The position numbers and the translations under genes are program-made. DNA of 64,000 nt from the NCBI GenBank assembly GCA_016841445.1, contig JAENZD010000003.1:157212-221211 (forward strand), read 5' to 3'. Below, piece by piece: positions 1 through 64,000 of the stretch; the first letter of the stretch is position 1, and each line of letters opens with the position of its first letter. The notes beneath the pieces are model-generated. The model searched no databases. It saw only the letters and a program-made list of their open reading frames with translations, and had not been told where the DNA came from. The stretch is from Anaerolineaceae bacterium. GTDB lineage: Bacteria > Chloroflexota > Anaerolineae > Anaerolineales > Anaerolineaceae.

Positions 1-381
1 TTCGATATTGATGTCGTTATCTCCAAGCGCTTTGAACATATGACCGGCAATCACCTGGCTTTCATCAAAATCCAGGCTTGAAATGCATACCAGGGCAACC
101 TCACGATCGCTAATGACGGATTGGCTGCCTACAGATTCATGTATTTTCTGGGTGATTTCCAGGGTCGCATCAAGGTCATCACAATCGACGCACACGAGGA
201 TATGGTCATACTTATCGCCATCAAATAAGTTGACGATCAGCTCAACGTGGATGCCGGAATCAGCTAATCTTGAGAAATAGCGTCCGCCAATCCCGGGATG
301 GGTTGGGATGCCAATTAACCCCACCATACCAACGTGGTCTTTATATATCAGTCCGCCTGCTTCAATCCTGTTTTGTTCCAT
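1..381 (-). CDS. ACT-domain protein, N-terminal part (runs off the window)
   Basis: An open frame without a stop reads leftward off the window edge from an ATG at 381; 127 codons are visible. An AGGTGAAG-like ribosome site lies about 8 bases upstream. The protein starts directly with an ACT-like fold (GLIYKDHVGMVGLIGIP, then HPGIGGRYFSRLADSGIHV), followed by a second one beginning near REVALVCISSLDF. This tandem arrangement resembles the regulatory half of aspartate kinases, where ACT pairs bind amino acids, but no kinase domain precedes it. It is probably a stand-alone amino-acid-sensing protein; a C-terminal catalytic domain beyond the window cannot be excluded. Confidence 0.6.
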   Translation of the reverse strand, partial: MEQNRIEAGGLIYKDHVGMVGLIGIPTHPGIGGRYFSRLADSGIHVELIVNLFDGDKYDHILVCVDCDDLDATLEITQKIHESVGSQSVISDREVALVCISSLDFDESQVIAGHMFKALGDNDINIE

Positions 382-1016
382 ACTTATTTCTTCACCTATT
401 CAATTGATAGCTCATATCAATATTAACCAAAAATAACCTCATGAAATGATGAGGTGATGTGTTAGATAAATCATGTGCCTTAAAACGGGGTGCGTTCGGG
501 TCGTAAGATCTTTTCTAATCTTATTAATCGCGATCGGGAACGTATCACGGGGCGTTTTGAAGACACCATTTAGAATTGACAGTTCAAACAAATCGTACTC
601 GGTTCTCTTGTTTGGTGGCAATCGTAGCGGTTTCTTAAAACTTGCGAATGTCCCTAAAATTTTTCGAACATTAACCTGTTTATATCTTACCCGAAAAATA
701 ATTTTTTGCGGATTTTTATGTCAATGGTTTGTTAATATTTATTGACGATCTGCGAATATATTTTTCAGATTATCGAACGAGTGATTATACTCTGAGGGAT
801 TGAATTGTCAAGAAGGCAGATGACAGTAGGCCGAAGAATTTAGGCAGGTTGATGGGTTGAAACAATAAGAAGATAATCGGTTATTGAAATTTTGCATAAG
901 CGATGCCATAATAATCATCAATGAGGTGGTCAATTTGCGGATTTAAGCAATAGAGATTAAGTGGGATAAAATTCTGTAATCATTTTCGGTTTGGGATTAA
1001 TGACTGATGAAAGAGA
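382..1016. other. Non-coding region between divergent genes
   Basis: About 635 bases separate the leftward ACT protein from the rightward lipoprotein. The two short open frames here (60 and 90 codons, opposite strands, overlapping) have no convincing ribosome site or recognisable protein. The stretch from about 650 to 800 is A+T-rich and could hold promoters, but no clear -35/-10 pair stood out. Confidence 0.5.
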
Positions 1017-1031
1017 TTGAACGTGAATAAT

Positions 1032-1706
1032 ATGAAAAAGAAAATGTTGCTCTTCCTCATAACAATTATTTTTCTTCCATCCTGTAGATTTTATGATTCT
1101 TTGATGGAAGATCCACAAAAGGAGGGATTAATAGATTCTATTGGGTCAACAGAAACTTTGCCCCCGATTGTTGTTCCAACTGAGACATTAATCGCATCTC
1201 CAAACCTAAGTGTATCCCTCATCGAAACCGCATATGAGGTAGTTACTGCACTGGCAGAGAAGGACATGGGTAAAGTGGCTCAATTTGTTCATCCTGAGCA
1301 GGGCGTGCGTTTTTCACCCTACGCTTATGTGCAGGAGACGCATCAGGTATTTCTGCCGGAAGAACTTGCTGCGCTTCCCCAGGCTGAAACGGTTTATACC
1401 TGGGGAAATTATGACGGCTCAGGGTTCCCGATTGAATTAACCTTCAATGAATACTATGAGGAATTTATCTATACTTCTGATTTCGCCAACCCCGAGCAGA
1501 CAGCGGTAAATGAAACATTAGGACAGGGCAATAGCCTGAATAATATCCATGAATTCTATCCGGATAGTTCTTTTGTGGAATATTACTTCTCCGGGTTCGA
1601 AGAACAATATGAAGGATTGGATTGGGAGAGCTTACGTCTGGTCTTTGTACAGGAAGACGATATATGGTATCTTGTTGGCATTGTACACGATGAATGGACG
1701 ATCTGA
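1032..1706 (+). CDS. Putative lipoprotein of unknown function
   Basis: The product starts MKKKMLLFLITIIFLPSC, a lipoprotein signal peptide whose lipobox cysteine is the last residue given, so the protein should be anchored on the outer face of the membrane. A Ser/Thr/Pro linker of about 40 residues follows. The folded part begins near 'VVTALAEKDMGKVAQFVHP' and ends in a conserved-looking 'LVFVQEDDIWYLVGIVHDEWTI' tail; similar tails occur in secreted proteins of unknown role in Firmicutes and Chloroflexi (from memory). The start is uncertain: TTG 1017 and GTG 1023 are in frame, and an AAAGAG stretch at 1010-1015 is best spaced for GTG 1023. No function is assigned. Confidence 0.7.
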   Translation: MKKKMLLFLITIIFLPSCRFYDSLMEDPQKEGLIDSIGSTETLPPIVVPTETLIASPNLSVSLIETAYEVVTALAEKDMGKVAQFVHPEQGVRFSPYAYVQETHQVFLPEELAALPQAETVYTWGNYDGSGFPIELTFNEYYEEFIYTSDFANPEQTAVNETLGQGNSLNNIHEFYPDSSFVEYYFSGFEEQYEGLDWESLRLVFVQEDDIWYLVGIVHDEWTI

Positions 1707-1871
1707 GAATCCAACAAGATGAAGTTGGGCAGCCTTATTTTCAGATGAACTGAAAAACGATCAGGTGTGCAATAACTAAATATCGTTTGATCAAATTTTC
1801 TGCCAATTCCATTATTCAATTTCTCACTTTCCTGTATACTTATACCAATGTCGTTGAGGAGAGGATGAGAA

Positions 1872-3170
1872 ATGAAAGAAAAATCAGGCAAAGACCTTTC
1901 AGCCCGGACATGGATTGTTATGATCGTCCTGGCCTTGACCGGTCAAATTGCATGGGCGGTCGAAAATTCATGGTTCAACACATTTGTTTATGATACGATC
2001 ACGCCTGACCCACGGCCGGTGGCCTGGATGGTGGCTGCCAGTGCGATCACGGCTACGCTGACCACTCTGATCATGGGGACACTGAGCGATCGGACCCGAT
2101 CACGCTGGGGAAAGCGCCGTCCATATATTCTGATAGGTTATATCCTTTGGGGACTGTCAACTGTTCTGTTCCCGACGGTTGCTCTCATCCGGGCGACGTC
2201 AGTTGCAGTTTTTATGGTGGTATTGGCTGATGCTCTGATGACATTTTTTGGTTCAACAGCGAATGACGCTGCATTCAGTGCCTGGACGGTGGATGTCGCC
2301 ACGCCTAAAACCCGCGGCAGGGTGGAGGGCGTACTGAACATGAGCGTCTTTATTGCGCAGATCATTTCAATGGTAGCAGCGGGAATATTAATCGAAGTTT
2401 ATGGCTATTTTCCTTTCTTTTATGCGTTGGGTGCAATTGTGATCATTGCTGGTTTGGTTGGGGGATTGCTGCTTAAGGATGCACCTCAAGCAGAACCCGA
2501 AGTTGCTGAAAGGAAACCATTCTTAAAAGAATTTGCTGAATTATTCAACATCGAAACGCTAAAATCAAATAAAACTCTGTTTCTTGTTTTGCTGTTCATT
2601 ATGATCGCAAGTATTGGCATGCAGGTTTCTTTCCCTTATATGATCGTTTACCTCGAAAATTATGTAGGTGTGACCAAATCAGAGTTCAGTGTCATTGGTG
2701 GGGCAGTCATGGTTGGCTCAGCGATATTGGCGATTCCGTTCGGTATATTGGCTGACAGATGGAAAAAACCGCCCATGATGGCAATCGGGATCATATTGAG
2801 CAGCCTGGGCGGTATTTTACTCTCCCTTTTCCGTACACTGCCGCTTTTAGCTTTATCGGGATTAATTTGGCAGGGTTTTTCTGTTGCAACGAGCATTGCA
2901 TCGGTGGCATGGCTTAAGGATCTATTGCCCGAAGAAAGCCGGGGAAAATTTCTCGGCATTCGGATGATATTCTGGATCGCGATTCCCATGGTCGTCGGCC
3001 CGGCAATTGGTTCCTGGTTGATACAGACCTACGGTATTGCTACGGAGCTTAATGGGCAAGCTGGTTTTATCCCGGTGCCGATCATTTTCCAGGTAGGTTC
3101 AGTCGTGTCATTATTTGCGCTGCTGCCTTTGCTTATGACACGCTGGCGAAAGGATATTGAGAATGTCTGA
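1872..3170 (+). CDS. MFS/GPH-type sugar:cation symporter
   Basis: 432 residues with about 12 hydrophobic segments and the loop motif SDRTRSRWGKRRPYI after the second segment, typical of the glycoside-pentoside-hexuronide (GPH) group of MFS transporters. It probably imports an oligosaccharide or glycoside with a cation. A GAGAGGA ribosome site precedes ATG 1872, and a possible -10 box TATACT lies at 1835-1840. The end overlaps the start of the GH127 gene by 8 bases, and a GH2 gene follows with an ATGA overlap, so the three genes form one operon in which the imported sugar is likely hydrolysed inside the cell. The substrate cannot be read from sequence; arabinose-containing glycans are suggested by GH127. 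Confidence 0.85.
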   Translation: MKEKSGKDLSARTWIVMIVLALTGQIAWAVENSWFNTFVYDTITPDPRPVAWMVAASAITATLTTLIMGTLSDRTRSRWGKRRPYILIGYILWGLSTVLFPTVALIRATSVAVFMVVLADALMTFFGSTANDAAFSAWTVDVATPKTRGRVEGVLNMSVFIAQIISMVAAGILIEVYGYFPFFYALGAIVIIAGLVGGLLLKDAPQAEPEVAERKPFLKEFAELFNIETLKSNKTLFLVLLFIMIASIGMQVSFPYMIVYLENYVGVTKSEFSVIGGAVMVGSAILAIPFGILADRWKKPPMMAIGIILSSLGGILLSLFRTLPLLALSGLIWQGFSVATSIASVAWLKDLLPEESRGKFLGIRMIFWIAIPMVVGPAIGSWLIQTYGIATELNGQAGFIPVPIIFQVGSVVSLFALLPLLMTRWRKDIENV

Positions 3171-5124
3171 GGTTACGTCTCAGTTACTGCCGGGGTTTTG
3201 GAAATCCTGGCAAGAATTGAATGCCCATTCAGCCATTCTCCATCAATGGAATCAGCTTGAGCGATCGGGTTGTATCGACAACTTTAGAATCTTAGCCGAA
3301 GAAAAGGACGCTTTCCGGAGAGGCTGGTATTTTGCTGATTCGGACGCTTATAAATGGCTCGATGCAGCCTTTAATATTCTTTCATGCCAATATGATCCAC
3401 AACTCTCAATTTTGGTTGATCAATTAATCGAATTGGTTCAGAAAGCCCAGGCAGCAGATGGCTACCTGTACACCTTCAACCAGATCCTTTTTTTTGAAGT
3501 ACGTTGGGAAAATCTTCAAATTGAACATGAGCTTTACTGTCATGGTCATCTGATCGAAGCCTTCGTATCAGGAGCGCAGTTGGATGGCTATGAAGATAAA
3601 CTTCAGATTGCCTGTAAGGCTGCTGATCGAATTGTGGCCGATTTCAATGGAAAAGGACCAGCATTTACACCGGGTCACGAGGAAATTGAAATTGCTTTGC
3701 TGCGTTTATATGAGTTGACAGGTAATCAATCTTATCTTGATATGGCACGACAATTTCTTGAGAAAAGGGGCAGCAGTTTTGGTTTTGGGATCAAGCTGGT
3801 CAAGCAAGCACTCAGTAATAACAAACGGGTTAAGGAGGTTGCTGAGCGAAAAGCTGACTATTTAGCTGCCAATCCAGCGGCGGAACAAAACGCACTTCCG
3901 GAAGGTAATAAAGCGAAAGAACCATCAAACATCCAAAGACGGTGGATCGTAAATACCTTGTCTGGAAAATTTTTCCAACAGCATCAACCCGTAAAGAAAC
4001 AGACAAAACCTGCCGGGCATGCTGTGCGGTATGCTTACCTGCAGACCGCTGGTACGATGATCGACAAACTCACTGAAGGCAGCGCATTTTTAGACAGCCT
4101 GGAAAAAAGCTGGCAGCATATGGTCGCCAAACAGATGTACATCACCGGTGGAATTGGATCCCTGCCAGTGATTGAAGGGTTTGGGCGGGATTATGAGCTG
4201 GACCCGGGTTTTGCCTATGCGGAGACATGCGCCGCATTGGGCAGCTTGTTCTGGAACCGTGAAATGGTGAAATTAACTGGAAAAGCCTGCTACAGTGATC
4301 TGTATGAATGGCAGATATATAATGCGGTTTTGGTGGGAATGGGCTTAGACGGTACCACCTATTTTTATAACAACCCGCTGACGTCAGATGGTGAGGTACA
4401 GCGTCAGAACTGGTATGAGGTTCCATGCTGTCCCTCGAACCTTTCCAGGACATTTGCTGCTCTGCAAAACGATATCATTACGATTCAGAAGGATCGATCA
4501 ATTGATATTCAGCAGTACATCAGCAGCCAGCATATTGTCGAGATTGGGAGTGAAACATTTACCTTTGAGATAACCAGCGACCTGCTGTGGAAAGGGGAGA
4601 CAGGGATCACCATTAAGCAAGCTCCAAGGAATAAAGTTAAACTGAATTTACGGTTGCCATCTTGGGCGGAGAAACGGCAGATAAGCATCAACGGCGAAAA
4701 GCTGCATAATGAGATTAGCAGCGGACCTTTCCTGCTAAATCCAAACAACGCGAAATGGCTGAGCGTTGAACGGCAATGGACGGCTGGTGACCAGGTCAAT
4801 CTTAATTTTGATATGCCAGTCCGGACCTATCATCCACACCCGAAAATTAAATCACTGCAGGGCAAAACTGCTCTGACACGCGGCCCCCTGGTTTACTGCC
4901 TGGAAAGCGTGGATCAGCCAGGGATAGATTTATTTTCTATCGTGCTCGATCCTGAGAAGTTTGTCGTGGAAAATGCTCCTGAACTGCTGGGTGGCGTGCA
5001 ATTGATCAAAGCTCAGACCAACCATGGAGAGCCCCTGGTATTTATTCCATACCATCTATGGGGCAACCGGGGTCCCAGCCAGATGACAGTATTTGTTGAT
5101 ATCGAAAGTAAGGAGAATGAATGA
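3163..5124 (+). CDS. Glycoside hydrolase family 127 (beta-L-arabinofuranosidase-like)
   Basis: 653 residues from ATG 3163; an upstream in-frame TTG at 3157 is less likely because the AGGAT stretch near 3151 suits the ATG better. The family signature is clear: 'GGIGSLPVIEGFGRDYEL', then FAYAETCAALGS and YEVPCCPSNLSRTF. In the studied Bifidobacterium enzyme HypBA1 the matching Glu-x-Cys and Cys-Cys residues bind zinc and supply the cysteine nucleophile; here they are E354, C356, C422 and C423. There is no signal peptide, so it is cytoplasmic. The N-terminal half is an (alpha/alpha) barrel and the C-terminal part is beta-rich. Residues about 205-285 hold a charged insertion (KRVKEVAERKADYLAANPAA) that looks poorly conserved. 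Middle gene of the sugar operon. Confidence 0.88.
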   Translation: MSEVTSQLLPGFWKSWQELNAHSAILHQWNQLERSGCIDNFRILAEEKDAFRRGWYFADSDAYKWLDAAFNILSCQYDPQLSILVDQLIELVQKAQAADGYLYTFNQILFFEVRWENLQIEHELYCHGHLIEAFVSGAQLDGYEDKLQIACKAADRIVADFNGKGPAFTPGHEEIEIALLRLYELTGNQSYLDMARQFLEKRGSSFGFGIKLVKQALSNNKRVKEVAERKADYLAANPAAEQNALPEGNKAKEPSNIQRRWIVNTLSGKFFQQHQPVKKQTKPAGHAVRYAYLQTAGTMIDKLTEGSAFLDSLEKSWQHMVAKQMYITGGIGSLPVIEGFGRDYELDPGFAYAETCAALGSLFWNREMVKLTGKACYSDLYEWQIYNAVLVGMGLDGTTYFYNNPLTSDGEVQRQNWYEVPCCPSNLSRTFAALQNDIITIQKDRSIDIQQYISSQHIVEIGSETFTFEITSDLLWKGETGITIKQAPRNKVKLNLRLPSWAEKRQISINGEKLHNEISSGPFLLNPNNAKWLSVERQWTAGDQVNLNFDMPVRTYHPHPKIKSLQGKTALTRGPLVYCLESVDQPGIDLFSIVLDPEKFVVENAPELLGGVQLIKAQTNHGEPLVFIPYHLWGNRGPSQMTVFVDIESKENE

Positions 5125-6890
5125 GAACACGCTGGCATCCTGACGAACCGATCCCGCATCCCGAATACCCCCGGCCGCAGCTTAAGCGTGAGATGTGGAT
5201 GAACCTGAATGGTTGGTGGGAATATGCTATTCGACCTGATAGCGAAGCGCAGCCCGGCGAATATGACGGCGTGATCCGTGTTCCTTTCCCGGTGGAATCA
5301 GAACTCTCTGGTGTTCAAGTGTCGCTCAAACCGGATCAGGTTTTATGGTACCGGCGGATATTCACCGTCCCTTCCTTATTGGAAGATCAACAGATACTGA
5401 TCCATTTTGGTGCGGTCGACTTTGAATGCCAGGTTTGGATCAACGGGCAAGATATGGGGTCACATCAAGGTGGATATCTACCCTTTAGTTTTAATATAAC
5501 GCCAACACTCTTACCGGGTGAAAATGAGATCGTGGTCGCTGTCGAGGATCCGACTGACCAGGGGTTACAGGAGCGCGGCAAACAAGTTTTGGATCCCATG
5601 GGAATCTGGTACACGGCGATCTCAGGGATCTGGCAAACCGTGTGGTTGGAGCCGGTACCGCGATCTTACATCGCGAATATCCGGGTTACACCGGATGTCG
5701 ATACCGGCGAAATCCAGGTTGAGGTTGTCCTGTCCGATCCGGTTGAAGCCGCGGACATGACAGTCGATATCCTATTGTGCGACGGCTCACGGATTGTTGA
5801 GGTAATGACCATTCAGGCAGACCAGGTGGCTTACCTGAAGGTTCCTCATCCTATCCTTTGGTCGCCTGAAAACCCGCACCTCTATGATTTGGAAATCTCT
5901 CTGAAACAGGGTGAAACAGTTGTCGACCATGTAAAAAGTTATGCTGCGCTGCGTAAGTTCCACCTTTTGCGGGATGAAGATGGCTATTTGCGGTTTGCAT
6001 TGAATAATAAACCTTTATTCCTGTACGGACCTTTGGATCAGGGCTATTTTCCGGATGGCTTATATACCGCTCCGAATGAAACTGCAATGCTGTTTGATAT
6101 TCAAGCTGCCAAAGCGCTGGGTTGTAATATGATCAGAAAACATGTGAAGGTGGAACCCGCCCGATGGTATTATCACTGTGATAGGTTGGGGATGATCGTA
6201 TGGCAGGACATGCCCAATGGCGGCGTGCCGGATCAGCCCTGGCAAGCAACCCTCTCAATGTTGTTAGGATACCGCCGTTCAGACCGACATCGATTAAAAA
6301 GGTTCGGCAGGACAGATCCGACAAACCGGGAATTGTATCGTGCCCATCTCAAGGAAATGATTGACTGGTTGTATCATTTTGCCTGCATCGCTGTTTGGGT
6401 TCCTTTTAATGAAAGTTGGGGACAGTTTCATGCGAAGGAGATTGCTGATTGGGTTAAAGCTTATGACCCCACAAGGCTAGTGGATCACGCATCCGGTTGG
6501 TTTGACCAGGGTGGGGGTGATTTTATCAGCAATCATGTGTATGTGAAAAAGCTCAAGGCACCCGGAAAGCGACAACTGCGAGATCGGGCTTTTGTTTTCT
6601 CTGAATTTGGGGGGTACAGCCTTCAAATTAAAGATCACCTATGGGATGCCGATAAAAAATTTGGCTATAAGTTTCTGCCGAATACAAAGGACCTGACAGC
6701 GGCTTACATCAATTTGCTTGAGGAACAATTACTTCCATTAATTCCAAAGGGGCTGGCCGCCGCTATCTACACCCAAACCACAGATGTTGAAATTGAGGTT
6801 AATGGCTATCTGACCTATGACCGGGCAGTGGAAAAGATGGATTTTGATGAGATAAAGAAAGTTCAAGGGAGATTGAGATTATCCCGGTGA
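5121..6890 (+). CDS. Glycoside hydrolase family 2 protein
   Basis: 589 residues in three parts: an N-terminal sugar-binding jelly roll (about 20-190, with VLWYRRIFTVPSL and DFECQVWINGQ), an immunoglobulin-like domain (about 190-280), and a TIM barrel. The acid/base is expected at E431 in VPFNESWGQF and the nucleophile at E495 in VFSEFGGYS, both in the right family context. GH2 covers beta-galactosidases, beta-glucuronidases, mannosidases and arabinosidases; specificity is not decided here. There is no signal peptide. It starts in an ATGA overlap with the GH127 stop, so the two are translationally coupled and likely act on the same imported oligosaccharide. Confidence 0.87.
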   Translation: MRTRWHPDEPIPHPEYPRPQLKREMWMNLNGWWEYAIRPDSEAQPGEYDGVIRVPFPVESELSGVQVSLKPDQVLWYRRIFTVPSLLEDQQILIHFGAVDFECQVWINGQDMGSHQGGYLPFSFNITPTLLPGENEIVVAVEDPTDQGLQERGKQVLDPMGIWYTAISGIWQTVWLEPVPRSYIANIRVTPDVDTGEIQVEVVLSDPVEAADMTVDILLCDGSRIVEVMTIQADQVAYLKVPHPILWSPENPHLYDLEISLKQGETVVDHVKSYAALRKFHLLRDEDGYLRFALNNKPLFLYGPLDQGYFPDGLYTAPNETAMLFDIQAAKALGCNMIRKHVKVEPARWYYHCDRLGMIVWQDMPNGGVPDQPWQATLSMLLGYRRSDRHRLKRFGRTDPTNRELYRAHLKEMIDWLYHFACIAVWVPFNESWGQFHAKEIADWVKAYDPTRLVDHASGWFDQGGGDFISNHVYVKKLKAPGKRQLRDRAFVFSEFGGYSLQIKDHLWDADKKFGYKFLPNTKDLTAAYINLLEEQLLPLIPKGLAAAIYTQTTDVEIEVNGYLTYDRAVEKMDFDEIKKVQGRLRLSR

Positions 6891-6935
6891 CTGGTGAAGG
6901 GTGAATGGTGAATTGTGCATGGTGACCCGTTCAAG
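6891..6935. repeat. Degenerate heptad-like repeat (GTGAATG type)
   Basis: Just after the GH2 stop the sequence repeats short GTGAA/GGTGAATGGTGAATTGTG units. A related run in reverse orientation (TTCACCATTCACTATTCAC) lies at about 8807-8832 upstream of pyrC. These look like copies of one low-complexity intergenic repeat, similar in style to the short tandem heptads known from cyanobacteria. Confidence 0.5.
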
Positions 6936-7021
6936 AACAAGAATGGTTGGTTTTTATTGCCAACCTAAATGGATCAATTCTGGATTACTAATGAACTTCA
7001 AAAAATGTAATCGAAATCTTT

Positions 7022-7059
7022 AAAGAAAACTGCACGTCTCAATATTGAGACGTGCAGTT
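7022..7059 (-). terminator. Rho-independent terminator of the leftward lipoprotein gene
   Basis: A perfect 16+16 inverted repeat (7028-7043 and 7044-7059; arm AACTGCACGTCTCAAT) lies 21 bases beyond the stop of the leftward gene. Read on the minus strand it is followed by TTTTCTTTA, giving the U-rich tail. On the plus strand the tail is poor, so it mainly serves the leftward gene. Confidence 0.8.
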
Positions 7060-7079
7060 AGCTATTTATGGACAACTGA

Positions 7080-8507
7080 CTAATCGAATTCTGTCCAGTA
7101 ATTTGGTACAACCCAGGCTTCAATCTCATCGATGATTTCATCTGAATCATAGGTCACCCAAACCTCAATGGTTGTGCTGCCTCCAGCTGGCGTCGCTTCC
7201 GATGTCCAATCATAGCCGCCGCCAATGATTTCCCCGTTAGAATTTCTCAGCAGTACGTAAACATCAACTTTAGATGCCTGCTTATTATAGGTGTTTGTAA
7301 AGGTGACTGATACGGTATCGTCATAATCGCCAACCAAACCCAGGCTGGTAACCTGGAATGGGTTTTCAGAAAGCTCGTAATTCGTCATTGGTTCACCAGG
7401 AAGTATCCAAATATCATAGTGGCTGATGCTGGATCCATCAGGAATATCGTATGTCCAGGGCACAATTCCCAGCAGTTCACCCGGGAAAATGAAGTCAATG
7501 TAATCGTATGCAGAGGAAATTACTCGCCCATTTGAATCATAAAATGTGGCTTGAAAAATCGAGTTCTCTATTGATTGGGGTGTGTTGTTGGAAATGACAG
7601 CACCGCCATAGGCCCAGCCGTAATTTCCCTGATAAAAATGATCGTCCACTACAGCAATATCTGTCCATTGATTATCAAAAGGTATTTCTTCAGTAGAAGA
7701 TGTCAATACAGGGAAGATTTTTGTGGTTGCGACATCCCCAAAAGTCTGAATGTAACTCGAAAAACCGAATTCGTTATTCTCAGGTACAAAATCGATATAT
7801 TCGTGGGAACCACCTACGATATTACCGGTGGTGTCGAAACATAAAATATTCAACTGGATGTACTTGTAAATGAATTCGTTTTCGTTGATAATACTGCCTG
7901 TGACAAGCGGGTAACCATCATTGTCCCAAAAGTTAATTTGGTTAGCAACGATAGGCTGGCTCAGAGCGTTCGAAACTGGGGCCATCGTTGTTTCCCAATT
8001 AACAGAAATTGAATCTACGACATCCAGGTCACTTGATAGATAATATGTGAAAACAACAGCAAATTCCTGCTCCGCCTGGATCAATGATAAGTCAAACCAA
8101 TCGTGACCCAATTCGCTGCCATATGCGTCCAGGAGGTAAAAATCAAAATTAACTTCTTCAATAACAAAACCTGTGTTAGGGTTTCTAAAGAGGTAGGCGA
8201 CAAAAACTGTACTTTGATCCTGAGCCCAGAAAGATTGTTCCATGGAGATATCTTGTTGCATTTCCTGGAACGGTGCAGTGGTTGGCTCAACCACCACGAC
8301 CTCTAGTTCTTCGGTGGCGACTCGTGGCTCTTCTGTGGCTGCTTCTGTGGCTGCTTGTTCCACAACTTCTTCTGTCTCGGTATCTTCCGAGGACATATCT
8401 TCAATCTTTTCAGCAACAATGCTTTTTGATGAACTCAAACAGGCAAGGTTGGTAGCGATTGGAAAGATGATGATCATAAAAAGAATCATTAAGGTTTTCT
8501 TTGACAT
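7080..8507 (-). CDS. Lipoprotein with four tandem FxLYD-like domains
   Basis: 475 residues. The signal peptide ends in a lipobox TNLAC, followed by an acidic Glu/Thr/Val linker (about 30-85). The rest repeats one beta-sandwich-like unit about four times, each with a central pattern of aromatic-x-aspartate, Gly, and a closing Tyr/Trp-Asp-Tyr/Phe step: FYLLDAYGSELGHDWFDL, CFDTTGNIVGGSHEYIDF, FYDSNGRVISSAYDYIDF and LLRNSNGEIIGGGYDW. This matches the style of FxLYD extracellular domains. The function is unknown; an anchored surface protein is most likely. It is a single gene between its own terminator and a long A+T-rich upstream region, and an AAAGGAGAT ribosome site precedes the ATG. Confidence 0.8.
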   Translation of the reverse strand: MSKKTLMILFMIIIFPIATNLACLSSSKSIVAEKIEDMSSEDTETEEVVEQAATEAATEEPRVATEELEVVVVEPTTAPFQEMQQDISMEQSFWAQDQSTVFVAYLFRNPNTGFVIEEVNFDFYLLDAYGSELGHDWFDLSLIQAEQEFAVVFTYYLSSDLDVVDSISVNWETTMAPVSNALSQPIVANQINFWDNDGYPLVTGSIINENEFIYKYIQLNILCFDTTGNIVGGSHEYIDFVPENNEFGFSSYIQTFGDVATTKIFPVLTSSTEEIPFDNQWTDIAVVDDHFYQGNYGWAYGGAVISNNTPQSIENSIFQATFYDSNGRVISSAYDYIDFIFPGELLGIVPWTYDIPDGSSISHYDIWILPGEPMTNYELSENPFQVTSLGLVGDYDDTVSVTFTNTYNKQASKVDVYVLLRNSNGEIIGGGYDWTSEATPAGGSTTIEVWVTYDSDEIIDEIEAWVVPNYWTEFD

Positions 8508-8920
8508 ATTATCTCCTTTTTTTATTGAACAAAAATAATAATTGATCGTTTGATATTCAGTGATGATTAAAAGTAATTAATTTTATTTAATGGATGAAGT
8601 GGATCAATTATAAAACAGAACGGTTGAAAAGTTGACAGCAAAAATCAATGGATATTGGCCAGGCGTAATTGGAAAATTCACCCCAATTAATAGTAATAAT
8701 TCCACATCCGCCAAACCTTCACCGAGAGAAGGCTTTACGGAGCCTTATGAATTTCCCGAAATTCGCCGGTAAAGGGATTCTCGATAATCAAATACAGGTT
8801 ATTATTCACCATTCACTATTCACAACTCACCACGGCAAGCAACTTGTCTAGACTCCTTGACGAATGCTGTTTTTTATGATAAAAACAATCAATTTGGATT
8901 AATCACGTTAGGCAGAAGCG
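8508..8920. other. Intergenic region upstream of pyrC
   Basis: This 413-base gap lies between the leftward lipoprotein and the rightward pyr operon. It contains a branched palindromic element (8723-8783), a GTGAATG-type repeat run (about 8807-8832), and a TTGACG at 8857-8862. The best nearby -10, TATGAT at 8875-8880, is only 12 bases away, so no proper sigma-70 promoter could be fixed. No PyrR-type leader was recognised. Confidence 0.45.
8723..8783. repeat. Branched palindromic element (outer stem with two hairpins)
   Basis: An outer stem CGAGA (8723-8727) / TCTCG (8779-8783) encloses two perfect hairpins: AAGGCT-TTACGG-AGCCTT (8729-8746) and GAATTT-CCCG-AAATTC (8749-8764). The same three-stem layout recurs at 19341-19456, 55404-55480 and 62934-63013 with different sequence. 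Confidence 0.5.
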
Positions 8921-9985
8921 ATGAAATTTCCTGGATTAATTGATGCCCATGTGCACCTGCGTACACCAGGAGGTGAGCACAAAGAGGACTTCCGCACCGG
9001 CAGTGCTGCAGCACTGGCTGGTGGGTTTACAGTTCTCCTAGCCATGCCAAACACACAACCGCCTTTGGTATCATCTAAAGAATGGACCATCGCACAGACC
9101 CGAGCAAATCAAGAGAGTCTGTGCGATATTTTTTTATTTGCCGGGGCATCCGAAATATTTATTCACGAATTACCTGAACTCGCAAAAAAAGCACATGGGT
9201 TGAAAGTATACCTGAATGATACTTACGGCCCTCTGCGCGTAGCCGGGATCGAACCTTTCAGGAAAATTGTGCAAGCCTGGCCTGCTGGCAAACCTATTGC
9301 AGTTCATGCGGAAGGGGAGACCGCTGCTGAGGCGATTGCAGCTGCAGGACAATACGGCCGTCATATCCATATCTGCCATGTTTCACGGAAGGAAGAGATT
9401 GAACTTATTGCAGATGCAAAAGCGAGGGGTTTGAAGGTGACCTGCGAGGTGACTCCACACCACCTGTTCCTCAATGAAGCGGATGCAGACCGTCTCGGAC
9501 CATTAGGCGACATGCGGCCGCAATTGGCATCTCAATCTGATGTGGATACTTTATGGCAGCACATCAACAGCACGATCGATATGATAGCCAGCGACCATGC
9601 ACCGCACACTTTGGAAGAGAAAGGCGTGATCGTAGATAAACCTATGGAAGGATACACTTCAACCCGGACAGCGCCGCCACCTGGGGTTCCAGGGTTGGAA
9701 TCGACGCTGCCGCTGCTGCTGACCGCTGCTGCTGAAGGCCGGCTGACATACGAACGCATTCAAACGCTTTTGGTCACCAACCCCCGCAAGATCTATAACC
9801 TACCCAGTCAGCCAGATACCTGGGTTGAGGTGGATGAAAAAGCCAGTTATGCCTTTCCTGACCATCCTCTCTACACCAAGTGCGGTTGGTCCCCCTTCGA
9901 GGGCCGAAGGATGACCGGCCGCGTCAGGAAAGTCATTTATAAGGGAAAAACCGTTTACCAGGACGGAAAAATCTTATCGTTATAA
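8921..9985 (+). CDS. pyrC: Dihydroorotase, CAD-like type
   Basis: 354 residues. It catalyses reversible ring closure of carbamoyl-aspartate to dihydroorotate, step three of pyrimidine synthesis. Metal ligands are visible: H10 and H12 in IDAHVHLR, the likely carbamylated K95 in LKVYLNDTYGPLR, H129, H153 in HICHVSRKEE, and D225 in ASDHAPHTLEEK. Many stretches follow the dihydroorotase domain of the animal CAD protein (CEVTPHHLFL, PPPGVPGLESTLPLLLTA, and a C-terminal WSPFEGRRMTGRVRKVIYKG) rather than the E. coli PyrC type. CAD places this domain just before aspartate transcarbamylase, and here pyrB follows directly, 24 bases downstream. It is the first gene of the pyr operon. Confidence 0.9.
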   Translation: MKFPGLIDAHVHLRTPGGEHKEDFRTGSAAALAGGFTVLLAMPNTQPPLVSSKEWTIAQTRANQESLCDIFLFAGASEIFIHELPELAKKAHGLKVYLNDTYGPLRVAGIEPFRKIVQAWPAGKPIAVHAEGETAAEAIAAAGQYGRHIHICHVSRKEEIELIADAKARGLKVTCEVTPHHLFLNEADADRLGPLGDMRPQLASQSDVDTLWQHINSTIDMIASDHAPHTLEEKGVIVDKPMEGYTSTRTAPPPGVPGLESTLPLLLTAAAEGRLTYERIQTLLVTNPRKIYNLPSQPDTWVEVDEKASYAFPDHPLYTKCGWSPFEGRRMTGRVRKVIYKGKTVYQDGKILSL

Positions 9986-10009
9986 TCATTAGAATCAGGA
10001 GACAAAAGT

Positions 10010-11005
10010 ATGGCAGAAAAGTCATTAACCCCGTTATTCAATCTCAATGATCACAAGCGAGAACCAAAATTTACAAATGGTTTCTACCAGAAGGACATTA
10101 TCAGCGTCACCCAATTTTCACATGATGACCTCGAATATATCTTCAGCCGTACAGATGAAATGCTTGAAATGTCGCGGCAGTGGGGAACCTGCGGACTGCT
10201 TAAAGATTATACCCTGGCGTGTGTTTTTTATGAACCAAGCACCCGAACAAGCTCATCTTTTATTGCAGCGATGGAGCGGCTGGGTGGAAAAGTCATCCCG
10301 ATCACGGAAGGGATCCAGTATTCTTCTGTATCAAAGGGCGAAACCCTGATTGATACCATCTTCACTCTCGAGCAGTACTGCGATGTGATCGTGCTGCGCC
10401 ATCCAGATATTGGCTCCAGCGCATTGGCAGCGAAGTATGCACATGTGCCGATCATCAACGCCGGCGATGGGGCTGGTGAGCATCCTACCCAGGCGCTGCT
10501 GGATCTCTATACGATCAAACGGGAGCTTGGCAAGGTCGACGGCTTGAAGGTTGCTATGGTCGGGGATCTGCGCTACGGGCGAACGGTTCACAGCCTGACC
10601 AAACTACTATCACAGTATGACGTATCGCTAAGATTCGTTTCTCCTGACACCTTAAGGTTGCCGCTTGATTTGATGAACAATCTGATTGATAACGGCATTA
10701 ACGTACGGGAGACCAATAAAGTGGCTGATGTCATCCAAAATGCGGATGTTCTTTACGTGACCCGAATTCAGAAAGAGCGATTCAATGACCTTGCCCAATA
10801 CGAAGAGGTCAAGAATTTCTTTGAAATCACGCCTGAACTGATGGAGGAAGCCAAAGAAAAAATGATCGTTATGCACCCCCTGCCGCGTGTTGGGGAAATC
10901 CACTACAAGGTCGACCGAGACCCGCGCGCTGCTTACTTCAGGCAGGTCCAGAATGGGATGTACATCCGGATGGCACTGCTCGCATCGGTCCTTGGGCAAG
11001 CATAA
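10010..11005 (+). CDS. pyrB: Aspartate carbamoyltransferase catalytic chain
   Basis: 331 residues. It joins carbamoyl phosphate and aspartate, the committed step of pyrimidine synthesis. The carbamoyl-phosphate loop [12 protein letters not shown] (S77-T80), K109 in SSVSKGET, 'VLRHPDIGS', [10 protein letters not shown] (H158, Q161) and the aspartate-binding region '[16 protein letters not shown]' are all present. An AGGAGA ribosome site precedes ATG 10010. No regulatory chain (pyrI) is nearby, so the enzyme is probably an unregulated trimer or associates with the neighbouring dihydroorotase, as in Aquifex and CAD; that association is inference. The '[18 protein letters not shown]' opening also resembles the CAD domain. 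Confidence 0.93.
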
Positions 11006-11019
11006 GAAATGGGAACCCT

Positions 11020-12423
11020 ATGAATTTTTTTACCAAACTTACCCGCGCAATTGAGCGCAATCAATCCTTGATGTGTGTTGGGCTTGACCCCAGGACGGAT
11101 AACCTGCCGGAAGGTGATGGCATTTTCACCCGGATGGTGGGCTGGGGGAGCAGCCTCATTGATGCGACGAAAGACCTGGTGTGCTGCTACAAACCCAATA
11201 TTGCCTTTTTTGAGCAGTTTGGACCGGAAGGCCTGCGTGCCCTGGCAGAAATCATCAAACGTATTCCCCAGGATATCCCAGTCCTTCTGGACGCAAAACG
11301 GGGCGATATTGGTTCATCTGCTGATGCTTATGCAAAAGGTGTTTTCGATCAGCTACATGCAGATGCTGTCACGCTCAGCCCGTACCTGGGGTTGGACAGC
11401 ATTGCACCGTTTCTCAAAGATCAAGATAAAGCCGGCTTTGTGCTTTGTTACACATCCAACCCTTCGGCAAAGGAAATTCAGCTTCACGGAGATCCGCCAT
11501 TGTTTGAGTGGGTTGCACTAAAAGTCCATACCTGGGGTTCGTCAGAACAGATCGGGCTGGTTGTTGGCGCAACCCAACCTGAAGCATTGAGAAGGGTCAG
11601 GAAGATTTGCCCGGAGCATTGGATCCTGGCACCAGGGGTCGGTGCGCAGGGCGGCGATCTTGCCCGAGCGCTTTCTGCAGGGCTTCGTCCAGATGGGCTG
11701 GGGGTGATCATCCCTGTTTCACGCGCCGTCATCAATGCACCTGATCCACGCCAGGCAGCGCTTGATCTGAGAGAATCGATTAATGCGGCCCGAGCTAATT
11801 TAAATCCCAGGCCGCCAGCGACCAGGCATGAGGCTTTGATCAAAAAATTATTTGAACACCAATGTGTCAAGTTTGGGGAGTTCACCCTGGCTTCCGGTAA
11901 GCAATCCCCAATTTATATTGACCTCAGGCGGGTGGTCTCCTTTCCTGACCTTTTTAAGCTCGTCACAGAGGCTTATGCTGACAAGCTCAAAGGGCAAGAA
12001 TTTGACTTGATCGCGGGTGTGCCTTATGCGGCCTTGCCGCTCAGTGCGGTGATCGCCTTGAAGATGGGATGGCCGCTGATCTACCCCCGCAAAGAGGCGA
12101 AAGGACACGGGACAGGACAGAAAGTTGAAGGTGCGTTCCTGCCGGGTCAGAAAGTCCTTTTGCTGGAAGATGTTATCACCAGCGGGGGCAGCATCCTGAC
12201 GGCTGCGGAGACCTTGCAAGCTGAAGGCTTAAAGGTTTCTGATGCGGTTGTATTGGTGGACCGAAAGCAAGGCGGAGTCGAAGCTTTAGCGGAGAAGGGG
12301 ATCAGCGTGCACCCGGTTCTGGATATCTACACGATCATGGATGTGATCAAATCACAGGATTTGATTGACTCGGAGACCTACGAATCGGTCATCGCTTACC
12401 TTCAGGAAAACCAGAATGGCTAA
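11020..12423 (+). CDS. pyrF-pyrE: Bifunctional OMP decarboxylase / orotate phosphoribosyltransferase
   Basis: 467 residues carrying two enzymes. Residues about 1-265 are class II OMP decarboxylase, with the catalytic array K58 in CYKPNIAFF and D91-x-K93-x-x-D96 in LLDAKRGDIGSSADAYA. Residues about 280-467 are orotate phosphoribosyltransferase, opening FGEFTLASGKQSPIYIDLRRV and carrying the PRPP loop VLLLEDVITSGGS near 378-390. Together they convert orotate to UMP. Eukaryotic UMP synthase has the opposite domain order (PyrE then PyrF); this order is known in some bacteria. It is the third gene of the operon, 14 bases after pyrB, and its end overlaps pyrD by 8 bases. Confidence 0.93.
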   Translation: MNFFTKLTRAIERNQSLMCVGLDPRTDNLPEGDGIFTRMVGWGSSLIDATKDLVCCYKPNIAFFEQFGPEGLRALAEIIKRIPQDIPVLLDAKRGDIGSSADAYAKGVFDQLHADAVTLSPYLGLDSIAPFLKDQDKAGFVLCYTSNPSAKEIQLHGDPPLFEWVALKVHTWGSSEQIGLVVGATQPEALRRVRKICPEHWILAPGVGAQGGDLARALSAGLRPDGLGVIIPVSRAVINAPDPRQAALDLRESINAARANLNPRPPATRHEALIKKLFEHQCVKFGEFTLASGKQSPIYIDLRRVVSFPDLFKLVTEAYADKLKGQEFDLIAGVPYAALPLSAVIALKMGWPLIYPRKEAKGHGTGQKVEGAFLPGQKVLLLEDVITSGGSILTAAETLQAEGLKVSDAVVLVDRKQGGVEALAEKGISVHPVLDIYTIMDVIKSQDLIDSETYESVIAYLQENQNG

Positions 12424-13339
12424 TTTAGAAGTCGATTTCCTGGGAATGCACCTCAAGAACCCCTTTGTGCTTGCTTCCGGGATTTTAGGCACCAGCCCCA
12501 GTTTGATGGAGCGCTGTGCGCTGGAAGGTGCTGGTGGGATCACCTCAAAGAGCTGCGGAGCGGAACCCAGAGTTGGGCATGCAAACCCGGTCGCAATCGC
12601 CTGGGAGGGTGGTGTGATCAACGCGATTGGGCTGACCAACCCGGGCGCAGGGGAGGAAGTCGACCTTTTGAGGAAAACGAAAAAAAGGTTAGCAGCGATG
12701 CATGTCCCCCTTTTTGCCAGCATCTTTGCGCCGACGGTGACCCAATTTGGGGAGGTGGCGCGTATCATCGCAGAAGCCGAACCGGATCTGATCGAGGTCA
12801 ATATTTCCTGCCCGAACGTGGGCAGCGAATTTGGGACGCCATTTTCGGCTTCAGCCAGCAGTGCGGCAGAAGTAACCAGAGAGGTCAGGCGTTCTGTTGG
12901 TCTGCCGATCAGCATTAAGCTTGCGCCAAACGTTCCAAATATCGTCGAAATTGCGCGCGCTGTTGCTGAAGAAGGGGCAGACGCCATCACCGCCGTCAAT
13001 ACGATGCCGGCCATGCTGATCGATGCATTTGCTGCTGCACCGGTGCTTAAGAACCGCACGGGCGGCCTTTCGGGACCAGCCCTCAAACCGGTTGCCCTGC
13101 GCTGTGTGGCTGAAATTGCCTCACGGGTCAAATTACCAATCATCGGGACAGGCGGAATTTCCAGCGGCGTTGATGCTGCGGAAATGATCATGGCAGGAGC
13201 AACGCTGGTCGGCGTGGGTTCGGCTGTCTGGCGGGATGGCCCGGCTGCCTTTGGACGGATTGGAAGGGATTTGAGCGGTTTTATGGATCAGGAGAGATAC
13301 AACCGGATTAAAGCGATGCGGGGGAAAGCCATCCAATGA
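12416..13339 (+). CDS. pyrD: Dihydroorotate dehydrogenase, class 1B catalytic subunit
   Basis: 307 residues from ATG 12416 (MANLEVDFLGMHLKNPF); an upstream in-frame start at 12365 would lie inside the PyrE domain and is rejected. An AGGAAAA site precedes the ATG. It oxidises dihydroorotate to orotate on FMN. Visible features: 'NPFVLASGILGTSPSLMERC', EVNISCPN, 'GLSGPALKPVALRCVAEI' and the phosphate-binding IGTGGISSGVDAAEMIMAGA. The partner pyrK follows with an ATGA overlap, which marks this as the NAD-dependent 1B type. In many 1B enzymes the catalytic base is a Cys about 130 residues in, and the cysteine of ISCPNVG may serve here. Confidence 0.9.
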   Translation: MANLEVDFLGMHLKNPFVLASGILGTSPSLMERCALEGAGGITSKSCGAEPRVGHANPVAIAWEGGVINAIGLTNPGAGEEVDLLRKTKKRLAAMHVPLFASIFAPTVTQFGEVARIIAEAEPDLIEVNISCPNVGSEFGTPFSASASSAAEVTREVRRSVGLPISIKLAPNVPNIVEIARAVAEEGADAITAVNTMPAMLIDAFAAAPVLKNRTGGLSGPALKPVALRCVAEIASRVKLPIIGTGGISSGVDAAEMIMAGATLVGVGSAVWRDGPAAFGRIGRDLSGFMDQERYNRIKAMRGKAIQ

Positions 13340-14088
13340 AACATGAAGGGTTATTCACACCCTACCGGATTGCTGAAGCAAGGATTGAGAATCGGATAAC
13401 GCGGACACTCATATTTGATGCACCGATGGAAGGTATTCAACCCGGGCAGTATGTCATGGCCTGGCTGCCGGGCTGTGGTGAAAAACCTTTCAGCATCAGC
13501 GGGGATGAACCGCTGGCGATCACAGTTGCAGATGTAGGATCTTTCAGCCATGCCCTCACGCAACTTGAGCAAGGTGATCCGGTCTGGATAAGGGGTCCTT
13601 TTGGGGTGGGGTTTTCGCTGTCAGGAGAACGGCACCTGCTGGTGGGCGGTGGATATGGCGCAGCACCCCTGAGCCTGCTTGCACGGTGTGCAATGGAGAA
13701 GGGGCATACGGTTGCGGTGGCATTGGGCGCGAAAACCGAATCCGATTTGATGCTGGTTTCAATATTTCGGAAGATGGGCTGCCAGGTGTACCTGGCGACT
13801 GAGGATGGCAGTGTGGGGGTTAAGGGGTTGGTGACAGGTGTGCTGGAGAAGGCCTTCGTGGAAATTAATCCTGAAACGCTGTATGCTTGCGGCCCCAACC
13901 CGATGTTGATGAGATTGGCAAGGATTACCCGTGAGGAAAATTTACCAGTCCAGCTTTCATTTGAAGCGCTGATCAGGTGTGGGGTTGGGTTATGCGGCTC
14001 TTGTGAGCTGCCGGAAGCGGTTTGCTTGAAGTTGGGTATCCGGCCTGGTTTCCTTATTTGCCACGATGGACCGGTGGTGAGGGTTTAG
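13336..14088 (+). CDS. pyrK: Dihydroorotate dehydrogenase electron-transfer subunit
   Basis: 250 residues. It passes electrons from PyrD to NAD through FAD and a 2Fe-2S centre. The FAD part includes 'KPFSISGDEPLAITVADVG' and RGPFGVGFSL; the nucleotide part includes LLVGGGYGAAPLSLLA. The iron-sulfur ligands are RCGVGLCGSCEL (three Cys) and the later LICHDGPV. It starts in an ATGA overlap with pyrD and is the last gene of the pyr operon; no strong terminator was seen within the next 200 bases. Confidence 0.9.
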   Translation: MKHEGLFTPYRIAEARIENRITRTLIFDAPMEGIQPGQYVMAWLPGCGEKPFSISGDEPLAITVADVGSFSHALTQLEQGDPVWIRGPFGVGFSLSGERHLLVGGGYGAAPLSLLARCAMEKGHTVAVALGAKTESDLMLVSIFRKMGCQVYLATEDGSVGVKGLVTGVLEKAFVEINPETLYACGPNPMLMRLARITREENLPVQLSFEALIRCGVGLCGSCELPEAVCLKLGIRPGFLICHDGPVVRV

Positions 14089-14229
14089 ACGGAAATAAGA
14101 AATTGTGATGAAGACGAGAGGGATTGCTTTCTTACAGAATGCCTCGGAGTCTCTTCTATCGCAACGAAAAGATTCTGTCGTTCCAACTGGTGTCCTCACA
14201 AGCAACTACTTCGTTTGATACAAATGGAT

Positions 14230-14249
14230 CTGGGGTCAGGAGACCCCAG
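14230..14249. other. Short GC-rich hairpin beyond the pyr operon
   Basis: An 8-bp stem CTGGGGTC / GACCCCAG closes a 4-base loop. No T run follows on either strand, so it is not a standard terminator. It lies between the converging pyr operon and the small membrane-protein gene. Confidence 0.35.
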
Positions 14250-14306
14250 GAGAACTTGGTTTCGTGAAGGAAATAAACAGATCCCGATTTGATTTGTGAG
14301 CTCTTT

Positions 14307-14621
14307 TTACAAAAATATGAGATCAACAATGAAATACAGGGTAGCAGCACTGCCGAATATTGTAGATATGATAACCAATCCCCCACGATCCTTCTGGTTA
14401 AAAATACTGATCAAACCATTTAATAATGCTGATATTCCGGCTGCGAAACCGCCCTGTAATAACATCTGCAAGATTGACCTGCTGATAGAGTATTTATAAA
14501 CGGTGTCTTCATTTAGAACCAGACCATTAATATATTGTGACAGAAATGAGCCAGCAATTAACAAAACAAACATTACGATTGCTGATCCAAATGACCATTT
14601 GCCGTAATTTGATCTTGGCAT
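14307..14621 (-). CDS. Small membrane protein of unknown function
   Basis: 104 residues from ATG 14621 (MPRSNYGKW); GGAGG sits 4 bases upstream on the minus strand, which favours it over the in-frame start at 14639. Three hydrophobic stretches are visible: 'IVMFVLLIAGSFLSQYING', LLQGGFAAGISALLNGLI and 'LVIISTIFGSAATLYFIVDL'. It has no recognisable family and is a single gene converging on the pyr operon. Confidence 0.6.
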   Translation of the reverse strand: MPRSNYGKWSFGSAIVMFVLLIAGSFLSQYINGLVLNEDTVYKYSISRSILQMLLQGGFAAGISALLNGLISIFNQKDRGGLVIISTIFGSAATLYFIVDLIFL

Positions 14622-14891
14622 TTGCCCTCCACATATCACGTTAACCTATTGAGAAATTGGTTCTTGATAGTGTAACATATCTTTTATGAAATTTTAATCT
14701 GGCTGAAAATTATTGGGAATAAAAACACGTATGGATTGTGAGGGGTCTTTCCTTCAATATTGCTTGAGAATGTCATCTTTGGAATTTCCCAATTTATTTT
14801 TTAACAGGAATCCAATCATCGCAATTCACTTCCATGATTTATATGCGTAGGTTGTGGTGGATGACTGATAACACCTGTGGAATGGATTAGC

Positions 14892-14920
14892 TTGTTTTGT
14901 TATCGCCTTATATGTATAAT
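14892..14920 (+). promoter_or_regulatory. Sigma-70-like promoter of adenosine deaminase
   Basis: TTGTTT (14892-14897), a 17-base spacer, and a perfect TATAAT (14915-14920). Transcription would begin near 14927, leaving a leader of about 155 bases before the start codon at 15082. Confidence 0.65.
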
Positions 14921-14931
14921 ATTCTTAGACT

Positions 14932-14976
14932 TGGTATGCATTAAGGTCCATTTGAAATTGGACTTATTATATACCA
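14932..14976 (+). promoter_or_regulatory. Candidate structured leader upstream of add
   Basis: Immediately after the predicted transcription start, TGGTAT (14932-14937) pairs with ATACCA (14971-14976), enclosing a second stem GTCCA (14946-14950) / TGGAC (14959-14963). It does not match the purine riboswitch consensus as I know it. It could be an operator, an mRNA 5' stabiliser or an undescribed regulatory RNA. Confidence 0.4.
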
Positions 14977-15081
14977 GAGCCAATGTTGAGTATCTCTTCG
15001 TAAATTCCAATGAGCTAACAGATTAATAATTTGTGAAAGCAGGAGAATAATTTAATATTAATTTTTAAAGGAGGTAGAAAG

Positions 15082-16074
15082 ATGGACTGGTCGAGATTCC
15101 CAAAAGTTGAATTACATCTTCATCTCGATTGCTCACTTAGTTATGAAGTCGTCTCGCATTTTGACCCGTCAATTACCCCTGAACAGTTCCGGTTGAATTT
15201 CATTTGCCCAGATAAATCAAATCTGGAGGACTACCTGAAACGTGCACCCAATTTTTTCCCTTTTATGCAGACAGAAGAACAACTGAGTATGGTGACCCTG
15301 GATCTGTTTAATCAAATCAAAAAAGATAACATGCTCTATGCTGAGATAAGGTTTGCACCGTTGCTTCACACTCGCAAAGACCTTTCACCCGAACAGGTGG
15401 TTTCATGTGTAGAAAAAGCAACTGCTCAGGCTGTACATCGCACTGGTGTTGAGGCGCGTATTATTCTCTGTACATTGCGCTACTTTTCAACCGCGCAAAG
15501 CCTTGAAACGGTCCATTTGGTGGAAGATTTCCGTGGCACCTATGTAGCAGGTTTTGATATAGCAGCAGATAGACCCGGGAATGTCTTTGATGACCATATC
15601 CCAGCATTTCGATATGCGCGTGACCGGGATATTCCATACACAGCTCACTCTGGAGAAACTCGTGGACCGGACAATGTATGGGATACTGTGAAGCAATTCG
15701 CTCCATCGCGCATGGGACATGGTGTACCATGTTTAGAATATCCTGAACTGGTTGACTACATTCTGGAAAATAAGATCCATCTGGAGTTATGCCCGACTTC
15801 GAATATACAAACGAATACCTTTGATACCTACGAGGATCACCAAATTGACAAGCTGTACCGGTTGGGGTTATCGGTGGGTGTAAATACCGATTCACGTACT
15901 ATTTCAAATGTCACTTTAAATGAGGAGTATGAAAAAATGCACAGGACTTTCGGATGGGAACCTGAGGATTTTTTCAATTGTAATAAGAATGCTCTGGAAG
16001 CGGCATTCATCTCAAATGAAGTGCGAGATGATCTGATGGAACGATTAGTTGAAGGATATCAAAAGACTCTTTGA
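15082..16074 (+). CDS. add: Adenosine deaminase family protein
   Basis: 330 residues. It hydrolyses adenosine to inosine and ammonia. Zinc ligands sit in VELHLHLDCSL (HxH), in YTAHSGETRGPDNVWD (His plus the proton-donating Glu), and in GLSVGVNTDSRT (VNTDSR in place of the usual VNTDDP). 'MGHGVPCLEYPELVDYILE' and HLELCPTSNIQT are also classic. A strong AAAGGAGG ribosome site lies 7 bases before ATG 15082. It has its own promoter and structured leader and no operon partners; it fits the nucleoside salvage genes found later in the window. The Asp-Ser change in the VNTD motif leaves the first Asp intact, so activity is expected. Confidence 0.9.
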   Translation: MDWSRFPKVELHLHLDCSLSYEVVSHFDPSITPEQFRLNFICPDKSNLEDYLKRAPNFFPFMQTEEQLSMVTLDLFNQIKKDNMLYAEIRFAPLLHTRKDLSPEQVVSCVEKATAQAVHRTGVEARIILCTLRYFSTAQSLETVHLVEDFRGTYVAGFDIAADRPGNVFDDHIPAFRYARDRDIPYTAHSGETRGPDNVWDTVKQFAPSRMGHGVPCLEYPELVDYILENKIHLELCPTSNIQTNTFDTYEDHQIDKLYRLGLSVGVNTDSRTISNVTLNEEYEKMHRTFGWEPEDFFNCNKNALEAAFISNEVRDDLMERLVEGYQKTL

Positions 16075-16318
16075 ACAGAAAAACTTAACCAAGTGGCAAA
16101 TCGCACATTTTTGACTTAATAATCCATGGTTGTGAGAAATGAATTTATACAGACTGTGGAGATTTAGTCCCTCATCAAAGCGCCCTTTTACTAACGGATT
16201 CTCAAGCCCTAGGGAAAGGAACGCTTAATCGGAGAATGACCGATTTCCTAACTCACCACTCACTATACCCACTTACAATTAAACCAAAAAGCGTCTTCGC
16301 GCAGCCTCCTGTTTGCAA

Positions 16319-16401
16319 TAGGGCAGGTGGGAGTCGAACCCACACGGTACTAATACCGAAGGATTTTAAGTCCTTTTCGTCTGCCATTCCGCCACTGCCC
16401 C
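16319..16401 (-). tRNA. tRNA-Leu (UAA), left island copy, D-stem mismatch
   Basis: 83 nt, reading GGGGCAG at the 5' end; anticodon loop CTTAAAA (UAA), a long variable arm CGGTA-TTAG-TACCG, a T arm GTGGG-TTCGACT-CCCAC, and discriminator A. No CCA is encoded. It equals the copy at 22011-22093 except at 16377, where C25 of the D stem is A, breaking the G10-C25 pair. Upstream (16402-16450 on the minus strand) no good promoter was found. It is probably the duplicated, decaying copy. Confidence 0.85.
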
Positions 16402-16595
16402 AAATTGAACTATATTTAGGGGTAAACTTTCCGAATAACCTTATATATACGGGTGTTCCGGCAAGAATTAAGTTTGAATTTTAAAAGTCCTATGTATGTG
16501 GAGCTATGAGATAAATCATAGGTCCACAATGAGTATTTGATTTAGAAAATATAACATAAAATGCTACTGCCTTAATTGATTTGAGTTAATGTACG

Positions 16596-16732
16596 AAAAA
16601 ACGCTTTCTACCTTTGAATAGAGAGCGTTCATGTGATGCTATAATCTTTTTAGCTGAACCGCTGCTCTATTCAGTGGTTTGGTCAGGGCTGGTAGGTGTT
16701 TGCTCACTTATCAGCCCGTTACCTATATTATA
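16596..16732 (-). ncRNA. Candidate small RNA with promoter and intrinsic terminator
   Basis: On the minus strand a TATAAT box (16727-16732; the -35 is weak) is followed by three stems. Hairpin 1 is GGGCTG/CAGCCC (16712-16717 with 16686-16691). Hairpin 2 has an 8-bp stem (16672-16679 with 16657-16664, one G-U) and a 7-base loop. Hairpin 3 is a 10-bp terminator stem (16620-16629 with 16600-16609, one G-U) running into six T. The loop of hairpin 2 (complement of 16665-16672) can pair over 8 bases with 16616-16623, which overlaps the terminator's 5' arm. It has no protein-coding frame and matches no RNA family known to me. Confidence 0.45.
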
Positions 16733-16760
16733 CACTATTTTCCGTCTCAGTTGATATTAG

Positions 16761-16800
16761 CTTTACACTTCCTCACAATGTGTATTGAGGGAGTGTAAAG
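16761..16800. repeat. 40-bp inverted repeat, island copy 1
   Basis: Arms CTTTACACTTCCTCA and TGAGGGAGTGTAAAG (15 bp, one mismatch) flank a 10-base centre; GTTTA follows. A nearly identical copy lies at 19716-19755. Neither is followed by a T run. Confidence 0.7.
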
Positions 16801-16817
16801 GTTTAATATATAAAAAT

Positions 16818-17166
16818 TGACCTGACCCCATAAGTTGTACCAATCTTTATGATAGTCTAACCGGCTGTATTTGGGTAGGTTAAATTAAAATAGCTGCACG
16901 CACTGGTGGGTAATAACTCAATGAACTATGTGGGCGAACCGTGTTGTAATGCTGCCGCCACATTTCAATCAATACTTGAGCTTCCCTCAAAGAGTAGAAA
17001 ATTTCTCCATTCAACAACTCATCCCGTATCTTGCCATTGAATGATTCAATATAACCATTCTCCTATGGACTACCAGGCTCAACGTACAGTGGCCGAACCT
17101 ATAATTTCTCCAGCCAATCCCTGACACGCTTGGCAATGAATTCAGGATCATTATCCGAGTGGATTC
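16818..17166 (-). pseudogene. Remnant of an IS3-family transposase (3' part)
   Basis: Starting with the inverted-repeat end TGACCTGACCCC at 16818, the minus strand encodes the C-terminal third of a transposase matching that of the full IS at 20007-21240: IHSDNDPEFIAKRVRDW, then VRPLYVEPGSP, ENGYIESFNGK and YNTVRPHSSL. Two in-frame stops interrupt it and homology ends near 17166 just before the second catalytic Asp motif. Many base differences from the intact copy show it is an older insertion, not a recent duplicate. Confidence 0.75.
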
Positions 17167-17338
17167 AGGCTCAACTCGAATTGGGATATAGTTTTTTCTA
17201 CAGGTAGAATACCCTTCCAACAGGGCATGTCCATATAATAATTTGAGATAAATTTGATTACGAAAGACAATAATTTTCTTTATTGTTATAGGAGTTATAA
17301 TTTGCTAAGCACGGGTTCGATTCTGATGAGATGTTCCC

Positions 17339-18184
17339 TTACCTTGTCAGAGTCGGGGTGGGGGTCAATGGACTGGGTCGGCTAGGTGACGGCGTGGGGG
17401 TCAGCGTGCTGGATGACCTGGGGGTCGGCGTGCTGGTTGACCTGGGGGTCAGCGTGCTGGATAGCCTGGGGGTTTGGGTGTTGGAAGACGTTGGGGTCGG
17501 CGTACTGGATAGTCTGGGGGTCTGGGTGTTGGAAGGTATGGGGGTGGAAGTTTCTGTTGCGGTCATGAGTACCGGGATGGTTGCAGGCTCCACGCTTGCC
17601 CTGCCCTGGCTGGCGTCGACCCAGCAGCCCAGGCTGGAGTTGAGCAGGATGTTGTACCAGGTACTGTCTAAACTGCGTCCGTTCAATGAATAAGGCTGGT
17701 CTTCGGTGGCAACCCCCAGGACGGTGGTGGTCAGACTTGGTAGGGCGTAGCAGCTTAAATTAATCGCCGGGATGAAGATTGGTTGCCAGGCTGTGGGTGT
17801 CTTGGAGGGTGTGGAGGTTAGAGAGGGGGTTCCAGTTTGCGTCTGGGTGGAAGGTGCTGACTGGGTGGGGGAGACAGTCTCTGCCCGGGAGGTGGTGACG
17901 GTCAGTATCGAGGTCAGCGTGAAGGTTGGTGTCGGGGCTCCGCCTGGCGCAGGGGTGGGAGCTGCAGGCAGGGTGGGCAAACCGTACCGAGAGAGTTCCT
18001 GGTTCAATGTACGCGCAACCTGGGAAGGAAACAGGGAAGCAAGAACTTCCCGCAACCCGATGGATAAGCGGTTGTCTGGGACTGTGCCGAGGAGGTTGCT
18101 GGCGATCAGGGAGGGTGTCAGGATGAGAATGAACAGCAGCTGTGCAAGGCTGTGAGGTCTCTTCCCACTAGGGTCGTTCGGCAT
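17339..18184 (-). CDS. Membrane-anchored Ser/Thr/Pro-rich protein with SH3-like segment
   Basis: 281 residues. An N-terminal hydrophobic segment 'LLFILILTPSLIASNLLG' is either an anchor or an uncleaved signal. Two Thr/Pro/Ser linkers follow (about 75-135 and 205-281). Between them is a folded stretch with 'YNILLNSSLGCWVDASQG', which resembles a bacterial SH3-like domain with a Cys pair. The C-terminal linker is encoded by 24-bp tandem repeats. It begins 3 bases after the mscS stop, so the two are co-transcribed. A role in envelope stress or wall attachment is only a guess from the operon partner. Confidence 0.6.
   Translation of the reverse strand: MPNDPSGKRPHSLAQLLFILILTPSLIASNLLGTVPDNRLSIGLREVLASLFPSQVARTLNQELSRYGLPTLPAAPTPAPGGAPTPTFTLTSILTVTTSRAETVSPTQSAPSTQTQTGTPSLTSTPSKTPTAWQPIFIPAINLSCYALPSLTTTVLGVATEDQPYSLNGRSLDSTWYNILLNSSLGCWVDASQGRASVEPATIPVLMTATETSTPIPSNTQTPRLSSTPTPTSSNTQTPRLSSTLTPRSTSTPTPRSSSTLTPTPSPSRPSPLTPTPTLTR
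17401..17544. repeat. Six 24-bp tandem repeats inside the Thr/Pro-rich gene
   Basis: Units run 17401-17424, 17425-17448, 17449-17472, 17473-17496, 17497-17520 and 17521-17544, each starting T(C/T)(A/G/T)G and ending in GGGG. Types alternate, giving a 16-residue super-repeat in the protein (TPRLSSTP-type octads). Such arrays can gain or lose units without shifting the frame. Confidence 0.8.
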
Positions 18185-18187
18185 GAC

Positions 18188-18970
18188 CTAATCCGGGGGG
18201 TCAAGATTGATGTGGTTCATCTTGAGCGCCTGGACGGCGGTCATGAGCAACCGGGACTTCTCAGCTTCCAGGTCATCCATGTTCCTTTCTCCCGCCACGT
18301 AGGCATAGACGTTCATCTTCACCATCCCCTCCCAGAGCATGGTGGAGCACAGTCCGGGACTGGTCTTTTCGTTCGCAGATTCGGGGGAAAAGTCCTTGAT
18401 CCCTTCCAGGATGGCGGCAGTGGCTTTATCCACGTCCTGGTTAGCCGGGATCGCGATTTCCACTTCCACGCGGCGCACCGGGAAGGCGGAATAATTCACG
18501 ATCTTGCCAGCGGCGATCTCGGAGTTGCGGATGATAACCCGGTTGCCTGAACAGTCCAGCAGGGCGGTGTAGGTCAGGGTGATGGCGCCCACTTCGCCAA
18601 GGGTGCCGTTGGCTACTGATACGATGTCGCCGACCTTGAAGGGTCTGATGGTGAACAACTTGAGCCCCGAAACGATATCCGATGCGAAATTTTCTGAGCC
18701 AAGTGCCAGAGCGCCGGTCAGAGCCGTTCCGAGGACCACCACCACGCCGACCACATTCGTCTCATCCAGGATCACCTTGCCCGTGTAGAGCACGATCAGC
18801 AGGGCAAGCAGGTTGCCAATATACCGCCCCCAAGACTTCTTTGCCAGGCGGGTGAAAAGGAAGGAGATGATCCCCGCCGCCAGCAGGCCGATTATGCCGA
18901 TCAGGACTGCATTCAGTAAATCGTGCCAGAAAGGGGGAAGGGAATTGAGGAAAGTTAGAAATGATAGCAT
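18188..18970 (-). CDS. Small-conductance mechanosensitive channel, MscS family
   Basis: 260 residues. Three membrane segments (about 15-40, 50-67, 72-95) are followed by the conserved pore and beta domain: 'GALALGSENFASDIVSGLKL', FTIRPFKVGDIVSVANGTLGEV, then 'TALLDCSGNRVIIRNSEI'. This family opens under membrane tension to release solutes after a fall in osmolarity. AGGAG lies 9 bases before ATG 18970. It is the first gene of a two-gene operon inside the tRNA-Leu island. It could be cargo or a host gene trapped by rearrangement. Confidence 0.88.
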   Translation of the reverse strand: MLSFLTFLNSLPPFWHDLLNAVLIGIIGLLAAGIISFLFTRLAKKSWGRYIGNLLALLIVLYTGKVILDETNVVGVVVVLGTALTGALALGSENFASDIVSGLKLFTIRPFKVGDIVSVANGTLGEVGAITLTYTALLDCSGNRVIIRNSEIAAGKIVNYSAFPVRRVEVEIAIPANQDVDKATAAILEGIKDFSPESANEKTSPGLCSTMLWEGMVKMNVYAYVAGERNMDDLEAEKSRLLMTAVQALKMNHINLDPPD

Positions 18971-19340
18971 GGTACACGACTCCTGTGAGAAAAAAGGCTA
19001 AACAAATAAATTACCGTTCATTAAACCTCCATGATTTTATTGAGCAATATTCAGGTGCATTTCCTTCCAGATCCACTTCCTGGTTTGAATCTCATCGTCC
19101 TCTAGGGAGATCCCCTCTAAATAGCCTCGCGAACCATATATTCCGGTTCTTACGCGACCTTCAAAAGGAATCCCCAGCTTTGCACCCGGTTCATTATTGA
19201 TTGGTTTTGGCACTGGCTTCGCCTTTGTGTCTTCCCATCCGGGGATGAGGCATCATGGAAGATTTCAATTATCAAGTGGATTATAATTGCATGGCATGAA
19301 TCAGTCAATAAAAAAATGCATAATAGTAGGCATCATTTAG

Positions 19341-19456
19341 CCCTACCGGTCTCTTTCCCCTTCGCTGTGCTGCGGGGACCTTCGGTGAGACACTCTACCA
19401 AATGCTCAATTCGCGTTTGGGGACACATCTACTCGAAGCGAAGCTGAGAGGTAGGG
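19341..19456. repeat. Branched palindromic element in the island
   Basis: Outer stem CCCTACC (19341-19347) / GGTAGGG (19450-19456). Inside, GTCTC/GAGAC closes an arm that contains TCCCC/GGGGA, and a second arm has CCAAA/TTTGG. The architecture is like that of the elements at 8723, 55404 and 62934. Confidence 0.45.
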
Positions 19457-19482
19457 AAGGGTAAGGATATAATCCAACTAAT

Positions 19483-19680
19483 ATGCTAGCAAAGCGTTCA
19501 ACGCCGAAATTAATGCACTCCAGTATTAGTATTACTGACGGGATTTATGGAATACTTTCGATTGATGATAAAAAATAACATCTATCAGATATTAATCTTG
19601 AGTCATCAACAATAAACAACGATACAAACCATAGGTTAGATGCGATTATAAAAATTCTCAAAGAGAGACCATCGAAATAA
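19483..19680 (+). pseudogene. C-terminal fragment of a second tyrosine recombinase
   Basis: The frame from 19483 reads STPKLMHSSISITDGIYGIL followed by SIDDKK, a stop at 19576-19578, then continues in the same frame for 33 codons to a TAA at 19678-19680. The HSSISIT-x-x-IYG pattern resembles the LGHSSI-x-x-T-x-x-Y tail of XerC-like recombinases, where Tyr is the nucleophile. The N-terminal part is missing and the branched element abuts its left end. Confidence 0.4.
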
Positions 19681-19715
19681 ATTTGAAAGCCAAGTTTCTC
19701 TATAATTGAAACAAT

Positions 19716-19755
19716 CTTTACACTTCCTCACAGTTAGTATTGAGGAAGTGTAAAG
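19716..19755. repeat. 40-bp inverted repeat, island copy 2
   Basis: Perfect 15-bp arms CTTTACACTTCCTCA / TGAGGAAGTGTAAAG around a 10-base centre, followed by GTTTA as in copy 1 at 16761-16800. The two copies, in the same orientation, lie 3 kb apart. Confidence 0.7.
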
Positions 19756-20071
19756 GTTTATTGGAATAGAGATAATATAGAAGTATTACGGTTAATTCTT
19801 CTTGCATTGTATAGTTAGCAGGTCAACATTTTTTCAAATGTATCTCGAAAACATTTTACAAGGGAAATTAATTAATATATAATATTTATACAGTAACCCA
19901 TACAAGCAATGAAATAGTCATTACAGTTTAGCTCATATATTTTAGAAGGGAGTGAACCATGTTAGCCCCTATCTGGAGGAGAAGGACCGCCAGGGTTGTC
20001 TCTATCCTGACCTGACCCCCAAAAACTGATCCAGATACTGTGATAGTATTTGGAGAAATTGGAGGTTAGAA

Positions 20072-20350
20072 ATGGCAAGAAGACGAATTTATACCCCAGA
20101 ACAAATCATCAACAAACTGCGAGAGGCTGAAATCTACATAGGTCAAGGCAAGACGGTGAAAGAAGCCAGCAAGCTCCTGGAGATCAGCGAGCAGACCTAC
20201 CATCGCTGGCGAAGGGAATATGGGGGCATGGATATTACACAAGCCAAGAAACTCAGAGAGATAGAAAAAGAAAATATCCGCTTGAAAAAACTGGTTGCGG
20301 ACTTATCCTTAGATAACGCTATCTTGAAAGAGGTGCTGGGAAAAAAGTAA
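20072..20350 (+). CDS. IS3-family transposase OrfA
   Basis: 92 residues. The opening 'MARRRIYTPEQIINKLREAE' and SEQTYHRWRREYGGM form the helix-turn-helix that binds the IS ends; a leucine-zipper-like tail (EKENIRLKKLVADLSLDNAIL) mediates dimerisation. TTGGAGG lies 6 bases before the ATG. The gene ends in GGAAAAAAGTAA, where A6G at 20341-20347 allows a -1 shift into orfB, so both OrfA and an OrfAB fusion should be made. Confidence 0.88.
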   Translation: MARRRIYTPEQIINKLREAEIYIGQGKTVKEASKLLEISEQTYHRWRREYGGMDITQAKKLREIEKENIRLKKLVADLSLDNAILKEVLGKK

Positions 20351-21210
20351 TTGCGCCTGACAGCAAGCGGCAAGCTGTCAGGCAAGCAGTAGAAGTCTCG
20401 GATGTCTCCGAACGTAGGGCGTGCCAGGTGATCGGTCAGCCACGGTCAACCCAACGCTATGATAAGCAGGTCCCTGAGGATGAGGCACTGCTCAGACTAA
20501 GGATAATAGAGCTGGCCAGCCAGTATGGTCGCTATGGCTATCGGCGGGTCACAGTCCTGCTGCGGAATGAAGGTTGGATCGTCAACCATAAGCGCGTACA
20601 GCGTATCTGGCGGGAAAAAGGACTAAAAGTGCCCCAAAAACAGCCAAAACGTGGCAGATTATGGCTCAATGATGGTTCGTTGGTGAGATTGAGGCCGTTG
20701 TTCCCCAAGCACGTCTGGAGTTATGACTTCATGGAAGACCGTACTCATAATGGGGTCAAGTTCCGCATTCTAAATGTGATCGACGAATACACTCGGGAAT
20801 GTCTGGCTATCAAGGTAAATAGAGGACTTAAATCACATGATGTCGTTGAGGTGCTTACAGACCTGTTCATCCAACGAGGCATTCCTGTCCACATTCGATC
20901 AGACAATGGCCCTGAATTCATTGCCAAGCGGGTCAGGGACTGGTTAGAAAGGCTTCAGGTTCGGCCACTGTACATTGAGCCTGGTAGTCCATGGGAGAAT
21001 GGTTATATTGAATCATTCAATGGCAAGATGCGGGACGAATTGTTGAATGGAGAGATTTTCTATTCTTTGAAGGAAGCTCAAGTATTGATCGAGATGTGGC
21101 GGCAACATTACAACACGGTTCGACCACATAGTTCCCTGGGTTATTATCCGCCAGTGCCTGCTGCTATCTTGGTTCAGCCTTCTCAATTTCAACCGGTTGG
21201 ACTATCATAA
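20347..21210 (+). CDS. IS3-family transposase OrfB (catalytic part, made by -1 frameshift)
   Basis: From the slippery site at 20341-20347 the -1 frame is open to 21210 (287 codons; the first in-frame GTG is 20428). It contains an HTH_21-like segment (YGRYGYRRVTVLLRNEGW, RVQRIWREKGLKVP) and the rve integrase core. The DDE acids are seen in WSYDFMEDRT, IRSDNGPEF and ENGYIESFNGKMRDE. The frame is intact, so the element may still be active. The fused product reads from GKK of OrfA into VIAPDSKRQAVRQ. Confidence 0.85.
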   Translation, partial: VIAPDSKRQAVRQAVEVSDVSERRACQVIGQPRSTQRYDKQVPEDEALLRLRIIELASQYGRYGYRRVTVLLRNEGWIVNHKRVQRIWREKGLKVPQKQPKRGRLWLNDGSLVRLRPLFPKHVWSYDFMEDRTHNGVKFRILNVIDEYTRECLAIKVNRGLKSHDVVEVLTDLFIQRGIPVHIRSDNGPEFIAKRVRDWLERLQVRPLYIEPGSPWENGYIESFNGKMRDELLNGEIFYSLKEAQVLIEMWRQHYNTVRPHSSLGYYPPVPAAILVQPSQFQPVGLS

Positions 21211-21240
21211 AGGTTGGTACAACTTATGGGGTCAGGTCAG

Positions 21241-21926
21241 AAGCGGGGATGTGTAACCCAAAGTGCTTGATTTTTGTCTCTTCGCTGATTGAGATATTTT
21301 CTAAGTGCTCTCTTAGAGTGCTTACAAATATATACATAACGAGGTCTTTTACCTTTGCTATGGCGAATCAGGATATCCCCGCTTGCCTGATTGACATCCT
21401 CAATATTGATAGACAGTAATTCACTCGCTCTTACACCAGTGTCTAATAGAAATAGAAGAATGGCTTTATCCCTGAATCCACAAAATGTATTGGGTTCACA
21501 GACCTTAATCATCTGTGAGACCGTCTCAAATTCCACTGGCTCTAAAGGGTCAACAGGTACGCGGGGAGCTTTCACTTTTTGAATGGGGTTAGACTAATTT
21601 TCAGGCTCAACCTCATTTTCATACCAGAGTAAAAAAGCACGAATTGCTCTATAGGAAGCATGGATTCCCCCAGGATTATGATTGGTCTCTTGCAGATAGA
21701 GCATATATTGGCGAATTAGATTCGGTTTGATTTGGCAGACATTTCTTATGACTTGAGAATTACAGTACTCCAGAAAGAATTTTAGTTTTTGGCGATAAAA
21801 TCCCAATGTTCCTTTTGCACAACCACGGGCTTTACGTTCAATTAGAAAGGCTTCTATCCATGAAAATACATTGTCGTCTATTGAGGAATTTTGAAGAGTC
21901 CTCTGGGTATGGGGTTTTAAAAACAT
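21241..21926 (-). pseudogene. Tyrosine integrase, broken by a nonsense codon and an IS
   Basis: From ATG 21926 (MFLKPHTQRTLQ) the frame encodes a SAM-like DNA-binding domain (ERKARGCAKGTLGFYRQKLKFF) up to a TAG at 21594-21596. It continues in the same frame (SNPIQKVKAPRVPVDPLEP) through the start of the catalytic domain with DTGVRASELLSI, whose Arg is the first catalytic residue, and HSKGKRPRYVYI. It stops at the IS end (21240), losing the HxxR and Tyr parts. The TAG is one base from TGG, a plausible original Trp. It lies 50 bases from the right tRNA-Leu repeat, as expected for an island integrase. Confidence 0.85.
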
Positions 21927-21929
21927 AAA

Positions 21930-21950
21930 GCACACTCCTTTCAAGTGTGC
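21930..21950 (-). promoter_or_regulatory. Hairpin enclosing the integrase ribosome site
   Basis: GCACACT/AGTGTGC arms (7 bp; 21944-21950 and 21930-21936) surround the AAAGGAG ribosome-binding stretch in the mRNA of the integrase, so the hairpin could limit translation. It lies 3 bases before the ATG. Confidence 0.45.
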
Positions 21951-22010
21951 CGAAATACCCAATATATGGTGTTTTTACCCTTATAGCACCACATAATTAG
22001 TGTTTTGCAA

Positions 22011-22093
22011 TAGGGCAGGTGGGAGTCGAACCCACACGGTACTAATACCGAAGGATTTTAAGTCCTTTGCGTCTGCCATTCCGCCACTGCCCC
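22011..22093 (-). tRNA. tRNA-Leu (UAA), right copy, probably the functional one
   Basis: 83 nt with intact D stem (G10-C25; the base at 22069 encodes C25), anticodon UAA, long variable arm and discriminator A. CCA is not encoded. The acceptor stem closes with a G1-U72 pair. A promoter lies on the host side of the repeat, so this is likely the original gene with its own promoter, restored after integration. Confidence 0.93.
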
Positions 22094-22106
22094 AAATTGC
22101 TTCATA

Positions 22107-22134
22107 ATTTTACCATCGATTACACGCTTGTGAA
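22107..22134 (-). promoter_or_regulatory. Candidate promoter of the right tRNA-Leu gene
   Basis: On the minus strand TTCACA (22129-22134), a 16-base spacer, and TAAAAT (22107-22112) lie 13 bases before the tRNA 5' end. No comparable boxes are seen before the left copy. Confidence 0.5.
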
Positions 22135-22243
22135 GAGATAAATTTCCAGGGATAAGAATCCTTAGATGGTCTTGTTCTGCCAACTTTTGGTTTTATGTGA
22201 TTGTCGTTTATAATTTATTCTTGCAGAACACAGGAGACTCTAA

Positions 22244-24391
22244 ATGGATGATTCGCTGAACCTACCACCCTATAAGAATATTGACCTTCCAGCAGAAATA
22301 CGGGTGGAAGACCTGATTTCTAGGATGACGCTGGCAGAGAAGATCTCTCATCTGGTCGCGGATTCGGCTGCGGTGGAACGTCTGGGAATCCCTGCTTACA
22401 ACTGGTGGAATGAAGCACTGCATGGTGTTGCCCGAGCGGGGAAGGCCACCGTTTTTCCCCAGGCAATCGGGATTGCGGCAACATGGAATGAAGACCTGGT
22501 TTTCCGCATGGCGAATGCTATTTCTGATGAAGCAAGAGCAAAGTACCATCAAGTGCTTCGGAAGGGTGACATCAAACGCTACCAGGGCTTGACCTTCTGG
22601 TCACCCAATGTCAATATTTTTAGAGATCCGCGTTGGGGGCGCGGCCAGGAGACCTATGGTGAAGACCCATACCTGACTGCCCGAATGGGGGTTCAGTTCG
22701 TGCGTGGCATGCAGGGTGACCATCCCCAGTTTTTAAAAACGGCAGCCTGTGCCAAACATTTCGCCGTTCACAGTGGTCCTGAAGGTGAGCGGCATCGTTT
22801 TAATGCAGATGTAAGCCTACGAGATTTATGGCTGACTTACCTGCCGGCTTTTGAGTCGCTGGTCAAGGAGGCAAAAGTAGCCGGTGTGATGGGGGCCTAT
22901 AACCGCATCAATGGTGAGGCATGCTGCGCCAATAAGATGCTTTTGCAGGATATCCTCAGGAAGAAGTGGGGCTTTGAGGGGTACGTTGTTTCGGATTACG
23001 GTGCAATTCGTGATATATCTGAAGGTCACAAGCTGGCTGATTCAATGGGTGAGGCTGCTGCCATGTCACTTCATGCTGGCTGCCAGCTGGATTCTGCCGA
23101 TACCTATGAATTCTTATTGGCGGCTGTTGGGAAAGGGCTGCTCACAGAGAATGATATTGATGGCGCCTTGACATCATTATTTGCGATCCGCTTCAACTTG
23201 GGCATGTTTGATCCTGATAACCGGGTACCTTTTACGAATATTCCGCCCGAAGCGATTGATTCCCCGGCAAACCAGGCCCTGTCCTTAGAGGTCGCACGGC
23301 AGTCCATCGTGCTGCTCAAGAATGAAAACGACCTGCTGCCCCTGGATAAAAACCTGGGAACCATAGCTGTTATAGGCCCCAATGCAAATGATAAATTGGT
23401 TTTGCTGGGGAACTACTTTGGCAGACCTACTGAAACGGTCACTGTACTGGAAGGGATCCGCAACCTGGTTTCGCCTACAACAGAAGTTTTGACGGCAGAA
23501 GGCTGCGATATTCTGGATCCGGGACAGGCGGGTTTCGTTGAAGCTGTCAGATTTGCAGAAAAAGCAGATGTGGTCGTGATGGTAATGGGACTTTCTCAGC
23601 GGGTGGAAGGTGAAGAAGGGCAAACAGAGGGCACCCCGGAAGGTTTCATAAGTCCTGGAGACCGTGATAGTCTGGATTTGCCCGGTGAGCAGGAAGCACT
23701 GCTCGAAGCGGTAGCTGAGACAGGCAAGCCGATCGTGCTTGTGCTACTTAACGGGAGTTCTCTATCCATCAACTGGGCTGATCAGCATGTGCCAGCGATA
23801 CTTGAAGCCTGGTACCCGGGTCAGGTTGGGGGTAGGGCAGTTGCCGAAGTTTTGTTTGGTGATTACAACCCGGGTGGAAGGCTCCCGGTGACGTTTTATC
23901 AGTCCGTTGAGCAGCTTCCGCCTTATGAAGATTATGCGATGGCAGGGCGAACCTACCGCTATTTTGAAGGCGACGTCTTATACCCATTTGGCTTTGGCCT
24001 CAGCTATACGACCTTCAAATATCACAACCTGGCACACAGCCATGACCGTATGTCCGGCCCAGAAATGGTGCGTGTTTCCTGTGCAGTTGAGAATACAGGC
24101 AGCAGGACTGGTGATGAGGTTGTGCAGGTTTATGTAAGGGATGAGCAATCCGGTTTTCCACATCCGAGGCACAGCCTGGTGGGTTTCAAACGAGTTCGCC
24201 TGGCACCCGGTGCATTTGAGAATTTGATGTTTGAGATTCATCCTCGCCAGTTTGCGGTTGTAAATGATGAAGGAGAATGGGTCATTGAACCAGGCTCTTT
24301 TACAATCTCGATTGGCGGCGGTCAGCCCGGCACTGAGGGCTGCTTATCGGCAACCATTGAAATGGTGGGTGAACCCGCCCTGGTGGTATGA
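22244..24391 (+). CDS. Glycoside hydrolase family 3 (beta-glucosidase/xylosidase-like)
   Basis: 715 residues in the usual GH3 order: TIM barrel (about 20-320, with FWSPNVNIFRDPRWGRGQETYGEDP and AACAKHFAVHSGPEGERH), an alpha/beta sandwich (about 350-570), and a C-terminal fibronectin-III-like domain (about 610-705). The nucleophile is D251 in GYVVSDYGAI. The acid/base in the second domain is less clear; the loop VEGEEGQTEGTPEGF supplies candidate Glu residues. The ending EALHGVARAG near the N-terminus is typical of xylosidase-type members. There is no signal peptide, so it acts in the cytoplasm. An AGGAGA site precedes the ATG. A lactate-permease-family gene follows after 48 bases. Confidence 0.9.
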   Translation: MDDSLNLPPYKNIDLPAEIRVEDLISRMTLAEKISHLVADSAAVERLGIPAYNWWNEALHGVARAGKATVFPQAIGIAATWNEDLVFRMANAISDEARAKYHQVLRKGDIKRYQGLTFWSPNVNIFRDPRWGRGQETYGEDPYLTARMGVQFVRGMQGDHPQFLKTAACAKHFAVHSGPEGERHRFNADVSLRDLWLTYLPAFESLVKEAKVAGVMGAYNRINGEACCANKMLLQDILRKKWGFEGYVVSDYGAIRDISEGHKLADSMGEAAAMSLHAGCQLDSADTYEFLLAAVGKGLLTENDIDGALTSLFAIRFNLGMFDPDNRVPFTNIPPEAIDSPANQALSLEVARQSIVLLKNENDLLPLDKNLGTIAVIGPNANDKLVLLGNYFGRPTETVTVLEGIRNLVSPTTEVLTAEGCDILDPGQAGFVEAVRFAEKADVVVMVMGLSQRVEGEEGQTEGTPEGFISPGDRDSLDLPGEQEALLEAVAETGKPIVLVLLNGSSLSINWADQHVPAILEAWYPGQVGGRAVAEVLFGDYNPGGRLPVTFYQSVEQLPPYEDYAMAGRTYRYFEGDVLYPFGFGLSYTTFKYHNLAHSHDRMSGPEMVRVSCAVENTGSRTGDEVVQVYVRDEQSGFPHPRHSLVGFKRVRLAPGAFENLMFEIHPRQFAVVNDEGEWVIEPGSFTISIGGGQPGTEGCLSATIEMVGEPALVV

Positions 24392-24439
24392 TTTGAAATT
24401 AACGATGAAATTGGCAATGATCAAGGAAAACACGGATTT

Positions 24440-26008
24440 ATGACTTTATCGCTCTCAATCTGGCATTGGCTGCTGGCGTTATTGCCTGTTTTAGCAGTAG
24501 TGGTGCTGATGCTCGTTTTTCGCTGGGGCGGCAGCAAAGCGGGGGGTGCAGGCTGGTTCACTGCGATCCTTGTGGCGGTTGCATTCTTTGGTGCAAGATT
24601 TGATTTATTGGCGGTTGCCCAGGTCAAGGCGGTATTGCTCAGCCTGGATGTGCTCTTTATTATTTGGGCAGCGCTCTTGCTGTTCAATATTGCCAGGGAA
24701 GCCGGCGCGATCCAGATGATCGGAAAGGCACTGCCCGGATTAACGGATGACCGTGTGATGCAGTCCCTGCTAATTGGCTGGCTGATGGTCTCTTTTTTGC
24801 AGGGAATGGGCGGCTTTGGCGTTCCGGTTGCTGTTGTTGCACCGCTGCTGGTTGGCCTGGGTTTCGGACCGGTGCAGGCTGTGGCGATGGCGTCAATTGG
24901 GCATGGGTGGGCGGTCACTTTTGGGTCGCTAGCATCTTCTTTCCAAAGCCTGATTGCGGTAACGGGGCTGCCTGGTGAATATTTAGCACCCTTATCCGCT
25001 TTATTGTTGGGGATAGCCTGCATCCCAAGCGGACTGCTGGTAGCCCTGATCGGTACGGGCTGGAAAGGATTGAAACGTGCATTCCTGCCTGTGGTCGTGA
25101 TCAGCGCCGTGACGGGTGCTGTGCAGTTCTTGCTGGCTACCAACCAGCTCTGGACCCTGGGTGCGACCGGTGCTGCAATGGCTGGACTGGCGGTGATGTT
25201 CGGTTGGCTCAACCTTCCCGGATATCGTTCGCAGCTAGCAGAAATTGATGAAAGTCAGGACAAGGGTCAGAATAAATCGTTATTATTATCCCTGTTTGCC
25301 TATGGATTGCTGGTCCTGCTGGCGTTTGCGTCCAATTTAATCCAACCGGTTAAGTCATTCCTGAGCCAGGTTGCATTCACGTTGGACTTCCCGGAAGTGC
25401 AGACAGATTATGGCTGGTTGACCCCTGCCGGACCGGGAAGGGTGATCAATATTTTTGGCCATCCAGGCGCGATCCTGATCTATACCTGTGTGATCTCCTA
25501 TATTATTTACCGTGCCATCGGGTACATTAGGAAGGGTGCATGGAAGGGCATTATCCGTAACACATTTAGAAGCGGTGTTGACTCCAGCCTGGGCATTTTG
25601 GCGATGGTTGGATTGGCATCGATCATGATGCACAGCGGGATGACGTATCTGCTGGCAGACGGGCTCAGCGTTAGCTTCCCACGAACGGTTTATCCTGTGA
25701 TCGCTCCCTTCATTGGTGCTTTAGGCGCTTTTATTACGGGAAGTAATAATAATTCCAATGTTTTATTTGCCGTTCTGCAGCAAAATACAGCAGAATTATT
25801 AAACCTTGGTGTTCCGCTGATCCTGGCAGCACAAACAGCAGGCGGAGCACTGGGCAGTGTGCTGGCGCCGGCCAAGGTGATCGTGGGGTGCAGTACTGTT
25901 GGACTGGCGGGAAAAGAAGGGGAGGTCATGCGTAAATTGCTGATCTATGGCTTGATCACCATCAGCACCGTTTCGGTTGCCGCATTGATCATTCATTTGA
26001 TCGGATAG
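24440..26008 (+). CDS. L-lactate permease family transporter
   Basis: 522 residues, almost entirely hydrophobic (12 or more membrane segments). Family landmarks include SFLQGMGGFGVPVAVVAPLLV, 'IGHGWAVTFGSLASSFQSL', then FITGSNNNSNVLFAVLQ and the C-terminal 'GGALGSVLAPAKVIVGCSTVGL'. Members import lactate or glycolate with protons. Here it lies behind a GH3 glycosidase and before three small membrane proteins, so a different carboxylate or export of fermentation lactate is also possible. Confidence 0.88.
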   Translation: MTLSLSIWHWLLALLPVLAVVVLMLVFRWGGSKAGGAGWFTAILVAVAFFGARFDLLAVAQVKAVLLSLDVLFIIWAALLLFNIAREAGAIQMIGKALPGLTDDRVMQSLLIGWLMVSFLQGMGGFGVPVAVVAPLLVGLGFGPVQAVAMASIGHGWAVTFGSLASSFQSLIAVTGLPGEYLAPLSALLLGIACIPSGLLVALIGTGWKGLKRAFLPVVVISAVTGAVQFLLATNQLWTLGATGAAMAGLAVMFGWLNLPGYRSQLAEIDESQDKGQNKSLLLSLFAYGLLVLLAFASNLIQPVKSFLSQVAFTLDFPEVQTDYGWLTPAGPGRVINIFGHPGAILIYTCVISYIIYRAIGYIRKGAWKGIIRNTFRSGVDSSLGILAMVGLASIMMHSGMTYLLADGLSVSFPRTVYPVIAPFIGALGAFITGSNNNSNVLFAVLQQNTAELLNLGVPLILAAQTAGGALGSVLAPAKVIVGCSTVGLAGKEGEVMRKLLIYGLITISTVSVAALIIHLIG

Positions 26009-26016
26009 GGAAAAAT

Positions 26017-26208
26017 ATGGCAAATCAAAAGGTGTTAATGCAAAAATTGAGGTGTTCCAGCTTAAAGTTGAGGTCGCTCCTGCTTGCTCTGCAAATCATA
26101 TTACCATTTATGCTTTATTTCTTTCTGCTGAGGGGATGGTCTGCAGCATCCTATTTCTCAGCGGGATTACTGGCACTCAGTATGGTGATAATCTTATGGC
26201 AAAAGTGA
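26017..26208 (+). CDS. Small membrane protein, two hydrophobic segments
   Basis: 63 residues. After a basic N-terminus (MANQKVLMQKLRCSSLKLR) come 'LLLALQIILPFMLYFFLLRG' and 'YFSAGLLALSMVIILWQK'. An AGGGA stretch lies 6 bases before the ATG, 9 bases after the permease stop, and the end overlaps the next gene by 13 bases. This packing supports a real gene. It might be an accessory of the permease, but no family is recognised. Confidence 0.6.
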   Translation: MANQKVLMQKLRCSSLKLRSLLLALQIILPFMLYFFLLRGWSAASYFSAGLLALSMVIILWQK

Positions 26209-26855
26209 AACAAAGAAACCAGCCTCGAAAAGGCTGGCTCAGCCAGCTTTTGTTAACCTTGAGCCTAATTTTTTTGGCATTTGGATTATTTCAGTTGGGC
26301 TGGGCTGTATGGCCAATACCCAGGGATGCTGTTCAGATCGTGATCCGAAAAGGGGTTCTACCTGGTGCACCAGCCGGAAAAGCCTATGAGAGCCTGGCTG
26401 AATACACATTATCCTTATCCTGGCCGATCTGGTTCCGGGCTGAGCAGACAGAAAATATTCAATTAGCAATGATAGAAGCGGAGGCGTTAAATGATCCGCA
26501 AACAACTGGAAGAGAGGGGCAGATCGTTATCTTTGAACCGGTGATGAGCAACCTTACGTTGACACCACCTGGACGCATCCAAACAAACCTTGCCGCTGGA
26601 AAAGAGCTTGACCTGATATGGGACGTTGAGGGTGAAGAAGCCGGAGAAACTCAGGGAAATTTGTATGTTGCCTTTGGATTTTATGATGATGCCCTGGAAG
26701 AGGTAGTGCCAGTGCCCGTTGCAGTTCTGGATATCAATACCCGCATTGTATCATTGTGGGGGTTGGGGGTAAATCTGGTAATCTGGTTAGGGTTTATGGG
26801 ATTGGTTTTATGGGGCGCGTTGTTTGTTTTAGGTAGGTTAGCCCAGGGACATTAA
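26196..26855 (+). CDS. Membrane protein of unknown function (extracytoplasmic domain between two anchors)
   Basis: 219 residues from ATG 26196 (MAKVKQRNQPRKGW); a longer frame from 26052 would cover the previous gene in another frame and gives an unlikely N-terminus. One membrane segment lies at about 18-40 ('LLLTLSLIFLAFGLFQLGW') and one near the C-terminus ('VIWLGFMGLVLWGALFVLG'). Between them is a roughly 140-residue domain with beta-like alternation and acidic loops, probably outside the cell. No family is recognised. It sits in the permease operon. Confidence 0.6.
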   Translation: MAKVKQRNQPRKGWLSQLLLTLSLIFLAFGLFQLGWAVWPIPRDAVQIVIRKGVLPGAPAGKAYESLAEYTLSLSWPIWFRAEQTENIQLAMIEAEALNDPQTTGREGQIVIFEPVMSNLTLTPPGRIQTNLAAGKELDLIWDVEGEEAGETQGNLYVAFGFYDDALEEVVPVPVAVLDINTRIVSLWGLGVNLVIWLGFMGLVLWGALFVLGRLAQGH

Positions 26856-26878
26856 GATAGCTGGGAAGAAGGTGGATT

Positions 26879-27196
26879 ATGGATGAAAAGATTGAAAAAA
26901 ACGAAGCAAAAGGTCAATCGCAGCAATCAAAGAATTTGATGCGTCGAATGGTATTCACATCCCTAAAAGCTGGCTGCCTGACATTTTTGGTCGCTGGTGG
27001 TGCACTTCTGATAGGGCTGTTCATCGATATTCGGCAGGACACGCTCCCGCGCTGGATGTTAATCCTGCTGGTCGGTTCCATGCCGTTTACATTAGGAGGT
27101 TTATACTTGATTGTCCGGCGCGAAATCAAGAAAATCAGGCAGATGGATCACACCAAAGAAGCCCAGATTCCGGAAAGCGCCGACGTGAATGAATAA
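26879..27196 (+). CDS. Small membrane protein, AtpZ/AtpI-like
   Basis: 105 residues with a charged N-terminus, two membrane segments ('LKAGCLTFLVAGGALLIGLF' and WMLILLVGSMPFTLGGLYLIV) and a charged tail. The pattern of a Gly-rich first helix ending in GLFID, a short loop, and a second helix ending in LIVRREIKKI resembles AtpZ/AtpI helper proteins of ATP synthase, but no atp genes are near. GGTGG precedes ATG 26879. Last gene of the permease cluster. Confidence 0.6.
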   Translation: MDEKIEKNEAKGQSQQSKNLMRRMVFTSLKAGCLTFLVAGGALLIGLFIDIRQDTLPRWMLILLVGSMPFTLGGLYLIVRREIKKIRQMDHTKEAQIPESADVNE

Positions 27197-27330
27197 CGAT
27201 TCCATTATTCATTAAAAATCTGAGTCAAGGGCGGATAATCATAAAAACTTGCTCAAACCGTCAACCCGGTTTATAGTAAACTTATATTTATCAGTATATT
27301 GAATTTCTCCCGAAAGGGTTTTAAGCTGCG

Positions 27331-28890
27331 ATGCCTGAGATTAAGAAACAATTATTATCATGTCTCGAGGACATGCGGGATTGGGTTTTGAACGTGCCTC
27401 AGGATACCGAAATTTCCGGTATTGCCTGGGATTCCCGGAAGATCAAACCTGGTGATGTATTCTTTGCGCTGGTCGGTGAAAGTTTTGATGGACACCAATT
27501 TGTGACCACAGCCGTTGAGCGGGGTGCCGTTGCTGTGATTGGCACACGCCAACCAGCACCGTTAAAGGTGCCTTATGTCCAGATCCGGGGAGATGATCGT
27601 GTAGGGTTGGCAAAATTTGCTGCCGCCTTCTATGATCATCCCTCGAAAGACTTGGTCGTGATTGGGATCACGGGGACGGACGGTAAGACGACTACGACCA
27701 ACCTGGTATATCATATCCTTAAGACTGCGGGATTCCCGGTGGGGATGATTTCAACTGTCAATGCTGTCGTTGGGGAGAAAACGCTCGACACTGGTTTTCA
27801 TGTGACCACCCCTGAATCACCGGATATCCAACGTTACTTACGGATGATGGTAGAAGCCGGCCTGACCCACGTGGTGCTGGAGACAACATCGCATGGCCTG
27901 GCTCAGAAACGGGTCGAAGAGGTGGATTTTGACCTGGCTGCGGTGACCAATGTCACCCATGAGCACCTTGATTATCATGGAAACTACCAAGGCTATCTGG
28001 AAGCGAAAAGTTTGCTCTTCAAAGCGCTTTCAAGGGAGGAACAGAAGCACGGGATTGAAAAGCTGGCTGTTTTGAACCGGGATGATGAATCCTATGCTTA
28101 TCTATCAGAACATACACGGGCGAAACAAATTTCGTATAGTCTTTCCAATGAAGCGGATATTTGGGCTGATAATATCATGTACACGTCCAATGAACTGAAT
28201 TTCACATGCCGTGGGGCTGGTAAATCATTTCCAATCCAAACTTCATTGATCGGGAGGTATAACGTTCATAACTGCCTGGCTGCTACCGGTCTGACTCTGT
28301 TAGGGTTGAATATCCCGGTGGAGGTAGTCCAGGAAGCTCTCAGAACGGTTGAGACGGTCCCTGGGCGGATGGAGCAGGTTGATATGGGGCAGGACTTCCT
28401 TGCAATCGTCGATTTTGCTCATACACCCAACGCCATCCGGCAAGCACTATTGGCTGCCAGAGAATTGACCTATGGCAAGTTGATCGCTGTTTTCGGGTCA
28501 GCAGGTTTACGGGATGTTGAGAAGCGAAAATTGATGCCAGAAATAGCAGTTGAGATTGCGGATTTGACCATCCTGACAGCAGAAGACCCACGCACTGAAT
28601 CACTGGATTCCATCCTCTCAGATATGGCGGAAGGTGCGGTCAAGGGGGGTGGAAAAGAAGGCAAGGATTTCTGGTTGGAACCAGATAGGGGAACTGCAAT
28701 AAGAAAAGCAGTTAATCAGGCCAGAACAGGTGACCTGGTGATCGTTTGCGGAAAAGGTCATGAGCAGTCCATGTGCTTTGGGCATAATGAATATCCCTGG
28801 GATGACCGGATTGCGCTTCAGGCTGCACTTGCTGAACACTTAAGTAAACCCGGCCCACAGATGCCGATATTACCAACCAGCCCAGGTTGA
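27331..28890 (+). CDS. murE: MurE-type UDP-N-acetylmuramyl-tripeptide synthetase
   Basis: 519 residues in the three-domain Mur ligase plan: UMP-binding N-domain (SGIAWDSRKIKPGDVFFALVG), central ATPase with P-loop GITGTDGKTTTTNL (about 111-124), 'THVVLETTSHGLAQKR' and VTNVTHEHLDYHGNYQGYLEAK, and a C-terminal domain. It adds the third amino acid to the peptidoglycan stem. The amino-acid-selecting motif, DNPR in diaminopimelate enzymes, reads EDPR here (418-421), so the added residue may be diaminopimelate or another diamino acid. The P-loop has TDGKT in place of the usual TNGKT. There are no other cell-wall genes nearby; it could be a second, specialised Mur ligase. Confidence 0.85.
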   Translation: MPEIKKQLLSCLEDMRDWVLNVPQDTEISGIAWDSRKIKPGDVFFALVGESFDGHQFVTTAVERGAVAVIGTRQPAPLKVPYVQIRGDDRVGLAKFAAAFYDHPSKDLVVIGITGTDGKTTTTNLVYHILKTAGFPVGMISTVNAVVGEKTLDTGFHVTTPESPDIQRYLRMMVEAGLTHVVLETTSHGLAQKRVEEVDFDLAAVTNVTHEHLDYHGNYQGYLEAKSLLFKALSREEQKHGIEKLAVLNRDDESYAYLSEHTRAKQISYSLSNEADIWADNIMYTSNELNFTCRGAGKSFPIQTSLIGRYNVHNCLAATGLTLLGLNIPVEVVQEALRTVETVPGRMEQVDMGQDFLAIVDFAHTPNAIRQALLAARELTYGKLIAVFGSAGLRDVEKRKLMPEIAVEIADLTILTAEDPRTESLDSILSDMAEGAVKGGGKEGKDFWLEPDRGTAIRKAVNQARTGDLVIVCGKGHEQSMCFGHNEYPWDDRIALQAALAEHLSKPGPQMPILPTSPG

Positions 28891-28923
28891 AAAACCATGA
28901 GTAGATGATAGGGAGAACCAGGC

Positions 28924-29652
28924 ATGGGAAAAATTAGTAAAGCAGATTTAACCCCTGAGATCATATTGGGAAGGCTTCGGGCGCATTTGAATGAGGGGCG
29001 GCCAGTTACCCTTTACAATACTTATAAAGGTGTACCAATCACATATGAGGCGGAGGTGGCTATGATCCATCATGATTTTGTTGGCATGATCGTGCACCCC
29101 TACCAGGCTGTCTGCATCAAGGACGAAAGACGGACTTATATCGAAAGCAAATCCATTCCCGCTTTGATCCGGGCTTACCCAATGTCCATTGATTATACAA
29201 ACCAAGTTGTGATGTTGAACGAACTCAAGATACCTAAAAGTATTTCAAATGATCTGCAGAATTCCTGGGTTTCTCCAAAGAAATCGATAGCCGTGGAGGT
29301 CAGTTCAGAGGATCAGGATGTTCACTCTTTACCTTTGTTGGAAATTGCAGTTCTTGATAATAACCGCATAAGGGTCGCGTTATCTGCCCATAAGGACAGA
29401 GTTTTTAAAAGACTGGAAGAAGTTGGATTGACTTTTCGGCTTCCGGGTAACGATAATCTCATCCAGGTGCAGGGCATCGTCAATTCGCTGACCAAGATCC
29501 GATATCAGGATAGCAAACGGCTGGAGGTGGACGGCAAAGCTGCGATGGGAGATGAAATTTCCATCCTTGCTTATATTGCTAAACGGGAAGATCAAATCAG
29601 AGAAGATCTTGATAAAGCTTATCAAAAACTTCGAAGAGGCAAGTTACGATAA
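28924..29652 (+). CDS. PilZ-like protein with an N-terminal PilZN-type domain
   Basis: 242 residues, no signal or membrane segment. The first half (LNEGRPVTLYNTYKGVPITY, then 'DFVGMIVHPYQAVCIKDERR') resembles the N-terminal domain found before PilZ in some proteobacterial proteins. The middle part is PilZ-like in its strand pattern (LPLLEIAVLDNNRIRVAL) but lacks the RxxxR that binds cyclic di-GMP. The C-terminus is a charged helix (REDQIREDLDKAYQKLRR). It could sense a nucleotide or act as a protein partner. It lies 33 bases after murE, so it is probably co-transcribed. Confidence 0.5.
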   Translation: MGKISKADLTPEIILGRLRAHLNEGRPVTLYNTYKGVPITYEAEVAMIHHDFVGMIVHPYQAVCIKDERRTYIESKSIPALIRAYPMSIDYTNQVVMLNELKIPKSISNDLQNSWVSPKKSIAVEVSSEDQDVHSLPLLEIAVLDNNRIRVALSAHKDRVFKRLEEVGLTFRLPGNDNLIQVQGIVNSLTKIRYQDSKRLEVDGKAAMGDEISILAYIAKREDQIREDLDKAYQKLRRGKLR

Positions 29653-29706
29653 TCAAAAACAAACTTTTCGTTTACCACCGGAAAATATAGAATACTCAAA
29701 AAAAAA

Positions 29707-29732
29707 GACTGTCCCATTCTCATGAGACAGTC
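29707..29732. terminator. Bidirectional terminator between convergent genes
   Basis: GACTGTCCCAT / ATGAGACAGTC (11 bp, one mismatch or G-U) with a short loop; A9 precedes and T6 follows, so it works for the plus-strand murE transcript and the minus-strand pnp transcript. Confidence 0.8.
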
Positions 29733-29755
29733 CAATTTTTTATAAAAGACTTATT

Positions 29756-31945
29756 TTAGCGACGGGGATTTCTCCCACCGCGGTTTGAGCTTTTCTTTCC
29801 GCCACTATCATGCGCCTGGGCTTCTTCAAGCGTCCAGCCTTCCAGTAAAGCCTGGCGAGAGAGTCGAACCTTGCCCTGGTTATCAACATTGGTGACCATG
29901 ACTGTGATTTCATCACCTTGCTTGACAACATCTGTCACCCTTTCCACGTGGCTGGTATCCAGCTGTGAAATATGGACTAAACCGTCTGTACCAGGGAGAA
30001 TTTCAACAAATGCACCAAAATCCGTTGTTCGGACAACTTTACCGGTATAAATGCGCCCAACTTCCACTTCTTCCGTAAGCCGTTCAATGCGTTCGCGGGC
30101 CGCTTTATATCCGACACCATCAGTTGAGGCAATAAAGATTGTGCCATCATCTTCGATATCGATCTTTGTGTTGGTTTCTTCCTGGATGGAACGAATGGTC
30201 TCGCCACCCTTACCGATCACTGCACCAATTTTATCGACTGGGACTTTGACGGTTTCAATACGGGGAGCGTGGTCTTTCATTTCCGCACGTGGCTTGTCGA
30301 TCGTGGCAAGCATGATCTCCAAGATGTGTAAGCGAGCCAATCGGGCTTGTTCTAATGCTTCTGACATGATCTCGGTGGTAATCCCGCTGATCTTAATATC
30401 CATTTGGAGAGCTGTGATGCCTTCGGCTGTACCGGTGACTTTGAAGTCCATGTCACCAAGGTGGTCTTCCATACCAAGAATATCAGTGAGGATCACATAG
30501 TTATCATCCTGTTTTACCATACCCATTGCTACACCGGAAACCGGTCGTTTGATCGGCACACCAGTGTCCATCAATGCGAGGGTTGAACCACAGGTCGATG
30601 CCATTGAGGATGAACCATTGGAGGACATTACCTCGGAAACCAGGCGTAAAGTGTATGGGAAATCTGCTTCATCGGGGATCATCGGTAAAAGCGCACGCTC
30701 TGCTAACATACCATGGCCAATTTCACGCCGGGAGGTGTAGAGCCTGCCAACCTCGCCCGTGCAGAATGGCGGGAAGTTGTAATGGTGCATATAGCGTTTT
30801 GTTTCTGTGGGGATTAAGTTATCCAGTTCCTGAGCGTCTCTGGGTGTACCGAGGGTTGCCAGGGTCAGCACCTGTGTTTCACCTCGGGTGAATAAACCAG
30901 AACCATGGGCTCGAGGGCTTACATTCACTTCGCACCAAATATCGCGAATATCTTTAGGTTCTCGACCATCAGGACGCTTGCGTTCATTAAGGATGCGTTC
31001 CCTGATAATGGTTTTTTCCGATTCTTCAAAAGCTTTACCAATGTTCTTTTTAAGCGATTTGAATTCTGATTCGGATAATTCTTCAGCTTTACCAGCGGAT
31101 AGCTCTTCAATGACGCCTTCTTTTAATTCGCTGATGCCACCATAGAGATTTTCTTTGATGTATGGTTTTCTGAGAATGTCCAGGAGTTTGTCTTTGATGA
31201 GGGTTTCAACCTGGCTGATCAAAGCGGCATCAGTCACCGCACACTCGACCTCACGTTTTTCCTTACCAATCTCACGTGCCATCTGCTCTTGAATTTCAAT
31301 GATGGGTTGGATGGATTTGTGGGCTAAGTCCAGCGCCTGGACCATAACTTCTTCAGAGACTTCATCAGCGCCGCATTCCACCATGGCAATGGCTTCTTTA
31401 GTGCCTACAACAACCAGGTCCAGATTAGAATTTTCACTTTCTGAAAAGGTTGGATTGACGACCAACTCACCATTGATGGAACTAATCCGAACTGCACCTA
31501 CAGGACCATCCCAGGGGATATCGGAGATCATCAGAGAAGCTGAGGCAGCATTAATCGCTAAAATATCCAGGGGATTTTCTGTGTCCGCTGAAAGGGACAT
31601 TAACAGCACCTGGACTTCATTTCGCATGCCATCAGGGAATAAGGGGCGGATTGGCCGGTCAACCATTCGGGCGGTCAAAACGGCTTCGCCGCGCGGGCGG
31701 CCTTCACGACGGAAGAATGAGCCGGGGATTTTCCCGCCGGCGTACATACGTTCCTCATAGTCAACTGTCAGGGGGAAGAAATCCAGTCCTTCACGCACAC
31801 CACCCATGGTGGCAGCGGAGAAGACAAGGCTATCTCCCTGGCGTACAGTCACGGCACCACCGGCTTGTCCAGCCAGCTTGCCAGTCTCGATGATGATATC
31901 TTTATCACCGAGTTTTACACGGTAAATCTTTGCATTGGGTTGCAT
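29756..31945 (-). CDS. pnp: Polyribonucleotide nucleotidyltransferase (PNPase)
   Basis: 729 residues. It degrades RNA 3'-to-5' with phosphate. Two RNase PH-like domains (about 5-230 and 315-545, with PGSFFRREGRPRGEAVLTAR, FTRGETQVL, 'SEVMSSNGSSSMASTCG') are joined by a helical linker; then a KH domain (VDKIGAVIGKGGETIRSIQ) and an S1 domain ('VGRIYTGKVVRTTDFGAFVE'), and a Gly/Arg-rich tail. It lies downstream of rpsO, as in many bacteria, with a 221-base leader in between that can fold into two strong stems. Confidence 0.95.
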   Translation of the reverse strand: MQPNAKIYRVKLGDKDIIIETGKLAGQAGGAVTVRQGDSLVFSAATMGGVREGLDFFPLTVDYEERMYAGGKIPGSFFRREGRPRGEAVLTARMVDRPIRPLFPDGMRNEVQVLLMSLSADTENPLDILAINAASASLMISDIPWDGPVGAVRISSINGELVVNPTFSESENSNLDLVVVGTKEAIAMVECGADEVSEEVMVQALDLAHKSIQPIIEIQEQMAREIGKEKREVECAVTDAALISQVETLIKDKLLDILRKPYIKENLYGGISELKEGVIEELSAGKAEELSESEFKSLKKNIGKAFEESEKTIIRERILNERKRPDGREPKDIRDIWCEVNVSPRAHGSGLFTRGETQVLTLATLGTPRDAQELDNLIPTETKRYMHHYNFPPFCTGEVGRLYTSRREIGHGMLAERALLPMIPDEADFPYTLRLVSEVMSSNGSSSMASTCGSTLALMDTGVPIKRPVSGVAMGMVKQDDNYVILTDILGMEDHLGDMDFKVTGTAEGITALQMDIKISGITTEIMSEALEQARLARLHILEIMLATIDKPRAEMKDHAPRIETVKVPVDKIGAVIGKGGETIRSIQEETNTKIDIEDDGTIFIASTDGVGYKAARERIERLTEEVEVGRIYTGKVVRTTDFGAFVEILPGTDGLVHISQLDTSHVERVTDVVKQGDEITVMVTNVDNQGKVRLSRQALLEGWTLEEAQAHDSGGKKSSNRGGRNPRR

Positions 31946-31984
31946 ATTAAATTTTTCCTTCGTCTAATTTTCCCACCCAGTCAG

Positions 31985-32138
31985 GGACTGAAAACCGGTG
32001 AGGTTCCAGTCCTCAGCAATTTTCAATTCCCGACTCGCGGGTTATCTTGTCTTAAATAAGTCTACCGCAGAAAAGTTAATTGCGGAGGAGTTTCACGAAC
32101 CTTGCCTTAATGCTCTGCAACCAGCTTGATCTGCGGTA
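31985..32138 (-). promoter_or_regulatory. Structured leader of pnp (rpsO-pnp intergenic)
   Basis: Two stems form in the minus-strand RNA: a long-range 9-bp stem TACCGCAGA/TCTGCGGTA (32130-32138 with 32063-32071), and a hairpin with GGACTG/CAGTCC (31985-31990 with 32007-32012) plus an inner AACC/GGTT. In E. coli a double-stranded pnp leader cut by RNase III lets PNPase repress its own synthesis; a similar role is inferred here by position only. Confidence 0.5.
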
Positions 32139-32166
32139 AATTTCAGATAAAATCCAAGAAAACTTG

Positions 32167-32439
32167 TTATTTCTTGCGGATCTTGAGCTTTTCGGTCAAC
32201 GCCAGGTAACTTTTGTAGTCTTTCCGGCGCAGATAGGTCAGCAAACGACGACGGCGGCCTACCAGTTTGAGCAAACCCCGGCGCGAACTTTCATCGTGCT
32301 TGTTCGTTCGCAGGTGATCTGTCAGTTCTGTAATTCGCTTGGTGAGGATCGCAATTTGAACCTCGGGCGAACCGGTGTCTCCATCGTGCACCTTGTATTC
32401 TTCGATGATCTCTGCTTTAACTTCTTTATCTAATCCCAT
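32167..32439 (-). CDS. rpsO: 30S ribosomal protein S15
   Basis: 90 residues, close to the family's usual 88-89. Hallmarks: '[19 protein letters not shown]', '[20 protein letters not shown]', then [21 protein letters not shown]. It binds the central domain of 16S rRNA. AAGGAGTAG precedes the ATG. It is followed by pnp in the same direction, the widely conserved rpsO-pnp arrangement. Confidence 0.96.
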
Positions 32440-32521
32440 GACACTGCTACTCCTTATTTTTATATTTGCAGGTCTCCGAGCCCCCAGCCAAAACCAGGGA
32501 CAGGACCAGTCACTGGCATAA

Positions 32522-32549
32522 ATTATACCAGACGCATATAAATATGCAA
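32522..32549 (-). promoter_or_regulatory. Promoter of rpsO-pnp
   Basis: On the minus strand, TTGCAT (32544-32549), a 16-base spacer, and a perfect TATAAT (32522-32527). Transcription would start near 32515, about 75 bases before rpsO. Confidence 0.7.
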
Positions 32550-32581
32550 CTCTGCCAAGGTGAGGCTATGAAAATACGCTT

Positions 32582-33538
32582 TTATATTGTGGAAAAGATT
32601 TTTTCCAAAAGTTGGACAACAAAATCAATATCTTTGGATTTAAGCAGTGAAAGCAAAGTGTCATCAGGCAAATGATAGGGTTTTAAGTATGCTTTGAGGT
32701 ATTTTCGGAAAGTGATCACCCCACGCTCTCCATAAAAGGCAAGCATCGCTGCTAAATGATGATTAATTGTTCTCAACACTACCGGTGGGGGAACATCGTC
32801 ACGATCCATTCGGCTGAAGATCCAGGGGTTACCGACGGCAGCGCGACCGATCATCACAGCATCGCATCCAGTTTCATTTTTGATCCGGTCAATATCCGCA
32901 ACTGTTTTAACATCACCATTGCCAATTACGGGAATTTTGATCGCTTGTTTGATCTCACGGATGGGTTCCCAATTTGCACTACCTCGGTATGCCTGCTGAC
33001 GCGTACGGCCGTGCACAGCGACCATCGCACCGCCGTTTGCTTCGATGATCCTGGCGACCTCGAGGTAGTTGAGGTTATCGTCATCCCACCCAAGGCGGAT
33101 CTTGGCTGTGATTGGGAGTTCAAATTCCCTGGTCATGAGATTGAAGATTTCCGCGATCTTATTTGGTTCTCTCAGCAGGGCTGCCCCGGCGCCGCGAGCG
33201 ACCACATTTTTTGATTGGCATCCCAGGTTAATGTCGATCAAATCGGGCTGGACTTCGGGTATCAGAATCTCGGCGGCGGCAAGGATTTGTTCTGCTTCAT
33301 CTCCCAGGAACTGGAGGGACAACGGGCGGTGAAAAGGTTCAAAAGCTAACCGCTTTTTGTATCGTGGATGATCTGTGAGCACATCCAGGGTATTGATGAA
33401 TTCTGTCACGCTTAGGGCTGAACCCAATTGGCGGCATAGACCGCGAAAGGGCATATCTGTTACACCATCCATTGGGGCTAAGATCAAATCACCCTTGATG
33501 GACGTATCCCCAATTTTGAAAATGGTCTCTTCAGTCAT
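32582..33538 (-). CDS. dus: tRNA-dihydrouridine synthase
   Basis: 318 residues. An FMN enzyme that reduces uridine in the tRNA D loop. 'LILAPMDGVTDMPFRGLCRQ' opens the TIM barrel, C107 in DINLGCQSKNVVARGAGAALL is the expected proton donor (the usual next residue Pro is Gln here), and AVHGRTRQQAYRGSANW, 'PVIGNGDVKT', and VMIGRAAVGNPWIF bind flavin phosphate. The C-terminal helical domain recognises tRNA. It overlaps queG by 8 bases, so two tRNA-modifying enzymes share an operon. Which of the dus subfamilies is not decided. Confidence 0.9.
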   Translation of the reverse strand: MTEETIFKIGDTSIKGDLILAPMDGVTDMPFRGLCRQLGSALSVTEFINTLDVLTDHPRYKKRLAFEPFHRPLSLQFLGDEAEQILAAAEILIPEVQPDLIDINLGCQSKNVVARGAGAALLREPNKIAEIFNLMTREFELPITAKIRLGWDDDNLNYLEVARIIEANGGAMVAVHGRTRQQAYRGSANWEPIREIKQAIKIPVIGNGDVKTVADIDRIKNETGCDAVMIGRAAVGNPWIFSRMDRDDVPPPVVLRTINHHLAAMLAFYGERGVITFRKYLKAYLKPYHLPDDTLLSLLKSKDIDFVVQLLEKIFSTI

Positions 33539-34613
33539 CTCTTAGATCTTGATTTGCAGAATTATTCTGTTTGATTTGGTTAACTGCCCACCCACACGCG
33601 TCCAGGATGACAGGGTCCGATTCGTTTTTTAGGACATTTTCCATGATGGGTAATGCATGATCGCCTTTCTGATTACCAAGAACGATAGCAGCATTTCTCA
33701 GCAAGCCAGTCCTTTTAGGGCGAGTTAGCGGTGTTTTGTTGAATTTCTCCTTGAATGAGGATTCACTTAAAGAAAAGAGTTGGGTTAATTCGAGAAACTC
33801 AGGCAGGACCGGCGTACCCACTGACGGTGTTTCTTTTGATGGCCTGGCGTTGTGTGGGCAGACCATCTGGCAGACATCACAGCCAAAGAGCCAGTGCCCG
33901 ATTTTATCTTTGAGGTTATCCGGTATTGTGTTTTTATTTTCGATGGTGAGGTAGCTGATACAACGGCTGGCATCGATCGTGTGGTCAGGTTGAATGCAGG
34001 CGGTGGGGCAAGCCTCAATGCAGCGCTGGCAGTTTTTACACAGGTCACTGGTAAAGGGTTGATCGGGCGGCAGCGGCAAGTTGGTTAAGATCTCTGCCAG
34101 GAAGAGATAAGATCCTTTGCCAGGTATGATCAGGCAGTTATTTTTACCAACAGCACCCAGTCCTGCTTGGGATGCAAAGGCACGCTCAAGCACCGGTCCG
34201 GTATCGACATAGGATTTTAACTGGGACTCTGAACCGACTCGTGAATGGATGAATGATTCGAGCTGTTTCAGCATATCCATGATTTGCTCGTGATAATCCT
34301 GCGTTCGGGCATACGAGGAAATCCGCCCTTCCCCAGGTAGAGCTGCTCGCAGGGTTGTTTCAGGTTGGTTATAGGAAACAGCCAAACAGATGATGCTTTG
34401 ACAGCCTTCAAGGATCAGGCTTGGATCGCCGCGTTTTTCAAGTGTGTCCTGGCGAGCTAAATAAGCCATCTCAGCATGAAAACCAGCTTCAACCCATGCC
34501 AGGTAATCCTGATAGTGGGGTACGGGTGAGCTAGGTGCGAAGCCGATATGATTAAAACCGAGGCGGGCTGCCTCGGTTTTAATATCTTCACGTAATTGGG
34601 ATAAATCCAACAT
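33531..34613 (-). CDS. queG: Epoxyqueuosine reductase
   Basis: 360 residues. Cobalamin- and iron-sulfur-dependent last step of queuosine formation in tRNA. N-terminal domain 'LGFNHIGFAPSSPVPHYQDY', 'VDTGPVLERAFASQAGLGAVGKNNCLI', then two 4Fe-4S clusters (CKNCQRCIEACPTACI, and CDVCQMVCPHNA with an upstream Cys). A short C-terminal HEAT-like region ends the protein. First gene of the queG-dus pair. Confidence 0.92.
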   Translation of the reverse strand: MLDLSQLREDIKTEAARLGFNHIGFAPSSPVPHYQDYLAWVEAGFHAEMAYLARQDTLEKRGDPSLILEGCQSIICLAVSYNQPETTLRAALPGEGRISSYARTQDYHEQIMDMLKQLESFIHSRVGSESQLKSYVDTGPVLERAFASQAGLGAVGKNNCLIIPGKGSYLFLAEILTNLPLPPDQPFTSDLCKNCQRCIEACPTACIQPDHTIDASRCISYLTIENKNTIPDNLKDKIGHWLFGCDVCQMVCPHNARPSKETPSVGTPVLPEFLELTQLFSLSESSFKEKFNKTPLTRPKRTGLLRNAAIVLGNQKGDHALPIMENVLKNESDPVILDACGWAVNQIKQNNSANQDLRDD

Positions 34614-34670
34614 TTGTTCTTCTACTCAGTTCCCATCTGTTTTTGTTGGTGTCGTGTCAGGTGCAGGCGC

Positions 34671-35294
34671 TTATTCTTCGGCAGGCTTGCTGACTTCGAC
34701 GATCACCCAGAATTCGTAGAACGACTGGTCATTGGCATTGACAAGCTGCCAGTTACTTTGTTTTTCACCTTCATTTTCTGGGGCAATAAAGTCAACGCTG
34801 ACCTTCACATTTGTGCCCGGCGGAACATCATAAGGGAGGAAAACCTCATCCTCTGCACCCATCTGTTCACCGGATGAAAACTTGATGTAGTAATTGGTCG
34901 TCCAGGTACTGGTGCCGGTATTTTCCAGCGTCCATGTGACGGTAAAGGATTCTCCAGAAGCGAAGACCGTATTATCCGGTGGGTCGTTTGCAATCCATAC
35001 GCCAGCGTCGTTCCCTGAAACGGGTGCAGCGGTTGTCGCAGATGAGGTCGTTGCCGTGGATGTTGGCGACATTTCTAATGTGGCTGTGAATGTGGGTGAC
35101 GGTTGGGGGGTCTCAGTCGGTGTGGGTTGTGCCTGGGATGTGAGCGTTACCTGGGCATTTGCGGTTTGGGCAAAACCTGTTCTTTCAGCATCAACATCAA
35201 TGGTGGGCGTATTGGCGCCGCATGATGTCACAAAGATGCTAACAAGTGTTAATGTAACAATGAACATCCAAATTTTCTGTTTTTTACTTTTCAT
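34671..35294 (-). CDS. Lipoprotein with NBR1-type Ig-like domain
   Basis: 207 residues: a signal peptide ending in VTSCGANTP (lipobox Cys), a Thr/Pro linker (about 40-90), and one Ig-like domain of the NBR1 type (WIANDPPDNTVFASGESFTV, TWTLENTGTSTWTTNYYIKF, 'YDVPPGTNVKVSVDFIAP', NWQLVNANDQSFYEFWVIV). In bacteria this fold is common in cell-surface proteins of Chloroflexi. The Trp-Thr pattern and conserved spacing are clear. Probably binds a surface or secreted partner. A related, longer lipoprotein lies just upstream. Confidence 0.8.
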   Translation of the reverse strand: MKSKKQKIWMFIVTLTLVSIFVTSCGANTPTIDVDAERTGFAQTANAQVTLTSQAQPTPTETPQPSPTFTATLEMSPTSTATTSSATTAAPVSGNDAGVWIANDPPDNTVFASGESFTVTWTLENTGTSTWTTNYYIKFSSGEQMGAEDEVFLPYDVPPGTNVKVSVDFIAPENEGEKQSNWQLVNANDQSFYEFWVIVEVSKPAEE

Positions 35295-35414
35295 TTATTT
35301 TCTTACCTCCAGACCAACGGATTATGGACATGTTGATCGATCTTCAATTCTAGAATATCTGTGGAAAATGTCAAGTTGAGGGCTAATTTTTTTCTGGGAG
35401 GATATGAAGAGAAA

Positions 35415-35440
35415 ACCGGCGGTGGAAATTCACCGCCGGT
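35415..35440 (-). terminator. Terminator-like hairpin after the longer NBR1 lipoprotein
   Basis: A perfect 10-bp GC-rich stem ACCGGCGGTG/CACCGCCGGT with a 6-base loop lies 20 bases beyond the stop of the gene at 35461. The minus-strand tail (TTTCTCT) is only moderately T-rich. Confidence 0.6.
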
Positions 35441-35460
35441 CTCTAAATTTCTTAGGTGAT

Positions 35461-36609
35461 CTATTTTACAATCAGTGGTTGGTACCACATGGCTTTATCC
35501 TGCTTATAGCTGCCGTTCGATTCGAGGAGCAAGATAAATGTTACTTTTTTACCAGCGAGGCTGCTCAGGTCAACGGCAACATTATTAACTTTGCCCTCCT
35601 GGACCTCGTGCCAGTCTTCCAAGGTCTTTTCAGTGCCCCCCTGAACGATGTAGTTCAGTTTGAAAATGACATCGCAATCGTTATTGGTTGCATAGCAACC
35701 GATCGTTGCGGTGAAGTAGGCACCTTCAGGTACCGTCATTTGTGGGTAAACACCCTGGATCCAACCATCATTGACGTCACCGGGGTGGACCTGCAAGCCG
35801 GGTTTTGATCCTGTTTTTCCAGTTTCAAGGATTGGGCTATCTTTCTTGACGATACCACCGATAGCAGCACTTATAGAGCCAGGGCAGGGGAGAACACCGC
35901 CTGCTAAACTGCTCCACTCAACACCTGATGCACAAACTTTCTCGGTGAAATCATAGAAGGTTTCTGTTGGTGTTGTTACATCAATCTTTACCCAGAAAGG
36001 TTTGTTTTCTTCACCGATTCCGAATAGAACGCCGCTGGCATTCCGTAATTTAAAATCAGCCTGGTAGGTTCCCACAGAAGCCGGCGCTTTGAAATCCATG
36101 GAGATTTTCACAGTGCCATCTTTAGGGATGAGCCCATTCGTCAATGAAGTTGCTGCGGGTGCGGTCATTGAATTGCCATTTACAAAGACAATATCGTAAT
36201 CGCTGTTCCAGGTGCAGCTTCCGGCATTTTGCAACGTCCAGGTCTTGGTGAATTCTTCACCAGGCTGAACGTCTGTCCCATCCGGAATGGTTTCAGAAAC
36301 GAATGCTATCCGGTCGCAAGCCAAAGATGTAGTTTGTGTTGGCGTTGGGGTACTTGTGGCGGCGAGCGTTGGTTCAAGCGTTGCGGTGGGTGTGTCTCCG
36401 CTAGCCGGTTCCAGGGTTGCGGTGGGTTGCTGGCCAACTGCCTGGTTGGTTTGGACGATATTGGTTTGGAGTACCTGCAAGGTCTGCGCAGCAGCCGTAT
36501 TCATTACATCTTCCATGGGGATCTGCGTTTCTTGCCCGGGCAAGTTGCACCCTGCCAGGATCAAACCAAAAATGAGAAAGAAACTTAAAAAGGTGATCTT
36601 GTTTTTCAT
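35461..36609 (-). CDS. Lipoprotein with NBR1-type Ig-like domain and C-terminal beta-sandwich
   Basis: 382 residues: signal peptide ending in LILAGCNLPG, a Thr/Pro linker (about 60-95), an NBR1-type Ig-like domain (about 98-205, with 'TKTWTLQNAGSCTWNSDYDI'), and a second domain (about 215-382) with 'LQVHPGDVNDGWIQGVYPQM', CYATNNDCDVIFKLNY and a closing 'TFILLLESNGSYKQDKAMWY' that looks like a carbohydrate-binding jelly roll. It is anchored outside the membrane. It has a terminator of its own, so the two NBR1 lipoproteins are separate units of likely common origin. Confidence 0.8.
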   Translation of the reverse strand: MKNKITFLSFFLIFGLILAGCNLPGQETQIPMEDVMNTAAAQTLQVLQTNIVQTNQAVGQQPTATLEPASGDTPTATLEPTLAATSTPTPTQTTSLACDRIAFVSETIPDGTDVQPGEEFTKTWTLQNAGSCTWNSDYDIVFVNGNSMTAPAATSLTNGLIPKDGTVKISMDFKAPASVGTYQADFKLRNASGVLFGIGEENKPFWVKIDVTTPTETFYDFTEKVCASGVEWSSLAGGVLPCPGSISAAIGGIVKKDSPILETGKTGSKPGLQVHPGDVNDGWIQGVYPQMTVPEGAYFTATIGCYATNNDCDVIFKLNYIVQGGTEKTLEDWHEVQEGKVNNVAVDLSSLAGKKVTFILLLESNGSYKQDKAMWYQPLIVK

Positions 36610-36772
36610 GTTTTTGCTCCTAATATGCTTTTCTCTTTCTTCTTGTTAAAATAATTATATAAGATTTTGAATTTAAATGAAACACCCAAAAGAACAGGTT
36701 TCCCATTTGCATCTCTTAGACGTTTCTACCGCCTTAAATGTTCCAATTTTCATGCCAGAATTAAATGAAAAA

Positions 36773-36792
36773 GAGGCTGCTTATGCAACCTC
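36773..36792 (-). terminator. Terminator of the ABC exporter operon
   Basis: On the minus strand GAGGTTGC/GCAGCCTC (8 bp, one G-U) with loop ATAA is followed by a TTTTTCATTT run, 14 bases past the stop at 36806. Confidence 0.75.
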
Positions 36793-36805
36793 ATAAATCA
36801 ACCAG

Positions 36806-38068
36806 CTAATCTATTCTCTCATTCAGGGTTTCTATCTCCTGACCAAAAAGTGCTTTGAAATATAATCGAAGGTTGAATTTCTTACCTGTTAACAAGAGCT
36901 GAGCTCTGAACATCCCGGCAACAGCCCTGATGAGAATGACAACTGTCAGGATCATCGTAGCGATAGCGGTTAAAAGCTGCCATAAAGGAACGGGACCGAC
37001 TGCCAGACGGGTCATCATGGTATTGGGTGCTGTGAAGGGAATTAAACTCAGGATCACTGGCACGAGCGCATTAGGTCTATCGATGATGATGCCGATCATG
37101 AAAAGCGGTACTAGAATTGGCAGGATGATATAGAATGTTGCCTGTGTAGCTTCTTTCATATTTGGTACCAGGGCGCCCACACCAGCCATAAGGGTGGCGT
37201 AGATCAGATATCCCAGGACAAAGAAAATGATCCCCCAGAATATCACCTGAGGACCAGGCTGTAGACTTGGTGGGATGTTTAATGTGCTTCCACCAAGTCT
37301 CAACATAAGATAAGCTGATCCAACCCAGAGGATCATTTGCAGCAGCCCGACAAGACCTAACCCCAGGATCTTTCCTGCCAGGAGCTGATTGGGTTTAATG
37401 GAACTCATCAAGATTTCCATTACCCGGTTTTCCTTCTCTTTTGCGACGTTATTCATCATTAAACTTGCAGATGTCAGGATCAGGACATAGAACAGCATTG
37501 TGACGCCATAGGGCACATAAAAAGCCAGGGGACTGCTTTGATCCCTTTCAACATCATCAGGATTCAAGTCAATCCTTTCAACCTCGAGCGGGTTAGCGTA
37601 GGCGTCGAAACGTTGCTGGTCTACCCCCAGTAAATTAAAACGGATGACATAATTGATCAAGCCGGTTTCTTCCAGTGCTGCCAGGGGATTGAAATCTTCC
37701 CGCACATATTGAACAGCGCCTGATTGAAGATAATCTGATTGGATAAGATAATAAGCATCAATCTCGCCTGATGAAACTGCCTGGCGTGCTGCTTCTAAAT
37801 TTGGATAAGGAACCAGGCGATCTGCTTCTACATCCTCAGGCAGTTCTGTGATAATACCGGCCTGGTCAACGTAACCTTCCTTAAGTTGTTCTTGTGAAGG
37901 CTGAAACAAACCGCTCTCACCATCTGCTGACTCCTCGCCGCCAAATAATGAAATTCCACCCAGGATCAAAGCCGGGATCAACGGCACAAGGATCAGGGTT
38001 AACAGAAAAGACCGCCTGGTAATCGTATTGATGAATTCATATTTCAAGACAAGGAATATCTTATTCAT
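36806..38068 (-). CDS. ABC-2 type permease, NatB-like (second)
   Basis: 420 residues. One N-terminal membrane segment (LILVPLIPALILGGISLFGG), a long extracytoplasmic loop (about 50-180), then five more segments; VAKEKENRVMEILMSSIKPNQLLAGKILGL is the coupling region typical of NatB/YhaP permeases. It starts in an 8-base overlap with the other permease gene. With its paralogue and the ATPase it probably forms an exporter; sodium or a peptide/lipid are common substrates for this family, not decidable here. Confidence 0.85.
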   Translation of the reverse strand: MNKIFLVLKYEFINTITRRSFLLTLILVPLIPALILGGISLFGGEESADGESGLFQPSQEQLKEGYVDQAGIITELPEDVEADRLVPYPNLEAARQAVSSGEIDAYYLIQSDYLQSGAVQYVREDFNPLAALEETGLINYVIRFNLLGVDQQRFDAYANPLEVERIDLNPDDVERDQSSPLAFYVPYGVTMLFYVLILTSASLMMNNVAKEKENRVMEILMSSIKPNQLLAGKILGLGLVGLLQMILWVGSAYLMLRLGGSTLNIPPSLQPGPQVIFWGIIFFVLGYLIYATLMAGVGALVPNMKEATQATFYIILPILVPLFMIGIIIDRPNALVPVILSLIPFTAPNTMMTRLAVGPVPLWQLLTAIATMILTVVILIRAVAGMFRAQLLLTGKKFNLRLYFKALFGQEIETLNERID

Positions 38069-39278
38069 TTACAGCACCTTTCCCCAGGACTTCTTTAAGA
38101 GACAGCTTTTTCCCATAGCGGAGCATTCCCATCCGGAAGGCCCGGCCGGCAAACCAAACTGAGAAAATGGCAAATGCGAACAGGATAGCGATATTGGTCG
38201 CTATCTGCCAGGTTGGGATAACCGTGAATGCCATCCGCATGATAATGGTCAGTGGTGATGTTAGAGGGAAAAAGCTTAAAACGACTGCGAGTGTTCCATT
38301 TGGATTCATGATGATCGATGAGGCAATATAAAACGGGACCATCATTGGGAGCGAGATCAACCCCTGGACCTGCTGTGCTTCTTTTAGCTCGGTCATGGTT
38401 GCCCCGATGGCGGACATGAATGCTGCAATCATCACAAATGCAGGCAAAAAAACCAGCAGAATGACGGTTATATAATCGCCAGGAAGAGAAAAATCCTGTA
38501 ATATTGGCCAGAACTGACCTGCTACTTTTAATCCAATCCATCCAAAAATCAGCCAGACAACCAATTGGGTCAACCCAACGCCAATATTTCCTATGATCTT
38601 GCCGGTCATTAATTGGTTGGGAGAAACAGAGGTGATCACTATCTCCATGGTTCGGTTCTCTTTTTCCTCAACCACAGCTTGCATCAGGTAAGCACCGCTG
38701 GTCATGATCACAATGACGAACATCACACCTGCAACAAAGGGGACCAGGATCAGATACCATTGATCCTGACGCATATTTCGACTGCCGTCCAAGGATTCCA
38801 TATTGATTACGCTGCCATCAGAAAGCCTCTCCTTAACCAGCGGGTCAATATTTTCAGCGGTCGCCAAGTTAAAACTGACGAAGTCCCGAAACTGAGATTG
38901 TATTTCAGAGCTGGGTTCTTCAAAATAAATCAAATCGACATCCAGGATTTGAGGATATAACTTCGGTAAAACATAAAATGCTTGGATGTTCCCGTCTGTC
39001 AGATCTTGATTGGCTTGTTCCTCACTTTGATAGGTGATCAGCTCAATCCGGGGATCAAAAAGATCGCTGCTGTCTTCTTCCCTGGTGCTGTTTTGCAGAA
39101 TGCCTGAATGGTCAACATAGCCAACTGGTGTGCGGTCTACAGAAAATCGACCAATAAGGAATGCGACGCCGAACATGGCCAAAACACCAATCGGTAGGCT
39201 TAACAAACTGAATAAGAACCGTTTATGAAAGACGTGTTTCATGTATTCATATTTAATGATCTGCCAAATCTTAGCCAT
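38061..39278 (-). CDS. ABC-2 type permease, NatB-like (first)
   Basis: 405 residues from ATG 39278 (MAKIWQIIKYEYMKHVFHKRF). An in-frame start at 39353 would lie far inside the ATPase gene; the ATG at 39278 overlaps its stop by 8 bases and has GGGGTGG just upstream. Same plan as the next gene, with VEEKENRTMEIVITSVSPNQLMTGKIIGNIG before the membrane half. Paralogue of the second permease (about one third identical by eye), so the transporter is likely a heterodimer. Confidence 0.85.
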   Translation of the reverse strand: MAKIWQIIKYEYMKHVFHKRFLFSLLSLPIGVLAMFGVAFLIGRFSVDRTPVGYVDHSGILQNSTREEDSSDLFDPRIELITYQSEEQANQDLTDGNIQAFYVLPKLYPQILDVDLIYFEEPSSEIQSQFRDFVSFNLATAENIDPLVKERLSDGSVINMESLDGSRNMRQDQWYLILVPFVAGVMFVIVIMTSGAYLMQAVVEEKENRTMEIVITSVSPNQLMTGKIIGNIGVGLTQLVVWLIFGWIGLKVAGQFWPILQDFSLPGDYITVILLVFLPAFVMIAAFMSAIGATMTELKEAQQVQGLISLPMMVPFYIASSIIMNPNGTLAVVLSFFPLTSPLTIIMRMAFTVIPTWQIATNIAILFAFAIFSVWFAGRAFRMGMLRYGKKLSLKEVLGKGAVNE

Positions 39279-40182
39279 TGCCACCCCTATCCTGCTTCTT
39301 GACAACTTGAATAAAGATTTCATTAAGAGGTGGGACGGCAATTTCAAATTCAACCAGGTCTGTACCGTTGTTGATCAAGTTCTTAAGGACAAGGTTTGGT
39401 TTTGCGTGTTTTTCCAAAACTAACCGGTATCGCCCATTGGTTTTTCGGATTTCACGGACACCTTCAATTGACTCTGGTAGATCTACGAGCGGGGTCACCA
39501 TCACATCTTGTGAAGCAAAACTCTGTTGAATTTCTTTCAGGGTGCCGTACAAAACCCGCTTACCATGATCAATGAGCAAAATACGGTCACAAAGCTCTTC
39601 AACCTGGTTCATTTGGTGGGTGGACATGATAATAGCCTTCCCTTCATTGCGTTTTGCTTCGAGCATATCCTTCACCATTTCAGTGTTGACGGGATCCAAT
39701 GATGTGAAAGGTTCGTCTATGATCACCAGTTGGGGATCGTGGATCAATGTTGTGATGAGCTGGGCTTTCTGCTGCATCCCTTTGCTGAGCTCTTTAACCT
39801 TTTTATCGCGGGCTTCAAGGAGATCAAATTGCTCTAAATACTCATTTAATCTTGGGGCGATTTCAGTTTCCGACATTCCTTTGAGGGCTGCAAGGAAAGT
39901 CAGGCAGCGTTGCAGGGGAATATCCTGGTAAAGGCCACGTTCTTCAGGCAAATAGCCAACCAGTTTTTTCTTTTCTTCTTCCATCTTTCCACCGAAAATA
40001 TTGATCTCACCGGAATCCGGTTTGAAGATATCCAGGATCATCCGGATTGATGTGGTTTTACCTGCACCGTTGGGGCCTAATAGCCCAAAGATTTCTCCAG
40101 GTCTGACCTCAAAACTGAGGTTATCGACAGCCTGGGTTTCACCAAACCGTTTTGAAATATTATGGACTTCAACAAGGGACAT
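39271..40182 (-). CDS. ABC transporter ATP-binding protein, NatA-like
   Basis: 303 residues. Walker A GPNGAGKTTSI (about 35-45), Q-loop 'LPEERGLYQDI', signature LSKGMQQKAQL, Walker B LVIIDEPFTSLDP, and switch His in STHQMNQVEEL. The C-terminal 90 residues carry a domain of the NatA type. It energises the two permeases that follow in overlapping frames. Confidence 0.92.
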   Translation of the reverse strand: MSLVEVHNISKRFGETQAVDNLSFEVRPGEIFGLLGPNGAGKTTSIRMILDIFKPDSGEINIFGGKMEEEKKKLVGYLPEERGLYQDIPLQRCLTFLAALKGMSETEIAPRLNEYLEQFDLLEARDKKVKELSKGMQQKAQLITTLIHDPQLVIIDEPFTSLDPVNTEMVKDMLEAKRNEGKAIIMSTHQMNQVEELCDRILLIDHGKRVLYGTLKEIQQSFASQDVMVTPLVDLPESIEGVREIRKTNGRYRLVLEKHAKPNLVLKNLINNGTDLVEFEIAVPPLNEIFIQVVKKQDRGGNG

Positions 40183-40355
40183 ACAAAACCTCTCTTCATA
40201 CTAGATGTTATTTTCAATAATAACCGGACATCATACATTCGAACGTATATTTTCTTAGGATTTTATGCGTTATTTTACTTATTTTCTCGATGATAAATCA
40301 TGCCTATCCGGTCAGATTTTCACCTGGTCGTTCAACCAGAACTATTGCGGGATGA

Positions 40356-40943
40356 TTATTTGTGCCGGCGAATTAGCCAACCGATGAGTATCCGTAACGC
40401 AAGCAGGATCAAAATAATTGGCCATGCCCACAGCAAATCCGTTTCGAGGGCAGGTGGACAGGGTTCATCTGAAGGGTCGAATGTCAACCATGGCCATTTA
40501 CGGATCTGTTTCTGAATTTCGGGATCATCGATTTTTCTGACTAACTCTGGAGCGACCAGGATTGCGACCGGGCTGTGCGTCAGGAAAGCGGTAACCCCCT
40601 GCCACTCTTCTTCAGTCTCCGGCTTATGGGCGATGGCATGCTGAACGCCCTGATCAGTATTCAGGGTCACATGTGAGTCAGCCTGCAAGTTTTGATACCA
40701 ATCGGGTGCATCCATGAAACCGCTCATGACATAAACCTTCCCCTGGTGGCGGAAATATTCAATGGGTGTCCGATGCACCTTTCCCGTTTTTCTGCCAATG
40801 GTTGATATGATCAGGATGGCTTTTCCAACCAGTTTTCCAAGCCCAAGCCGATAAAGGATGATCGGGACGCGGTAGAACTTTTTGATCACCTTATTGTTAG
40901 GGTAGGGGATAGGCTGCGGGGGTTTGATCGTCTCATCTGTCAT
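40356..40943 (-). CDS. Deazaflavin/F420-type nitroreductase family protein with C-terminal anchor
   Basis: 195 residues from ATG 40943 (MTDETIKPPQ); AAAGGA lies 8 bases upstream, and TTG 40949 is the alternative. 'ILIISTIGRKTGKVHRTPIEYF', 'KVYVMSGFMDAPDWYQNLQA' and HVTLNTDQG match the split-barrel family (PF04075-type) that binds F420 or FMN. A C-terminal hydrophobic segment ('LLWAWPIILILLALRILIGW') followed by RRHK would tether it to the membrane. It lies 18 bases after the cysteine desulfurase, so the two are probably co-transcribed. Confidence 0.75.
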   Translation of the reverse strand: MTDETIKPPQPIPYPNNKVIKKFYRVPIILYRLGLGKLVGKAILIISTIGRKTGKVHRTPIEYFRHQGKVYVMSGFMDAPDWYQNLQADSHVTLNTDQGVQHAIAHKPETEEEWQGVTAFLTHSPVAILVAPELVRKIDDPEIQKQIRKWPWLTFDPSDEPCPPALETDLLWAWPIILILLALRILIGWLIRRHK

Positions 40944-40961
40944 AAACAATTTCCTTTCATC

Positions 40962-42119
40962 CTAGCAGCAAGCTGCCAGCTCAGTTACTGTTTTAGTGAT
41001 AATTTCGACAGCCCTTAAAATTTCATCAGATGTGGTCATCCGTCCAATGGATAGTCGGATGGTGCCTTTTGCCCACTCGACAGGGATACCCATTGCTGAT
41101 ATGACGGACGATACCCGCACCTCGTCAGCATGGCAGGCTGCACCGGCAGAGGCAGCAAGTTTGTCTTCCATATTTTTTAGAATGAGATTTGCAGCGAGGT
41201 TCTTGAAGGAGACGCTGAGCGTGTTGGGCAGCCGATTTTCAGGGTGACCGTTCAACCGGATTGTGTCAGGGGAAAAAGCTGTGAATAACCCATCCCGCAA
41301 CTGGTCTCGTAATATTTGCATATGTTGGATAATTTCATCCAGGTTCTGAGTGGCAAGCCTGGCTGCTTCACCTAATCCTACGATTTCCAATACATTTTCA
41401 GTACCCGGCCGTAAACCATACTCTTGACCTGCACCAAATAGGATCTTATCTACCTGGGTTCCTTTTCGAATGTAAAGCGCACCCACACCTTTGGGGGCAT
41501 AGAGTTTATGGCCGGCAATTGAAAGCAGGTCCACGCCCAGATCATTCACATCCACATGAATTTTACCAACCGATTGGGCAGCATCGGTGTGGAAAAGGGC
41601 ACCGGACTTGTGTGCGATTTCTGCCATTTTACGGACGGGCTCAACCGTCCCGACTTCATTATTGGCATGCATGATGCTGACCAGAACGGTCTGTTGTGTG
41701 ATTGCTCTTTCCAGATCCTTGGGAGAAACCAGCCCATAGCTATCAACCGGCAGTGTTGTGATACTGTAGCCGCGCGTCTCGAGGTACTGGCATACATTTG
41801 TCACAGCGGGATGTTCAATAGCTGAGGTGATGATGTGGTCACCTTTGTGGAGGTTGGCATGAGCAGCACCACGCATCGCGAGGTTGTTGGATTCTGTACC
41901 GCCGCTAGTAAAAATGATCTCATCAGGAGAGGCTTTGAGCAGGTTTGCGACCGCTAGACGTGCTTGTTCGACGGCATGATTCGTAATACGTCCATAGGAA
42001 TGTGATGAAGACGGGTTGCCGAAATGTTCTTCCAGGAAAGGGCGCATTGCTGCGATGACCTCTTCTGCGAGGGGTGTGGTGGCGTTGTAATCAAGATAAA
42101 TGGACTGGTCTTGAGTCAT
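40962..42119 (-). CDS. Cysteine desulfurase (NifS/IscS type)
   Basis: 385 residues. PLP enzyme that takes sulfur from cysteine for Fe-S clusters or tRNA thiolation. 'IYLDYNATTPLAEEVIAAM', FTSGGTESNNLAMRGA, HTDAAQSVGK, PLP-lysine K205 in SIAGHKLYAPKG, and the sulfur-carrying C329 in SAGAACHADEVRVSSV. The protein ends in two cysteines (LAACC), unusual for the family. No iscU, iscR or tRNA thiolase is adjacent. Confidence 0.9.
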   Translation of the reverse strand: MTQDQSIYLDYNATTPLAEEVIAAMRPFLEEHFGNPSSSHSYGRITNHAVEQARLAVANLLKASPDEIIFTSGGTESNNLAMRGAAHANLHKGDHIITSAIEHPAVTNVCQYLETRGYSITTLPVDSYGLVSPKDLERAITQQTVLVSIMHANNEVGTVEPVRKMAEIAHKSGALFHTDAAQSVGKIHVDVNDLGVDLLSIAGHKLYAPKGVGALYIRKGTQVDKILFGAGQEYGLRPGTENVLEIVGLGEAARLATQNLDEIIQHMQILRDQLRDGLFTAFSPDTIRLNGHPENRLPNTLSVSFKNLAANLILKNMEDKLAASAGAACHADEVRVSSVISAMGIPVEWAKGTIRLSIGRMTTSDEILRAVEIITKTVTELAACC

Positions 42120-42261
42120 ATGCCTTCTTTCTGCCTGCTTGTTAATTATATTTTCTACATCCCATCACTCATCAATGTCGTGAGAGTATGGAGCAGGCAA
42201 ACGTAAGAATCTATATGTGGATTGAAAATGATTTCCATTTATATATCTACAGGAGAAAAAA

Positions 42262-43191
42262 TCAGGAATATTCAGACATTAAGGTGTAAACATGTTCCTG
42301 AAAAGCATCTCTTTGCAGATTGGTAACAATATAAGCATTGTTTGGATATTTCTTATCACTGGAAAAGTCAGTAACCGTTTTTCCGATCGTCAATTGGCCT
42401 TTAGTTTCAACTCGGATCCAAACATGGTGAGTCTCAAATATTGAATCATCAGCAGCATACAACACTGTCATGGGGTCATGTAAAGATACTCCTGGACAAC
42501 CAAATTGAAGTGAGTATGAGAGAACACCTTGCAAGACATCACGGAAAAATTTCGCTGGTTGATTGCCAATCTTCCCTAATTTTTCTAATTCTTGAGCTGT
42601 ATAGTAAGCCTGATTGGTAACATCTAATCCGCACATAAACACAGGCACACCAGAATTAAACACAATGTCAGCTGCTTCAGGGTCAGCATAAATGTTGAAC
42701 TCTGCCGCAGGGGTTACGTTACCTGATGTCGCTGAACCGCCCATTACCACGATCCGTTTGATCAGATTTTTAAAATTACAATATTTAGTGAAAACCATCC
42801 CTAAATTAGTTAATGGTCCAATTGTGATAATCTCAAGTGAGCCATCACAACGTACTGCTTCTTGATAGATTGCATCCCAAGCTGGGAGGTTTTTCACATC
42901 ATAACTACTGAGGGGTAGGTCAATCCCACCTAATCCGTCATGACCATGAACTTCTTCTGCTGTGATCTGTTTTCTAAACATCGGTCGATCAGCACCTTTA
43001 TAAACTGGAACGCCAGCATCAATCAATTGGAGAACCCGGAGGGTATTGCGGGTTGTTTTCTCAACCTCCACGTTACCAGCAACTGTTGTAATGCATTTCA
43101 GATCAAATTTCTTGATTTTATTAATCAGCATGATGGCAATGGCATCATCAACACCTGTGTCGCAATCAAGGATGATCGGAATTCTATCCAT
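42262..43191 (-). CDS. Nucleoside hydrolase (inosine/uridine-preferring family), second
   Basis: 309 residues from ATG 43191 (MDRIPIILDCDTG); AAGGATAATA precedes it and it overlaps the previous hydrolase by 8 bases. A longer frame from 43239 would lie inside that gene. The calcium-binding DCDTGVDDAI, HGHDGLGGI, ITIGPLTNLGMVF, and AEFNIYADPEAADIVF motifs are all present. It hydrolyses ribonucleosides to base and ribose. Last gene of the hydrolase pair. Confidence 0.9.
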   Translation of the reverse strand: MDRIPIILDCDTGVDDAIAIMLINKIKKFDLKCITTVAGNVEVEKTTRNTLRVLQLIDAGVPVYKGADRPMFRKQITAEEVHGHDGLGGIDLPLSSYDVKNLPAWDAIYQEAVRCDGSLEIITIGPLTNLGMVFTKYCNFKNLIKRIVVMGGSATSGNVTPAAEFNIYADPEAADIVFNSGVPVFMCGLDVTNQAYYTAQELEKLGKIGNQPAKFFRDVLQGVLSYSLQFGCPGVSLHDPMTVLYAADDSIFETHHVWIRVETKGQLTIGKTVTDFSSDKKYPNNAYIVTNLQRDAFQEHVYTLMSEYS

Positions 43192-44128
43192 TATTATCCT
43201 TCCCGTAATTTGAGGCCGCTTTGATAAGAACATCAACAAATGCTTTTCTGTTTATCCCAGTAATGACTTTCGCATTTGCGCGTTGCCCGAGTACCCCCAG
43301 GCGATCAGCAATGGTCATCCCACGGCAGTAATCACCGGTCGTTTCGACTTGAACAAAAAGGTCTTTAGACGACAGTATTTCGGGATGGATCAGTGCGGTA
43401 ACCGCTACCGCATCATGCACTGGTGCCCCCGCGTACCCAAGTTTTCGATGAAAATTATAGAAGAAGTCAAGCCATTCAGCGACGACAATTGCCACAGGGT
43501 TTTTCAAGGTTCGAATGCGTTCGAAATCCTCAGGGAACACAAGTGCCTTTAAGGTTACATCCAATCCTGACATGATGATGGGAACACCTGAGCGAAAGAC
43601 GATATCAGCGGCTTCCGGGTCAACCAGGATATTGAATTCAGCGGCAGGAGTCCAATTTCCAGTACTGATTCCGCCACCCATCATTGAAATACGAGCAATC
43701 CTCGGTTTGAGGTGCGGGTAAAGGAGCAGAAATGCACCAACATTAGTCAGAGGGCCAGTGGAAATGATCGTGACTGGTTCATCACTTTCCTCGATGATCT
43801 TTGCTATCAGTTCAACGGAACCGATAGAGAGGGGGACTATTGCCGGTTCTGGAAGCTTCGGCCCATCCAGCCCGGTTTGTCCATGTACATTGGGGGCTAC
43901 GATTGGGTCTCCTACCAGTGGTCTAGGACGTCCCATCGCAAAAGGGACTTTGAGATTAATCAATGCCATTATGCGCAATGCGTTATAGGTTGTTTTTTCA
44001 ATTGTCTGGTTTCCACAAACAGATGTGCAGGCCAGGATTTTCAGTTTCGGGCTTGAATTTGCGAGCACCCAGGCAATGGCATCATCATGTCCTGGATCAC
44101 CATCCAATATGACAGGTATTTGCTTCAT
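43184..44128 (-). CDS. Nucleoside hydrolase (inosine/uridine-preferring family), first
   Basis: 314 residues. Calcium site DGDPGHDDAIAW, then NVHGQTGLDGPKL, 'PVTIISTGPLTNVGAFL', MMGGGISTGNWTPAAEFNIL and the C-terminal HDAVAVTALIHPE. Same fold and likely reaction as its downstream partner, but only about 40% alike by eye, so the two may divide purine and pyrimidine substrates. AGGTGG lies before the ATG. It is just beyond the terminator of the nucleoside ABC transporter, pointing the same way. Confidence 0.9.
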   Translation of the reverse strand: MKQIPVILDGDPGHDDAIAWVLANSSPKLKILACTSVCGNQTIEKTTYNALRIMALINLKVPFAMGRPRPLVGDPIVAPNVHGQTGLDGPKLPEPAIVPLSIGSVELIAKIIEESDEPVTIISTGPLTNVGAFLLLYPHLKPRIARISMMGGGISTGNWTPAAEFNILVDPEAADIVFRSGVPIIMSGLDVTLKALVFPEDFERIRTLKNPVAIVVAEWLDFFYNFHRKLGYAGAPVHDAVAVTALIHPEILSSKDLFVQVETTGDYCRGMTIADRLGVLGQRANAKVITGINRKAFVDVLIKAASNYGKDNNG

Positions 44129-44363
44129 GAAAATCCACCTATTAATGATGATCGAAGGTTCAAATACAACTTCATTGCAGATATACAGCGAAGGAATTGA
44201 TAAATGTAATGTTTCATAAAGCCAATGATTAATTATTGAACAAAATCTATACTTATTGTATCAGAGTAATAGTATCAGAACCATCATGGTCATAAGATAT
44301 TATGTGAAAAGTTTAATAATGACTGTAATTCTCAGGAAAACTGATGATTGTTATTAAACCAAA

Positions 44364-44393
44364 AAGGCTGTCCAAAACCGTAAGGACAGCCTT
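44364..44393 (-). terminator. Terminator of the nucleoside ABC transporter operon
   Basis: A perfect 10-bp stem AAGGCTGTCC/GGACAGCCTT with a 10-base loop lies 8 bases past the stop of the last permease gene; the minus-strand tail is TTTGGTTTAAT. Confidence 0.75.
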
Positions 44394-44400
44394 TAAATTA

Positions 44401-45687
44401 TTAGAGAGATTCTTTTTCGTAGGGTATTCCCGCAGCAGCGGGTCCACGGCTTCGTCCCACTACACCCGCCAGAACAACCATCGTCAGGATATAAGGTACC
44501 ATCAACAGAATTTCAGATGGGATGGGGAAGTTAAGCAGTTGAAGGTTATCTGCCAGTGTTTCTGCAAAACCAAAAAGCAGACCTGATCCCAAAGCTCCAA
44601 CAGGGGTCCAGTTTCCAAAGATCATAGCTGCTAACCCAATGAAACCACGTCCGGCTGTCATGGATTGGTTGAAATAACCCGCTGAGCCCAGTGAAAAATA
44701 GGAGCCGGCGAAACCCGCCAACATGCCGCTTAATATAACAGCAACATATCGAATTTTGAAAACATTGATCCCCAAGGTATCTGCAGCTTTTGGATGTTCA
44801 CCAACGGCTCGTAAACGCAAACCCCATTTTGTGCGAAATAAAGCAACGGTTAGAACGATGACAAGAATGTACATAGCATAAACGAATATTTTATGATCAA
44901 ACAAAATCGGCCCTATGAAAGGAATTTTAGACAAAACCGGGATACTGAAAGGTAAGAAGATACCAGATTCATTAAGGTATTGCCATTCACGTTCCTGTAA
45001 AATTTTTGTCACCAGGTAAGATGTGATACCAATTGTAAATATGTTGATGATCGTACCGGAGATGATCTGGTCAACTTTATATTTAATCGATAAAATTGCG
45101 TGAATGACTGCAATCAGTCCACCGGCAATGATCGCTGACAAAGCACCAATCCAAAGCCCAAACAAGCTGCCTAAGATGGCACCAACTAGGGCACCAGTGA
45201 TCATCATACCTTCAATTGCGATGTTGACCACACCAGCGCGTTCGCAGAGGATACCAGAGAGTGCGCCTAAGACGATGGGAACACTTCGTACGATCATGAT
45301 TCTCAACATGCCGCCTACATTGATTGAGCCCCCACTCGCGCCCCAGGTGAGGAAGCTGATCGTTAGCATGATGCCAACCAGGACAAGAACAATATTTGTA
45401 AATTTACCAAACCCTTTGATATATTGGAAAATGCCAGCTAAAACGCATAAGATTGCCAGGATATTGGTAATCAACAAGCTGTTAAATGTAATATCCGGAG
45501 TTGTAACATCTGAACCTCCTGGCGTCATGACAAATAATGTTTCTAAGTCAGGGGAGGTGTTGCGTGAAAGAACGAAGTAAATGAGCATTCCTATTGCAAA
45601 CATGATAATCCCAATTATTCGTTGTCTTGATTTTGCTTTTTCAACCTTTTTAAATATCTTTTTTGTGACCTTAGATGTGTTTTCCAT
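44401..45687 (-). CDS. Nucleoside ABC transporter permease (second)
   Basis: 428 residues with about 10 membrane segments. 'VPIVLGALSGILCERAGVVN', IAIEGMMITGALVGAILGSL, and GLRLRAVGEHPKAADTLGIN belong to the BPD_transp_2 family seen with BMP-type nucleoside/purine importers. It starts in a TAATG overlap with the first permease. Last gene of the four-gene operon. Confidence 0.9.
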   Translation of the reverse strand: MENTSKVTKKIFKKVEKAKSRQRIIGIIMFAIGMLIYFVLSRNTSPDLETLFVMTPGGSDVTTPDITFNSLLITNILAILCVLAGIFQYIKGFGKFTNIVLVLVGIMLTISFLTWGASGGSINVGGMLRIMIVRSVPIVLGALSGILCERAGVVNIAIEGMMITGALVGAILGSLFGLWIGALSAIIAGGLIAVIHAILSIKYKVDQIISGTIINIFTIGITSYLVTKILQEREWQYLNESGIFLPFSIPVLSKIPFIGPILFDHKIFVYAMYILVIVLTVALFRTKWGLRLRAVGEHPKAADTLGINVFKIRYVAVILSGMLAGFAGSYFSLGSAGYFNQSMTAGRGFIGLAAMIFGNWTPVGALGSGLLFGFAETLADNLQLLNFPIPSEILLMVPYILTMVVLAGVVGRSRGPAAAGIPYEKESL

Positions 45688-46928
45688 TAGATTTTTTCTC
45701 CTGACCCGGTCATTTGAGGAGTTAGGTCGCCTTGTTTTGGTTCTTTTAGACGATAGATCGTTCGGATAATCGCGGGAGCAGCGATAAAGAAGAGAATGAA
45801 TGCCTGTAAGATAGAGATGATATCAATTGGAATGCCGGTGTTGATCTGCATTACACGCGAGCCTTGCCGCATAAATCCGAATAACATGGCAGTAATGATA
45901 ACCATTAGAGGATTGTTTTTTGCCAAGAGCGCGATCGCAATGGCATCAAAACCATAGCCGGTTGTAAGTGATTGAACAGCCCTGAAGTTGACACCCAGCA
46001 TCTCTACGGAACCAGCCAAACCTGCTATTGCACCTGAAATGGTTAATGAGAGGATCGTTATCAGGGAAGAATTTACTCCCGCATATTTTGAAGCCTTAGG
46101 ATTTAATCCGACAATACGGATTTCGAATCCCCAGGTGGTCTTATAGAGGACGTACCAGGCTAACACAGCAACAACAATTGCGATCAGTATACCGATATTC
46201 AGCCTCAGTGGATCTTCAAAGAATCGATACAGATGAGCGCTTTCCTCGATAAACCTTGTTTTAAAGGATTCATTGGGGTCCTGAAATGGTCCGACGATCA
46301 AGTACTGTGAGAGATTGAAAGCAATATAGTTCATCATGATGGTGTTAATGACCTCATGTGATCCTGTTTTCGCTTTAAGCCACCCAGGGATAAAACCCCA
46401 TAGCGCTCCTGCAAGAATACCGATCAATAAAGCTAGCGGCACATGGACAATTGGCGGTAACCCTTTGAATGTCCAGCCAGCCCAGCCAGCCATGATTGAA
46501 CCCATAAAGAGTTGTCCTTCACCACCAATATTAAAAACACCAGCCTGAAAGCCCAATGCGATCGCAACACCTGTGAGTAAATAGGGCGTCGTAACAACTA
46601 AACTTTCCAGGAACGGTTTAAATGCTGTCCGCATCGCAGCTTTATCACCACTGAAGAGTGAGGAAACCATTTTTGAGGGATTTCCGAAGGATCCAAGAAA
46701 TAAGGAGGAATAGGTTTTCCATATGAATTTCAGGGACGCGCTAATTCCACCAATAAAGGATTCGTCGAAAGCCTCATAAATATCCTGAGTTGTTGCGGCA
46801 GCGATGATCCCGCCTAACACCAACCCCGTGAAAACAGCCAGGATAATATAGGTTAGGGATGACCGTGAAACTTCTTCAAGGAATATTTTCAGAAAATTAT
46901 TGATTTTAGAAAATTTGTTTTCTTTCAT
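45687..46928 (-). CDS. Nucleoside ABC transporter permease (first)
   Basis: 413 residues from ATG 46928; AAGGA is 8 bases upstream, while the in-frame ATG at 46934 is too close to it. About nine membrane segments. 'LTGVAIALGFQAGVFNIGGE', GQLFMGSIMAGWAG, and EIRIVGLNPKASKYAGVN are typical of this family. It lies 10 bases after the ATPase gene and ends in a one-base overlap with its paralogue. Confidence 0.9.
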   Translation of the reverse strand: MKENKFSKINNFLKIFLEEVSRSSLTYIILAVFTGLVLGGIIAAATTQDIYEAFDESFIGGISASLKFIWKTYSSLFLGSFGNPSKMVSSLFSGDKAAMRTAFKPFLESLVVTTPYLLTGVAIALGFQAGVFNIGGEGQLFMGSIMAGWAGWTFKGLPPIVHVPLALLIGILAGALWGFIPGWLKAKTGSHEVINTIMMNYIAFNLSQYLIVGPFQDPNESFKTRFIEESAHLYRFFEDPLRLNIGILIAIVVAVLAWYVLYKTTWGFEIRIVGLNPKASKYAGVNSSLITILSLTISGAIAGLAGSVEMLGVNFRAVQSLTTGYGFDAIAIALLAKNNPLMVIITAMLFGFMRQGSRVMQINTGIPIDIISILQAFILFFIAAPAIIRTIYRLKEPKQGDLTPQMTGSGEKI

Positions 46929-46938
46929 AAACATATCC

Positions 46939-48501
46939 TTAGGTAACTATTTCCCGAACTTTTCGTGGCTTGCGTTTCTCTCCACTGATCTGTGTAGAAA
47001 TACCGGCCATTAAAAGACCAAGTTCTTCTTTGGTTGCGATTTCGGCATCGACAATTGCCAATATTTTACCTCTGTACATCACGGCTATGCGGTCAGCTAG
47101 CTGCATGACCTCATCCAGTTCAGTGGAAACAAGTAAAATTGCGCATCCCTCATCCCGTTTTTCAATGATCCGACGGTGAATGTATTCAATGGACCCGACG
47201 TCCAAACCGCGTGTGGGCTGGGAGGCAATTAACAATTTAATTGGCCGCGAAAATTCGCGGGCTACAATTACTTTTTGCTGATTTCCACCTGAAAGACCGC
47301 TGACAGACACCGTTGAGTTGGGTGTCCGTATATCAAAATCATCTATCAATTCATTGGCATTATTTGTAATGACATCAGGTTGCATGACAATGCCTTTGGC
47401 AAATGGCTCTTTGTAATAAGTGTTGAGAACTAGGTTGTCCTCTACAGGTATTGGAAGGACCAAACCATCTTTCTGGCGGTCTTCTGGGATATGTGCAACA
47501 CCCAGCTCTGTGATTTTTCGTGGATCAAAATTAGTTGAATTGACACCTAGGATATTGATCGTACCAAGTTCTGCTTTTATGAGTCCGGTTAGGCAGCGTA
47601 CGAGTTCGGTTTGCCCGTTCCCCTGCACACCAGCAATGCCTAGTATCTCACCCGCTCTAACATCAAATGAGATATCGTCTATTTCAATTTTCTTGTTTTT
47701 GTTTACAACGGTTAGGTTCTCCACCTGGAGGACAGTGTCCCCGGGTTTGGAGAGTTCTTTTTCAACTTTCAATTCAACTGGACGCCCAACCATCATCGTA
47801 GCGAGGGTTTCAGGGTTAGCCTCTTCTGGGGTGGATTCGCCCACAACTTTACCGCCACGGATGACCATGATCCTGTCCGTACATTCCATGACTTCCCCTA
47901 ATTTATGGGTGATAAAGATGATCGATTTACCCTGGTCAATCAAGCTGTGCATAATTTTAAACAACTCTTCAACTTCCTGTGGTGTGAGCACCGCTGATGG
48001 CTCATCCATTATCAGGATTTCTGCATCATGAAATAATATCTTTATGATTTCCACACGTTGTTGTAACCCGATGGGTAAGTCTTCAATAATAGCATTGGGA
48101 TCAATGTTTAAATTATACTGATCGGAGATCGCTCGAACATGACTGGCGGCTTTTAGCTTGTCTAAAAACCCCCCGGGTTTAGTGTATTCATTACCCAGCA
48201 TGACATTTTCGGTTACGTCAAATACAGGAATGAGCATGAAATGTTGATGGACCATTCCAATGCCAGCATGGATGGCATCCGTTGGCGATTGGATATTGAT
48301 TGAATTACCCTTAACGAAAATCTCACCCTCGTCCTGGGAATATAAACCATAAAGAATGTTCATCAGCGTGGTTTTTCCAGCACCATTTTCTCCTAAAAGT
48401 GCTAGAATCTCCCCCTTATATAATTTTAAATCAATGTGGTCATTCGCCAGAACACCCGGAAAACGTTTAGTGATTCCGCGAAGTTCAAGGATTGGTTCCA
48501 T
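46939..48501 (-). CDS. Nucleoside ABC transporter ATP-binding protein (two ATPase domains)
   Basis: 520 residues with two ABC domains in one chain. Domain 1: Walker A GENGAGKTTLM, Walker B ILIMDEPSAVL, with a 'LPIGLQQRVEIIKIL' signature. Domain 2 (from about 255): degenerate Walker A GVQGNGQTELVR, signature LSGGNQQKVIVARE, 'LLIASQPTRGLDVGS'. The changed second Walker A is normal in this family. It powers the two permeases downstream; a hairpin separates it from the binding-protein gene. Confidence 0.93.
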   Translation of the reverse strand: MEPILELRGITKRFPGVLANDHIDLKLYKGEILALLGENGAGKTTLMNILYGLYSQDEGEIFVKGNSINIQSPTDAIHAGIGMVHQHFMLIPVFDVTENVMLGNEYTKPGGFLDKLKAASHVRAISDQYNLNIDPNAIIEDLPIGLQQRVEIIKILFHDAEILIMDEPSAVLTPQEVEELFKIMHSLIDQGKSIIFITHKLGEVMECTDRIMVIRGGKVVGESTPEEANPETLATMMVGRPVELKVEKELSKPGDTVLQVENLTVVNKNKKIEIDDISFDVRAGEILGIAGVQGNGQTELVRCLTGLIKAELGTINILGVNSTNFDPRKITELGVAHIPEDRQKDGLVLPIPVEDNLVLNTYYKEPFAKGIVMQPDVITNNANELIDDFDIRTPNSTVSVSGLSGGNQQKVIVAREFSRPIKLLIASQPTRGLDVGSIEYIHRRIIEKRDEGCAILLVSTELDEVMQLADRIAVMYRGKILAIVDAEIATKEELGLLMAGISTQISGEKRKPRKVREIVT

Positions 48502-48563
48502 AAATACCTCACGTCCTTAATTTTTAAAATAGTAATGTGTAAATTATACTAAAGATTATAAAA

Positions 48564-48591
48564 AACAGAGCCAGTTTCAACTGGCTCTGTT
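48564..48591 (-). terminator. Partial terminator between binding-protein and ATPase genes
   Basis: A perfect 12-bp stem AACAGAGCCAGT/ACTGGCTCTGTT with loop TTCA, followed on the minus strand by TTTTATAA. It lies 24 bases past the binding-protein stop and probably lowers transcription of the downstream ATPase and permeases. Confidence 0.8.
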
Positions 48592-48614
48592 ATTAAAATA
48601 TAGGAACTTAATCC

Positions 48615-49724
48615 TTACTCGGATCGGTAGAGGGTGAAGAATTCCTCTGAGCAGCCGGTGAGCTCACCAGCTGCAATTTGTTCAGCAAGTGCATCCACTT
48701 CAGCCTTCAAATCTTCAGGGATATCAATTGATTCATTGAGTTTAAGAGAGGTGCCATCATTTGCTAATGTCAGAATATAATCCTCACCACCAGCAAATGT
48801 GCCTGATTCTTCCAGGTTTTTCATGACTTCATAAACAGCAACATGCATGTTCTTCAGAGCACTACCCAGTATTTGATCTGCGTACTGCGGGTTTGTGACA
48901 GTCCAGTCCTGGTCCATTCCAAAGATGTAACCATAACCGCGTTCCTGCATGGCTGCAGCGGCTGCTGTGCTGACGTTACCGCAAACACCATAGATGATAT
49001 CTGCGCCGTTATCCATCTGGGTCTCAGAAATGGAGCGGCCCTTGTCAATGTCATCCCAGGAAGCGATATTGGCAGCGTTGTCCATATCGGCAGGGTCGTA
49101 ACCTAAAACTTTAACATCAGTCCCATGTACGGCATTGTATTCCATTGCGCCTGTGTAGAAGCCATCCATGAAGGAAAGCACCACGGGCCCTACAAAACCA
49201 GTCCAGGTCCCTAAGACGCCGGTCTCGCTCATCCCCGCAGCTAGATAGCCTGCAAGGAAGGAGCTCTGTTCCATATAGGCATCAATGCCAATGAAATTGG
49301 GCTTATCCAGACCATAGATATCAACACCAACGAATTTGGTGTCCGGGTTGGCTTCGATAGCTGCTACACACGCATCGCCCATCATGAAGCCAACGCAGAT
49401 CACAACATCGGCTTCTGCATCGAGACAAGCTTGAATGTTGGGGCCATAGTCATCAGCGCTTTTAGATTCAATATAGGAAATTTTTGATCCAAAATCTGCT
49501 TCTGCTGTTTCTAAACCTTTCCAAACAGCATCGTTGAAGGATCGATCGCCAATACCGGCACTGTCAGTTACGAGACAGGCGCTGACAGGTTCTTTCATGA
49601 CTTCTTCTTCAGTTGGTTCTTCGACCACAACTTCTTCAGTAGCTTCTTCTTTTGGTGCGCAGGCCGCAAAAAACATGCTGCCAATCACCAGGATAGACAA
49701 GATTAATAAAATTTTCTTAGACAT
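48615..49724 (-). CDS. BMP-family nucleoside-binding lipoprotein
   Basis: 369 residues: signal peptide with lipobox 'FFAACAPKEEAT', a Glu-rich linker, and the BMP fold (SACLVTDSAGIGDRSFNDAVWKGLE, CVGFMMGDACVAAIE, 'VGVDIYGLDKPNFIGIDAYM', 'GADIIYGVCGNVSTAAAAAM'). Members bind nucleosides or purines for ABC import. It is the first gene of the operon, with a TATAAT promoter about 60 bases upstream, and a hairpin after it favours high expression of the binding protein. Confidence 0.92.
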   Translation of the reverse strand: MSKKILLILSILVIGSMFFAACAPKEEATEEVVVEEPTEEEVMKEPVSACLVTDSAGIGDRSFNDAVWKGLETAEADFGSKISYIESKSADDYGPNIQACLDAEADVVICVGFMMGDACVAAIEANPDTKFVGVDIYGLDKPNFIGIDAYMEQSSFLAGYLAAGMSETGVLGTWTGFVGPVVLSFMDGFYTGAMEYNAVHGTDVKVLGYDPADMDNAANIASWDDIDKGRSISETQMDNGADIIYGVCGNVSTAAAAAMQERGYGYIFGMDQDWTVTNPQYADQILGSALKNMHVAVYEVMKNLEESGTFAGGEDYILTLANDGTSLKLNESIDIPEDLKAEVDALAEQIAAGELTGCSEEFFTLYRSE

Positions 49725-49786
49725 CGCTTCTCAACTCCTCTATTAGTGGATTTCAATTGATGATGGATAATCCGATCATCACCCCT

Positions 49787-49814
49787 ATTATAATATGATT
49801 CTGTCAAGGCACAA
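49787..49814 (-). promoter_or_regulatory. Promoter of the nucleoside transporter operon
   Basis: On the minus strand TTGTGC (49809-49814), 16-base spacer, perfect TATAAT (49787-49792). Start would be near 49780. A TTGACA at the same place is only 9 bases from the -10 and is not used. The remaining 329-base gap between divergent genes shows nothing else clear. Confidence 0.6.
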
Positions 49815-50053
49815 GGATAAACTTATAATTTGGCAGTTTTAAGCAGAAATGCCTGTGAGATGTGCAAAGGATTGAAGAGCATAGGGTGATTACCATGAGA
49901 ATAGAGCCATGATAGGCACTTATATTAATTGAGGAGATGTATAGAAAAAGTCTTAATACTTAAAATTTCAAAAGCGCTGTGAATTAAAATTCTGTTACAC
50001 TAATACAAAGCAATTAAGTAATCTGGAGAATCTATTATTGAGCGAGGTTGAAA

Positions 50054-51271
50054 ATGAAATATCAAGTCTTAGGGTTGAGTTCAAATCTTATGAATGGGGA
50101 AGAAAGAGAGAAGATCAGCAGCCAATTTATTAATGATTTAGAGGTGGGTACAGGGATTTCTATGGAATGGGTGCTTGACCCACAAGAATTTTCTGAAGAT
50201 GCTGTCCCACTAATATTTATTCAAACTGGGGGTACAGAGGGTAAATTTCTTGAGCTGTTTGATCAAATGCCAAAGCCAACTCTCCTCTTGACTCACGGGG
50301 CGATGAATTCTCTAGCAGCTTCCTTGGAGATCTTAAGCTACCTACACCAACGTGGTTCGAAAGGAGAAGTGATTCATGGGGAACAGGAATATATCAAGAC
50401 TCGTTTAATTAACCTGCAGAAAATTATAAAAGCCCGTTCCGCTTTATCAAAGGCACACCTTGGTGTTATTGGGAATCCATCTGATTGGTTAATTGCAAGC
50501 CAAGTACATAAGGAGACCGCGAAGAAAAAACTGGGATGTGAAATCATCGACATCCCGATTGGTGAGTTAATCCAGCTCTCTGCAAAGGATTACATAGGTG
50601 AAGATCCCTTAATAGAACAACTGCGACATAAGCCTTTTGCGCCGAAAGAATTACAAAAAGCTTTGAATATCTATGGTGCTCTTAGAACAATAAAGGATCA
50701 ATATGAATTGACGGGTTTAACCGTGCGATGTTTCGATTTGTTGGCTCCGCTGCAAAGCACAGGCTGTATCGGATTGGCATTGCTGAATGCTCTTGGAATT
50801 CCATCGGCTTGCGAAGGAGATGTTGCCGCATTAATCAGCATGATGATCCTGCAATTGTTACTTGGAGAACCAGGATTCATGGTCAACCCAGCAAGAATCA
50901 ACGTCAAGCAAAATTGCATGGTTGTGGCACACTGTACCCTACCGCTCAATATGGGCGGTGATTACCAATTAACCACCCATTATGAATCCGGGATAGGTGT
51001 AGCAGTTGATGGCCATTTGCCTGAAGGAAAAGCTATGATTTTTAAGGTCGATGCATCCCTTGAACGTTATTTTCTTTCCGAAATTGAAATCGTTGCTAAC
51101 TTCTCTGAAAGGAATTTGTGCCGTACTCAGATAGAGATAAAACTAAAAGAGGACGTAGGTTATTTCCTAAATGAGCCCTGTGGAAATCACCATATCGTTA
51201 CATTAGAACACAATCCATCCCTAATTCATGATTTCATGGAGAGCTTAAAATCAGGTGATTTCATGAGTTAG
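50054..51271 (+). CDS. L-fucose/L-arabinose isomerase-like protein
   Basis: 405 residues from ATG 50054; GAGG lies 6 bases upstream (TTG 50048 is in frame). The N-terminal half is Rossmann-like (LIFIQTGGTEGKFLELFD, then AHLGVIGNPSDWLI). The C-terminal half has the fucose-isomerase metal residues: SACEGDVAAL (Glu, Asp) and MVVAHCTLPLNMGG (His). Full-length fucose isomerases have about 590 residues; this is a shorter family relative of unknown substrate. It is divergent from the nucleoside transporter and followed by a convergent sugar transporter, so a pentose or deoxysugar is plausible. Confidence 0.75.
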   Translation: MKYQVLGLSSNLMNGEEREKISSQFINDLEVGTGISMEWVLDPQEFSEDAVPLIFIQTGGTEGKFLELFDQMPKPTLLLTHGAMNSLAASLEILSYLHQRGSKGEVIHGEQEYIKTRLINLQKIIKARSALSKAHLGVIGNPSDWLIASQVHKETAKKKLGCEIIDIPIGELIQLSAKDYIGEDPLIEQLRHKPFAPKELQKALNIYGALRTIKDQYELTGLTVRCFDLLAPLQSTGCIGLALLNALGIPSACEGDVAALISMMILQLLLGEPGFMVNPARINVKQNCMVVAHCTLPLNMGGDYQLTTHYESGIGVAVDGHLPEGKAMIFKVDASLERYFLSEIEIVANFSERNLCRTQIEIKLKEDVGYFLNEPCGNHHIVTLEHNPSLIHDFMESLKSGDFMS

Positions 51272-51385
51272 CCTTTCTCTAATGAGTAAAGGTAAAGGAA
51301 ATCCATGAGTCTCTTAATTTGGTTGTAAAGAAAGACTTTAATTCATCATTATTAGCTTTCAATCAATTTTAGATTACTTATTTGC

Positions 51386-52720
51386 TTAGATTTCCTCCGG
51401 TTCAATAACAGCTTGATCCGCAAATATATGGTCTTCCTGCCTAGCTTCGCCGCCTTTCATGCCTAAGATTGAAATAAGGGCAGCGATCATGAAAATCGGA
51501 CCAATAATAAATATTGAGGAATAATTGTTTCCAGTCAGCTGGACAATCCATCCGTTGATATTTGGCCCCGCAATGGCTGCTAAGGTTGAAAACAGGTAAT
51601 AAAGCCCCGTATAGGTCCCAATTTTGACAGCATCAGTCAGGTCAACCACCATCGGCAGCGAGTTAATGTTGACAAGTGACCAGCTGAGGCCGGCAAACAT
51701 CAGCAGCAATCCTACAACCGGAACCGAACCAAACATTGGTAATGTGAAAAGTGACACCATAAGCATATCTTTTGTGAAGAAGAAAACGCTCAGCATGATC
51801 AATGACATCAGAACCAAACCAATGCTGATGGTTTTCTTTCGTCCAATTTTTCCGCCAATATAACCGGCTGGCAGGGCACCGACAACAAACATCAGAGAAT
51901 TCAGAGTCATCAATTGAACGCTGTCCGCTTCTGACATACCCAAATATCTGTTCGCATACAAGCTAAAGAATGTTTCAATGGCGTTCATTGCAATGAACCA
52001 GAACAGGATTGCAAAGAAAATTCTTAAGGCATCATGCTGTTTTTCTTTGAATAGAGCGCCGAAGTTTTTCCATAAATTCGGTCTTTCAGCGTTGGGATTT
52101 TCCTCATAGACTTTTGGTTCTCTGATAAAAATGAACACCAAAACAACAGCAATGACCACCAGAACCGATCCAAGCCAAAAGGGAAACGCTTCATTTATGG
52201 TGTAAAGTTTTGCGCCAATAAAGAAGGCAATAATTGATCCAATGCCGCCCATAAAGTTGATAACGCCATTTGCCTGGGACCGATAACGTGATGGGGTAAT
52301 ATCCGGCATCAAAGCTACGACCGGTGTTCGCCAGACGGCCATTGCCAGCACAAAGCTTACGGTACAGGCGACAAATAACGGCAGCCTTGCTTCTGGTGGG
52401 ATGTTAATCATTGGAATGGCTACCACAGGGGCAAGGGCGAGGGCAATCCCTGCAATGGGGGCACCAATCAGCATGAAGGGCAGCCTCCGGCCAATTTTGG
52501 TTCTTAACCTGTCGGATACAGAGCCTACCGCTGGCTGAATAAACAAGGCGGCGATGTTGTCAATCGTCATAAAGAAACCGATCATGGCTGGTTGAATGTT
52601 GAATTTGTTGGCAAGGAAAAGTGGGACGAAAGAATTATAGACCGCCCAGATGATCATTACGCCAAAAAATCCAAAACCAAGTAAAAATGTCTTTCCGTAG
52701 TTCATTTTAGGTTTTTGCAT
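51386..52720 (-). CDS. MFS sugar transporter (SLC45/GPH-like)
   Basis: 444 residues, 12 membrane segments. The loop after segment two reads GSVSDRLRTKIGRRLPFMLIG, typical of SLC45/GPH sugar:proton symporters, and 'YRSQANGVINFMGGIGSIIA' follows in segment five. 'GFFGVMIIWAVYNSFVPLFL' opens the first segment. It lies before trmD in the same direction with a 35-base gap. Confidence 0.85.
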   Translation of the reverse strand: MQKPKMNYGKTFLLGFGFFGVMIIWAVYNSFVPLFLANKFNIQPAMIGFFMTIDNIAALFIQPAVGSVSDRLRTKIGRRLPFMLIGAPIAGIALALAPVVAIPMINIPPEARLPLFVACTVSFVLAMAVWRTPVVALMPDITPSRYRSQANGVINFMGGIGSIIAFFIGAKLYTINEAFPFWLGSVLVVIAVVLVFIFIREPKVYEENPNAERPNLWKNFGALFKEKQHDALRIFFAILFWFIAMNAIETFFSLYANRYLGMSEADSVQLMTLNSLMFVVGALPAGYIGGKIGRKKTISIGLVLMSLIMLSVFFFTKDMLMVSLFTLPMFGSVPVVGLLLMFAGLSWSLVNINSLPMVVDLTDAVKIGTYTGLYYLFSTLAAIAGPNINGWIVQLTGNNYSSIFIIGPIFMIAALISILGMKGGEARQEDHIFADQAVIEPEEI

Positions 52721-52755
52721 TGCTTCTCCTTGAGGTTTGTGGGGTTGGGTTGGTA

Positions 52756-53490
52756 TTATCCTGGTTGATATCCCAGTTCTTTGAGAAAAGCCAGGTCTTC
52801 CTGGCTTAGATTTGCTTTAGAGAGAAGGTCCGGTCGGAGTTGGAGGGTGCGCCTAAGAGCTTGGCGGCGCCGCCAGCGAGCAATTTCAGCGTGGTTGCCG
52901 GAAAGGAGAACTTCAGGAATGTTCCATCCTCGGAATTCGGGTGGACGGGTGTAATGGGGGTATTCCAGGAGTCCAGTCGCATGAGAATCATCAATCGCTG
53001 CCTCTGAATCTCCTAAAACACCAGGGAGTAGACGCGTGACTGCATCCACCACGACCAGTGCTGGTAATTCACCCCCAGTTAATACGTAATCGCCAATAGA
53101 AATGGAGTCTGTTACCAAGTGCTGGCGGATCCGCTCGTCCACACTTTCATAGCGCCCGCAAAGCAATCCAATGTGTTTGTATTCCGCCAATTCGAAGGCT
53201 ATCTTTTGTGTCAGCGGTCGGCCTTGAGGTGATAGCAGGACGACCGGGCAAGATGGGGGGGAGCCAAGGATGGATTCGATCGCTGCGTAGATCGGCTCTG
53301 GTTTCATCACCATGCCGCCACCGCCGCCATAAGGTGTATCGTCGGTTGTGTGGTGTTTATCGGTTGCCCAATCACGGATGTTATGGGCGTGCACTTCAAG
53401 AGCACCCTGTTCCCGGGCTTTTTTCAGGATGCTTGTATTGAGATATGTTGTAAAGACTTCAGGGAAAAGCGAGAAAATATCAAAACGCAT
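52756..53490 (-). CDS. trmD: tRNA (guanine-37-N1)-methyltransferase
   Basis: 244 residues. Methylates G37 next to the anticodon, preventing frameshifts. '[20 protein letters not shown]', '[20 protein letters not shown]', [11 protein letters not shown] and '[20 protein letters not shown]' make up the knotted SAM-binding fold; [20 protein letters not shown] follows. Usual ribosomal neighbours (rpsP, rimM, rplS) are absent. Confidence 0.94.
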
Positions 53491-53559
53491 GCTACGATTT
53501 TAGCGTGAAGGTTGATTCCTGACAAGCTTCAGTTTTCAATAGTTAATAAATTCAGAGGA

Positions 53560-54186
53560 TTATTCGCCGCCAAAGGAATCCTGATAATCCTTAATTGCGG
53601 CATCCACAATTTGCTTTGCCTTCTGAGCACCATAAACGCCAATGATTTCAATTTTAGGTCCTTCACCTTTGACCATCTTGTAGGTTTGGAAGTAATGCTG
53701 CAGCCGTTCGACGATCACATCCGGCAAATCTTTTACATCGGTGATATGACCGTATATATGGTCATTTTCAAGGACAGCGATTATCTTGTCGTCAGCCTCA
53801 TTATGATCCAATAGCTGCAGTACACCGACCACGATTGCATTCAGGAAGATTTCAGACCGGTTGATCGGCCGCTCACTGATGACACAGATATCGAGTGGAT
53901 CGCCATCTCCACGGACGGCATCTTTTGAAAAAGCGCGGACGTTTTCATCACAGTATGTACGGGGAATAAAGCCATAGAGGGCTGGCGGGGTTGAAGTTGT
54001 GCGTTGGGGACGGTCAACATACAGGTAACCAGTGACCTTGTCCACCTCATATTTAATGAAGTCAAAGGGAGTCATTTCAATATAGGCATGCACGCGCTCA
54101 GGGGGTTGTGGTCCGACTTCCAACCCATGCCAGGGGTGTGGACGCCATCGGTAGAAAGGGGCGGGAAAATTTCTGGGTTTATCCAT
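53560..54186 (-). CDS. ppa: Inorganic pyrophosphatase
   Basis: 208 residues, family I. Splits pyrophosphate and pulls biosynthesis forward. The signature DGDPLDICV, '[20 protein letters not shown]' (catalytic Lys/Tyr region shifted to VDRPQRT), and [15 protein letters not shown] metal region are visible. It is somewhat longer than the 175-residue E. coli enzyme, with an extra N-terminus. Confidence 0.9.
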
Positions 54187-54209
54187 CTTGTCCTCTCCTT
54201 ATAGTGCGT

Positions 54210-54884
54210 TCAAAAATCCGGTGATAATTTAATGAATTCAGGATCTGCTAATTTATTATTGTCAATGATGATATCCGCTCTGTCAAGTGGGCGAGCCTCT
54301 GAATGATACAGCTTCTGTCCTGGAATATATCTCAGACGGTATCTGCGTTTTGCTGCAGTGGCGGATCCGAATATATTTGTGTCACGAAGGGATCCCCTTT
54401 TGATGGAATTTTCAAAGCTGATATCCAGGTAAAACCTCAAATCCCAGTATTTGATCAATACTGGACGCAATAAGAAGATGCCGTCCAAAAGCAGGATCGC
54501 ATTTTGGGAGGCTTGTTTGGGTGAAGATAGTGCTGGTTGGTCATTAATCAGGTCAAAAACGGATGTATGGTACAGCCGGTTTCCACCCGGACTCAGGGGA
54601 TGTAAAAGATATTGGATCAACGCCTCATTGTTGAAGGAATCGTGGTAAAAGCCCTGAGGCGAAAGATCTCCCTGTGCTTTGCGGACACTCGCAGGATTAT
54701 GGAATGCATCTACGCTAGCCCGAATAACCTCCCGGTCTTTTTGCTGGAGATATTGTGCCAGTTCATCCGCCAGGGAGGTTTTACCTGCGGCATCAATACC
54801 ATCTATCGCGACTCTTAATGGGTGGGAAGGATTTTGGCGATAGATTCCCTCGCCAAGCGTTTTGATCAATTCTTTGCGATCCAT
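54210..54884 (-). CDS. Uridine kinase-like P-loop protein
   Basis: 224 residues. P-loop AIDGIDAAGKTSLADELA (about 27-44), DAFHNP after strand two (substrate Asp), and ILLLDGIFLLRP. This is the uridine kinase/phosphoribulokinase-like class that phosphorylates a nucleoside or sugar. It lies 23 bases upstream of ppa in the same direction. With the phosphorylase, hydrolases and transporter in this window it fits nucleoside salvage. Confidence 0.75.
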   Translation of the reverse strand: MDRKELIKTLGEGIYRQNPSHPLRVAIDGIDAAGKTSLADELAQYLQQKDREVIRASVDAFHNPASVRKAQGDLSPQGFYHDSFNNEALIQYLLHPLSPGGNRLYHTSVFDLINDQPALSSPKQASQNAILLLDGIFLLRPVLIKYWDLRFYLDISFENSIKRGSLRDTNIFGSATAAKRRYRLRYIPGQKLYHSEARPLDRADIIIDNNKLADPEFIKLSPDF

Positions 54885-54971
54885 AAATTACAAAACAGAG
54901 TACGTTAATGGATGGGGTTACCTATGAACAAAAATCGTAAGTTGATCTTCCAAAATACACCCGGGGAATGT

Positions 54972-55304
54972 TTAGAAGATGTTTATAACCTCAAAAATGT
55001 TTAAACCTAAGATAACGATGCAGGAACACAGGCAAATGACAGCTAAAACTATGATCAGGATGATCCACCACGGAAATTTGCGTTTATTCTCAGGCTTAGC
55101 TGCTTTGGGGGTTGGCGCAGGTTGGTCTGAACCCCAGCGGCGAGGGTCATCTTGCTGTTCTTTACTGGAAATTGGCGATCCCCAGCGGTCTGATGGCTGT
55201 GCAGGCGGTACCGGAGTTTTACTGGGTTCTTCAGGTTTGCTCCAGTCTTCAGCGGAGGCGTTCATCCACTCATCAAAATTATCATCATCAGGTAACTGTC
55301 CCAT
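54972..55304 (-). CDS. Small tail-anchored membrane protein
   Basis: 110 residues. An acidic Pro/Ser-rich cytoplasmic part (DDDNFDEWMNASAEDWSKPE, two DRWGSP/RRWGSD repeats) is followed by a single C-terminal membrane segment (WWIILIIVLAVICLCSCIVIL). No family is recognised; such proteins often act as adaptors at the membrane. Confidence 0.6.
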   Translation of the reverse strand: MGQLPDDDNFDEWMNASAEDWSKPEEPSKTPVPPAQPSDRWGSPISSKEQQDDPRRWGSDQPAPTPKAAKPENKRKFPWWIILIIVLAVICLCSCIVILGLNIFEVINIF

Positions 55305-55403
55305 GATATATTCCTTTTGGTTGTTTGGGTTATAGGGGTATTATAATCCGAAATTTTGTTAAGGCGGAGCGTTTTTCATAAAAATCAATCAATTATGGGG
55401 ATT

Positions 55404-55606
55404 GGGCAGTTCGGAAGACTTCCGAAGGTGCTGTGTCGAATTGATTGAGGACAGCCACGGGGAGAGACGGAGCTCTGCCCCTTGTATCTTTAATATCGTG
55501 TGTGCTAGAAAGGTAGAAGACACAGAGGCCGATCCGAATTTCTCCAATCTATTAAATGATAGGGGCGGAGCCTGCCCTGATGAGGGGCTTATTGCCAGCT
55601 CCGCCC
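55404..55606. repeat. Structured intergenic region: branched palindromic element plus long hairpin
   Basis: Part one: outer stem GGGCAG (55404-55409)/CTGCCC (55475-55480) encloses TTCGGAAG/CTTCCGAA (55410-55426) and GCTGT/ACAGC (55430-55455). Part two: GGGCGGAGC (55563-55571)/GCTCCGCCC (55598-55606) encloses GCCC/GGGC. The 3' arm of part one (GCTCTGCCCCT) can also pair with the 5' arm of part two (AGGGGCGGAGC), so the two parts could switch. No gene is seen in 55305-55629. Confidence 0.45.
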
Positions 55607-55629
55607 TTACATGTTAATGGTTGAATTTA

Positions 55630-56502
55630 TTATTGGAAGGATGTTTCGACGAGTTCTGTTGAGGATGAAAACCCTGACATTGATTCGCTGCTTTTGACCA
55701 TACCAATACCTTCCACATACCAGGTGCTATAACTGAAGTCGATGCTGCTAAATGGCGTTATGCTGTCCTCACTTATGACCATGATCATTTCTATATTGCC
55801 CATACTGTCGACACGTAGAGCTTCGGAGAAAGTACCGGCGGGAACCGTGACCTCTTCTGTTCCAATGATCTCATGCTGGATCACAACGGTGACCTGCAGT
55901 TGGCCGGAGAATCCCTCGATGTCATAATCTGCGCTCAGTGAATAGTCAGATTCCCATGTGTAACCCTCCTCGATAAGCTCAGGAGCAGGTAAGGTTTCCC
56001 CTTCCCATTCAAGGGTTTCGAACTGAAATTCGGGTGATCCTTCCTCTTCTGAAGAATAATCCAAAAGATCCATCTGACCAAAAGTTCCCCTCAACAAGCC
56101 ATCTTCAGAGCAGAACCATTCAACGGTAAAAATCACATCGTCCGATTCCATATCCTGAAGCATCTTGAATGTGTCCTCTCCTGTTTCTTCGATCCGGAGA
56201 GTGTAATTACCCGTTTCTGGCTGCTGATAGGTCCAGTAAGCACCATCCACAATTGGGAAGTAAGGGTGGTAGCAAGCGCTGACTTCCTGAGGTTGGACCG
56301 CCTCTGTTAATTCCATAGCAGGTGCTTCAGGGGGGGAGACTTCTTCCGCTACAGATTGTGTTTCCTCGCCCGAATCCATTGATTCTTGCACCACAACCTC
56401 ATCGGTACTGGAAGAAGCAGGCATTGTTTCTTGTGCCGGATTGCAGGCGACCAGGGCAAGTAGGAGCATGATTGATGAAAACACCAAATATTTTATTTTC
56501 AT
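55630..56502 (-). CDS. Lipoprotein of unknown function
   Basis: 290 residues: signal peptide with lipobox LALVACNPAQ, an acidic Glu/Ser/Pro linker (about 25-75), and a beta-rich domain with 'YFPIVDGAYWTYQQPETGNY', VPAGTFSEALRVDS and a closing 'STWYVEGIGMVKSSESMSGF'. This pattern is common in secreted Chloroflexi and Planctomycete proteins; the role is unknown. Two Cys in the domain may pair. Confidence 0.7.
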   Translation of the reverse strand: MKIKYLVFSSIMLLLALVACNPAQETMPASSSTDEVVVQESMDSGEETQSVAEEVSPPEAPAMELTEAVQPQEVSACYHPYFPIVDGAYWTYQQPETGNYTLRIEETGEDTFKMLQDMESDDVIFTVEWFCSEDGLLRGTFGQMDLLDYSSEEEGSPEFQFETLEWEGETLPAPELIEEGYTWESDYSLSADYDIEGFSGQLQVTVVIQHEIIGTEEVTVPAGTFSEALRVDSMGNIEMIMVISEDSITPFSSIDFSYSTWYVEGIGMVKSSESMSGFSSSTELVETSFQ

Positions 56503-56600
56503 TTGTTATATTTCCTTTCAAATTAGATAATATATATCTACAATATCTAATTATAATATATTTCAATGTCAAAACACAAAAAACTTGTTTAAATATAAAA

Positions 56601-56624
56601 ATCCCGAAAATCAGATTTCGGGAT
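56601..56624 (-). terminator. Terminator of the PadR/HAAS operon
   Basis: A perfect 9-bp stem ATCCCGAAA/TTTCGGGAT, followed on the minus strand by TTTTATATTT, 20 bases past the stop at 56644. It also has TTTTT on the plus strand. Confidence 0.85.
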
Positions 56625-56643
56625 TTTTGAAGGTGTTTTTTAT

Positions 56644-57672
56644 CTATTCTTCAGAAATCTCAATATGTGCGTAGTTCCCTTTGATAAAGGTTTCATAGAT
56701 CCTTCTGATCGAATCAACCACTGTCCCAAATATGGATAATCCAAGGAGTCCGTCAACTGCGATATTGACAACCCTTGTTAATTGGGCTGCTGTGAAGGTT
56801 GCATCAAAATTTAGTCCCTGTAAGGCAGAAGCGTTGATCGTAATGAAATCGGGGCCTGTCAGGATCACAAAACTCAGGGCAATCGATAGGGCATTAATAA
56901 AGACCTTGCCAATCGTTGCTGCGGCATCCCAGTAGCCTTTGCGGATAAGGTATAGATCAAGCAGGATCCCCAAAACGGCATTGGTGGTGATCCAGGGGAT
57001 ATAGCGAAGAAAGTTTTCATTGAAGATCGGTTCAGAGACCCATCTTCCGTCACTTAGGAAATAAATCCCGATCCGGTCCAGGAAGCTGTTGATGACAACG
57101 ATGAAAATCAGGGTGAACGTGATCTCGAAAGCAATTTCTGTGATTTTGACACGTTTTCTGTCTTTTTCTTTGAGCAGATCTTCCGGCTGCCATTCGCTTT
57201 CGATTTTGACCTTCCATTGTTCAGGTGATGTGCGCTCGATACCTGCAAAAGAAAGGGTTACGATGCCGAAGGCAGTAAAAAGGCTGCTGAACAATCCTGC
57301 AATGGATTCTCCGATTGCTTCAAACATACTGCTGTCCACTGATGTTTGGCTGACGATGGCGATGACCAAACCCAACACGCTGAAACCAGACGCAATGATC
57401 AGGACGACCTTCAGGACCTGCAAATAGGTTGGGAACAGATTAGGGCCAATGAGGTAATTATGCTTGTTGTATCTTTGTGCAACCTTTCGCGGCGAGCCAA
57501 ATTCCTTCAGGACTGATTTGACCATTTCCTCATCAGGTGCTTGATCCGGGGCAGGGTTCTGGTCGTCAATCATATCCATCAGGGTGGACCTGATCTCTTT
57601 GAGAATGTCCTCACGGTTGCGCAGCGGCAATCGGCGTTCAATCTCTTGTAAATATAAATCAATGTATTTCAT
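56644..57672 (-). CDS. HAAS-domain membrane protein, partner of PadR
   Basis: 342 residues. The N-terminal 60 residues (MKYIDLYLQEIERRLPLRNR, then EDILKEIRSTLMDMI) form the HAAS helical domain that usually sits beside PadR regulators and is thought to sense through them. Six or seven membrane segments follow between about 85 and 320. One base separates it from padR, so the two are made together. The signal sensed is unknown. Confidence 0.8.
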   Translation of the reverse strand: MKYIDLYLQEIERRLPLRNREDILKEIRSTLMDMIDDQNPAPDQAPDEEMVKSVLKEFGSPRKVAQRYNKHNYLIGPNLFPTYLQVLKVVLIIASGFSVLGLVIAIVSQTSVDSSMFEAIGESIAGLFSSLFTAFGIVTLSFAGIERTSPEQWKVKIESEWQPEDLLKEKDRKRVKITEIAFEITFTLIFIVVINSFLDRIGIYFLSDGRWVSEPIFNENFLRYIPWITTNAVLGILLDLYLIRKGYWDAAATIGKVFINALSIALSFVILTGPDFITINASALQGLNFDATFTAAQLTRVVNIAVDGLLGLSIFGTVVDSIRRIYETFIKGNYAHIEISEE

Positions 57673-57673
57673 C

Positions 57674-58027
57674 TCACTTCTCCTTATTTAAATTTAATAA
57701 TTCATCAACCGTGGACCTAATGCGAGTCCACTCGACTGTCATATTTTCCAAAACTTCTTTTCCAAAGCTGCTCAACAAATAATATCGTCTTGGGCGCGAC
57801 GTCTCCATACCCCAGCGGCTCTCCAGGATGTTTTGTTCTTCCAGCCGGCGCAGGAGTGGGTAGAGCGTCCCTTGATCAATCTGCATGCCCTGCTCCTCCA
57901 ATCGCTTCATCAGGGAATAGCCGTACTGCTCCTGATCAAGCTGGCTGAGCACTGCCAGCACTATCACGCCCCTGCGGAGTTCCTGGATCAGATTTTGGGT
58001 TTGTGTTTCTATGGTGTTGTCTATCAT
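57674..58027 (-). CDS. PadR-family transcriptional regulator
   Basis: 117 residues. Winged helix with LIQELRRGVIVLAVLSQL, EQYGYSLMKRLEEQ, 'QGTLYPLLRRLEEQNILESR' and RPRRYYLLSSFGKEVLENM. PadR proteins usually repress their own operon and release DNA when they bind a ligand. A perfect 9+9 palindrome sits 48 bases upstream of its start. First gene of the PadR/HAAS operon. Confidence 0.92.
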   Translation of the reverse strand: MIDNTIETQTQNLIQELRRGVIVLAVLSQLDQEQYGYSLMKRLEEQGMQIDQGTLYPLLRRLEEQNILESRWGMETSRPRRYYLLSSFGKEVLENMTVEWTRIRSTVDELLNLNKEK

Positions 58028-58074
58028 AATATATAACCAATCATAATGTATAAAATCATATCATGTGTAATATT

Positions 58075-58095
58075 ATAGTGTGTAATACACACTAT
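58075..58095. promoter_or_regulatory. Candidate PadR operator
   Basis: Perfect inverted repeat ATAGTGTGT-AAT-ACACACTAT between the divergent padR and DNA-methyltransferase genes, in A+T-rich promoter-like sequence. It could control one or both directions. Confidence 0.6.
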
Positions 58096-58185
58096 GTCAA
58101 GTTAAGCCCTGATATTTTAAGGTTCGTGTTTTGAGAAGTCTGATTTTCTTAGTCGAGTTGATAAAAATGCTGTTAAAATAGCCTT

Positions 58186-59028
58186 ATGGAAAATCTTATT
58201 TATTTCAGCGATAATCTGGATGTATTAAAATCATTGGACGCGGAATCAGTCGACCTGATTTATATTGACCCACCGTTCAATACTGGTAAACAGCAATCAC
58301 GCAAACAAATTACGGTTGAAAAGACCTCGGAAGGAGATCGGGTTGGTTTTGGCGGTAACCGCTACCAGACCACGGTCATTGGGGAAAAAGCTTACCGGGA
58401 TTATTTCGGTGATTATCTTGGATTTTTGGAGCCGCGTTTGCTGGAGGCATATCGTGTGCTGAATGCCAAAGGCAGTTTGTACTTTCACATCGATTACCGT
58501 GAAGTCCATTATTGCAAAATATTGCTGGACGAGATCTTTGGTCGGGAATCGTTCATCAATGAGATCATTTGGGCGTATGACTTTGGTGGGCGCTCGAAAA
58601 CACGCTGGCCGGCAAAACACGACAACATCCTATTCTATGTCAAGGATCCTGATAACTACACGTTCAACCGGGATGAGGTCGACCGCATCCCCTATATGGC
58701 GCCGGGGCTGGTGGGTGAAAAGAAAGCAAAGCGCGGGAAATTCCCAACCGATACGTGGTGGCATACGATCGTCGGTACAAACAGCAAGGAAAAAACCGGA
58801 TACCCAACTCAGAAACCGGTGGGTGTGATCCGCAGGATCATTGCCGCGTCATCTCATCCAGGGGATCTGGTGATGGATTTCTTTGCAGGAAGCGGAACGG
58901 TAGGCGAGGTTTGCCTGGAATTGGGACGGCATTTTATCCTGGTGGATAATAATCCCCAGGCTATTGCTGTCATGCTAAAAAGATTTGAAGGGGAAGATAA
59001 AATTGATTGGCGAGAACGCCCAGCTTAA
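58186..59028 (+). CDS. DNA methyltransferase, beta-class, probably N6-adenine
   Basis: 280 residues. The catalytic motif IV LIYIDPPFNTG comes first (about 24-34), the target-recognition part in the middle, and the SAM motif I 'DLVMDFFAGSGTVGEVCLEL' near 226-245, the beta order. DPPF favours adenine-N6 over cytosine-N4 (SPPY). No restriction endonuclease gene is adjacent, so it is an orphan methylase. It is divergent from padR and its last 4 bases overlap the end of the convergent gene at 59025. Confidence 0.88.
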   Translation: MENLIYFSDNLDVLKSLDAESVDLIYIDPPFNTGKQQSRKQITVEKTSEGDRVGFGGNRYQTTVIGEKAYRDYFGDYLGFLEPRLLEAYRVLNAKGSLYFHIDYREVHYCKILLDEIFGRESFINEIIWAYDFGGRSKTRWPAKHDNILFYVKDPDNYTFNRDEVDRIPYMAPGLVGEKKAKRGKFPTDTWWHTIVGTNSKEKTGYPTQKPVGVIRRIIAASSHPGDLVMDFFAGSGTVGEVCLELGRHFILVDNNPQAIAVMLKRFEGEDKIDWRERPA

Positions 59029-60491
59029 TCTGCGTCAAAAAACAATGGATGCCTGCGAAGACGCCAGGCTATTTCACGGTTTATGATGGCTGGCGGTGAT
59101 CCAGCCTGCTGGGTACCTTGCAGGTCGATACCGCAGAAAACAACCAGCTGCTGGATGATCAATTCTGCACATTTGAAAATATCATTGTTAACTAAAGACC
59201 AATTAATAACGATACAGGCATGCGGTGAAGCAGTGGAAAGGATCATTCCGGGGGAACCTGTACTCAGTGCTTCAATACCTTGGGATGGTTCCGAAGTTTC
59301 TGAAAAAAGGTTTTCGACCAGGGCAATATTCAACGCCCGACCATTATCAACTGTTTCTGAGATCATATAGCTGCAATCTGCCAGATCTTGGTCGATATTG
59401 ATGTTTGAGAAAGACCTCAGTTCATCCGGCGCAGGAAAGTGATGTTCTGTTTTCCCAAGCATCAGATTGAATGGTTCTAATCGTTGCTGAAGAGCAGTGC
59501 AAATTGATTGGAGAAATTCATAGGCTTTGTCGCCATCGGTAAAGGGTTCTTGTTCGACTGCAATCCAGAAATTCAGGGCTAATTTTTGCAAATCTAATGC
59601 TCTCCCAGCCCGGAGAATGACCTGAACTTCCTGCAAAGGACGATCGTCCTGTGTTGCAAAACTAAAATGATAATCGCCGGGAATAAGCGAAAGGCTTGAA
59701 GACCGCGGCAGGAAGAATACCACTTCACCCTGGTTGCTTTCCAGAGGAGCGTCGCTGACTGAACTGGTGAAATCACCCGTTTTTGGGTTGAAGCGGTAGA
59801 GTTCGCTGCCATCGGGCGCTTTGATCTCCGTTATCCAGACCTTTTGGTCAGGTGATTCAGCACGAGCGGCAAGGAGAAGGGAGATATCCCCTTTTTCAAT
59901 CGTTAGCACAAATTCCTCATCAGGTGCGATGTTTTCATAAGATTCCAATGTGAGATCGGTATGCCTTGAAGATTTGTTTTCCAACAGAACTGGTTTAAAT
60001 TGTGGATGAAAGTGGATCTGGGCTTTTACAGCATTAAAAACGTCTAGACCATCCTGCTCCCAAGCCATGGCCGATCCAATAACCAGCATGTAGAAGTACT
60101 GATTGATCGAAGGTGAACAAATCATTGAGCGACCCCGGCCTCCCTCTTCAGCATTCATGAATCGAATATCATTTGCAAAGCCCGAGGTTTTGCCCACGGA
60201 ATCAATCCCGGATTCATCCAGGTCATAATAGTCAACGTCTTCCATGAATTCAGCGGTTAATGCATCTTGAAGCCCTGCGATCGAAGTGTCTTTTTCCAGC
60301 CTTCCCCCTTTCAAATTAATCTCGAAGCTTCCATCATTGGAATACATGTAAACAGAGCCATCAATCTCCATTTCAAAACCGGTGATCGGGCGGAAGACAT
60401 AGCCGCATGATTCCATTTCGATTTCCTCATCGAAATGAAGTTGAATGGGATTTGAAGCCTGGTTATTCTGTTCAGCCTTACTTTCTGACAT
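59025..60491 (-). CDS. Large protein of unknown function
   Basis: 488 residues, no signal peptide or membrane segment. The N-terminal third begins with 'LHFDEEIEMESCGYVFRPIT' and a Gly-rich strand region; a middle beta domain (about 190-300) includes IEKGDISLLLAARA and FHFHPQ-like stretches; the C-terminal third ('NFWIAVEQEPFTDGDKAYEF', 'GIEALSTGSPGMILSTASPH') looks alpha/beta. No catalytic motif is recognised. It converges on the methyltransferase with a 4-base overlap. Confidence 0.6.
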   Translation of the reverse strand: MSESKAEQNNQASNPIQLHFDEEIEMESCGYVFRPITGFEMEIDGSVYMYSNDGSFEINLKGGRLEKDTSIAGLQDALTAEFMEDVDYYDLDESGIDSVGKTSGFANDIRFMNAEEGGRGRSMICSPSINQYFYMLVIGSAMAWEQDGLDVFNAVKAQIHFHPQFKPVLLENKSSRHTDLTLESYENIAPDEEFVLTIEKGDISLLLAARAESPDQKVWITEIKAPDGSELYRFNPKTGDFTSSVSDAPLESNQGEVVFFLPRSSSLSLIPGDYHFSFATQDDRPLQEVQVILRAGRALDLQKLALNFWIAVEQEPFTDGDKAYEFLQSICTALQQRLEPFNLMLGKTEHHFPAPDELRSFSNINIDQDLADCSYMISETVDNGRALNIALVENLFSETSEPSQGIEALSTGSPGMILSTASPHACIVINWSLVNNDIFKCAELIIQQLVVFCGIDLQGTQQAGSPPAIINREIAWRLRRHPLFFDAD

Positions 60492-60670
60492 ATCCGAACC
60501 AATCCTTCTCTCCAGATGTCTGGTGACTTAATTTTACACCAGAGAAGGCGGGTTCGCCATATTTGGTGTTTGTCATTTATACTTAGTTTGGAAAGACCCT
60601 ATTTTTGATCAAGTTACTTTGAACTCGATTTTCTAAAAATAAACATCCGGAACAAGGAGATCGTCCTTAA

Positions 60671-61438
60671 ATGAATCAGAACCCCTACCCTATTCTTGAA
60701 TTTGATGAGAGTAAAAATGCAATCCTTGAGCCTTCAAACCTGGTAGACCCCATGGATGTGCCTGAACACTGTTTGGTCTGTTTCTTTGCGGATGTTATTG
60801 AGGACCTTCTAAATGAGCAGGATGTTCGGGTGATTGCCCAATCCGTATCCGAGATCGGGCACCATCCGTTATATGAGATTGACTTTAAGGGGCGTCGCTT
60901 AGCTTTTTTTCACCCAGGGATTGGGGCACCGCTGGGGGCGGCTCTTTTGGAGGAGATGATAGCCAGGGGATGTCGAAAATTCATTGCTTGCGGCGGGTGT
61001 GGTGTACTGGATAAAGAAATCGCTGTTGGGCACTTACTTGTACCCACCGCTGCGATCCGGGATGAAGGCACTTCCTATCATTACCTGCCCCCCTCAAGGG
61101 AGGTTTCTCCTACACAAGGTGCGTTATCGGCGATCGAATCAGTACTGGATTACCATGGAACCGACTACCTCCTCACGAAGACCTGGACGACCGATGCGAT
61201 TTATCGGGAGACACGGGAAAGGGCAAAAACATACCTGGCAGAAGGTTGTTTGGCTGTTGAGATGGAAGCCGCTGCATTTTTTGCCGTTGCCCATTTTCGG
61301 GGTGTTGAATTTGGGCAGATCTTGTACGGCGGGGATGCCGTCATTCCAGAGGCATGGGATGGTCGAACCTGGACATCACGGGCAGAAATTAGGCGGAACC
61401 TTTTCTGGCTGGCTGCAGAGGCGGTTTTTGAGATTTGA
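60671..61438 (+). CDS. Nucleoside phosphorylase family protein
   Basis: 255 residues. PNP/UDP phosphorylase fold: 'IGAPLGAALLEEMIARGCRK' (phosphate loop), FIACGGCGVLDKEIAVGHL, and CLAVEMEAAAFFAVAHFRGV (ribose and base binding with the Glu-Met-Glu triplet). The Asp of the usual 'SD' step near the C-terminus is replaced by GGDAVIP. It cleaves a nucleoside with phosphate to base and ribose-1-phosphate; uridine- or purine-type is not decided. An AAGGAG site precedes the ATG. Confidence 0.85.
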   Translation: MNQNPYPILEFDESKNAILEPSNLVDPMDVPEHCLVCFFADVIEDLLNEQDVRVIAQSVSEIGHHPLYEIDFKGRRLAFFHPGIGAPLGAALLEEMIARGCRKFIACGGCGVLDKEIAVGHLLVPTAAIRDEGTSYHYLPPSREVSPTQGALSAIESVLDYHGTDYLLTKTWTTDAIYRETRERAKTYLAEGCLAVEMEAAAFFAVAHFRGVEFGQILYGGDAVIPEAWDGRTWTSRAEIRRNLFWLAAEAVFEI

Positions 61439-61505
61439 GATCAATCTCAAAATTTTTTATACAATGCGATAGAGTATGATTAATAAAAAATTATTAGGAG
61501 GATGC

Positions 61506-62798
61506 ATGGCAGAACTTTCATCAAACAATCTTTCAAAGATCAAACAACACCATATTGATACACTCTCTTTTAACGACGATATGATCGTACCCTTTTACGG
61601 CGGTCTTTCTTTGGTCAACATTCCTTGTGCCATAACCCGGTTATTATCCGCGCCGGATTTTGGGCAGCAGCCACTTCATGAAGATATCATGAGCCAGCTG
61701 GGCGGCCCGTATAAGAAGGTTATCCTGCTGCTGGTAGATGCGATGGGAAAGCATCTTTTTGATTCTTTTCTAGATCAGGGAGATGAACTACCCTGGGGAA
61801 AGCACCTTAATAAGGCGGTTTATACGCCGATCACCAGTATTTGTCCCAGCACCACGGCATCTGCACTGACGACACTGTGGACGGGTGAAGGGGCAGGCAC
61901 CCATGGGATCATCGGATACGAGATGTGGGCTAAAGAATTCGGGATGGTGATCAACAATATCAATCACTCCGCGGCCAGTTCAAGAGGAGACACCGGTGGG
62001 TTGGCGCGTTCGGGGTTTGACCCCCATGAGTTTGTGCCGTCACCCCTTCTTGGGAAGCATTTGTGGGAGAATGGTGTCAGTTCAACAGCTTTCATGCATT
62101 ATTCAATTATGAGTTCCGGCCTTTCTGAGATGCAGATGGATGAAGTTAATGTTCAAGCTTATGTGGATGAAGCAGACCTGTGTGTCAGCTTATCCGAGTT
62201 CCTTAACAGCCGGCAAGGGATCAGAGAATATGTTTATGTTTATTACAGCCACGTTGATACGCTCATGCACCGCTTCAGCGCCCAGGATTCCCGGGTTTCT
62301 CACCAGTTTGGGATGTTTTCAAAATTGTTTGAAAATGCATTTTTAGATAACCTTTCAACCAGCATTGCGAAGGACACGCTCCTGATCCTGACGGCTGATC
62401 ATGGCTCAATGACCACACCGAAGGATTCACGTTATGAACTGCGCCGCCATCCTGAGCTGATGGATGCGCTTGTGATGCAGCCGACCTGCGAAAACCGATT
62501 GGCTTTTTTCTACATCAAGCCCGGGCAGGAGGAGAAAGTAAAAGCATATATTGAGAAAACCTGGCCTGGTGAATTCTATTTGCTGGATTCGGAAGCTGCC
62601 CTGGAAAGCGGCTTGTTTGGTGATGGCCTGGTTCATGAGAATGCCACGGACCGGCTCGGTGATCTGATTGCGGTGGCCAGGGGAGATGCTTATTTCTGGT
62701 GGGCGCCAAAACCCAACCATATGGCAGGCCGGCATGGCGGGTTGAGCGAGATGGAAATGCTGGTACCATTTTATGCTTTGCCCCTGGGTGAAATATAA
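61506..62798 (+). CDS. Alkaline phosphatase/phosphodiesterase superfamily protein
   Basis: 430 residues from ATG 61506 with AGGAGG directly upstream (the in-frame start at 61476 lacks one). Metal and nucleophile residues of the type I phosphodiesterase/nucleotide pyrophosphatase family: 'KVILLLVDAMGKHLFD' (Asp), 'ITSICPSTTASALTTLWTGE' (Thr/Ser nucleophile), YYSHVDTLMHRFS, LTADHGSM and PNHMAGRHGGLS. No signal peptide. It lies 67 bases after the phosphorylase, so joint use on nucleotides is possible. Confidence 0.88.
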   Translation: MAELSSNNLSKIKQHHIDTLSFNDDMIVPFYGGLSLVNIPCAITRLLSAPDFGQQPLHEDIMSQLGGPYKKVILLLVDAMGKHLFDSFLDQGDELPWGKHLNKAVYTPITSICPSTTASALTTLWTGEGAGTHGIIGYEMWAKEFGMVINNINHSAASSRGDTGGLARSGFDPHEFVPSPLLGKHLWENGVSSTAFMHYSIMSSGLSEMQMDEVNVQAYVDEADLCVSLSEFLNSRQGIREYVYVYYSHVDTLMHRFSAQDSRVSHQFGMFSKLFENAFLDNLSTSIAKDTLLILTADHGSMTTPKDSRYELRRHPELMDALVMQPTCENRLAFFYIKPGQEEKVKAYIEKTWPGEFYLLDSEAALESGLFGDGLVHENATDRLGDLIAVARGDAYFWWAPKPNHMAGRHGGLSEMEMLVPFYALPLGEI

Positions 62799-63116
62799 GC
62801 TTAAAGGAAGCTTTTGAAATGACCAGAAATCAAATATTGTTGAATCCTAAAATCAACAGAAGTATTGGTTGGTCTACGCCTAAATAATATTTATCAGATT
62901 TATTCACAAAAGAAAATAGAAACCCTCACCCTGCCCTCTCCCTTGTAAGGCTCTCTTGAGCCTTTACACTTCGCTGATCCGACTGGACGTCGGTCAGCTT
63001 GAAAGGGAGAGGGTTCTTTTATATTACAATTGAGAATTAGCTTTTTAAAACGACCTCCTCTCGCCCGAAAGGGGGGAGAGGAGGCAAATAAGTCTGTACG
63101 CTAACCTTAGAATTGT
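62799..63116. other. Intergenic region before glnA with a branched element
   Basis: 318 bases without a gene. Most of it is the palindromic element 62934-63013; the rest shows no promoter that could be fixed. Confidence 0.4.
62934..63013. repeat. Branched palindromic element (outer stem with two hairpins), possible terminator
   Basis: An 11-bp outer stem CCCTCTCCCTT (62934-62944)/AAGGGAGAGGG (63003-63013) encloses TGTAAGGCT...AGCCTTTACA and CTGA.CCGAC...GTCGGTCAG hairpins. TTCTTTTATATT follows on the plus strand, so it may end the phosphodiesterase transcript. The layout matches the elements at 8723, 19341 and 55404. Confidence 0.55.
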
Positions 63117-64000
63117 TTACGCGGTCTTCAGGTACCGGGAAAGTTCCCAATCTGTGACGCTGGTACGAAATGCTTCCCATTCGGATTGAAGCGATTTGGT
63201 TAATGCCTCGGTAAGGTAATCACCCAGGGTTTTCTTGAGTACGCTATCAGATTCAAAAGCGCTCAACGCTTCCGCCAAAGAGCCGGGGAGCATGTCAATA
63301 TCCAATTCCTGCCGCATCTCTTCTGTCAGTTCGTAAACATTGATGTTGTTGAGGGGTGCTGGGCAGGTTGTGTCATTATCGATGCCATCTAAACCTGCTG
63401 CAAGCATGGCATTAAATGCCAGGTAGGGATTGGTTGATGGATCGGGGAAGCGCAGTTCCAGGCGAACTGAATTTGGTTTATTCTTGACAGGCTGTGGAAT
63501 GCGGATCAACGCAGAGCGGTTAACCTGCGCCCAACCAATATAGACTGGTGCTTCATACCCGGGAACCAGGCGTTTGTACGAGTTGACTGTGGGTGCCACC
63601 ACTGCGCACAGTGCCCTGGCGTGATCCAGCTGGCCAGCAATGAACTGGTGAGCAAGTTTGGAAATCAGGTAAGGATCGCTGGCATCATAAAACAGATTGG
63701 AACCCTCGAGGTCAAAGATGGATTGGTGGCAGTGCATCCCGGAGCCGTTGATGCCGTAAACCGGTTTGGGCATGAAAGAAGCAATTAGTCCGTGTTGAGA
63801 GGCAATTGCCTTAACAGCGTACTTAAGAGTCAATACGTTATCGGCTGTCTTGAGGGCATCGGCAAAGCGAAAATCAATTTCATGCTGCCCCAGAGCGACT
63901 TCATGGTGCCCCACCTCGATTTCCAATCCCATTTCACTGAGCGCACTCATCAGTTCTGTACGGACCTGGACCGCCTCATCATCGGCGGAAAAATCGAAAT
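63117..64000 (-). CDS. glnA: Glutamine synthetase type I, C-terminal part (runs off the window)
   Basis: Reads open from the right window edge (…FDFSADDEAVQVRTELM) to a stop at 63117; about 293 residues visible of the roughly 440-470 normal. Metal and substrate regions are clear: 'MGLEIEVGHHEVALGQHEID' (Glu and His ligands), 'PKPVYGINGSGMHCHQSIFD', VAPTVNSYKRLVPGYEAPVYIGW, and RLELRFPDPSTNPYLAFNA. The usual adenylylation loop KxLYxLPPE is not seen in the covered part, which suggests the GlnA type without covalent control. Start lies outside the window. Confidence 0.93.
   Translation of the reverse strand, partial: FDFSADDEAVQVRTELMSALSEMGLEIEVGHHEVALGQHEIDFRFADALKTADNVLTLKYAVKAIASQHGLIASFMPKPVYGINGSGMHCHQSIFDLEGSNLFYDASDPYLISKLAHQFIAGQLDHARALCAVVAPTVNSYKRLVPGYEAPVYIGWAQVNRSALIRIPQPVKNKPNSVRLELRFPDPSTNPYLAFNAMLAAGLDGIDNDTTCPAPLNNINVYELTEEMRQELDIDMLPGSLAEALSAFESDSVLKKTLGDYLTEALTKSLQSEWEAFRTSVTDWELSRYLKTA

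Follow-up and report, generated by a model that had tools for sequence, protein, structure and literature searches.

Two whole tRNA-Leu(UAA) genes flank a probable decayed integrative element in an Anaerolineaceae genome

The window considered here, a stretch of 64,000 nucleotides from an Anaerolineaceae genome, carries two tRNA-Leu genes with a UAA anticodon, called by ARAGORN as tRNA-Leu(taa) on the minus strand at 16318–16402 and 22010–22094. Each lies within one copy of a 96-nt direct repeat, for which the repeat search aligned 16312–16407 with 22004–22099 at 99% identity and a single mismatch; the copies are 5692 bp apart from start to start and enclose about 5.6 kb. The 96-bp direct repeats with complete tRNA-Leu(UAA) genes, proposed in an earlier sequence-only reading, are confirmed by both methods. 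The locus is organized as follows:

15082–16074, plus strand: host adenosine deaminase gene on one flank, with the same neighbour in congener G011
16270–16311, minus strand: 3' flank of the ancestral tRNA, bearing a terminator-like hairpin and a T run, retained behind the left copy only
16312–16407, minus strand: left att repeat, the whole tRNA-Leu(UAA) extended by 5 nt on its 5' side and 6 nt on its 3' side
16430–16461, unstranded: candidate integrase arm site, TATATA..GG..TTCGG on both strands, in the element end adjoining the left repeat; weak alone
16751–16805, unstranded: hairpin repeat copy 1, with a 15-bp stem
16818–17158, minus strand: IS3 end remnant of a second copy, 341 bp, inverted, 87% identical
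17339–18184, minus strand: cargo ORF rich in Ser, Thr and Pro, with 24-bp repeats
18188–18970, minus strand: cargo gene for an MscS-type mechanosensitive channel (PF00924, 5.2e-11)
19706–19760, unstranded: second copy of the hairpin repeat, at 85% identity with the first
20008–21239, plus strand: complete IS3-family element with two ORFs (HTH_Tnp_1 and rve) and matching ends TGACCTGACCCC, truncating the integrase
21240–21926, minus strand: tyrosine integrase pseudogene adjoining the right repeat, its start set by comparison with relatives
21950–21969, unstranded: candidate integrase arm site CCGAAATACCCAATATATGG, between the right repeat and the integrase
22004–22099, minus strand: right att repeat, the whole tRNA-Leu(UAA), which keeps the ancestral 5' flank on its promoter side and has an element-derived 3' flank
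22244–24391, plus strand: host glycoside hydrolase family 3 (GH3) gene on the other flank, with the same tRNA-Leu neighbour in G003, G005, G010, G011 and G012

The two genes are the sole close copies of tRNA-Leu(UAA) in the whole genome (3.35 Mb, eight contigs), where the third-best match reaches 74% over about 71 bp. Their single mismatch lies 5' of the anticodon loop in the left copy and opens a D-stem pair; as a tRNA, the second repeat scores 51.3 bits in Rfam and the other copy 58.6. The duplication had been regarded as dateable. One mismatch in 96 bp of tRNA gene gives no date, and attP and attB would have been alike at integration.

The enclosed DNA had been described as containing an mscS gene, two IS3-family copies and a candidate small RNA. 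The channel assignment stands on its Pfam domain, and the other MscS matches across the genus are 26–29% identical to the island protein. One IS3 copy is indeed complete; the other survives as the short remnant. The ORF rich in Ser, Thr and Pro is without a match in Pfam, NCBIfam and PHROGs. No known small RNA emerged from an Rfam search of positions 15000–23500 (E<=0.5), which returned no family except tRNA, at the two tRNA-Leu copies. What had been noted as a small RNA may be the repeated hairpin, which has a strong predicted fold (z -5.2) and two genome matches at E<=0.01, both inside the island. No phage structural or packaging genes were recognized in the selected window ORFs searched, and general domain searches of selected ORFs turned up no match to relaxase or transfer genes; a relative element, on contig C18 of genome G177, has terminase-small-subunit and tape-measure-like matches.

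The gene adjoining the right repeat was correctly read as a tyrosine integrase: PF00589 (5e-13) and a SAM-like N-domain, PF13102 (3.9e-5), are each above the cut-off. It is broken by an in-frame stop, and the C-terminal catalytic part is absent past the IS3 element, while intact relatives are known, among them a sister integrase of 331 aa on contig C2 of the same genome; a relative in G269 lies beside tRNA-Leu(UAA). The second recombinase fragment of the earlier reading is best understood as the other part of this same integrase, interrupted by the stop and then cut by the IS. A separate second recombinase gene was rejected: tblastn of the C-termini of seven relatives and of six distal-end recombinases against 16408–21240 gave nothing convincing, the lowest E among the matches listed (0.007) falling within an IS3 ORF, and no Pfam domain was found in 19262–20012. 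Two points weigh against the history proposed below: the window integrase is dead, so that this very copy is at most the presumed catalyst of the event, and the sister element of the same genome uses a different tRNA, with a 5'-half block.

The arrangement of the locus before insertion is apparent in G011, where GH3, a single tRNA-Leu and adenosine deaminase follow one another with no insert; a relative with an unoccupied site was the comparison that the sequence-only reading had called for. ARAGORN found one tRNA-Leu(taa) in the fetched stretches of nine of the ten other congeners that blastn matched closely; for another five genomes of the genus blastn gave no match. The single gene of G010 is at a contig end and is adjoined by an integrase 75% identical to that of the window, while G014 has two genes 2.2 kb apart. 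None of the ten matching congeners showed two intact tandem tRNA-Leu genes without an insert in these stretches.

The outer and inner flanks of the two copies have different affinities. Flanks of 120 nt were compared by local alignment, scored against 200 single-base shuffles. The 5' flank of the right copy matches the 5' flanks of congeners (z 10.9 for G003, 8.3 for G010, 5.8 for G002, 5.2 for G011 and 5.0 for G015), and the 3' flank of the left copy matches their 3' flanks (z 8.9 for G003, 7.0 for copy b of G014, 6.2 for G015 and 3.4 for G011). The inner flanks match element ends instead: the right 3' flank those of G010 (z 29.7) and of G014 copy a (4.5), the left 5' flank that of G014 copy b (14.2). 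The left repeat thus has an element-derived 5' flank and a host-derived 3' flank. Some signals are unclean, the 5' and 3' flanks of G011 reaching z 2.7 with the left copy and 2.9 with the right copy, respectively, and the 5' flank of G014a 2.1 with the left copy; the 3' flanks of G002, G005, G007, G009 and G012 have no convincing match to either copy (z <=1.5). The flank split recurs in G177, where the host-side 5' flank reaches z of at least 3.4 at 10 of 12 congener sites and the host-side 3' flank at least 3.6 at four of 12, the other eight being without support.

Such a sharing-out of the ancestral flanks between the copies is what site-specific integration predicts, unlike a tandem duplication. 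Two whole genes would also result if the host had duplicated tRNA-Leu in tandem and IS elements and cargo had later entered between the copies; tRNA genes do duplicate, and in G015 a degenerate sequence resembling tRNA-Leu lies about 240 bp behind the tRNA-Leu gene. This scenario is nevertheless highly improbable, given inner flanks that resemble the element ends of G010 and G014 and outer flanks that resemble the host, an integrase of a tRNA-targeting family beside the right copy, and three more whole-tRNA pairs enclosing relatives of that integrase. The initial reading, in which an integrative island, now decayed, gave rise to a second whole tRNA-Leu, is supported by the insert-free site of G011 and the split flanks.

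The family of this integrase is widespread within the same order, and we sampled part of the integrase matches found. A tRNA or part of one lies within about 400 bp upstream at 53 of 65 family integrase places, two of these matches being weak, and no recognizable tRNA was found upstream at the remaining 12; the 65 exclude the repeated views G354b and the first integrase of G373b, and a G042 match that was too short. Both ends could be mapped for 20 elements, a set that leaves out those with no second copy found in the sequence fetched or with a contig end in the way, a 14-bp match in G040, and G014, because its insert is without an integrase match. In all 20 the repeated block includes the 7-nt anticodon loop. 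The block consists of the tRNA 5' half in 12 elements, the 3' half in four and the whole gene in four including the window, and all but one of the 16 half-type blocks stop no more than 6 nt from the anticodon loop. The other whole-tRNA elements, each spanning a family integrase, are in tRNA-Lys of G177 (86 bp), tRNA-Lys of G128 (72 bp) and tRNA-Gln of G077 (75 bp). Restoration of a whole tRNA, previously called less usual, is so within the family, though not unique to the window. One scan of viral contigs found no relative, and a scan of genome contigs found three loci, one of them G010's own record.

From these data, we propose that the now decayed element probably entered a single tRNA-Leu(UAA) gene through its 7-nt anticodon loop by means of a tyrosine integrase, its attP carrying the whole tRNA. 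Because the repeated block always contains the anticodon loop, the crossover most likely took place there, the exact bases being inferred. An attP with a complete copy of its target would leave whole tRNA genes at both junctions. The ancestral site would have held one tRNA-Leu(UAA), targeted by recombination in that loop; the right gene would then combine the host promoter side with a 3' half supplied by the element, and the left gene an element-supplied 5' half with the 3' half and terminator of the host. The stop codon and the IS3 insertion would have wrecked the integrase afterwards. On this model the 5' half of the left copy, where the mismatch sits, would be element-derived, which counts in favour of an element-borne tRNA. 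The right copy is likely the functional one, and the left would be little used or silent.

On this view attP would already have held the full tRNA when integration took place. The alternative, which we consider less likely, is that the element carried a tRNA 3' half only and that gene conversion between the junctions then rebuilt the 5' half of the left copy. The G014 counterpart of the element end matches that of the window only beyond about tRNA position 19, its 5' half being diverged, so that the complete 5' half in the window could have been repaired later; yet this diverged half aligns partially and weakly with a tRNA 5' half (the score was reached by 22 of 1000 shuffles), which would fit a decayed complete copy. 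The repeat extends past the tRNA by 5 nt on the 5' side and 6 nt on the 3' side, which would suit a conversion tract, but the G128 and G077 blocks end at the tRNA ends and include no flank. Finally, a 3'-half member is known at tRNA-Leu(UAA) itself (60 bp, on contig C18 of G177), but among the relatives for which both att copies were mapped, the one closest to the window integrase, in a sister element at tRNA-Gln of the same genome, is of the 5'-half type, the repeat of this element also spanning upstream sequence.

Candidate integrase arm sites lie beside both repeats. The pattern has two matches in the window against 0.25 expected, and the window-only test is weak because four of 100 shuffles also gave at least two. 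The family-wide test is stronger: ATATANGG is present in 25 of 64 upstream regions, against a mean of 1.3 and a largest count of 6 in 200 shuffles, a count inflated by related sequences and taken over 130-nt regions that may hold tRNA bases.

Some parallels exist among known elements. In the actinomycete element SLP1, a 112-bp repeat covers a whole tRNA-Tyr gene. SLP1 differs in being a 17-kb conjugative element, and may be regarded as a partial precedent; its likeness to the window element lies in the long direct repeat and the regenerated tRNA-Tyr of Streptomyces coelicolor, as far as these are described in PMC3009677. Integration into tRNA genes has been assigned to three sub-sites (Williams 2002, as recounted in PMC8371274). 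The geometry given there for the archaeal pTN3-like integrases is that of the 5'-half members of the present family, including the tRNA-Gln element of the same genome; the use of the 5' half is what that account describes for these archaeal enzymes, whereas the window family mixes 5'-half, 3'-half and whole-tRNA blocks. Whole tRNA gene copies (trnI-CAU) are also carried by Bradyrhizobium islands and ascribed to lateral transfer, although the att repeats listed in PMC3927601 are portions of tRNA genes (14–53 bp).

The islands of the Islander collection share with the window element a tyrosine integrase, a crossover region at the anticodon loop (the probable one in the window element), same-orientation direct repeats and a restored target gene, as far as set out in PMC4383910. 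According to the same account, Islander looks for a whole tRNA paired with a fragment and discards matches inside full-length tRNA genes; the window element differs in that both its tRNA copies are whole. An integrase, though broken, lies between its repeats, these have the same orientation and include an intact tRNA, and a relative is free of the insert, as is characteristic of tRNA islands. It falls outside the operational rule of a displaced fragment because the second repeat is a whole tRNA gene, yet it would have worked like such an island. The reported Islander figure for 5' fragments is 159 of 3919 islands, against 12 of 20 for 5'-half blocks in the window family, in samples drawn differently.

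The family attP may carry either tRNA half or both. On the tree, a quick one with many open forks and with side and block labels assigned by hand, the side of the integrase changes 6 times over 46 elements (14.9 in shuffles, minimum 10) and block type 6 times over 20 elements (shuffled mean 7.4, minimum 5); integrase side follows the tree, and block type is not shown to do so. We tentatively suggest that the anticodon-loop crossover of the family is symmetric enough for an element to capture either half, whole-tRNA attP elements such as that of the window being a bridge between the two; such elements would move complete tRNA genes from one genome to another and would have been missed by surveys, which drop full-length tRNA matches. 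As block type is not shown to track the tree, this idea is so far without support from it. If it holds, a lineage could switch from restoration of the 3' half, expressed from the host promoter, to restoration of the 5' half, expressed from an element-borne promoter, or back.

A single integrase family thus leaves 5'-half, 3'-half or whole-tRNA repeats, so that a 3' fragment at the far end and a retained host promoter are not fixed within it. Since whole-tRNA islands are invisible to the Islander rule, some 'duplicated tRNA genes' may be unrecognized island junctions. Should whole tRNA genes be carried by elements, the transfer and turnover of tRNA genes would have an added route.

ARAGORN detects exactly two tRNA genes in the 64-kb window, both tRNA-Leu(taa), and a repeat search shows that each lies within one copy of a direct repeat of 96 bp (16312-16407 and 22004-22099) whose copies show a single mismatch, which bears out the sequence-only reading of whole tRNA-Leu genes at both ends of the island. 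A search of the whole genome (G000, in which the window is C2:157212-221211) returned no close third copy, the third match being 74% identical; chance was rejected as the source of a 96-bp repeat of a gene. The mismatch opens a D-stem pair of the left copy, in the half expected from the element, which fits a left copy under weaker constraint.

Features of the island and its bounding genes
16318-16402, minus strand: tRNA-Leu(taa), left copy (ARAGORN)
16818-17158: second IS3 copy, a 341-bp inverted remnant
17339-18184: Ser/Thr/Pro-rich ORF, middle of the island; contains a 24-bp repeat array
18188-18970: mscS, middle of the island
20008-21239: complete IS3-type element
Adjoining the right repeat, same strand as tRNA-Leu: tyrosine integrase, broken
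22010-22094, minus strand: tRNA-Leu(taa), right copy (ARAGORN)

The tyrosine integrase previously noticed beside the right repeat is indeed there, but a single in-frame stop interrupts it, and past the end of the IS3-type element 20008-21239 it lacks its C-terminal catalytic part; the piece taken for a second recombinase is most likely the remainder of this same broken gene. Of the two IS3 copies proposed, one is complete and the other only a remnant. The mscS gene was correctly recognized, and other mscS matches within the genus are only 26-29% identical to it. No family match was obtained for the Ser/Thr/Pro-rich ORF, and no Rfam family besides tRNA at E<=0.5. A 55-bp hairpin repeat (16751-16805 and 19706-19760), with only these two matches in the genome, flanks the mscS region and may mark nested cargo. 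In itself, this is an ordinary dead island. Intact relatives of its integrase are present in other genomes and in G000 itself, where another element with an integrase of this family lies outside the window (contig C2, about 89.7-110.9 kb; L111 from 9212 through L134), in tRNA-Gln(UUG). It is about 21 kb long and its integrase looks intact; along with an ArdC-like gene it carries a type I restriction-modification system. The repeat of this element comprises the 5' half of the tRNA and 37 nt upstream without mismatch, extending slightly further with mismatches.

The tRNA-Leu region was matched by blastn in 11 of 16 genomes of the genus, the window's own included, and unmatched in G001, G004, G006, G008 and G013. 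A site with a single tRNA-Leu and no insert, proposed earlier as a check, exists in G011, where GH3, tRNA-Leu and adenosine deaminase follow in the window's order. In the fetched stretches, ARAGORN finds one tRNA-Leu(taa) in nine of the ten other genomes (G002, G003, G005, G007, G009, G010, G011, G012 and G015) and two, 2.2 kb apart, only in G014, whose 5.1-kb contig contains no integrase match. In G011, a second copy of the final 19 nt of tRNA-Leu lies past the adenosine deaminase gene (L048:12062-12080) and may have been left by an earlier insertion that carried this gene to the site; in G015, a degenerate tRNA-Leu-like stretch (L050:9353-9434) lies about 240 bp behind the intact gene.

Flanks of 120 nt were compared using 200 single-base shuffles each. 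The 5' flank of the right copy resembles congener 5' flanks (z 10.9 for G003, 8.3 for G010, 5.8 for G002, 5.2 for G011 and 5.0 for G015; lower for G014a, 4.5, G005, 3.8, G007, 3.1 over 31 nt, G009, 2.7, and G012, 2.4), and the 3' flank of the left copy resembles some congener 3' flanks (8.9 for G003, 7.0 for G014b, 6.2 for G015 and 3.4 for G011), with z at most 1.5 against G002, G005, G007, G009 and G012. The inner flanks match element ends instead: the right-copy 3' flank those of G010 (29.7) and G014a (4.5), the left-copy 5' flank the distal element end of G014 (14.2). Weak scores also arise for G011 with the right-copy 3' flank (2.9), and for G011 (2.7) and G014a (2.1) with the left-copy 5' flank. 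As judged from these alignments, the pattern is that of insertion into one tRNA gene, which speaks against a tandem duplication of tRNA-Leu as the origin of the pair and leaves that origin hardly credible. The same split surrounds a whole-tRNA element of G177, whose host-side flanks reach z>=3.4 (5') in 10 of 12 and z>=3.6 (3') in 4 of 12 congener sites.

Because element ends of G010 and G014 match the window's inner flanks, relatives of the window element occupy the same tRNA-Leu there. In G010, this gene stands at the edge of one contig and its 3' part is found again at the edge of another; the integrase is 75% identical to that of the window. The G010 integrase diverges in its final residues, at a point followed by an IS3-type transposase gene, and IS3 damage may have struck twice independently; the stretch behind this integrase (L055:9532-15977) carries McrB and McrC.

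At E<=1e-20, relatives of the window integrase occur in 61 of the 147 family genomes searched; at E<=1e-45, they occur in 61 of 400 genomes from the order; one scan of viral contigs gave none. The places studied are stretches around part of these matches. For 65 distinct integrase places, the upstream sequence to a distance of about 400 bp holds a whole tRNA in 38, a partial one in 15 (two weak) and none in 12. Both copies of the block, the tRNA-derived repeat common to the two ends, were mapped in 20 elements, and all 20 blocks include the 7-nt anticodon loop. Twelve are 5'-half blocks: they start 1-83 nt ahead of the tRNA as called, and 11 of them end 0-5 nt beyond the loop, the other 16 nt beyond it; four are 3'-half blocks, starting 0-6 nt before the loop; the remaining four span the whole gene.

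Whole-gene blocks
Window: Leu(UAA), 96 bp
G177: Lys(UUU), 86 bp
G128: Lys(UUU), 72 bp
G077: Gln(CUG), 75 bp

In six 5'-half elements (L186, L187, L192, L195, L197 and L203), another tyrosine recombinase, distantly related (25-31% identical), lies close to the far att copy. In G373 (C26; L173:37-2178), two family integrases pointing apart flank a single 3'-half tRNA-Leu(UAA)-like fragment.

The anticodon loop is at or near where 5'-half blocks end and 3'-half blocks begin. Classical tyrosine recombinases recombine across a 7-bp overlap in this loop (PMC8371274), and the block edges agree with the prediction from such a crossover. The homology that an element carries may lie to either side of the crossover or extend to both sides, in which case each junction becomes a whole tRNA gene. 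Here, the host promoter side stays with the right junction, and the host 3' flank, with its terminator-like hairpin, stays with the left one. We infer that the whole tRNA was already in attP, the element's attachment site, before integration. Later completion by gene conversion, favoured by the diverged 5' half of the homologous element end in G014, seems to us the less likely course. The side of the integrase follows the tree (6 changes versus a shuffled minimum of 10). Whole-tRNA attP elements might hypothetically bridge the 3'-half and 5'-half types; block type gives no clear tree signal (6 changes versus a shuffled mean of 7.4 and minimum of 5).

The SLP1 repeat reportedly spans a whole tRNA-Tyr gene. 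At tRNA-Tyr, SLP1 gives rise to a direct repeat of 112 bp (PMC3009677), whole trnI copies are carried on Bradyrhizobium islands (PMC3927601), the 5' half of the tRNA is the target of pTN3-like archaeal integrases (PMC8371274), and tRNA 3' ends are the usual location of actinomycete elements that have tyrosine recombinases (PMC3218068). Islander, which searches for a tRNA plus a fragment, lists 3760 islands with a 3' fragment and 159 with a 5' one, and it discards matches inside a full-length tRNA gene (PMC4383910). By title or opening, full-text searches of the open part of PubMed Central on tRNA-gene islands of Anaerolineae or Chloroflexi and on whole-tRNA or half-tRNA attachment did not return this integrase family, nor did passages from papers they listed describe it. 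Once corrected, the original observation of a decayed island that duplicated a whole tRNA-Leu gene and its main interpretation are right; what is unusual is that the attachment site comprises a whole tRNA gene and that a single integrase family mixes 5'-half, 3'-half and whole types.
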